NCBI GenBank assembly: GCA_938044705.1
Contig: CALIOL010000096.1
Coordinates: forward strand, 1 to 34,366
Reading direction: 5' to 3'
Length of the DNA stretch: 34,366 nt
Source of the DNA: an uncultured Ilumatobacter sp.
GTDB taxonomy: Bacteria > Actinomycetota > Acidimicrobiia > Acidimicrobiales > Ilumatobacteraceae
The notes beneath the pieces were generated by a model. The model was not told the DNA's origin. It was given only the letters and a program-made list of their open reading frames with translations, and searched no databases. Every line of letters starts with the position of its first letter. Position 1 is the stretch's first letter. The translations under genes and the position numbers were made by a program. Below, piece after piece: positions 1 through 34,366 of the stretch.

Positions 1-1232
1 CGATCGAAGACACGAGCCCGATCTTCGACCGGGATGCCTGGCCCGGCGTCACGCACGCTCACGGATCCGCCACCGGCGACGATCTCGATGGGTGTGCCGA
101 CAGGGCTGAACTTGTCCGCGTTGCTCACCAGGTTGTTCACCGCCCGCTCCAGCATCGCCGGGTCGCCCGTCACGACCGACGATGCGGAGTCCACCCTGAT
201 GGGGCGGTCACTACGCCGATCCCACCTCGCTGCCACCGACCGAACGACGTCGTCCAGGTCGACCGGCACGGGACGGAAATCGACGTCACGTTGATCCGTT
301 GCGAGATCGATCATCTCGTCGAAGAGGTCTCCCAGTTCGACGAGTTCGGATCGAATCGCGGTCAGTATTTCTTCGCGCTGATCGCCTTCGAGATCGACGC
401 CGCGCTCGAGCATCTCGACGTTCATCCGGAGGCTGGTCAGTGGTGTGCGCAGCTCGTGGCCAGCGTCGTGGATCAGTCGGTGTTGTTGCTCGCGGCTGTC
501 TTCGAGTCGTTGCAACATCGACTTGAACCCAGCGGCGAGCTTGCCGATCTCGTCCTCGCGAGCCGCATCTCCGTCTGCCACGCTGAGTTCGGACCCGCCG
601 GTGCTGGTCGCGGCCACACCCGACGCGACCGCCGTGAGGCGTCGCAGCGGAGCGGTCGTGCGTGATGCGATCAACCAGCCGAGCGCTGCTGCAACGAGTG
701 CGACGAACGTGGAGATCAACGCAAAGCGCCCCACCAAGGCCCGACCGACCGCTTCGACCTCGACGGTCGAACGAGCCACTTGGATCACAGCTCCTCCCAC
801 GTACGTCCGTGACACCAACCGGTACGGTTCGTCATCGATCTCGATGTCTTCGAAGATCAGCGACGTCTCGGGAAGGTCGTCGAAGGAATCGAAACCGTCG
901 GGAACCGGAAGCTCGATGGTTCCTGAACGCACCGAGTTGGATCCTCGTGTCACCTGGATGATCGCATCGTCATCTGCGACGGGGCGACCCTCGAAGAAGC
1001 GAGTCTGACCCCGAGTGCGATCCCGATCACCGTTGCCGGACGGGCCTTCATCGTCATCGTCATCGTTGTCTCGGAGGTCCTCGGCGGTATCGGCAACGCG
1101 CTCCGTCAGAAACCGATCGATCGAGTCGGAGAGCTCGGTCGTCGTGGTCCGGAAGGTGAACGCTCCAACCATCGCGCTGGTCACGAGTGCGACCAGGCCG
1201 AAGAGGATCGCGAGTCGTGAACGTAGGCTCAC
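1..1232 (-). CDS. Sensor histidine kinase of OmpR-type two-component system (C-terminus runs off left edge)
   Basis: Reverse strand open from GTG at 1232 (GTGA overlap with the regulator stop) to window edge; N-terminal TM, HAMP-like region, H-E-L-R-T-P-type segment near 450 and ATPase motifs (DAGPGIP) near the edge. Confidence 0.88.
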   Translation of the reverse strand, partial: MSLRSRLAILFGLVALVTSAMVGAFTFRTTTTELSDSIDRFLTERVADTAEDLRDNDDDDDEGPSGNGDRDRTRGQTRFFEGRPVADDDAIIQVTRGSNSVRSGTIELPVPDGFDSFDDLPETSLIFEDIEIDDEPYRLVSRTYVGGAVIQVARSTVEVEAVGRALVGRFALISTFVALVAAALGWLIASRTTAPLRRLTAVASGVAATSTGGSELSVADGDAAREDEIGKLAAGFKSMLQRLEDSREQQHRLIHDAGHELRTPLTSLRMNVEMLERGVDLEGDQREEILTAIRSELVELGDLFDEMIDLATDQRDVDFRPVPVDLDDVVRSVAARWDRRSDRPIRVDSASSVVTGDPAMLERAVNNLVSNADKFSPVGTPIEIVAGGGSVSVRDAGPGIPVEDRARVFD

Positions 1233-1915
1233 GGCTCGGCGGTCGGTCGCAGTACGTAGCCGATTCCGCGGACGGTGTGCAGCAGGCGTTCCTCGCCATC
1301 GTGTTCGAGCTTGCGACGCAGGTAACCCACGTGGACGTCCAGCGACTTCGATGACGACTCGAAGTCGTAGCCCCAGATGTCTTCGTAGATCTGACTGCGT
1401 GACAGGACGATGTCCGCGTTGCGGGCAAGCAGTTCGAGGATGTCGAACTCGGTCTTCGTCAGCTCGACGGAGCGCTCGCCGCGGATCACGGTCCGCTTCG
1501 CGGTGTCGATCACGAGATCGGCGACGTGGTGTACGGCCGAGACGGCCCCGTTGTCGCTGCGCCGCAAGAGAGCTCTCACTCGAGCCAACAGCTCATCGAG
1601 TTCAAAGGGCTTCGGGAGGTAGTCGTCGGCACCCGCGTCGAGCCCTTCGACGCGATCGGCGGTCGCCGTGCGGGCCGTGAGGAGCAACACCGGTGTTCGG
1701 TTGCCTCGATCCCGGAGACGACGGATGACGCTCATGCCATCGACGAACGGCATGTTGACGTCGAGGATGGCCGCATCAGGTTCGTGATCGACGAACGCTT
1801 CCAGTGCAGCGGCGCCGTCGTTCACGGCGACGGTGTCGTAGTCCTCGAAACGCAAGATGCGATCGAGTGCTTCACGAATCTGTTTGTCGTCTTCGGCGAT
1901 GAGGATGGTTGGCAT
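1229..1915 (-). CDS. OmpR/PhoB-family response regulator
   Basis: MPTILIAEDDKQIREAL..., receiver Asp (AILDVNMP), K of LPKPFELDELLARVRALLRR, C-terminal winged helix (DVHVGYLRRKLE..LLHTVRGIGYVLR). Confidence 0.95.
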   Translation of the reverse strand: MPTILIAEDDKQIREALDRILRFEDYDTVAVNDGAAALEAFVDHEPDAAILDVNMPFVDGMSVIRRLRDRGNRTPVLLLTARTATADRVEGLDAGADDYLPKPFELDELLARVRALLRRSDNGAVSAVHHVADLVIDTAKRTVIRGERSVELTKTEFDILELLARNADIVLSRSQIYEDIWGYDFESSSKSLDVHVGYLRRKLEHDGEERLLHTVRGIGYVLRPTAEP

Positions 1916-1998
1916 GGGCTTGCTCGAATCTAGATGACAGCGGTACTGAAGTGGGGCGACTCTGGCCGGCCGAGCGGTCTCGGCCGGCCAGCTCTCAC

Positions 1999-2544
1999 TC
2001 AGCCCTCGGCGTCTGCGTCTGCCTCGCCGTCTGCGTCTGCGTCTGCGCCGCCACGTTCTCCGCCACGACCTTCGCCGTCACCGCGATCGGCACGTCCCTC
2101 TTCGACTCGGGTCTGCACCCGCTCCTCGAGGTCTGCGGTCTTCTCGGCTGCTTCCTCGGCGGTGAGGCGTCCGCTCTCGACTGCAGCGTCGATGCGCTCG
2201 GTCTTGTTCTCGACGATCAGGTCGACGACTGCCGAGACTTCGACACCGTTCGCTTCAGCGACGTCGGCGAGCGTTGCACCTTCGCCGATCTGCTCGGCGA
2301 GCTCTTCGACACTGACTCCGAGGAGGTCGGCGATCTCCTGCCGCTTCTCCTGGCGAGCTTCCTGGCGGAGAGCCCGTCGCTCGGCGCGGTCGGTGTTGTC
2401 GACCTCGACGTCGTCACCGACGGCGGCAACGCTGGCGTCGTCGGTGCTGACTGCGGCATCTGCGATGCCGGTCACCCCGACGAGGCCGAGGATCGAACCG
2501 CCAGCGATTGCTGCGGTGATTGCTGTGGTGCGGATCTTGTTCAT
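1999..2544 (-). CDS. Secreted helical protein with Asp/Ala-rich C-terminal tail, function unknown
   Basis: Signal peptide (MNKIRTTAITAAIAGGSILGLVGVTGIADAA), helical EELAEQIGEGATLADVAEANGV and AAVESGRLTAEEAAEKTADLEERV segments, tail ADADADGEADADAEG; SD AAGGAG upstream of ATG. Confidence 0.8.
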   Translation of the reverse strand: MNKIRTTAITAAIAGGSILGLVGVTGIADAAVSTDDASVAAVGDDVEVDNTDRAERRALRQEARQEKRQEIADLLGVSVEELAEQIGEGATLADVAEANGVEVSAVVDLIVENKTERIDAAVESGRLTAEEAAEKTADLEERVQTRVEEGRADRGDGEGRGGERGGADADADGEADADAEG

Positions 2545-2730
2545 GGTGTGCTCCTTGTGTGGTTCGGACTCTCGGCCCCGGTGGGCCGTGTTTGATAGAG
2601 CACATGCAACGCCCCGAGGGTGAGCCTCGGGATCGCGAACTCGAAAGGTTCGGTAAGGATCCGAACGGGGGTGACGCGTGTCCTTTCGCTCGATCGTGCG
2701 ATCGCGACGATTTCACGGCACCGTGGTGGC

Positions 2731-3981
2731 GTGGAGAAGATCGACATCGCCGTGATCGGCGGCGGCCCGGCCGGTGCCGCGACCGCGATTCGTGCCGCCC
2801 GACAGGGCGCAAAGGTCGTCGTGTTCGAGAAGGGCCCGCACGGTCGCGACAAGGTCTGCGGCGATGGGCTCACGCCCCGAGCGGTCGGAGCCTTGAACGA
2901 GCTCGACATCGACATGGCCGACGCCCACCGAATTCGCGGTCTTCGGATGATTGCTGGCAAGACCACCCGTGAACTCGACTGGCCGACGACGGATCGCTTC
3001 CCGAATCACGGCGCGGTGTGGCCGCGTCGCCGACTCGACGCTGCGCTGATCGACGCGGCGAGTGCTGCGGGAGCGGACATCCGCTTCGAAACCGAAGCCC
3101 TGCCGATGCTGGACGGTGACCGAGTCATCGGCGTCGAAGCTCGCGCCGCGAGCGACGACCGCCACGTGAGCGGTCCCTCAGAGAAGTTCGAAGCCGACCT
3201 GACCGTCGTCGCAGCTGGCCCTCCCGGTCAGGTGGCTCGAATGCTCGGCGCGAACCGAGTCGACGGTGAGACCTTCGGTCTCGCGATTCGTACCTATGCA
3301 GAGACCCCACGCCACGGCGACGAACACCTCGAAGCGATGCTGTCGCTGAAGGACGAGAACGGAACCGCGGTGCCCGGCTACGGCTGGATGTTCCCGGCAG
3401 GCGACGGCACCGTGAACATCGGCGTCGGCGCACTGTCCACCATGAAGGGGTTCAAGAAGCTGAACCTCAACACGATGATCGACTCGTACCGGCGCGTCGT
3501 CGAGCCGGACTGGGAGCTCGGCCCGAATCTCGAGCGTCCTCGCGCCTGGCGACTACCGATGTCCACGCAGAAGCGGTTCGGGGCGGGTTGGGTCGCGGTC
3601 GGCGACGCGGCGGGCCTGGTCAACCCGATGAACGGCGAGGGCATCGACTACGGACTCGAGTCGGGCATGCTCGCCGCCGACCTGTTCGTGGAGCATCCCG
3701 CAACGGCGCCAGCTCGTTACGACGAACTGGTCGGCGAGCGTTTCGACGCGTTCTTGCGGACCGGTCGACGCTTCTCGTTCCTGATCGGTCACCCGTGGAT
3801 CCTCAAGACCGGACTCAAGTTCTCGGTGAGCACGGAGTCGATCGCCAACATCACGCTGGCTGTCATGGGCAACCTGGTCGACAACACCACTCCGGGTGCG
3901 GCTGGCAAAGTCATGTGGCTCGCAGACAAGGGCCTCGGCGTGGCCGACCCGATCCTGCGCAAGACCCGCGCCACCGCCTGA
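2731..3981 (+). CDS. Geranylgeranyl reductase family FAD-dependent oxidoreductase
   Basis: GTG start giving VEKIDIAVIGGGPAGAATAIRAARQG (Rossmann GxGxxG), GRDKVCGDGLTPRAV, GDAAGLVNPMNGEGIDYGLESG. Listed ORF start at 2620 is probably an over-extension. Confidence 0.88.
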   Translation: MEKIDIAVIGGGPAGAATAIRAARQGAKVVVFEKGPHGRDKVCGDGLTPRAVGALNELDIDMADAHRIRGLRMIAGKTTRELDWPTTDRFPNHGAVWPRRRLDAALIDAASAAGADIRFETEALPMLDGDRVIGVEARAASDDRHVSGPSEKFEADLTVVAAGPPGQVARMLGANRVDGETFGLAIRTYAETPRHGDEHLEAMLSLKDENGTAVPGYGWMFPAGDGTVNIGVGALSTMKGFKKLNLNTMIDSYRRVVEPDWELGPNLERPRAWRLPMSTQKRFGAGWVAVGDAAGLVNPMNGEGIDYGLESGMLAADLFVEHPATAPARYDELVGERFDAFLRTGRRFSFLIGHPWILKTGLKFSVSTESIANITLAVMGNLVDNTTPGAAGKVMWLADKGLGVADPILRKTRATA

Positions 3982-3991
3982 CGCTCGTCCG

Positions 3992-6238
3992 TCATCGGCC
4001 GACCAGCGCACGCTCGGTCTCGACGGGACCCTCGACTGACCCGACGGCGCGTTCCGACTCCCCGGGAAGACTCGCTTCGCTGTCGATGTCGACGTGCGGA
4101 AGGATGCGGTCGAGCCACGCCGGCAGCCACCAATTGGCGTCACCGAGCAGCTTCATCGTGGCAGGCACCAGCACGATCCGAACGATGGTCGCATCGACGA
4201 AGATCGCGACGGCGAGGCCGAGGCCGAACATCTTCGTCGTCGGATCGCTTCCCAAGACGAAGCCACCGAACACCGAGATCATGATCAGCGCAGCAGACGT
4301 GATCACACGAGCGGTCGTGGCCAGCCCATGCACCACCGAAGCGTCGTTGTCGCCGGTCTCGACGTAGTGCTCGCGCACCCGCGACAGGAGAAACACCTCG
4401 TAGTCCATCGAGAGTCCGAAGAGGATGGCGAACAGGAACATCGGGATGAAGGACACGACCGGAATGGTCGTCTCCAACCCGATGAGGTCCTTGCCCCACC
4501 CCCATTGGAAGACCGCCACCAGCACGCCATACGACGCGCCGATGCTGAGCAGGTTGAGCAGCGCTGCCTTGAGTGGCACGAGCACCGAGCGGAACACGAG
4601 CATCAGCAGCAGGAACGACAGAAGGATCACCGCACCGATGAACGCAGGCAGGCGATCGGTCACCCGCCCGGCGACGTCGCCGAAGTTGGCGGTGTTCCCG
4701 CCGACGTGCGCTGATGCGGGACTCGACTCGAGGACGGGGGGAAACACTTCGGCACGGAGCCGTTGCACCGTCTCGAAGGTGGCGCTGTCCTGTGGCGCTG
4801 TCGTCGGCAACGCGACCAGGGTCGCGATGCCAGCCTCGGAATCGACCCGTGCGTCACCGACCGAAGCGATACCCGCATCGCCAGCCACTGCGGCTGCGAG
4901 CGGCTCGACGATCGTCTCGTCACCTGCGAGGTCGATCGCGATCACGAACGGACCGTTGATCCCTGGTCCGAATCCGTCGGCCATCAGGTCATACGCACGC
5001 CGCTGCGTCTGTGAGACCGGCTGCGTCCCGTCGTCCGGGAACCCGAGGTTCAACGACAGCACCGGTGCGGTCAGCGCGAGCAACAGCGCCGTCACCCCGA
5101 TCGCATACGCCCACGCGTGGTCGGCGACGTGGCGTCCCCAGCGCTGCCAACCGCGTCCAGCGGACGCCGCTGCACCCCGCCGATGGATGCTGAATCGATC
5201 GATTCGCGTCCCGGCAACGCCGAGGAACGCCGGGAGCAATGTCACGGATGCAACGACCATGAGCAGCACGATCACCGAAATCGCGACGCCGGCTGCGGTC
5301 ATGAACGGCACGCCTGCGACGGCGAGCCCGAGAATGGCGATCACCACGGTGCCGCCGGCGAAGATCACGGCCTGGCCAGCGGTCGCAACCGCTCGACCGG
5401 CCGCATCGACGACGTCCAGTCCGCGAGCCAGGAACTCCCGATGGCGGGTGACGAGGAAGAGTGCGTAGTCGATCCCCACGCCGAGGCCGATCATGCTGCC
5501 GATCTGGGGTGCCCAACTCGGCACATCGATCAGATACGCGACGAGCGACATCGAACTGACCCCCACGGCGAGACCGAACAGGGCCATGCCGATCGGCAGT
5601 CCCATCGCGATCACCGACCCGAACGCCACCAGCAGGACGATCATCGCGATCAGCAGCCCGATCATCTCGCTGGGTCCCGTCTCGGCTTCGGAGAATGCAA
5701 AGAACAGGTCGCCTCCGGCCTCGACCTGGAAGCCCGACCCTTCGGTGTTTGCTTCGACGGTCTCGACGAGTCGTTCGAGATCCGTTGCGTCGAGATCGTC
5801 GATCACGGGATAGCTCACCGACAGCACTGCGACCTTGCCGTCCAACGAGACCGCACCGGAAGCAACCGCAGCGTCGCGCCCTCGTGCCAGCGCAGCTGCG
5901 GGATCATCGACGTCGAGCACGTTCGGGAGAGCGAGGAGATCGCTCCGGAGATCGATCAACATCTGCTGCGCAGACGTTGAGTCGAGGAGTGAGCCGTCAG
6001 CAGCCGTCGGGGTCACGACGACGCGTGCCGTCAAACCTGCCTGATCAGAACCAGCCGCGGATAGCAGATCGACCGCTTCTTGGGAATCGACACCCGGCAC
6101 CGAGAACGAGTCCTCCAGGGTCTGCCCGAACGCCGCCGACGATGCAACGACAGCGACGGCGACGACAAGCCACGCCGAGATGACTCGCCAAGGGTGGCGG
6201 GCAGCACCGGAACCGAGTCGGTAGAGCAGCGATGACAT
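3992..6238 (-). CDS. MMPL/RND-family membrane transporter
   Basis: Start MSSLLYRLGSGAARHPWRVISAWLVVAVAVVA with AGGAGG SD; GVGIDYALFLVTRHREFLARG and LSMDYEVFLLSRVREHY motifs in two repeats. ORF start at 7063 rejected as it crosses the divergent kinase gene. Confidence 0.93.
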   Translation of the reverse strand: MSSLLYRLGSGAARHPWRVISAWLVVAVAVVASSAAFGQTLEDSFSVPGVDSQEAVDLLSAAGSDQAGLTARVVVTPTAADGSLLDSTSAQQMLIDLRSDLLALPNVLDVDDPAAALARGRDAAVASGAVSLDGKVAVLSVSYPVIDDLDATDLERLVETVEANTEGSGFQVEAGGDLFFAFSEAETGPSEMIGLLIAMIVLLVAFGSVIAMGLPIGMALFGLAVGVSSMSLVAYLIDVPSWAPQIGSMIGLGVGIDYALFLVTRHREFLARGLDVVDAAGRAVATAGQAVIFAGGTVVIAILGLAVAGVPFMTAAGVAISVIVLLMVVASVTLLPAFLGVAGTRIDRFSIHRRGAAASAGRGWQRWGRHVADHAWAYAIGVTALLLALTAPVLSLNLGFPDDGTQPVSQTQRRAYDLMADGFGPGINGPFVIAIDLAGDETIVEPLAAAVAGDAGIASVGDARVDSEAGIATLVALPTTAPQDSATFETVQRLRAEVFPPVLESSPASAHVGGNTANFGDVAGRVTDRLPAFIGAVILLSFLLLMLVFRSVLVPLKAALLNLLSIGASYGVLVAVFQWGWGKDLIGLETTIPVVSFIPMFLFAILFGLSMDYEVFLLSRVREHYVETGDNDASVVHGLATTARVITSAALIMISVFGGFVLGSDPTTKMFGLGLAVAIFVDATIVRIVLVPATMKLLGDANWWLPAWLDRILPHVDIDSEASLPGESERAVGSVEGPVETERALVGR

Positions 6239-6427
6239 GGGAAATTCCTCCTGGGGTCGAGACGTACGACGTGGCGAACCGCACCTCGCAGTCGCTGTTC
6301 CCATCGTCCTCGTTCGCGATGCCTCGGCCATCGGAGGTCTGGCTGGTTCGCGGTCGCCCGTTCTGACGAGCCGGGACCGTCCTTTCGGCCGATACCCGCG
6401 TCCCGCACGACTCCTACATTGGAGGAC

Positions 6428-7591
6428 GTGCCCACCGGCCTCGTCTCCTCGCTGCTCGCAGAACCAGCGGTCGCTGACGCGCCTCGCCGCGTCTGGCGGG
6501 ACTGGGTACTGGTCGGCGCGATCTCGACCGGTGCCGTCTTCGAGGCGATCTTTCGCGAGGACCTCGTCTGGGGGCCGTGGTCGATGGTCGCGGTGGTGTT
6601 GCTCGGCTTGACCCTGCTCTGGCGACGTCAACGACCGCTCGCCATGACCGCCGTGTCGATGGGCGCCTTCATCGTGCTGGACCAGGTGGCTCGCGTCGTC
6701 GACGACGGGCCAGTCGAGGCGTTCAGCTCGGTCTTCCTCCTCATCCACGTCTATGCGCTCTTCCGGTGGGGGTCGGGCCGCCAGTGCGCATTCGGCCTGC
6801 TCGTCATCGCGGGCGCCTTCACGTCCGGGATGATCGTGGCGTGGACCGGTTTCGGCGATGCGATCGGCGGCGCGATCGTGCTGCTGTTTCCTGCGGTTCT
6901 GGGCGCCGAGGTCCGCCACCTCGTCCAGCGTCGGGACCGAGACCGGGACGAAGTGAAAGCGCGCGAACGCGAACTCCTCGCACGCGATCTCCACGACACC
7001 GTTGCTCACCACGTGTCGGCAATCGCTGTGCAGGCTCAGGCAGGTCGGGTCGTCGGGCTCCAACGACCCGAAGCAGCGCTCGACGCGCTCGCGGTGATCG
7101 AAGCCGAAGCATCGCGGACTCTCGCCGAGATGCGAACGATCGTCGGCACGCTACGAAACGATCAGTTGGAGACTCCTGCAGCCGAGCTGGCACCGCAAGC
7201 GGGCCTCGCGGAGATCAGACAGCTGGCCGAGACCTCCGTCGCCGGCACCGGGCCGCGCGTCGACGTCGACATCCGCACCTCCGGTCGCGTCGGGCCGACT
7301 GTCGGCGCAGCGCTGTACCGGGTCGCGCAAGAGGCAATCACCAACGCTCGACGCCACGCGCTCGGCGCGACTCAGGTGAACGTGACGGTCGACAGCGACA
7401 ACACCCACGTTCGACTCGTGGTGGTCGACGACGGCGCCCAACAGCACTCGGTGTTCGACGCACCGTCCGGCTACGGGCTGATCGGTATGACCGAACGAGC
7501 CGAGCTCCTGGGCGGAACCCTTCGGGCCGGACCAAGCGACGTGCGAGGGTGGCGTGTGGACGCAACCATTCCGCTCGGAGGGACGACATGA
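6428..7591 (+). CDS. NarL-type sensor histidine kinase (HisKA_3)
   Basis: Several TM segments, LLARDLHDTVAHHVSAIAVQAQAGRVV, C-terminal HATPase with GYGLIGMTERAELLGGTL. Start either TTG 6419 or GTG 6428; GTG chosen for its TACATT-N7 promoter geometry. Confidence 0.9.
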   Translation: MPTGLVSSLLAEPAVADAPRRVWRDWVLVGAISTGAVFEAIFREDLVWGPWSMVAVVLLGLTLLWRRQRPLAMTAVSMGAFIVLDQVARVVDDGPVEAFSSVFLLIHVYALFRWGSGRQCAFGLLVIAGAFTSGMIVAWTGFGDAIGGAIVLLFPAVLGAEVRHLVQRRDRDRDEVKARERELLARDLHDTVAHHVSAIAVQAQAGRVVGLQRPEAALDALAVIEAEASRTLAEMRTIVGTLRNDQLETPAAELAPQAGLAEIRQLAETSVAGTGPRVDVDIRTSGRVGPTVGAALYRVAQEAITNARRHALGATQVNVTVDSDNTHVRLVVVDDGAQQHSVFDAPSGYGLIGMTERAELLGGTLRAGPSDVRGWRVDATIPLGGTT

Positions 7592-8259
7592 CTGCTCGGG
7601 ACACGCCGTTGCGCGTCCTCATCGCCGACGACCAGGATCTCGTGCGCACTGGTCTTGGCATGATTCTCGACGCACAGGACGGGATCGACGTCGTCGCTCA
7701 CGCCGTCGATGGCCGCGAAGCGGTCGAGCTGGCGCAGAAACTCCGACCCGACGTCTGTCTGCTCGACATTCGGATGCCGCGCCTCGACGGGATCGAAGCG
7801 ACGAGACTCCTCGCCGGTCCGGATGTCGACGACCCCTTCGCCGTGGTGGTCATCACCACCTTCGATCTCGACGAGTACGTGCACGGTGCGCTTCAAGCGG
7901 GCGCTCGCGGTTTCCTCCTGAAAGACGCCGGCCCGGACCTCCTCGTCCAAGCAATCGAGGCAGCGGCCTCGGGCGATGCCCTCATTGCTCCGAGCGTGAC
8001 CGCGCGACTGTTGTCGCACTTCACCAGCTCGGCTGCGTCGATCGGCGCAGCACCGGCATCGGGCGATCTGACCGACCGAGAAGAGGAGGTCGTTCGGCGG
8101 GTCTCGGCAGGTCGAACCAACGCCGAGATCGCAGGTGACCTGCACATCAGCCTGAGCACGGTCAAGACGCACATGGCGAGCCTGACGACGAAGCTCGGGG
8201 TACGGAACCGAGTCGAGATCGCCATGTGGGCGTACGACACCGGCCGCGTCGAACGCTGA
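7588..8259 (+). CDS. LuxR/NarL-family response regulator
   Basis: MTARDTPLRVLIADDQDLVRTGLGMIL..., LLDIRMPRLDGIEATR, HTH LTDREEEVVRRVSAGRTNAEIAGDLHISLSTVKTHMASLTTKLGVRNRVEIA; ATGA overlap with kinase. Confidence 0.95.
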   Translation: MTARDTPLRVLIADDQDLVRTGLGMILDAQDGIDVVAHAVDGREAVELAQKLRPDVCLLDIRMPRLDGIEATRLLAGPDVDDPFAVVVITTFDLDEYVHGALQAGARGFLLKDAGPDLLVQAIEAAASGDALIAPSVTARLLSHFTSSAASIGAAPASGDLTDREEEVVRRVSAGRTNAEIAGDLHISLSTVKTHMASLTTKLGVRNRVEIAMWAYDTGRVER

Positions 8260-8272
8260 CCACCTGCCCAAC

Positions 8273-8278
8273 TATCGT
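8273..8278 (+). promoter_or_regulatory. -10 box TATCGT, 6 nt before ATG of PhyH gene
   Basis: TATCGT-TGGCCC-ATG. Confidence 0.5.
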
Positions 8279-8284
8279 TGGCCC

Positions 8285-9157
8285 ATGACGATTGCGGACA
8301 CTGCCGCCGACACGGCACTCATCCACGTTTCGGCAGACACGCCCGCCGAAACGATCCACGAGATCCTTGCTCGAGATGGCGCGCTCGTGATCGACGGACT
8401 CGCGTCGCCGGACGTCATCGATGCGATCGCGTCCGAGATGGGCAGCTACGTCGAGGCAACGCCCAACGGGTCAGACGACTTCTCGGGTCGAACCACGAAG
8501 CGGACCGGGGCACTCGTCGCTCGATCACCAGCCAGCCGCAAGCTCGTGAGCCATCCGCTGATCTTGGATGTCGCCGGCCGGCTGATGCATCAAGCGACGG
8601 CGATTCAACTGCACCTCACACAGCTCATCTCGATCGGCCCCGACTCACCGAGCCAATCGATCCATCGAGATGAGTGGGCGTTCGACTTCTTTGCCTTCCC
8701 CAGCGACGTACACCCGCAGTGCAACACGATCTGGGCCATGACGGACTTCACCGAGGAGAACGGTGCGACGCGAGTGATCCCGGGGAGCCAGGACTGGCCC
8801 GTCGACCTGAAGCACACCATCGATGAGACGGTCCCGGTCGAGATGACCAAGGGGTCGTGCCTGCTCTACACCGGCAAGGTGTACCACGGCGGCGGCGCCA
8901 ACCGTTCCGAGGACACCCGCACCGGACTGAACCTCACGTACTGCGTGGCCTGGTTGCGCCAGGAGGAAAACCAGTACCTGTCCTGCCCGCGAGAGGTCGC
9001 CCTCACCTTCGACGACGAGCTGCTCGAACTCATGGGGTACCGCATCGGCGCCTACGCGCTCGGCTACGTCGACGATGTCCGCAACCCACTGGATGCGCTG
9101 CGCGGCGAAACCGGTTCGATGGCCTTCGGCGTCGTTCCGGACGCGTCAGCCATCTAG
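8285..9157 (+). CDS. Phytanoyl-CoA dioxygenase (PhyH) family Fe(II)/2OG oxygenase
   Basis: HRDEWAFDFF (HxD), VIPGSQDWP, KGSCLLYTGKVYHGGGANRSEDTRTGLNLTYCVAWLRQEENQYLS. Confidence 0.88.
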   Translation: MTIADTAADTALIHVSADTPAETIHEILARDGALVIDGLASPDVIDAIASEMGSYVEATPNGSDDFSGRTTKRTGALVARSPASRKLVSHPLILDVAGRLMHQATAIQLHLTQLISIGPDSPSQSIHRDEWAFDFFAFPSDVHPQCNTIWAMTDFTEENGATRVIPGSQDWPVDLKHTIDETVPVEMTKGSCLLYTGKVYHGGGANRSEDTRTGLNLTYCVAWLRQEENQYLSCPREVALTFDDELLELMGYRIGAYALGYVDDVRNPLDALRGETGSMAFGVVPDASAI

Positions 9158-9174
9158 GCGGTCGGGCGTTCCGA

Positions 9175-9825
9175 TCAGCCCGCAGGGGCCAGGTCGGCCG
9201 CGGCGAACGCGACACCGAATCGGACACACCAGATCACGACGGTGTCGAACTCATCGAGATCGACGTCTTCGGGAATCTCGTAGTTCTGCTCGCCCACGTT
9301 GCCCTTCAAGTCACCCAGGTCGACGAACTGTCCGCCGACACCGAACTCTCCTGAGTCAGCGTCGGCGTCGGCTGTCGTGAGGTACACGTTGAGGTCGGGG
9401 CCGTTGTCCGTTGCGAAGTCCTCGAATCGGAGGAAGCGCTGTGCGGTGCCGTCGTTGAGCACCTTCGCCACGCCCTCGCCCGGGTGGCTGCGTGGCCCGA
9501 ACGTTCCTTCGAACTGAGTCACGACAACGCCGGCCTCCTGCGCGTCGTCCACAGACGCGGGCATCGCCTCTTGCGCCGTCACCTCGAGCGGAGTGTCGTT
9601 CTCGTCCATGAATTCGTTCATCTCCGCGGTCGTTGCCTCGTCCACGACATCCGACGCAATGTCAGACGCGGCACCGGAGTCGAAGACCGGACCGTCTTCG
9701 GACACCTCCTCATCGAAGAACGCCGTTTGGATCCCGAAGACCCCGAATGCCAAGAACGCCAAGACCGCAAGCCCGACGACCCCGATCCCGCCGGCAATGC
9801 CCTTGTTGTTCTTGATCCAGTTCAT
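9175..9825 (-). CDS. Membrane-anchored DM13-domain protein
   Basis: N-terminal TM; DM13-like GTFGPRSHPGEGVAKVLNDGTAQRFLRFEDFATDNGPDLNVYLT...GNVGEQNYEIPEDVDLDEFDTVVIWCVRFGVAFAAADL. Confidence 0.88.
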   Translation of the reverse strand: MNWIKNNKGIAGGIGVVGLAVLAFLAFGVFGIQTAFFDEEVSEDGPVFDSGAASDIASDVVDEATTAEMNEFMDENDTPLEVTAQEAMPASVDDAQEAGVVVTQFEGTFGPRSHPGEGVAKVLNDGTAQRFLRFEDFATDNGPDLNVYLTTADADADSGEFGVGGQFVDLGDLKGNVGEQNYEIPEDVDLDEFDTVVIWCVRFGVAFAAADLAPAG

Positions 9826-9831
9826 TCCTGC

Positions 9832-9837
9832 ACGCTA
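9832..9837 (-). promoter_or_regulatory. -10 box TAGCGT, 6 nt before ATG of DM13 gene
   Basis: TAGCGT-GCAGGA-ATG on reverse strand. Confidence 0.5.
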
Positions 9838-9856
9838 GACGCGACGCACACGCCGG

Positions 9857-11008
9857 TCAGGCACGCCGAACGACGATGCTGCCGACGGAGTATCCCGCGC
9901 CGAACGAGCAGATCACACCGAGATCCCCGGCGTCGAGGTCCGCCCGGTGCTTGTGGAACGCGATGACGGAGCCCGCAGAGGACGTGTTGGCGTACTCATC
10001 GAGAATCACCGGAGCTTCGTCGGTGTCAGGCACACGGCCGAGCACGCCCTTGGCGATGAGCTGATTCATCTTCAGGTTCGCCTGGTGCAGCCAGAACCTG
10101 CGGACGTCGGGCGCCGCCACCTCGACCTCTTCCAGATGCCCCGAGATGTGCTGGACGACGAGCGGGCACACCTCTTTGAACACCGACTGTCCGTTCTGAC
10201 GAAACACCAACTCGTGTGGATCACGCGGATCGTCTTCGGACTCGTTCAAGAAGCCGAAGTCGTTGCGGATGTTGTTCGAGAACTGGGTCGCGAGCTTGGT
10301 TCCCAGAACGTCCCACCGGCCATGGTCGCCCGACCCGTCGTTGACGGCGTCGTCGGTACGTTCGAGCACCAGTGCCGTACATGCATCACCGAAGATGAAG
10401 TGGTGATCGCGCAGCTCGAAGTTGTTGTGTCCGGAGGTGATCTCCGGGTTGACGACCACGACGCACGAGGCCGTGCCGTTACGAAGCGCATCGACTGCAC
10501 TCTGGATCGAGAAGGTCGCCGATGAACACGCGACGTTCATGTCGAAGGCCCATCCTCCTGCACCGAGCGCATCCTGGATCTCGATCGCGACCGCCGGGTA
10601 CGCACGTTGCAGGTTCGATGCGCCGAGGATCACCGCGTCGACGTCGGCGCCGGTGCGCCCGGCTTGCACGAGCGCTTCGCGGATCGCCGGGAGCGCCATC
10701 TCCGCAGTCACGCTGAGCTCGTCTTCCGAGCGCGTCGGCAGGTGCGGTCGCATCCGATCCGGGTCGAGCACGCCCGACTTCTCCACCACGAATCGGGAGC
10801 TGATCCCCGACGCCTTCTCGATGAACTCTTCGTCGGGCAAGGCTCGAGCCTCGACCGTGCCGGCCGCGATCTCGTCAGCGTGGTCGGCGTTGTACTTCTC
10901 GACCGATGCAGTGAGCGACGCTGCGAGCTCCGCATTCGAGATCGACTCACTCGGAGTGAACAACCCGGTTCCGGTGATCGAGACGCTGACGGGCAAGGGT
11001 GCGGCCAT
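9857..11008 (-). CDS. Beta-ketoacyl-ACP synthase III (FabH-like)
   Basis: ITGTGLFTPSESISNAELA, FDMNVACSSATFSIQSAVDALRNG (active Cys), FWLHQANLKMNQLI, EYANTSSAGSVIAFHKH, CSFGAGYSVGSIVVRRA. Confidence 0.9.
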   Translation of the reverse strand: MAAPLPVSVSITGTGLFTPSESISNAELAASLTASVEKYNADHADEIAAGTVEARALPDEEFIEKASGISSRFVVEKSGVLDPDRMRPHLPTRSEDELSVTAEMALPAIREALVQAGRTGADVDAVILGASNLQRAYPAVAIEIQDALGAGGWAFDMNVACSSATFSIQSAVDALRNGTASCVVVVNPEITSGHNNFELRDHHFIFGDACTALVLERTDDAVNDGSGDHGRWDVLGTKLATQFSNNIRNDFGFLNESEDDPRDPHELVFRQNGQSVFKEVCPLVVQHISGHLEEVEVAAPDVRRFWLHQANLKMNQLIAKGVLGRVPDTDEAPVILDEYANTSSAGSVIAFHKHRADLDAGDLGVICSFGAGYSVGSIVVRRA

Positions 11009-11077
11009 CGGCCCGACGCTACGCGACTACCCGCCGGTAACCAGTGGTGCGAGCTCCCGGCGGAGCACAAACCTGCG

Positions 11078-11716
11078 TCAATCGAGGAGATGTGTACGAA
11101 CGACGGAGCGCACGCGGTCGATGCCGTCCCCCTTGGTCGCACTGGCCCACAGCACGTCGCCCGGGTCGAGCATGCACCCAGCGGCGAGCTCCTTCTTCCG
11201 GCCAGCTCGCTTCGACGACTTGACCTTGTCGAGCTTCGTCGCGACCACCGTGTGCGGGACGGTGTTGTACCGCAACCAGTCGAGCATCTGTGCGTCGAGC
11301 TTGGTCGGCCCAATCGCTCCATCGACCAGCACGAACACCATGACGAGTTCCTCGCGTTCGAGGAGGTACCCCTCGATCATGGCCGGCCAGTCACCTTTGA
11401 TGCTCTTGGCGGTCTTGGCGAACCCATAGCCCGGGAGATCGACGACCGTGCCCACAGGCTCTTCGGCCAGACCTTGGTCCTGTTTGCCGCCTGCCCGGCG
11501 CATCTTGCCTTCGTCCAGCCGGAACAGGTTGATCAGCTGAGTTCGCCCCGGCGTGTTCGACACCCGCGCCAGCTGCTTGCGGTTCGCGAGCGCGTTGATC
11601 AGCGAGGACTTCCCCACGTTGGAACGTCCGACGAATGCAACCTCGACAGGGGAGGCCGGGAGCGTCCGGGCGCGCGACGCCGACTCCACGAAGGTCAGCT
11701 GCAACGGACTGCTCAC
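11078..11716 (-). CDS. engB: Ribosome biogenesis GTP-binding protein YihA/YsxC/EngB
   Basis: VEVAFVGRSNVGKSSLINALANRKQLARVSNTPGRTQLINLF, VVDLPGYGFA, VATKLDKVK; GTG start at 11716 preceded by GGAAG. Confidence 0.93.
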   Translation of the reverse strand: MSSPLQLTFVESASRARTLPASPVEVAFVGRSNVGKSSLINALANRKQLARVSNTPGRTQLINLFRLDEGKMRRAGGKQDQGLAEEPVGTVVDLPGYGFAKTAKSIKGDWPAMIEGYLLEREELVMVFVLVDGAIGPTKLDAQMLDWLRYNTVPHTVVATKLDKVKSSKRAGRKKELAAGCMLDPGDVLWASATKGDGIDRVRSVVRTHLLD

Positions 11717-11746
11717 GGATACATCTTCCAAGTTTTCCTCTCGAAA

Positions 11747-11781
11747 AGTGCAAGAACTCCGCAACGAGGTGCTCTTGCACT
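11747..11781. repeat. Perfect 9-bp inverted repeat in engB/lipoprotein divergent region
   Basis: AGTGCAAGA (11747-11755) ... TCTTGCACT (11773-11781), inner CTC/GAG pairing. Confidence 0.8.
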
Positions 11782-11833
11782 GTGAAGACGCCACACCCGG
11801 CGCCTCGTACCGCACGAAACCCAGGAGCCCACG

Positions 11834-12562
11834 ATGGAGAACCTCACCGCCACCACAACGACCAACCCGACGTCGCCGCGAGGCCGACGGAACCTCACGA
11901 TCGCCGCCGCCGCGATTGCGGCGCTGACGTTCAGCAGCTGCTCGTCGCTCGTCGAACGGGCAACCGAAAAGGTCGTCGAGGAAGGGATCGAACAGGCCAT
12001 CGAGGCTGACTCGGGCGAGGACGTCGAGCTCGACTTCAACGCCGACGACGGCACGTTCCGAATCGAGACCGAAGACGGGAGCTTCTCGGTCGACGGCGAC
12101 GAAGGCACGTTCGTGCTCGAGACCGAGGACGGCACGTTCGAAGGCAGCGGAGACGAGAACGGATTCGAGGTCACCGACGAGAACGGCACCACGGTGATCG
12201 ACGCCGACTTCGACGAAAGCGGTGACGGTTCGATCGAGATCGAAACCGAGGACGGCACGTTCAGCGCCGGCGAAGGCGACTGGGGGCAGTGGCCGGACGT
12301 TGTCGCCCGCCCCGACTTCGCCGGACCGCCGGTCATCAGCGTGCTCGCACAGGACGGAGAGGTCTTCGCCTTCGCCACCGGGGAAGTCACCAGCGATCCA
12401 CAGAGCGCTGTCGACGACTACGTCGCAACGCTCAGCGGGTTCGACGTCGACCAAACCGGCACCTCGCAGGGCTTCGCTCAGACGAGCCTGTCGAATGGCG
12501 AGTTCCGAGTCGACGTCAGCTCGACGCAGAACACGCTGTCGGTGACGGTCAGCAACAGCTGA
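11834..12562 (+). CDS. Lipoprotein with acidic TEDGTF-type repeats (paralogue A)
   Basis: Lipobox-like LTFSSC, LVERATEKVVEEGIEQAIEADSGEDVELDF, repeated E-T-E-D-G-T/S-F, C-terminal region after GQWPDVV; SD AGGAG. Confidence 0.85.
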   Translation: MENLTATTTTNPTSPRGRRNLTIAAAAIAALTFSSCSSLVERATEKVVEEGIEQAIEADSGEDVELDFNADDGTFRIETEDGSFSVDGDEGTFVLETEDGTFEGSGDENGFEVTDENGTTVIDADFDESGDGSIEIETEDGTFSAGEGDWGQWPDVVARPDFAGPPVISVLAQDGEVFAFATGEVTSDPQSAVDDYVATLSGFDVDQTGTSQGFAQTSLSNGEFRVDVSSTQNTLSVTVSNS

Positions 12563-12655
12563 AATCCCGACATCGAATGACGTCGCCGACCTACGTTCTC
12601 GGGTTGGCGGCGTCACACTGTCTCACTCGCGCCGAACAGTTCTGGAGGGAACCCC

Positions 12656-13402
12656 ATGATTCGCACGAACACCATCCACCTCACGCTCGTCGCTGGCGCG
12701 GTCGCGATCGCTGCGAGCGGTTGTGGCCGACTCATCGAGCGCGCCACCGAGGAAGCGGTCGAGCAGGCCATCGAAGCCGACAGCGGGGAGGACGTCGAGA
12801 TCGACTTCAGCGACGGCGAGATCCGAGTCGAGTCCGACGAGGGCGACATCACGTTCAGTGCGGACGAGAACGGCGTGCAGATCGACGGCACCGACGCCGA
12901 CGGCAACGACTTCTCCGTCGATGCAGACGAGAGCGGCGTCGACATCGAGAGCGAGGACGGCACCAGCCTCGAGATCGATGACGACGGGACCTTCGTCGCC
13001 ACCGATGAGGATGGCGAGACCATCACCGGCGAGGCGGACGAAGACGGCAACTTCACCGTCGAAGGCGAAGATGGCGAAACGGTCTTCTCGACGTCGGAAG
13101 GCCTCCCCGAGCAGTGGCCCGACGACGTGCCTGAACCGGAAGGTCTGAGCGACATCACCGGGACGTACTTTGCCGACGGCGAAGACTTGAGCATCGTCGT
13201 CACCGGTACGACCTCAGCTGGGGTCCGGGACGTGTTGGACAGCTATGCCGAACGCCTCGCAGACGCCGGCTTCGAAGAGGAGTCGACGTTCACCCAGGGC
13301 GACGAGGCTGCGAGCTCGACGTATCAGCGCGGTGATCGGCGAGTCTCGGTGAGCGTCCAGTCCCTGGCTGACAGCACCGAGATGATCGTGGCGCTCAGCT
13401 GA
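12656..13402 (+). CDS. Lipoprotein with acidic repeats (paralogue B)
   Basis: Lipobox-like IAASGC, LIERATEEAVEQAIEADSGEDVEIDF, acidic D/E/G repeats, EQWPDDVPEPEGL; clear homology to preceding gene; SD GGAGGG. Confidence 0.85.
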   Translation: MIRTNTIHLTLVAGAVAIAASGCGRLIERATEEAVEQAIEADSGEDVEIDFSDGEIRVESDEGDITFSADENGVQIDGTDADGNDFSVDADESGVDIESEDGTSLEIDDDGTFVATDEDGETITGEADEDGNFTVEGEDGETVFSTSEGLPEQWPDDVPEPEGLSDITGTYFADGEDLSIVVTGTTSAGVRDVLDSYAERLADAGFEEESTFTQGDEAASSTYQRGDRRVSVSVQSLADSTEMIVALS

Positions 13403-13410
13403 GCACGGGG

Positions 13411-13429
13411 CTCGTCAGCCGCTGACGAG
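13411..13429. terminator. Inverted repeat at convergent 3' ends
   Basis: CTCGTCAGC-c-GCTGACGAG; adjacent palindrome GCTCAGCTGAGC at 13393-13404 includes the stop codon of the acidic lipoprotein B. Confidence 0.4.
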
Positions 13430-13624
13430 TGAGGCGATCGCCCAGATCGCTGCGATCAATCCGATCAGGGCGAACCCGAGGCTGCGCCCGACCGGCGCGC
13501 GTTCGAGGTGAGCGTCATCGAGCTGACGCTCCGGCGGCTTGACCACGGCCAGGAGATTCCCCGCGAAGAGGGCACCGCCGAAGGCGAGCACGAGGAACGG
13601 CAGCAGGTCGTCACCGAGAAACAC
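13415..13624 (-). CDS. Small two-TM membrane protein
   Basis: FLGDDLLPFLVLAFGGALFAGNLLAVV...SLGFALIGLIAAIWAIASLVSG; GTG start preceded by TACGCT-N6. Confidence 0.65.
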   Translation of the reverse strand: MFLGDDLLPFLVLAFGGALFAGNLLAVVKPPERQLDDAHLERAPVGRSLGFALIGLIAAIWAIASLVSG

Positions 13625-13665
13625 CGCGTCAGCGTATGAGCGGTCGCGACGATCGCGATGTCAGG

Positions 13666-13711
13666 TTGTTGCGAGCGCAAACAATACATAGATTGTTGCT
13701 ATGACAACAAT
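13666..13711. promoter_or_regulatory. Candidate operator/promoter of azoreductase: nested ATTGTTG/CAACAAT half-sites
   Basis: ATTGTTG-CTATGA-CAACAAT (13692-13711) spans the start codon; AACAAT-ACATAG-ATTGTT upstream; TTGTTGCG-a-GCGCAAaCAA before that; -10 TAGATT at 13689-13694. Confidence 0.55.
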
Positions 13712-14297
13712 CCTCCGAATCGACTCCTCCGCCCGTCAAGCCGACTCCGTCAGCCGAGAGCTGGTCGGACGGCTCATCGACCGAGTGCCCGGCGAGGTGA
13801 ACGTCGTCGAACGCGACCTCTCACACGGCGTTCCGCTCCTCAGCGAGACGACACTCGCCGCGATGTGGACCCCCGAAGCCGACCGCAGCGCAGCGCAGTC
13901 CAGCGAACTCAGCGTCGCCGACGAGTACATCGCCGAACTCAACGATGCCGACGCCGTGGTGATCGGGCTCCCGATCTACAACTTTGGTCCACCCGCAGCA
14001 CTCAAGGCGTGGGCCGACCTCGTCGCTCGCGCCGGTACGACGTTCCGGTACACCGAGACCGGCCCCGAAGGGCTGGTGGCCGACAAGCCCGTCTACGTCG
14101 TCGTTGCCTCCGGCGGCGTTCCGGTCGGATCCCCGATGGACCAGGCGTCGACCTGGCTGACGACATTCCTCGGGTTCCTCGGCTTGAGCAACGTCACCGT
14201 GATCGCTGCGGACCAGCTCAACGTCGACCCCGAGGCTGCGGTCTCGGCAGCTCGCGGCTCCGTCGACCGCGTCGACGTCGCCGCAATCGCCGCCTGA
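13701..14297 (+). CDS. FMN-dependent NADH-azoreductase / flavodoxin-like NAD(P)H oxidoreductase (AzoR family)
   Basis: TTILRIDSSARQADSVSRELVGRLIDRV, DAVVIGLPIYNFGPPAALKAWADLVARAGTTFRYTETGPEGLVADKPVYVVVASGG. Confidence 0.92.
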   Translation: MTTILRIDSSARQADSVSRELVGRLIDRVPGEVNVVERDLSHGVPLLSETTLAAMWTPEADRSAAQSSELSVADEYIAELNDADAVVIGLPIYNFGPPAALKAWADLVARAGTTFRYTETGPEGLVADKPVYVVVASGGVPVGSPMDQASTWLTTFLGFLGLSNVTVIAADQLNVDPEAAVSAARGSVDRVDVAAIAA

Positions 14298-14335
14298 GGC
14301 CACCATCCGGCGGCGCGGGGTGCGACACTGCGCCC

Positions 14336-15640
14336 ATGGACCATGAGCATCCGCTCGACGCCCACCTGAAGCGAGCCCGCCGTGACTACGCCGACTGTCG
14401 TCCGAACAGTCGAGCGTGGCACGAGCGGGCTCGTCTCGTCATGCCCGGCGGCAACACGCGTTCCGTGCTCGACTTCGAGCCGTTCCCCTTCCGGGTCGCC
14501 ACCGCACACGGTCGTGAGCTGACCGACGTCGACGGACACACCTACCTCGACCTGCTCGGCAACTACACCGCCGGCCTGCTCGGCCACTCGCCCGAGTCGG
14601 TGCTCGAAGCAGCGCGCTCCGCACTGGACGGCGGGTGGGCACTCGGCGCGGTGCACGAGAACGAGGTGCGACTCGCCGAACTGCTCGTCGAGCGATTCGA
14701 GTCGATCCAGCAGATCCGATTCACCAACTCGGGCACCGAGGCAAACCTCATGGCGTTGGCGGTGGCGACGCATCACACTCGCCGACGCACGATCATCGTG
14801 TTCGAGAACGGCTACCACGGCGGCGTGCTCACATTCGGCTCCGGACCCAGCCCGGTGAACGTCCCGCACGACTTCGTGGTGTTGCCGTACAACGACAGCG
14901 AGGCCTTCGCTGCCGCAATGGGTGTACACGGTTCATCGGTCGCAGCGGTGCTGGTGGAACCCATGCAAGGTTCCGGGGGTTGCATCCCCGGCGACGAGGC
15001 GTTTCTCGCGGCGCTCAGATCCGGTTGCGACCAAGCGGGCGCATTGCTGATCTTCGACGAGGTGATGACGTCTCGGTTCGCCGTGGGCGGAGCTCAGCAG
15101 GTCCTCGGTATCCGGCCAGATCTGACGACGCTGGGCAAATACCTCGCCGGTGGTCTGACGTTCGGCGCATTCGGTGGGAGCGCCGACGTGATGGCGCACT
15201 TCGACCCGGCACCGGAAGGTCGCGCCTCGCGGCCAGCACTCGGCCATGCCGGGACGTTCAACAACAACGTGGCGTCGATGGCTGCGGGCGTAGCCGCACT
15301 CACCGACGTCCTCACGCCCGAAGTCCTCGCTGCGACAAATCAGCGCGGGGACCGACTTCGAGTCAGCCTCGAAGCAGTCTTTCGGTCGTCCGGGTTGCCG
15401 ATGTGCGTCACCGGTGTCGGCTCGTTGATGAACGTCCACGGCGTCGAGGGCCCTGTGCGATCGGCGGGCGATCTCGCGCACGGCGACGATCGCCTCAAGG
15501 AGGCGTTCTTCTTCGCGATGCTCGACGCCGGGATCTACGTGGCTCGACGTGGCTTCATCGCGCTCAGCATCGAGATCACCGACAACGACGTCGAACGCGT
15601 TCTTGATGCGGCGGCCTCGTTCGACCCGTTCGGGGCCTGA
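14336..15640 (+). CDS. Class III aminotransferase, glutamate-1-semialdehyde aminomutase-like
   Basis: MPGGNTRSVLDFEPFPFRV, DVDGHTYLDLLGNYTAGLLGHSP, FTNSGTEANLMALAVA, LIFDEVMTSR, LGKYLAGGLTFGAFGG (PLP Lys). Confidence 0.9.
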   Translation: MDHEHPLDAHLKRARRDYADCRPNSRAWHERARLVMPGGNTRSVLDFEPFPFRVATAHGRELTDVDGHTYLDLLGNYTAGLLGHSPESVLEAARSALDGGWALGAVHENEVRLAELLVERFESIQQIRFTNSGTEANLMALAVATHHTRRRTIIVFENGYHGGVLTFGSGPSPVNVPHDFVVLPYNDSEAFAAAMGVHGSSVAAVLVEPMQGSGGCIPGDEAFLAALRSGCDQAGALLIFDEVMTSRFAVGGAQQVLGIRPDLTTLGKYLAGGLTFGAFGGSADVMAHFDPAPEGRASRPALGHAGTFNNNVASMAAGVAALTDVLTPEVLAATNQRGDRLRVSLEAVFRSSGLPMCVTGVGSLMNVHGVEGPVRSAGDLAHGDDRLKEAFFFAMLDAGIYVARRGFIALSIEITDNDVERVLDAAASFDPFGA

Positions 15641-15647
15641 GCCGGAC

Positions 15648-16253
15648 TCAGCACCAGGCGGGGTTGTACGTGCCCGCAGGCCGATCCACCCCGGCGGGCC
15701 GAGCAAAGGACTGCGTCCAGAAGTGGTTGTAGCGAACGCCACCGGTGACGTAGCCCACACCGAGTTCGGTGAACGCCGGGTTCAGGATGTTCTTGCAGTG
15801 GCCTTCGCTGGTCATCCACCCTTGCATCACTGCTTCGGGGGTCTGGTAACCCGCAGCGACGTTCTCACCCCAGGTGCTGAAGCGGTAGCCGGTCCGAGAG
15901 ATTCGATCGCCAGGACCCTCGCCGGTCGATGGGTGCGTGTGGTAGATCGAACCCGCGGCTGCTTGGGCCTGCGTGTGAACGAGCGACGCTTCGTTGAGCT
16001 CCGCTGAGAACCGGAGCGGAACCAGGCCACGCGACGTTCGCTCCACATTGACGAGGTCGAGCACTCGCTGCATCTGTGCTGAAACGGCCACCGACGGTGG
16101 CGTCGGAGCGGGTTCGGTCGAGGTGGCGTTGCCAATTCGGCCAGCGCCCTGCAACGCAACGGACGGCGCCGAGATGACGTCCGGTGCGGCGGCGGCTTGG
16201 CTCACCGGCACGAAGGCCAACAGCCCGACGACGACAGCAACGACACGCTTCAT
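15648..16253 (-). CDS. Secreted CAP/SCP domain protein
   Basis: Signal peptide MKRVVAVVVGLLAFVPVSQAAAA; VLDLVNVERTSRGLVPLRFSAELNEASLVHTQ..HTHPS..GENVAAGYQTPEAVMQGWMTSEGHCKNILNPAFTELGVGY. Confidence 0.92.
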   Translation of the reverse strand: MKRVVAVVVGLLAFVPVSQAAAAPDVISAPSVALQGAGRIGNATSTEPAPTPPSVAVSAQMQRVLDLVNVERTSRGLVPLRFSAELNEASLVHTQAQAAAGSIYHTHPSTGEGPGDRISRTGYRFSTWGENVAAGYQTPEAVMQGWMTSEGHCKNILNPAFTELGVGYVTGGVRYNHFWTQSFARPAGVDRPAGTYNPAWC

Positions 16254-16427
16254 GTGGGATCTCTCGGCGGACCCGCTGGGGTTCATGAGCGCGCGAGCAT
16301 CATCTTGAGAGACTGTTGAATCCTCATTGAGGAAGCTCTGCCGACGAATTTGCATGGTCTTATCATGACCGCCCTGAGTCACGAGTCCACCACTGTGGGC
16401 CAATATTGTGACAACTACATGACCATG

Positions 16428-16742
16428 TTACAATTCGGTGACGGCGCGAGTGGCCGCGGTGGCAGCGGAAGCCAGCACGATCACCACCACGAATGGGGCT
16501 CGGCGCCAGAGCGCGATCCCCGCCACGGCGAGACCGATGGCGCGAGCATCGAGCACCACACTGCGTCCGTCACCGAGCGTCGAAACGATGGCGAGCGCGG
16601 CAAGCAGAGCCGCTGGCAACAGGTCGACCACGTCCTGTAGCCGAGCCGGGAGGCGACGCGCTCCGAGCAACATCGGCCCCGCCGACTTCAGCGCAAACGT
16701 GCCGACCGCCAGCACCACCAGCACGATCGATGCGTCACTCAC
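16428..16742 (-). CDS. azlD: AzlD-domain branched-chain amino acid export subunit
   Basis: Short hydrophobic protein VSDASIVLVVLAVGTFALKSAGPMLLGARRLPARLQDVVDLLPAALLAALAIVSTL; 8-bp overlap GTGAGTGA with AzlC. Confidence 0.85.
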   Translation of the reverse strand: MSDASIVLVVLAVGTFALKSAGPMLLGARRLPARLQDVVDLLPAALLAALAIVSTLGDGRSVVLDARAIGLAVAGIALWRRAPFVVVIVLASAATAATRAVTEL

Positions 16743-17448
16743 CGGAACGCTCGCTCGGCTTGGTGAACCGCCCCTCGACGCTCCGGACCGCCACGACGGC
16801 ACTCATCGCCGCAAGGATCGGGAGACCCGCAGGTGCGAACGGAACGAGCGCGACGGCAACGATCGCTCCGATCACAGCAACCGCCAGCTGACGGCGATCT
16901 TCCAACCTCGGCCACAACAACGCCAGAAACGCAGCCGGTCCCGCAACATCGAGTCCAAGGTCGCGAATGAGATCGCCGGCTCCGCTGAAGAGTACGAAGC
17001 CGACGACCGTCGTCAGGTTCCAGACGACGAAGACTCCGAGACCGCCGGCGAGGTATCCATACCTGCGATGCGCGAGCTCCTCCGAGGCAGTACCGACCGC
17101 CGTCGACTCGTCGATCATCACCTGTGACATCAGTGCCCGCTTCCAGAGCGGACCATCGAGAGCTGGCGCCATGATCACACCGAACGCAAGCGACCGGACA
17201 TTGAGCAGCAACCCCGCGAGTGCCGCCGCCGCGATCGAACCGCCATCGCCGAGGATCTCGACCGCGGCGAACTGCGAGCTCCCGCCGAACACGAAGACCG
17301 AATAGCCGATTGCCTCCCACACGCCAAGGCCCGACGTCGAAGCGGCAGCACCGAACACGATGCCGAACGGCGCTACCGCCGCGGTGATCGACACGGCCAT
17401 CCGTCGAAGCCGACGGCGTTCGATCGCGTGTACGTGTTCGCCGCTCAT
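16735..17448 (-). CDS. azlC: AzlC-family branched-chain amino acid exporter
   Basis: AVAPFGIVFGAAASTSGLGVWEAIGYSVFVFGGSSQFAAVEIL...LLLNVRSLAFGVIMAPAL; start MSGEHVHAIERRRLRRMAV preferred over upstream 17571. Confidence 0.9.
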   Translation of the reverse strand: MSGEHVHAIERRRLRRMAVSITAAVAPFGIVFGAAASTSGLGVWEAIGYSVFVFGGSSQFAAVEILGDGGSIAAAALAGLLLNVRSLAFGVIMAPALDGPLWKRALMSQVMIDESTAVGTASEELAHRRYGYLAGGLGVFVVWNLTTVVGFVLFSGAGDLIRDLGLDVAGPAAFLALLWPRLEDRRQLAVAVIGAIVAVALVPFAPAGLPILAAMSAVVAVRSVEGRFTKPSERSGE

Positions 17449-17530
17449 CGACACCAGAACGAAAGTGCGGAACCGGACGGGCGCAAAGAACCATCTACGG
17501 TGTCCGAGCTGGCGGAACCCCGATCGATCG

Positions 17531-18232
17531 GTGTCGCAACCTCCGCAACCAGAAAGGCCGACGTTGGACACACTGCTGCTGAATCTCGCCTACACCTTCT
17601 ACGTCGCTGCGAGCCTGATGCCATCGGGTCTGAAGTTACGCCTCGGCCTCATTGCTCAGAGCATCGCCTTCATGACGTGGGCGGTCGCGACCGGCACGCC
17701 GACGACCTTGGTCTGGAACATCCTGTTCGTCTCGGTGAACATCTATCAAGCCATCCGCATCGTCCGACGCAATGCCGTGACGCTCGGCGCCGAGGAAGAA
17801 TCGATCCGGACCGCGATCTTCCCGAACCTGAGCAAGCGTGACTTTCTCCAGCTGTGGGCTGCAGGTCGCGGCGACGACGCACCCGTCGGCGAGCGGCTGT
17901 GCACCGAAGGCTCGCCAAACCGAGACCTCTTCCTCCTGACGTCGGGCGAACTGCTCGTGACGACCCGAGCCGGCCTTCGTCGAACCCGAAGGTCCACGTG
18001 CTTCATCGGCGAGATGAGTTTCCTGTCCGGAGAAGCAGCCAGCGCGGACGTCGTCGCGGCCACCCCGATCCGGTTTCGCCAATGGAACCAAGACGACCTG
18101 CGTGCACTGAATCTGCTGAATGCAGAGTGCTCAAAAGCACTGCAGGACGCAATGGCCCTGGACGTGACGCGCAAACTTCGGGACGAGAACGCGACAACAT
18201 CCGACACCAGTGGCGAGTCGGGCCCGGAATAA
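17531..18232 (+). CDS. Popeye-like protein: N-terminal TM segments plus divergent cyclic-nucleotide-binding-like domain
   Basis: Hydrophobic helices LLNLAYTFYVAASLMPSGLKLRLGLIAQSIAFMTWAVATGTPTTLVWNILFVSVNIYQAIRIVRRN; CNBD-like RDLFLLTSGELLVTT..FIGEMSFLSGEAASADVVAATPIRFRQW; start GTG 17531 or TTG 17564. Confidence 0.75.
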   Translation: MSQPPQPERPTLDTLLLNLAYTFYVAASLMPSGLKLRLGLIAQSIAFMTWAVATGTPTTLVWNILFVSVNIYQAIRIVRRNAVTLGAEEESIRTAIFPNLSKRDFLQLWAAGRGDDAPVGERLCTEGSPNRDLFLLTSGELLVTTRAGLRRTRRSTCFIGEMSFLSGEAASADVVAATPIRFRQWNQDDLRALNLLNAECSKALQDAMALDVTRKLRDENATTSDTSGESGPE

Positions 18233-18316
18233 CCCGGACTCCGGTCCGGTTACACCAATGTCCGGCCGCGTTTTCGCGACGGCCCATCGGGGAAGTCTCA
18301 CCTCGATGGTCCAACA

Positions 18317-19084
18317 ATGCGCTCGAAGGGCACCGACGACATGACGGCAAACAGCACGAAACGAAAAGCGACTCGAGGCCTCCTGGCAGCAGCACTCTTG
18401 GGTCTGGCGGCGTGTTCGACGTCGGGAACCGCCGAACCCACGGAACCGACGATCGCCGCGGACGCTACAGCGATCATCGACGCCTCGGCGAGAGCGATGG
18501 GAGCGACCACCAGCGTCCGCTTCGAGTTGCGTCGCGAAGGCGCTCCGGTCTTCATCGACGAGTTCGACCGGCTCACGCTCAACTCCGCCATCGGAGAGTT
18601 CACGGTGCCGCGCTCTGCGCGTGCACTGCTCGAAGTCGGTGTCGAAGGCGGCCTCACCACCGAGCTCGGCGCGATCGCGCTCGACGACGAGGTGTGGCTC
18701 TCGAATCCGATCACCGGCAACTTCGAAACCCTCCCCGCCGGCTACGACATCGACCCGTCGCTCTTCTTCGACCCGGAAAACGGCTGGCAGCCACTGATGG
18801 AGAACCTCTCCGACGCGACACTGGTCGGCACCGAAGACCGCGACGGCAACTCCCGCTACCACATCACGGCGACCGCGCCGGCCGAACAGGTCGAGGTCAT
18901 CACCGCTCGCCTCGTCCGAAACCAAGAGGTCGACATCGACTTCTGGATCCAGCCGGTGACGGGCGAGGTCCGCGAAGCACAGTTCTCCGCCGACTTCGGT
19001 GGCGCCGAGGTTCGTTGGACCTTGCTGCTCAGCGACTACGGCGCCGAGTTCGACATCCAGCCGCCCGAAGAGATCGCGTCGTGA
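18317..19084 (+). CDS. LppX/LprA/LprG-family lipoprotein
   Basis: Lipobox LLGLAACS; ASARAMGATTSVRFELRREGAPVFIDEFDRL..AIGEFTVPRSARALLEVGVEGGLTTELGAIALDDEVWLSNPITGNFETLPAGYDIDPSLFFDPENGWQPLMENL. Confidence 0.82.
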   Translation: MRSKGTDDMTANSTKRKATRGLLAAALLGLAACSTSGTAEPTEPTIAADATAIIDASARAMGATTSVRFELRREGAPVFIDEFDRLTLNSAIGEFTVPRSARALLEVGVEGGLTTELGAIALDDEVWLSNPITGNFETLPAGYDIDPSLFFDPENGWQPLMENLSDATLVGTEDRDGNSRYHITATAPAEQVEVITARLVRNQEVDIDFWIQPVTGEVREAQFSADFGGAEVRWTLLLSDYGAEFDIQPPEEIAS

Positions 19085-21438
19085 CCACGTCGCTCGAAGC
19101 CGAACCAGGCCGACGGAGTGCATCGCCGCGAGCCATCCTCTGGGCGGTCGGCTTCAGCGTGTTCGTCGCCGCAGACGACCTCACGGTCGTGTCGACGATG
19201 CTCCGACCGATCATCGGCGATCTCGGCCTCGTGCTCCCCGACGGACTCGATGACGCCGCCTGGATCGTCAACGCATATCTGATCGCGTTCATCGCGATCA
19301 TGCCGATCGCCGGACGCGTGAGCGACGTGATCGGGCGTCGACGCACGTTCATGATCGCGTACGCGATCTTCACCGTCGGAACGATCTGGATCCCGCTGAC
19401 GAATTCGCTGGGACCCCTTCTGATGGGCCGCGTGCTGACCGCGATCGGAGGCGGTGCGATGGTGCCGGTCGCGCTCGCCGTGGTCGGTGACGTCTATTCC
19501 GAACGCAAGCGAGCACGAGCACTCGGCACCTTGGGCGCGATCGAGACAATGGGCTGGGTCTGGGGCCCGCTGTACGGAGCCATGCTCGTCCGGTTCCTCT
19601 CGTGGAGGTGGCAGTTCTGGCTGAACGTGCCGCTCGCGATCGTCGGCGCCGCCGCGGTGTGGTGGGCGCTGGCCGAGCACGACCGGCCCGAACGGCGCTG
19701 CCGCATCGACTGGCTCGGGGCCTCGCTGCTGACCGTCGTTCTCGTCTCGCTGAACCTCGCACTGCTGGGCTCAGCTGAAGTTCAAAGCGTCCAGGGCCTC
19801 GACGAGTTGACGGGCAACGGCGGTACGGACCTCCGGTTGCTCTATCCCGTCGCGCTGCTCGCCGCGATCGCGCTGGTCATCCAGCAGCGTCGCCTTCGGC
19901 GCAGTGGCGGCGACCCGGTGATCGATGCCTCGCTGTTCCGCGGGCGCAACGTGCGAGTCGCCCTCATCGTCAACTTCGTCGTCGGCGCCGGCCTGGTCAT
20001 TGCGATGGTCGACGTGCCGCTGTTCATCAACGCGGTCGAGCGCGACGTCGAGCGATCCGCCGTGGTCGCCGGCTGGATCTTGTCCGCATTGACCGCAGCG
20101 ATGGCGATCGCCTCCTACATCGGCGGGCGGGTCACCGAGCGCACCTGGTACGGCCCGCCGATCGTGCTCGGTCTGTTCGCTGCAACAGGGGCCTACGCCC
20201 TGATGGGCCTGACCTGGGACGGCACCAGCTCCTATGTCCTTCTCGGGCTGCAGCTGGCGGTGCTGGGCGCAGGAATCGGTCTGACCGTTGCGCCGACCAC
20301 GTCGGCAGTGGTCGACCACGCCGCACCCGAATCGCGCGGCGCCGCAGCAGCTGTCGTCATGGTCGTCAGAATGATCGGCCTCAGCGTCGGTCTCTCTGCG
20401 CTCACCGCGTGGGGCCTGGCCAGGTTCAACGCACTACGCGGCGACCTCGACCTGCCAGCGATCACCGACCCCGGCTTCGGGGCAGCGCTCGAAGCGGCAA
20501 CAGAGCAACTGACCGCCCAATCCATCGCCGACACGTTCCTCGCCAGCGCTGTCGCACTCGGCGTCGGCCTCGCTGCATGCCTCGTGCTGCTGCGGCGACC
20601 GACACCACTCCACCCCGACAAGAAGGGACCCACCCCCATGGCCGACGACGCCGACGACTCCATCACCTCCGAACACGACACGTTCGATGCAACCACACGA
20701 ATCACCGACACCGACGAGATGCCGGTGCTCGAACTGGACACCGACGACCTCGAGCTGGAGGACCAGCCGACCGATGCCCCACCCGTCGGTTGGGTTCAAC
20801 GCAACCTGACGACGGTGGTCGCCGCCATGGGTGTGCTGCTCATTGCATCGCTGGCGCTGTCCGTCTTCATGTTCTCTCGGGTTCGTGCGGCCGAGGACGA
20901 ACTGGCAACGACCCAGGAAGACCTCCAGCGTGTCGAAGCAGGCGCTGCGCTCTTTGCCTCCCAGGTCAACGGCTTCGTCGAGACCGTCAACGAGCTCGGC
21001 CCGTCGATCGACGAGGGTTTGGATCAGGCGGTGACCGAGCTCGAGGACTTCGGGACGTCGAAGATCGAGTTCACGGTGCCGATCGATCAGACCATCACGA
21101 TCGACGAGACCTTCGATCTCGAACGCACGGTCCAGGTACCGATCAACACCTCGATTCCGATCGACGAGGAAGTCGAGACGACGATCACGGTCAACGGGCC
21201 GTTCGGCGTCGACATCCCGATCGACATCACCGTGCCCATCGATCTCGACGTGCCGATCGACCTCACCGTGGACATTCCGATCGACGAGTCGATTCCGGTC
21301 AACGTCGACGTGCCCGTGAAACTGGATGTTCCGATCTCGATCGATGTCGAAGGCACCGAGCTGGAGACCCTGACGCAATCCCTCATCGATGGCCTGCTTG
21401 CGTTCCAAGAAGGGCTCTCCGGTCTTACGGGGAGCTGA
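19081..21438 (+). CDS. EmrB/QacA-type MFS transporter with in-frame C-terminal TM/coiled-coil/VPID-repeat extension
   Basis: GTGA overlap with lipoprotein stop; SDVIGRRRTFMIAYAIFTVGT, GGGAMVPVALAVVGDVYSERKRARALGTLGAIETMGWVWGPLYGAML; no stop between the MFS body and MADDADDS...VAAMGVLLIASLALSVFMF...VPID repeats. Confidence 0.88.
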   Translation: MTTSLEAEPGRRSASPRAILWAVGFSVFVAADDLTVVSTMLRPIIGDLGLVLPDGLDDAAWIVNAYLIAFIAIMPIAGRVSDVIGRRRTFMIAYAIFTVGTIWIPLTNSLGPLLMGRVLTAIGGGAMVPVALAVVGDVYSERKRARALGTLGAIETMGWVWGPLYGAMLVRFLSWRWQFWLNVPLAIVGAAAVWWALAEHDRPERRCRIDWLGASLLTVVLVSLNLALLGSAEVQSVQGLDELTGNGGTDLRLLYPVALLAAIALVIQQRRLRRSGGDPVIDASLFRGRNVRVALIVNFVVGAGLVIAMVDVPLFINAVERDVERSAVVAGWILSALTAAMAIASYIGGRVTERTWYGPPIVLGLFAATGAYALMGLTWDGTSSYVLLGLQLAVLGAGIGLTVAPTTSAVVDHAAPESRGAAAAVVMVVRMIGLSVGLSALTAWGLARFNALRGDLDLPAITDPGFGAALEAATEQLTAQSIADTFLASAVALGVGLAACLVLLRRPTPLHPDKKGPTPMADDADDSITSEHDTFDATTRITDTDEMPVLELDTDDLELEDQPTDAPPVGWVQRNLTTVVAAMGVLLIASLALSVFMFSRVRAAEDELATTQEDLQRVEAGAALFASQVNGFVETVNELGPSIDEGLDQAVTELEDFGTSKIEFTVPIDQTITIDETFDLERTVQVPINTSIPIDEEVETTITVNGPFGVDIPIDITVPIDLDVPIDLTVDIPIDESIPVNVDVPVKLDVPISIDVEGTELETLTQSLIDGLLAFQEGLSGLTGS
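21061..21357 (+). repeat. Protein-level VPIDxxI / IPIDxxV beta-repeat segment within the MFS C-terminal extension
   Basis: EFTVPIDQTITIDETFDLERTVQVPINTSIPIDEEVETTITVNGPFGVDIPIDITVPIDLDVPIDLTVDIPIDESIPVNVDVPVKLDVPISIDVEG. Confidence 0.9.
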
Positions 21439-21469
21439 GTCGAGCGTGCACGTCGGTAGGTTCGCTGTC

Positions 21470-22243
21470 GTGGAGGCCGACCGCGAGACCGACGACCCTC
21501 AGCCGAGGCGAGTCCGCGGCGGCGCACCGATGATCACCGAATCCGAATCCGGCGCACGCAACGTTCGGCGACCTGCGCTGACGTTCAAGGTCCGGCGCCG
21601 CGGCCTGTCTCCGAAGCGTCAGGCCGAGTTCGACCAGTGGATCCTCGACTGGTCGATTCCGATGGAGGGCCCGTTGCTCGACTGGGCGGAGGTCTTTCCC
21701 CGCCTCGACGGCGACCCACGAGATCCGGCGCGCGGCGTCGTGCTCGACATCGGCTTCGGGCACGGAGAGTCGACGATCCAGATGGCGCATGCGCAACCCG
21801 AGCTCGACGTGATCGGGGTGGAGGTTCACGACCCCGGGGTGGTCACGGTGCTCGATGCCATCGTGAACGATCCGCTCCCTCACGTTCGCGTGATGCACGG
21901 GGACACGATTCCCTTCCTGGATCGGATCCCGCCGTCTTCACTGCGCATCATCCGCATCTACTTCCCGGATCCCTGGAAGAAGCAACGTCAACATCATCGA
22001 CGGTTGGTGCGATCCGACGTCGTCACTGCGCTCGTCGACCGACTCGAACCTGGCGGAGAACTTCACCTTGCGACGGACATCGCCGACTATGCGGAGCTGA
22101 TGGAACAGGTCTGCGATGCCGAGCCGCGGTTGACGGGTGGCATCATTCCGAGGCCCGAGTCTCGGCCCCTCACACGATTCGAGCAACGTGGTCTGGACGA
22201 AGGTCGGCCACCAACCGACCTCGTGTACCACCGCATCATCTGA
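21470..22243 (+). CDS. trmB: tRNA (guanine-N7-)-methyltransferase
   Basis: VVLDIGFGHGESTIQMA, VIGVEVHDPGVVTVLDAI, IRIYFPDPWKKQRQHHRRLV, LATDIADYAELM. Confidence 0.93.
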   Translation: MEADRETDDPQPRRVRGGAPMITESESGARNVRRPALTFKVRRRGLSPKRQAEFDQWILDWSIPMEGPLLDWAEVFPRLDGDPRDPARGVVLDIGFGHGESTIQMAHAQPELDVIGVEVHDPGVVTVLDAIVNDPLPHVRVMHGDTIPFLDRIPPSSLRIIRIYFPDPWKKQRQHHRRLVRSDVVTALVDRLEPGGELHLATDIADYAELMEQVCDAEPRLTGGIIPRPESRPLTRFEQRGLDEGRPPTDLVYHRII

Positions 22244-22263
22244 GAGTCGGGCAGACTGTCGAG

Positions 22264-23256
22264 ATGACGATCCTGCATGATCTGATCGAAGAACGCGGCG
22301 CGCTGCTGATCGACGGCGCCATGGGAACCGAGCTGTTCTCCCGAGGTCTGGAATCCGGTGGCGCACCCGAGCTGTGGAACGTCGAGCACCCGGATCGAGT
22401 TGCCGCCGTCCACACCGACTACGTGAACGCCGGTTCGGACATCATCCTCACGAACTCGTTCGGCGGCACCGGCTTTCGTCTGAAATTGCACCAGGCCGAC
22501 GACCGCGTCATCGAGCTCAACGAGGCCGCGGCCCAAGTCGGGCGCGAAGCTGCCGATGCGAGCGACCGCAAGGTCATCGTGGCCGGGTCGATGGGCCCGA
22601 CCGGTGAACTGCTGGAGCCGATGGGGTCGATGACCCCGGAGACCTGCGCCGCTGCGTTCGCTGAACAGGCAAAGGGACTCGATGCCGGCGGCGCCGACGT
22701 GTTGTGGATCGAAACGATGAGCCATCTCGACGAAGTCGCTTCGGCGGTCGAAGGCGCTCGCTCGGTCAGCAACCTGCCCATCTGTGCGACGCTCAGCTAC
22801 GACACCGCTGGCCGCACGATGATGGGGGTCACCGGCGAAGAAGCCGTGATCCGGCTCGCTGAACTCGGAGTCGACGCGGTGGGCGCGAACTGTGGCAACA
22901 ACCTCGCTGACACCGAAGCAGCCCTCCACGAGATGCGTGCTGCCAACGCGGACATCATCCTGGTCAGCAAAGCCAATGCGGGTATGCCCGAGTGGGTCGG
23001 CGCCGAACTGCACTACAGCGGCTCGCCCGAAGTCATGGCTGCGCACACGATCCGTCAGCGCGACGCCGGGATCCAGATCATCGGCGCCTGTTGCGGCAGC
23101 GCTCCACGACACATCGCGATGATGCGCCAGGTGCTCGACGGCGAGATCGAAGTCCCCGAAGTCGAGTTCGAAGTCGCCGTCAAGCGCGCGGTCGCGAAGC
23201 CCCGCGAACGCCGAAGCGCTCGCCGTCGCGGCGGCCCAGCTGGCGCCTCGTACTAG
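22264..23256 (+). CDS. Homocysteine S-methyltransferase family protein
   Basis: LLIDGAMGTELFSRGLE, SDIILTNSFGGTGFRLKLH, VDAVGANCGNN, IIGACCGSAPRHIAMM (zinc-binding Cys motifs). Confidence 0.92.
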   Translation: MTILHDLIEERGALLIDGAMGTELFSRGLESGGAPELWNVEHPDRVAAVHTDYVNAGSDIILTNSFGGTGFRLKLHQADDRVIELNEAAAQVGREAADASDRKVIVAGSMGPTGELLEPMGSMTPETCAAAFAEQAKGLDAGGADVLWIETMSHLDEVASAVEGARSVSNLPICATLSYDTAGRTMMGVTGEEAVIRLAELGVDAVGANCGNNLADTEAALHEMRAANADIILVSKANAGMPEWVGAELHYSGSPEVMAAHTIRQRDAGIQIIGACCGSAPRHIAMMRQVLDGEIEVPEVEFEVAVKRAVAKPRERRSARRRGGPAGASY

Positions 23257-23311
23257 ATCACCTCGCCCAGCAAGTGCTCGCAACCGGGCATCCACCGGTC
23301 ACAATGAACGA

Positions 23312-24148
23312 ATGGAACACGGCGAACGCGCACCTCGGATCGGCGACGTCGAGTTCGCAGACCTCTTCGATCTCGAGCCACACGGACCGGACACCTACGT
23401 GGGTCGCGTGGCGTTCTACCCGTGGGGCAAGCGCCTGTTCGGGGGGCAAGTGGTCGCCCAGGCAATGCGAGCCGCGCTGCACACGGTCGATCCCGAGCGG
23501 GCAGCGCACTCCTTCCATTCGTATTTCATCCGACCCGGCTCGCCCAACGAACCGATCCGATTCGAGGTGGAACGGCTGCGCGACGGTCGCTCGTTCACGA
23601 CGCGTCAGGTCGTTGCACGACAGTCGGGTGGGGCGATCCTGAACGCCTCGGTGTCGTTCCAGGTCCACGAGGAAGAAGCTGACGTGACCCTCGCGGCACT
23701 GCCCGACGGACTCCCCGACCCGATGGATCCGAGCCTCGTTGACCAGTCATGGGGCGACCTGCTCGACCGCCGAGCTGTGGACCTTCCCGATGGCAACATC
23801 GGCTACTGGATCCGACTGCTCGCCGACCTGGGCGACGACCCCATCCTGCACCTGTGCGGACTGACGTTCATGTCCGACGCCGCTCCCCATCGCGTCGGTC
23901 GCGCCTCACACCCCGAGGCCAAGAAGGACATGTCCGACCGTGATCGCTTCCTGGGCGCCAGCTTGGACCATTCGCTGTGGTTCCATCGCCCGACCCGCGC
24001 CGACCAGTGGCACTGGTTCGACACCCGCTCGCACGGGTTGGCAGGGGGACGTGGACTGGTCACGGGCGACGTGCTCACGGCCGACGGTGTGCACGCAGCG
24101 ACGATGGCTCAGCAGATCTTGCTCCGCAAGAAGCGCGACGTCACATGA
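23312..24148 (+). CDS. tesB: Acyl-CoA thioesterase II (TesB-like)
   Basis: LFGGQVVAQAMRAALHTVDPERAAHSFHSYFIRPGSPNEPIRFEVERLRDGRSFTTRQVVARQSGGAIL..SLDHSLWFHRPTRADQWHWFDTRS. Confidence 0.92.
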   Translation: MEHGERAPRIGDVEFADLFDLEPHGPDTYVGRVAFYPWGKRLFGGQVVAQAMRAALHTVDPERAAHSFHSYFIRPGSPNEPIRFEVERLRDGRSFTTRQVVARQSGGAILNASVSFQVHEEEADVTLAALPDGLPDPMDPSLVDQSWGDLLDRRAVDLPDGNIGYWIRLLADLGDDPILHLCGLTFMSDAAPHRVGRASHPEAKKDMSDRDRFLGASLDHSLWFHRPTRADQWHWFDTRSHGLAGGRGLVTGDVLTADGVHAATMAQQILLRKKRDVT

Positions 24149-24777
24149 GCGATGCGCTCGATGATGGGCTGGTGCGGTGCGGTTGGCCGACCGCAGACCA
24201 TCAATACGTCCGCTACCACGATGAGGAGTGGGGTCGACCCACCACCGACCCGACGCGGCTGTTCGAGAAGCTCTGCCTGGAAGGCTTCCAGTCAGGTCTG
24301 TCGTGGATCACGATTCTGCGCAAGCGCGAGAACTTTCGGGCCGCGTTCGCCGGGTTCGACCCCGAAGCTGTGGCCTCGTTCGGGGAGGCCGACATCGAGC
24401 GGCTGCTCGGTGACGCCGGGATCATCCGACACCGCGGCAAGATCGAAGCGACGATCAACAACGCTCAGCGGATGATCGAGTTGGTCGAAGCTGAGGGATC
24501 GTTCGTCGACTGGATCTGGAGCTGGGCGGTGCTCGAACCGGTGCGGGTGAGCGATGCTGACGCCGCGTTCGCGGGCGGCATCCCTGCGTTGACCGATCGT
24601 TCAACAGCGTTGTCGAAGGACCTGAAGCGCCGCGGTTGGAAGTTCGTCGGACCGACGACGGCCTACGCGTTCATGCAATCCGAAGGCCTCACGAACGACC
24701 ACGACGACACGTGCTTCGCGCACGCACAGTGCGAGGCCGAGCGTGCCTCGTTCCTCAGCGGCCGCACCCTCCGTTGA
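24145..24777 (+). CDS. tag: DNA-3-methyladenine glycosylase I
   Basis: RCGWPTADHQYVRYHDEEWGRPTTDPTRLFEKLCLEGFQSGLSWITILRKRENFRAAF..DTCFAHAQC; ATGA overlap with tesB-like gene. Confidence 0.94.
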   Translation: MSDALDDGLVRCGWPTADHQYVRYHDEEWGRPTTDPTRLFEKLCLEGFQSGLSWITILRKRENFRAAFAGFDPEAVASFGEADIERLLGDAGIIRHRGKIEATINNAQRMIELVEAEGSFVDWIWSWAVLEPVRVSDADAAFAGGIPALTDRSTALSKDLKRRGWKFVGPTTAYAFMQSEGLTNDHDDTCFAHAQCEAERASFLSGRTLR

Positions 24778-24798
24778 TCCCACGATCGCACTTGCCCC

Positions 24799-24804
24799 TA
24801 TGGT
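24799..24804 (+). promoter_or_regulatory. -10 box TATGGT, 6 nt before ATG of FMO gene
   Basis: TATGGT-GCCCTC-ATG. Confidence 0.5.
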
Positions 24805-24810
24805 GCCCTC

Positions 24811-26343
24811 ATGGGGAATGGAACAACGTTGCAACACGTCGATGTCTTGATCGTCGGTGCGGGTTTGTCCGGCATCGGCATGGCTTGCCATCTCACTCGT
24901 GAGTGCCCGAGCAAGTCGTACGCGATCGTCGAGGCACGCCAGGCCCTGGGTGGGACCTGGGACCTGTTCAAGTATCCCGGGATCCGTACGGATAGCGACA
25001 TGCACACGTTCGGCTACGACTTCAAGCCGTGGAAGAGCAACATCTCGATCGTCAGTGCCGACCTGATCAAGGAGTACATCGACGAGGCCGCCGACGAGCA
25101 CGACGTCAAGCGCCACATCACGTACGGGCGTCGTGTCGTCGACGCCTCGTGGGACTCCGACACGTCCCTGTGGACCGTCACCACTCGCCCAGAGACCGAC
25201 GGCGTCGTGGCTGACGGACCGACCGATGAGGACGCGACCGTCACCTGCAACTGGTTGCAGATGTGCAGCGGCTACTACTCCTACACCGAGCCGTACCGCC
25301 CGGACTTCCCCGGCGAAGAACGCTTCGCGGGCGAGATCGTCCACCCCCAAACGTGGCCCGATCACCTCCAGACCCGCGAGCAGCTCGAGGGCAAGAAGAT
25401 CGTCGTGATCGGCTCGGGCGCGACGGCGATCACGCTGATCCCGGCGATTGCCGACCTCGGTGCCGAGGTCACGATGTTGCAGCGCACGCCATCGTGGATC
25501 TTCCCTGCGCCAAACAAGAATCCGATTGCGATCGGTCTTCGGGCGGTGCTGCCGGAGAAGGTCGCCTACAACGCGATCCGCAAGATGAACACGTGGCGTA
25601 CGGAGATGGCGTACAAGCAGTCGCGCACGAAGCCCGAGAAGATCGAAAAGATGATCAACAAGCTCGTGGCGAAGAAGCTCGATGGATCCAAGGACATGGA
25701 TCCGCACTTCACGCCGCCGTACAAGCCCTGGGATCAGCGGCTGTGCCTCGCTCCCGATGGCGACATCTTCGAAGCGATCAAGGACGGTCGAGCCGATGTC
25801 GTCACCGATCAGATCGAGACGTTCGACGAGACGGGGATCGTGCTCGAGAGCGGCGAACGTCTGGATGCCGATGTCATCGTGACGGCGACGGGGCTGTCGA
25901 TGCTCGCACTCGGGGGTGTGGTGCCTGTGGTCGACGGGAGCCCGGTCGACATCGCCGACACGTTCACCTACAAGGGGTTCATGTACTCGGGGGTGCCGAA
26001 CCTCGGGACGACGTTCGGCTATATCAATGCTTCGTGGACGCTTCGAGCGGATCTGGTCGCGCGATACGTCTGCAAGCTGCTCCAGAAGATGGACGAGAAC
26101 GCGAGCACGAGAGCGATGCCGGTTGCCGATCCGGACATGCCGCAGCGGCCGTACGTCGATGATTTCTCAGCGGGCTACATGCAACGTCGCGTGCACACGT
26201 TCCCGAAGCAATCGGATCGCGATCCGTGGACGGCTTCACAGAGTTACTCACACGACAAGAAGGTCCTGCTCGCCGCTGACGCCGACGTCGACGATGGCGT
26301 CATGGAGTTCAGCGCGCCGGTGCGCGAACCCGTGACCGCCTGA
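24811..26343 (+). CDS. Flavin-containing monooxygenase / Baeyer-Villiger type (EthA-like)
   Basis: VDVLIVGAGLSGIGMACHLTRECPSKSYAIVEARQALGGTWDLFKYPGIRTDSDMHTFGY, FPGEERFAGEIVHPQTWPD, KIVVIGSGATAITLIPAI. Confidence 0.93.
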   Translation: MGNGTTLQHVDVLIVGAGLSGIGMACHLTRECPSKSYAIVEARQALGGTWDLFKYPGIRTDSDMHTFGYDFKPWKSNISIVSADLIKEYIDEAADEHDVKRHITYGRRVVDASWDSDTSLWTVTTRPETDGVVADGPTDEDATVTCNWLQMCSGYYSYTEPYRPDFPGEERFAGEIVHPQTWPDHLQTREQLEGKKIVVIGSGATAITLIPAIADLGAEVTMLQRTPSWIFPAPNKNPIAIGLRAVLPEKVAYNAIRKMNTWRTEMAYKQSRTKPEKIEKMINKLVAKKLDGSKDMDPHFTPPYKPWDQRLCLAPDGDIFEAIKDGRADVVTDQIETFDETGIVLESGERLDADVIVTATGLSMLALGGVVPVVDGSPVDIADTFTYKGFMYSGVPNLGTTFGYINASWTLRADLVARYVCKLLQKMDENASTRAMPVADPDMPQRPYVDDFSAGYMQRRVHTFPKQSDRDPWTASQSYSHDKKVLLAADADVDDGVMEFSAPVREPVTA

Positions 26344-26387
26344 GCGCGACGACACGCACGAGGTGCTCGACCCCGTGCGTGTCGCGC
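26344..26387. terminator. Candidate bidirectional terminator between convergent genes
   Basis: GACACGCACG (26351-26360) / CGTGCGTGTC (26374-26383) perfect 10-bp inverted repeat; pairing extends to GCGC after a 3-nt bulge. No U-tract. Confidence 0.55.
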
Positions 26388-26399
26388 CGAACTCGTCCG

Positions 26400-27347
26400 T
26401 CAGCTGGCGACGAAGTGCGCGGTGAGCGCAGCGTCGAACGCCTGCATGATCTCGGTATTGCTGGCACTGCTCTTCGCACAGAGCAGTTCGATGGTCAGCG
26501 ACTGGCCCTCCGTCACGGCGAATGCTCGAATGCCCGAGATCGATCCAGCACGGAACGCCGGAATCGTGACCTGTTGGAGCACGTTTCCGCGAGCGCCATC
26601 GATGGTGATTGCACAGTTCGCGCTCTGCTGGTTCACGTTGTCGTTGTTGTAGATCGACGTGTGCGAACTCACGAGAACTTCGCCCGCCGCTGGAGCGAGG
26701 AGCTCCACGGTCTGCACGACCGTGCCCGACGTCTCGATGTTCATCGTCGTATCGCCTCCCGCAGAGACACTGAGCTGGCCAGCTTGCAGCGCCGTCAACG
26801 TCGCGCTCGTCGTGTAGCCGACGATGTCGACAGTGACGTCGGTCGTCGGTCCGGAGACGCCAAAGGCATCGAAGCGGAGACTGATCTCGCCCGCATCGGT
26901 CCCGGACGTCGGGACGGCCACGGTCACCGAGTTGGCGACGATGGCACCTTGTTCGAAGTTGACGCTCGACGTCGCCGCCGTACCCGTCGAACCTCCCGGC
27001 CGCACCGAGATGAATCCGCCTGCGGTGGGGCGGATGGCCGTCACGTTGAGCACGACACCATTGGCGCCGGCAGGAACCACCTCTTGCATCCCATCCGTGG
27101 TGTTCACGGTCCCGGTGACTTGAACGTCCTGGTCCGCGAGCGAGGCGAGCGGGCCTGCCACACCGGTTCCGTCTCGGGAGTCGACGACACGCACCGGGTC
27201 GACGGGTACGAAGCTCGACGCCGGGTCGGTGACCGCGGCGTTGGCGACGAAGAAGCCGCCCCCTCCGAGGCTGACTGCGACTGCTGCGCCGAGGGCGGCC
27301 CATCGCGACCGCCATCCCGCTCGGGGCTGTGATTGAACGTTCCTCAT
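26400..27347 (-). CDS. Secreted beta-rich protein with VVDSRDGTG/LNVTA domain
   Basis: Signal peptide (MRNVQSQPRAGWRSRWAALGAAVAVSLGGGGFFVANAA), VDPVRVVDSRDGTGVAG..LNVTAIRPTAGGFISVRPGG..TVDIVGY; SD AAGGAG. Confidence 0.82.
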   Translation of the reverse strand: MRNVQSQPRAGWRSRWAALGAAVAVSLGGGGFFVANAAVTDPASSFVPVDPVRVVDSRDGTGVAGPLASLADQDVQVTGTVNTTDGMQEVVPAGANGVVLNVTAIRPTAGGFISVRPGGSTGTAATSSVNFEQGAIVANSVTVAVPTSGTDAGEISLRFDAFGVSGPTTDVTVDIVGYTTSATLTALQAGQLSVSAGGDTTMNIETSGTVVQTVELLAPAAGEVLVSSHTSIYNNDNVNQQSANCAITIDGARGNVLQQVTIPAFRAGSISGIRAFAVTEGQSLTIELLCAKSSASNTEIMQAFDAALTAHFVAS

Positions 27348-27463
27348 GATGATCTCCTTGGCTCAGACGACTCCGTGGTGAGCCGAGGTGAGCAAGGTAG
27401 GACGAGCACGCCATGCCGTTCTCGGAATATTGCGCCTCCTTGCGTCAGAACCCTCGATCGGGA

Positions 27464-28420
27464 CTAGTACCCGCGCCGGCGGTCGACGATGGCCTCGGTC
27501 GGCATGGTGCCGTGATCGAGGAATGCGCGGACGTTGTCCGCCGCGATGATCGCAGCGGTGTCCGTACTCGTCGGGCCCGAAATGTGGGGAAGAACCGTGA
27601 CCTTCGGGTGCTCCCAGTAGCGATGGGTCCCCGGCAAGGGTTCGGTGGCGAAGACATCGAGCACCGCGTGGTCGAGATGCCCCGCGTCGAGTGATGCAAG
27701 CAGCGCGTCGTCGTCGACGGTCGGGCCTCGACCGAAGTTGATCAGTGACGCGCCCGCGGGCATCAGGTCGAACGATTCGGCGCCGAGCAACCGCGTGGTG
27801 GCCGGGGTGTCAGGCAACAGGTTGACGACGATGTCGGACCGTGCCAGGAGCGAACCCAGTCCGCCTCCACCCGCTTCGTCATGGAAGCTCTCGACGCCCT
27901 CGATGGCTTTGGGACGTCGTGCCCAGCCTGCAACTTCGAAGTTCTGGTCTGCGAGTGTGCGAGCCGCGATCTCGCCCAGCGCACCGAGACCCAAGATCCC
28001 CACACGACGATTCGCCGCGCGGACCGGAGCATGTTCGATCCACTGACGCTGACGTTGCTGGCGCGCGTACCGCGGCATATCGCGGTGGATGTAGAGCGTC
28101 CATGCCAGTACGGCTTCCGCCATCGTGAGGCCGAGCTGCGGGTCGATCATCCGAGCGACCGCCACGTGATCGGGAACGGCGGGAAGCACCGCTTCCACAC
28201 CGGCCCACGTGCTCTGCACCAGTCGCAAGTTCGGCATCGACGACAACTGCTCGGCGCTCGGTCCATCGACGATCGCAACCGTTGGTTCGCTGAGCCGCTC
28301 CGCCGGGATCTCGGCGTGGACTCGGAGGTCGATGTCGGGCATCGCCGCGCGCAGCGCATCGACCAGCTCGTCGTGCGGGCCTTGGTCGGCGTCTCGAACG
28401 AACGGCACCAGCTGCTGCAT
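27464..28420 (-). CDS. D-2-hydroxyacid dehydrogenase (glyoxylate/hydroxypyruvate reductase A-like)
   Basis: RRVGILGLGALGEIAARTLADQNFEVAGWARR, SLINFGRGPTVDDDALLASLDAGHLDHAVLDVFATEPLPGTHRYWEHPKVTVLPHISG. Confidence 0.92.
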   Translation of the reverse strand: MQQLVPFVRDADQGPHDELVDALRAAMPDIDLRVHAEIPAERLSEPTVAIVDGPSAEQLSSMPNLRLVQSTWAGVEAVLPAVPDHVAVARMIDPQLGLTMAEAVLAWTLYIHRDMPRYARQQRQRQWIEHAPVRAANRRVGILGLGALGEIAARTLADQNFEVAGWARRPKAIEGVESFHDEAGGGGLGSLLARSDIVVNLLPDTPATTRLLGAESFDLMPAGASLINFGRGPTVDDDALLASLDAGHLDHAVLDVFATEPLPGTHRYWEHPKVTVLPHISGPTSTDTAAIIAADNVRAFLDHGTMPTEAIVDRRRGY

Positions 28421-28483
28421 TGCAAGGCAGCTTGGCGGAATCGGTCATCTCCCGCAACCCGACAGGCCCTCGACGGACGCGTC

Positions 28484-28489
28484 TAGTGT
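28484..28489 (+). promoter_or_regulatory. -10 box TAGTGT, 6 nt before ATG of DinB-MOSC gene
   Basis: TAGTGT-CGCCCC-ATG. Confidence 0.5.
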
Positions 28490-28495
28490 CGCCCC

Positions 28496-29248
28496 ATGAT
28501 CGGCGTCGAGACCTGTGACCGTTGTGGATTCGATCGGAGCCAGTGGAACGAGCAGGATGCGACCCGCACGCTCGCTCACGCAGACGAGCTTCTGGCGGGC
28601 TGGAGTGTGGATGCTCGCCCGGAACTCGAGTCTCGGCTGCTCGAACGCCAGGTCGACGACTTGAAAGCGGTCGAGGCGTCACCCGATCTGCACGACGAAG
28701 TCCACCACCTGTGGCACGGTCTCGTATCCATCGCGGACATCCGTCGCGCTGGTGACGATGCGGTACGACGCCAGTCCGGGTCCCTCGCCCAGATCAGTTC
28801 CTCGACCGGCGGCGTTCCGAAGACTGCTGTCGAGCGTGCCGAGATCGGAATCCGTGGCGTTGCCGGCGACGTGCAGCAGTCCCGCGTTCATCACGGCCGC
28901 CCCTGGCAAGCACTGTGCCTGTGGAGCGCGGAGGTCATCGATGCGTTCGCCGCTGACGGCCACCCGATCGCCTATGGATCATGCGGAGAGAATCTCACCC
29001 TCGCGGGGCTCGATTGGTCGACGATGCGCGGCGGCACGATCATCGATGTGGGCAGCGGGCCCAGCGCTGTACGGATACAACTCAGCGCACCCGCCGAGCC
29101 GTGCAGCAAGAACAGCTCGTTCTTCTTGAACAGTGACATCAACCTGATGGACCACGACCGCAACCCGGGTCACAGCCGCTGGTACGCATCCGTTCTGCGA
29201 CCGGGCACCATCTCCGCCGGCGCCCCGGTCACGGTCAGTCCGATCTGA
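28496..29248 (+). CDS. DinB-like N-terminal domain fused to MOSC domain
   Basis: N-term CDRCGFDRSQWNEQDATRTLAHADELLAGW..DEVHHLWHGLVSIADIRR; C-term MOSC-like GVPKTAVERAEIGIRGVAGDVQQSRVHHGRPWQALCLWSAEVIDAF..YGSCGENLTLAGLDW. Confidence 0.82.
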   Translation: MIGVETCDRCGFDRSQWNEQDATRTLAHADELLAGWSVDARPELESRLLERQVDDLKAVEASPDLHDEVHHLWHGLVSIADIRRAGDDAVRRQSGSLAQISSSTGGVPKTAVERAEIGIRGVAGDVQQSRVHHGRPWQALCLWSAEVIDAFAADGHPIAYGSCGENLTLAGLDWSTMRGGTIIDVGSGPSAVRIQLSAPAEPCSKNSSFFLNSDINLMDHDRNPGHSRWYASVLRPGTISAGAPVTVSPI

Positions 29249-29564
29249 ATCCGTAGGCCCGTTCGACACGTGCCACGCGCAGCTCGTAGGCCTCGTACCA
29301 ACGCTCACGACCGGTCTCGCGAACCACGGTGTGCTCAGCATCGGTCTTCCAGTTGGCGATCGCATCTTCGGACTCCCAGTAGGACACGGTGATGCCGAAT
29401 CCGTGCTCACGCGCGGAGTCGATCCCGAGAAACCCAGGCATGCGGGTCGCGAGTTCGACCATCCGAGCCGCCGCCTCCGCGTATCCATCGTTGTCCTGGG
29501 TGGTCGTCGTCGAGAAGATGACTGCGTAGTACGGCGGTTCGGGCGTCGACGCGAGCGCGGTCAT
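29235..29564 (-). CDS. Antibiotic biosynthesis monooxygenase (ABM)-like protein
   Basis: PPYYAVIFSTTTTQDNDGYAEAAARMVELATRMPGFLGIDSARE-HGFGITVSYWESEDAIANWKTDAEHTVVRETGRERWYEAYELRVARVERAYGF. Confidence 0.9.
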   Translation of the reverse strand: MTALASTPEPPYYAVIFSTTTTQDNDGYAEAAARMVELATRMPGFLGIDSAREHGFGITVSYWESEDAIANWKTDAEHTVVRETGRERWYEAYELRVARVERAYGFRSD

Positions 29565-29570
29565 CGCCGC

Positions 29571-29580
29571 AACGTACTGT
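29571..29580. promoter_or_regulatory. Overlapping divergent -10 boxes (TACGTT on -, TACTGT on +)
   Basis: CAT-CGCCGC-AACGTACTGT-GGCCTG-ATG: each TANNNT lies exactly 6 nt from its start codon; the boxes share TA at 29575-29576. Confidence 0.6.
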
Positions 29581-29586
29581 GGCCTG

Positions 29587-31908
29587 ATGCCCGGATCCCG
29601 CGACGTTTCCGTCTCGAGTTCGCCCATCCAACGGACCATCGACTACCTCCACGACCTGCTCGACGTGTTGAGCGCGCATCGTTTCGACTCCGATGCGCCT
29701 GTCGCCGAGGTCGAAGCACCTCCGGGAGTTCGCGTGATGTTCCGGGCTCACTCCGGGCGGATGGTCGACGGGCAGATCACGTTCGACGACCCACTCTCGC
29801 CTGAGGAGTTCGCAGGCAACGTCGAGCGCTCCGTGGAACGACGGGATGGGTCGGTGCGTCACCTCCTTCGCCCTCCGGCAATGCGCCGCCAGCCGGACGC
29901 TCCCCCATCGCGGGTCACCATCGAGGCTCGCTCGTCCGTCCAGGCTGATGCCGTATCCCAGGCGACGTTCGTGCTTCCCGACATTCACTCCTCGCCGAAC
30001 GGAATCGTGATCGGCATGGTGCTCGACGGCGACGTGATCCGTCCCATCGACCTCGCCGCGCACACGCCTGCGGGAGGACCGTTTCAGAAGATCCTCGCCG
30101 TCACCGATGCGGTCGAGACACCGATCGCTGACCGCAAATACGGCTGGACCGGGGCACTGTGGTGTGACGATGCGGCCGCAGCGATCGGCGGAGCACCGCA
30201 CACGTCGATCTGGTTCGGCATGCCGCCTCACTTCATCCCGATCGTCGCCGTCGGCGTCGACGGCATGACGGACGGATTCTTCTGGGATCTGCCCGAAGCT
30301 GAGCCCGTCGACGATCGACAGCTCTACAGAATCTCTCCCGGCAGCCGATTCGCTCCCGAGGCAAAGCGGCCGTTCGCTCGCTCTGTCACCCACGAGATGC
30401 TTGGAGCAATCGATTCCAAACGGACCGACAGCGCTGCGATCACCGCGATCGTCTCGGCACTCGGAACTGCGAAGTCCAAGCCCGTCGACGAGAAGTGGCC
30501 CGGCGAGATCAAACGGTCCAAGCCCAAAGGGCTGGGCGAGGGCGAGGCCTGGCTCCCGGTGCTGAACGGGGACGCCGTGCGTGTCCCGAAGCCCACCGTG
30601 GCACCCGATCAGCCGCGCTACCTCGACGACCCGTGGAGCGAATTCGACGCAGCTCGCGCGATGCTCGACCGGGGCTACCCAGGGTCCGCGCTGTGGATCG
30701 CCTACTCGGCCCTTGCGAGATTCGCGAAGCGGCAGGAGGCGTTGGGCATCCACTTCGGGTACCACGCGATGATCGAGCCACTCGAACGGCTGGGGCGCGA
30801 CGTGATCGCTGACCGCTGTCGCCAGATACTCGGCGAAACCGCTCCGCTGATGCACGACCCTCCGCAGCCCGTGCAACCGGCGCCGACGGTCGTTGCGAGT
30901 CCGGTCTGGATGGTCCCGTTTCCGACGAATCGACCGGACACGGGTGTGACGAGCACACTCGAGCCTGGGCAGACACTCGACCTGCAGATCGATGGTGCCG
31001 TCCAGCGCATCGCGATCGAGCAGTTCGTTCCGCCACGCTTCGCCGACATACCGGCAACGACGATGGTGTCGCTGCTCGATACCGGTGCGGTGGCCGTTTC
31101 ACCGGACGATGCGCTCGTTTCCGAGCACGGCAAGCCGACACTGGTTGCTCGATCGGGGGACGCACTCGTCGTCGTGTCGGTCTGGGAGCAGCCAGCGGTC
31201 ACCGGGATCTCGCTCGAGACCGTGGTCCGCTGGGTGGACGAGCCGCGCCGACTGCAGCCGGTGCGCTACGTGCCATTCACGCCGAACGGCGCGCTCGGTC
31301 GTGCCGACGACGAGCACCTCGTGAAGTTCGGAAGGGTTCCGCCGGAGATCGCAGACGCCGCATGGCCGTTCGTTGTCTCGACGGCACGTTTCGACGCTTC
31401 GGGTGGTCGGCTGGGTTCCTCGGCCGGCGACCTCGACGTCCTGACCACCGAGACGATGCCGCAAATCCACGGCATCGTCGTATCGGAGCGGGCCGCAGAG
31501 ATCCTGACGGGTCGCGACGCGGCGAAGCAACCGGAGGTGCCGATCGCGTTCGCCGGTGGCACGATCACACGCCGGTATGTGAACGTGCCGGTGCTTCCCG
31601 AGTACGACTGGGGTTCGTGCGCATGCGTCATGACCAGCGATGGAGACTCCTCAGCGGTGGTGAGACATCTGGGCGTCGGAGCGATCGAGGATGCGGCGCA
31701 GTGGCGAGGCAGTCACGATGTCGTCAACGATGCGTGGGTGGAACCTCATGTCGGTGTGCTCGAGTCGGCTCCGAGGATCATGCGCCAGATGATGGGTCCC
31801 ATCTTGGTGCGACTCGATGTGCGCGACGAGTTGATCGCTGCAGGGGTCACGGGCTGCGACCTCGGCGACCGTGCGCCGATGCTCCTCCACGAGATGGTCG
31901 AAACTTGA
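29587..31908 (+). CDS. Large protein of unknown function (773 aa)
   Basis: Continuous ORF with promoter geometry at the start; no family motif recognised. Confidence 0.82.
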   Translation: MPGSRDVSVSSSPIQRTIDYLHDLLDVLSAHRFDSDAPVAEVEAPPGVRVMFRAHSGRMVDGQITFDDPLSPEEFAGNVERSVERRDGSVRHLLRPPAMRRQPDAPPSRVTIEARSSVQADAVSQATFVLPDIHSSPNGIVIGMVLDGDVIRPIDLAAHTPAGGPFQKILAVTDAVETPIADRKYGWTGALWCDDAAAAIGGAPHTSIWFGMPPHFIPIVAVGVDGMTDGFFWDLPEAEPVDDRQLYRISPGSRFAPEAKRPFARSVTHEMLGAIDSKRTDSAAITAIVSALGTAKSKPVDEKWPGEIKRSKPKGLGEGEAWLPVLNGDAVRVPKPTVAPDQPRYLDDPWSEFDAARAMLDRGYPGSALWIAYSALARFAKRQEALGIHFGYHAMIEPLERLGRDVIADRCRQILGETAPLMHDPPQPVQPAPTVVASPVWMVPFPTNRPDTGVTSTLEPGQTLDLQIDGAVQRIAIEQFVPPRFADIPATTMVSLLDTGAVAVSPDDALVSEHGKPTLVARSGDALVVVSVWEQPAVTGISLETVVRWVDEPRRLQPVRYVPFTPNGALGRADDEHLVKFGRVPPEIADAAWPFVVSTARFDASGGRLGSSAGDLDVLTTETMPQIHGIVVSERAAEILTGRDAAKQPEVPIAFAGGTITRRYVNVPVLPEYDWGSCACVMTSDGDSSAVVRHLGVGAIEDAAQWRGSHDVVNDAWVEPHVGVLESAPRIMRQMMGPILVRLDVRDELIAAGVTGCDLGDRAPMLLHEMVET

Positions 31909-31912
31909 TGAA

Positions 31913-33517
31913 ATGAGCGACTCCGCGAGCACCGACCTGGACGACATCGAAGAGCGCGCCGGTTTCGAGCTCGTGTCGCTCGACCTGAACTTCTTCACCT
32001 CCCCGACGGTGCTCGGCGCGGTCGGTGGTGTCGTGCTCGGTGCCGCTGCGCTGGTGTGGCCCAATCCGACCGACCAAGTGCTTGCTCGACTCCTCGGCGT
32101 CGCTCTGGTCCTGCTCGGTCTCGTCGTGCTCGCTCGGCTGTTACGGAGGAACTTCCGATCGATCACGGCAGCCGCGGTCGGAGTCGGATGTCTCGGTGTC
32201 GGCGTTTTCATCCTCCGTCGTGGCGACCACTCCGCCGATTCGCTCGGCCGCATCCTGGGCGTCACGCTGCTGGTCTACGCAGCGACGCGACTCGCTCCGC
32301 GTGCTGAGGGTGACGAGCGATCGCTCGCGACCCGAGTGAAAGCGGCAGTGGCTCCCGCCGCAGTCGCGGCGCTCCTGCTGGCCTTCCCTGCCGACTCATT
32401 GGCAGTGGTCACCACCATCGGCGCGCTCTGCTGGATCGTCCTCTCCCTCATCGTCATCGTCGCGTCGCTCGACGCCAGAACGGCGAACACGGTCGGGTAC
32501 GGCGGCGCGATCGGCCTGGCACGCGAGTGGCTCACGGACCGCCCAAAGGCGGTCGAAGAACGGCAGTCGCTGTACGCCAAGATCCTCTACGACGGCGGCG
32601 AGACGAGAGTCCGGATCATTCGGTTCTTCGCACTGATGTCGTTCGCCTCGGTGATCGCGTCGATGGGCGTCATCACCGACTCGACTGCCGTGGTCATCGG
32701 TGCGATGCTCATCGCCCCACTGATGACACCGCTGATGGGGATGGCGATCTCGTTGGCGATGGGGTGGCCGAATCGGCTCGCGTTGAGCGCAACCGTCGCA
32801 CTCTCCGGCATCGCCTTGGCGATCACGATCGGCGTGCTGATGGGATTCGTCGCGCCGACCGTGATCGACACGGCGACGAACAGCCAGATCATCGCCAGGT
32901 CGTCGCCGACGATGCTCGACCTCATCGTCGCGGTCGCGGCGGGCACCGCCGGCGCTTACGGACTGAGCCGGCCAGACGTGTCGGATTCACTCCCGGGCGT
33001 TGCGATCGCGATCTCGCTGGTACCGCCGCTCACGGTGGTCGGTATCGCATACTCGGCTGGCGACTGGAGCTCCGGCAACGGAGCGTTGTTGCTGTTCACG
33101 ACCAACGCGTTGGCGATCCTGGTGATGGGCGGCCTGACGTTCGTGGTCACGGGCGTCACTCCGCTGGCTCAGGTCGCCGGCAACCAACACCGCGTTCGCA
33201 CGTCGGTCATTGCGATCGCCGTGATCTCAGCCATCGCGTTGGGCAGTCTGTTCCTGAACAGCGACCAAGTCGCATCGAACCTCTTCGAGCGCAGCAGCGT
33301 CGAACGCGTCGTCGATGACTGGCTCGATGTGTCGCCGAGTCACGGTGTCGTCGACGTCGTCATCGACGACGACGTGGTCACCGTCGTCGTCATCGGCCCG
33401 ACCGATGGCCTTCCCGAACCCGAGTCGCTCGCCGAAGCGTTGCGAATCGAACTCGACCGGGCCGTGACGACCGATGTACGACTCGTCGTGGAAGAACGCT
33501 TCGTCGTCGAGCCGTAG
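31913..33517 (+). CDS. DUF389 membrane protein with N-terminal HdeD-like TM region
   Basis: C-terminal DUF389-like MGVITDSTAVVIGAMLIAPLMTPLMGMAISLAMG..SLPGVAIAISLVPPLTVVGIA; N-terminal LGAVGGVVLGAAALVWPNPTDQVLARLLGVALVLLGLVVLARLLRR resembles HdeD/DUF308. Confidence 0.85.
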   Translation: MSDSASTDLDDIEERAGFELVSLDLNFFTSPTVLGAVGGVVLGAAALVWPNPTDQVLARLLGVALVLLGLVVLARLLRRNFRSITAAAVGVGCLGVGVFILRRGDHSADSLGRILGVTLLVYAATRLAPRAEGDERSLATRVKAAVAPAAVAALLLAFPADSLAVVTTIGALCWIVLSLIVIVASLDARTANTVGYGGAIGLAREWLTDRPKAVEERQSLYAKILYDGGETRVRIIRFFALMSFASVIASMGVITDSTAVVIGAMLIAPLMTPLMGMAISLAMGWPNRLALSATVALSGIALAITIGVLMGFVAPTVIDTATNSQIIARSSPTMLDLIVAVAAGTAGAYGLSRPDVSDSLPGVAIAISLVPPLTVVGIAYSAGDWSSGNGALLLFTTNALAILVMGGLTFVVTGVTPLAQVAGNQHRVRTSVIAIAVISAIALGSLFLNSDQVASNLFERSSVERVVDDWLDVSPSHGVVDVVIDDDVVTVVVIGPTDGLPEPESLAEALRIELDRAVTTDVRLVVEERFVVEP

Positions 33518-34366
33518 CCCTCGGCGTCGACGATGTCGGCTCGGTCCGAGGTGATCACGACGAGGACGCTCGGCAGGATCGCGAGCGTCGCGACGAGCGC
33601 CATCACGATCATCAGGGCGGTCAGCAATCCGTACGCAGCGAACAGCGGCATCGGCGCGAGGGCGAGGATTCCGAAACCCACGGCCGAGCTACAGGCGGAG
33701 GCCACGAGCGCCACACCGGTGCCCTCGCCCGCTGCCTGTACCGCTCGCCCTCGATCGCCGAAGCGTTCCAGTTCCTCTCGGTATCGGGTGATGAAGTGGA
33801 TGGCGAAGTCGATCCCGATGCCGACCGACACCGCTGCGATCGTCGCTGTGACGATGTTGATGCTGTAGCCGGCGAGCTCCATGAAGGCGTACAGCCAGGC
33901 CACCACCATGATGATCGGGACGACGCTCGCGAGGCCGTATCGGATGGAGCGAAGGAACACCGTCGCGACGATCAAGCACAGGGCGAGCGCAATCGGCAAC
34001 GACGTCTGTAGCGCGTCATTGGTCGCTTCGAGCGATGCCTCTCGGACGAACGGACTACCGGTGACCTGCACGAACGACCCGTCGAAGTCGTCGCTGATCG
34101 ATGCGGCGACCGGCCCGAGCACCATGCGGGCTTGCGTGACCGACTCCTGGCTACGGCTGTTGACGAGCCCCAGTTCGAACGACGTGCGTCCAGCTCCGCC
34201 CTCCGTCACGACGATTGCCGTCCGGACTTCGTCCGGGGTGAGCAAGGAGCGGGTGTCGTCGAGTGGCACGCCGATCTCGGAGGCAACGGTCACCAGTGCG
34301 TCGAGTTGTTCGGTGGTGTCGGGGATGGTGTTGGCATCGGCATCGGTGAGCCGAATTCCTGTGCGC
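33340..34366 (-). CDS. MMPL/RND-family protein, N-terminus beyond right edge
   Basis: Reverse frame open to window edge; VGIGIDFAIHFITRYREELERFGDRGRAVQAAGEGTGVALVASACSSAVGFGILALAPMPLFAAYGLLTALMIVMALVATLAILPSVLV. Confidence 0.85.
   Translation of the reverse strand, partial: RTGIRLTDADANTIPDTTEQLDALVTVASEIGVPLDDTRSLLTPDEVRTAIVVTEGGAGRTSFELGLVNSRSQESVTQARMVLGPVAASISDDFDGSFVQVTGSPFVREASLEATNDALQTSLPIALALCLIVATVFLRSIRYGLASVVPIIMVVAWLYAFMELAGYSINIVTATIAAVSVGIGIDFAIHFITRYREELERFGDRGRAVQAAGEGTGVALVASACSSAVGFGILALAPMPLFAAYGLLTALMIVMALVATLAILPSVLVVITSDRADIVDAEGYGSTTKRSSTTSRTSVVTARSSSIRNASASDSGSGRPSVGPMTTTVTTSSSMTTSTTP

Follow-up and report, generated by a model that had tools for sequence, protein, structure and literature searches.

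The region 18317-21438 of the window (as we call the whole stretch of 34,366 nt examined) raises the question of what is made from a gene pair in which a lipoprotein is followed by an MFS transporter with a long additional C-terminal part, and of what that part might do. The TGA of the lipoprotein gene (19082-19084) overlaps the GTG of the MFS gene (19081-19083) as GTGA, and the MFS frame runs from 19081 to 21438 without a stop (785 aa). Counted from a Met at 20638, the C-terminal extension comprises 266 aa. The original prediction had noted both the overlap and some 270 extra in-frame residues with an acidic stretch, a TM, a coiled coil and a VPID repeat; both are found, with the same composition. 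The putative internal start, the giant hairpin and the existence of the extension as an independent, in places unfused, family were not part of that prediction. The pair is made up of the following features:

18341..19084, + strand: LprG-like lipoprotein (PF07161 and PDB LprG matches)
19081..19084, + strand: GTGA, overlap of lipoprotein stop and MFS start (sequence)
19081..20637, + strand: MFS of 14-TM DHA2 type, Rv1410/MHAS2168-like (8pnl match; AlphaFold; Foldseek)
20618..20640, + strand: putative internal start of translation, in-frame ATG at 20638 behind SD-like AAGAAGGGA (conserved in relatives, weak in the window)
20638..20784, + strand: acidic disordered cytoplasmic linker or N-terminus, extension residues 1-49 (pLDDT ~50, no secondary structure)
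20785..21057, + strand: one long predicted helix, TM15 and then an extracytoplasmic coiled-coil-like part, extension residues 50-140 (AlphaFold pLDDT 74-95 in blocks of ten)
21061..21345, + strand: predicted giant amphipathic beta-hairpin (VPID repeat), strands at extension residues 142-186 and 192-236 (AlphaFold; strand-length covariation; hydrophobic/polar alternation)
21358..21426, + strand: predicted C-terminal amphipathic helix, extension residues 241-263 (AlphaFold)

Directly 5' of the lipoprotein gene, positions 17360-18232 encode a POPDC/cyclic-nucleotide-binding-like membrane protein (PF04831, PF00027).

The Lipoprotein and the MFS Transporter

The lipoprotein frame is open from 18317 to 19084. 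The ATG at 18341 is the likely start, as it gives a more typical signal peptide of 25 residues, which ends in the lipobox LAAC (sequence GLLAAALLGLAAC). The protein matches PF07161 (LppX_LprAFG) with 78.6 bits against a gathering cut-off of 24 (E 7.5e-22) and LprG in the PDB by sequence (3mh9, E 2.7e-05). Judged by its sequence, it is a member of the LppX_LprAFG family, in line with the LprG/LppX-like character first proposed.

The MFS gene follows directly, and both sequence and AlphaFold model assign its product to the 14-TM DHA2 type. Among solved structures, the best sequence match is 8pnl, the Rv1410 ortholog MHAS2168 of M. hassiacum (phmmer E 2.4e-50), EfpA, QacA, and EmrB being far behind by sequence. 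The full-length AlphaFold model contains 14 MFS helices, and its top Foldseek match is again 8pnl (E 8.6e-23, TM 0.83 on target). LprG-Rv1410c (P55) is a mycobacterial lipid export operon, and PDB 8pnl is the structure of MHAS2168 (PMC10576003; PMC4709180). In the window pair, as in this operon, a gene for an LppX_LprAFG lipoprotein precedes one for a 14-TM DHA2 MFS. Long external extensions are carried by TM13 and TM14 of the MFS, which are TM11 and TM12 in Rv1410 numbering; the predicted equivalent helices (416-453 and 466-503, 38 residues each) agree with those that extend outside the membrane in Rv1410. The equivalents of D22/D35, R118, N184, and R426 are also kept: D33, R117, N182, and R430 of the window protein align with D35, R118, N184, and R426 of MHAS2168 and are invariant across 35 fused relatives. 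In MHAS2168, the Asp of TM1 and the Arg of TM4 and TM11 are needed for or implicated in transport (PMC10576003). Unlike in Rv1410, the ion-lock Glu is displaced by one residue, T156 aligning with the TM5 Glu of the lock (E147/E157; E157) and the window Glu, E155, lying one residue earlier. By the features tested, all derived from sequence or model, lipoprotein and MFS belong to the LprG-Rv1410 kind, and the equivalence of the two pairs that had been proposed holds by homology. The host order, Acidimicrobiales, is not known to possess a mycomembrane, unlike the mycobacterial hosts of LprG-Rv1410c.

The fold is common to DHA2 transporters, and the MFS matches the EmrB-type model TIGR00711, though with 173.3 bits for a cut-off of 230.2 bits. 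It is nevertheless improbable that the pair consists of an EmrB/EfpA-like drug/H+ antiporter and a lipoprotein that serves another purpose, since a triacylglyceride transporter is the best match in both structure and sequence and since the MFS gene overlaps that of an LppX_LprAFG lipoprotein.

Conservation and Distribution of the Extension

A profile of the extension gave 17 full matches and one short weak match in 397 genomes of the order. All 17 extension-positive genomes encode a PF07161 protein, which is present in only 35 of the 397 overall; the expected co-occurrence of extension and LprG is borne out. Scanning genome contigs yielded 48 extension loci, nearly all from Acidimicrobiia, including Ilumatobacter nonamiensis YM16-303. 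In 37 of these the extension lies with an MFS, fused in one frame in 34; lprG was found in 36, and the exception starts at a contig edge. Together with the window and the genomes G007 and G348, all three fused, and G028, where the extension is split off, this makes 41 lprG-MFS-extension loci across Acidimicrobiales, of which 37 are fused in frame, virtually always adjoining lprG.

Merging of two genes by a missed stop or a frameshift, which the original prediction would have suspected had all close homologs lacked the extension, has a negligible probability. The extension is indeed a separate gene in G028, L130, L133, and L136, but the 37 fusions come from many assemblies, all are in frame, and the relatives' extensions are 36 to 67% identical to that of the window. 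Because the same open fusion is found in independent assemblies of other species, including the one-contig genomes G007 and G348, it is not an assembly or frameshift artifact. Two ordinary separate genes, translationally coupled, describe only the four split loci. As these nest as one supported clade among the fused loci, the split arrangement looks derived. In I. nonamiensis YM16-303, a contig break falls within the linker, at an inverted repeat (end of L027 and L028); the reading frame appears to continue from one contig end to the other.

The extension is absent from four lprG-MFS pairs near the same MFS clade (G052, G059, G283, G381) and from a distant lprG-MFS group (f15/f21). Family f15 (L095, L097, L098, L099, L100, L103) represents another lprG-MFS type of the order, distant from the first and without the extension, with an MFS ~38% identical over the N-terminal part. 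Outside the order, a wider search of the phylum returned weak matches only. The extension has no match in Pfam (at E 1), in NCBIfam or, by sequence, in the PDB. On these comparisons it is an independent protein family, which also exists unfused; lacking a Pfam or NCBIfam match, this conserved family of Acidimicrobiia is hidden within genes for which the annotation would be MFS transporter.

Predicted Structure of the Extension

The AlphaFold model of the extension (38 sequences) has a mean pLDDT of 82, with 83-94 in the hairpin blocks, and places a helix at residues 50-140, strands at 142-186 and 192-236, and a helix at 241-263. The full-length model agrees on this fold at lower confidence. 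The extension would thus comprise one TM, then a long helix and a giant amphipathic beta-hairpin, a C-terminal module not described for Rv1410. The 14 MFS helices of the model support the topology originally proposed, in which the C-terminus of the transporter is cytoplasmic and the added TM places the repeat outside.

The predicted hairpin is one antiparallel pair with about 45 residues per strand, which at 3.3 Å per residue amounts to ~15 nm. Its side chains alternate, one face being mostly V/I/L/F and the other mostly D/E/T/N/P. Strand lengths covary exactly: most sequences have 45/45 residues, four species have 51/51, and I. nonamiensis has 25/25. Since the two lengths change together across species, they support the hairpin independently of the model. 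Both strands of the I. nonamiensis YM16-303 protein are 20 residues shorter.

Foldseek found no significant structural relative of the extension (best E 0.017); its weak matches are mostly rings or barrels of long hairpins. SpoIIIAG, the FliF collar, and pore-forming barrels also contain very long amphipathic hairpins, in oligomers, but the likeness is an analogy of shape, with no sequence or significant fold relation to the extension. In EmrAB, a DHA2 MFS likewise works with an extracytoplasmic partner of a single TM and a long helix; unlike the predicted giant hairpin of the window, this partner is not fused. The extension was also considered as an EmrA/HlyD membrane-fusion adaptor and rejected, as it shows no HlyD, lipoyl or beta-barrel domain (no Pfam match at E 1) and no significant PDB fold match. 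The missing EmrA-like adaptor domain counts further against a drug antiporter.

A Conserved Putative Internal Start at the Junction

The in-frame ATG at 20638 lies at the junction of MFS and extension, with the SD-like AAGAAGGGA upstream, and nearly every fused gene has an in-frame ATG or GTG behind an SD at this place, in a weakly structured stretch. An SD of at least four bases, 4-11 nt before an in-frame junction start, was found in 20 of 20 genes (19 fused or inferred fused and one split); of the remaining in-frame ATGs in these genes, 5 of 235 have one (Fisher p 2e-25). Over 40 loci, the median anti-SD duplex energy at the junction is -8.2 kcal/mol, compared with -2.5 at 509 in-frame ATGs elsewhere (p 2e-21), and the RNA has less structure at the junction than over the remainder of the gene (-6.8 vs -11.1 kcal/mol, p 2e-9). 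The first of these tests is possibly biased, as the start was chosen for having an SD. We therefore compared the best ATG or GTG of the whole linker with equal windows of the same gene; with this correction the combined p is 4e-12, for loci that are not independent, and the signal is weaker per locus, many not being significant alone. The junction site of the window itself is the weakest (-5.3 kcal/mol, p 0.66 alone).

The start codon at the junction is ATG in 36 loci and GTG in 5. Several fused species have an internal Met within about ten residues of the TM. The start of the extension gene in the split clade lies where the internal start of the fused genes does; in G028, AAGGAG is followed by a GTG overlapping the TGA of the MFS gene. 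Standalone hairpin proteins of 209 aa, encoded near an ABC exporter in three genomes (L127:1208-1837, L131:5983-6612, L134:1372-2001), begin at the same point as well (MKQAYIAVSAALVLS in L127). The conservation of the start signal suggests that the fused gene is translated both into the fusion and into a separate hairpin protein.

It is unlikely, in our view, that only the fusion is made and that the SD-like sequence is a pause site or a remnant of the gene that was once separate. In favor of this reading, 37 of the 41 loci read through the junction without a stop and so certainly encode the fusion, and the SD site of the window is weak. However, SD and start codon have been kept although linker length varies between 23 and 83 codons, always in frame, and linker residues are unrelated between loci. 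The only two fused loci without a junction ATG, L121 and L141, have a GTG instead (in L141 behind GGGGGT, duplex -10.0), that is, the start codon is kept while the amino acid is changed. A pause site, moreover, would have no need of a start codon, and the low RNA structure at the site also argues for initiation.

Two products from one gene with an in-frame internal start are known from SctQ/YscQ, whose full-length and C-terminal subunits assemble (PMC4295842), and from two-polypeptide phage endolysins, where full-length and C-terminal products assemble in 1:5 stoichiometry (PMC9430671). The window gene resembles both in having an SD and a start codon within one open frame, and resembles SctQ (FliN) in that the C-terminal part is a stand-alone domain with a separate gene in relatives. 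Unlike these cases, it is predicted from sequence and concerns a membrane transporter. At the 37 fused junctions, the SD core is in codon phase 0 in 22, in phase 1 in 15 and never in phase 2; a translated linker that avoids AGG Arg codons might be expected to lack phase 2.

Possible Roles of the Hairpin in Lipid Export

An Rv1410 ortholog has been proposed, from structure and mutations, to extract triacylglyceride and pass it to LprG (PMC10576003). By homology, the window pair would likewise export lipid. We give about even chances to the reading that the locus encodes a lipid export pair of the LprG-Rv1410 type together with a signal-anchored hairpin element, made both fused and free from one gene. 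The MFS would take a lipid with acyl chains out of the cytoplasmic membrane, receive it in a mouth lined by the long TM11/TM12 extensions and pass it to the lipoprotein. The third, signal-anchored element, with its one TM, long helix and amphipathic hairpin of ~15 nm, would be made as the C-terminal fusion of the MFS and, initiated at the conserved ribosome-binding site within the gene, also in free form. Most likely, one tethered copy and free copies would join through helix and hairpin in a small oligomer. The hydrophobic hairpin face may carry or shield lipid, or dock the loaded lipoprotein, on the way from the membrane surface through the wall. To our knowledge, no route is established by which LprG-bound lipids pass through the remaining envelope. 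The extension, as modeled, would be a rod long enough to span much of the cell wall, with a continuous lipid-like face, joined to an exporter of the LprG type. A stronger version, in which the fused arm and several internally initiated free arms form a trans-wall beta structure of at least 15 nm whose aliphatic interior conducts lipid toward the surface, seems rather unlikely.

Somewhat unlikely, too, is a lipid-free role in which the hairpin would serve as a stalk across the wall, anchoring the exporter or organizing the envelope, for instance by holding the lipoprotein or binding peptidoglycan. The rod-like predicted shape and the acidic, Pro-rich polar face would suit such a tether, as would the standalone copies near an ABC exporter. 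Searches for LprG in the three genomes with these copies gave none in two and a sub-threshold match in the third; with homologs in genomes that yielded no LprG, the hairpin is not an obligate LprG partner. On the other hand, maintaining a continuous aliphatic face of ~45 residues per strand would be expensive for a plain spacer, except where oligomerization buries it. One of the standalone genes, in L131, is also adjoined by genes for a pirin and a DUF6982 protein.

For the lipid export reading, the cargo may be considered from the distribution of WS/DGAT, which is encoded in 15 of the 17 extension-positive genomes versus 235 of the 397 overall. No WS/DGAT match was obtained in the window's own genome, which is 82% complete; the exported lipid may therefore be something other than triacylglyceride. 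The extended, probably dual-product form of the LprG-Rv1410 pair is new, and its unusual conserved gene appears to encode fused and free forms of one partner protein. A hairpin homolog on a contig labelled Chloroflexi (L154:20-562) hints that the family of TM-hairpin proteins is wider than Acidimicrobiia.
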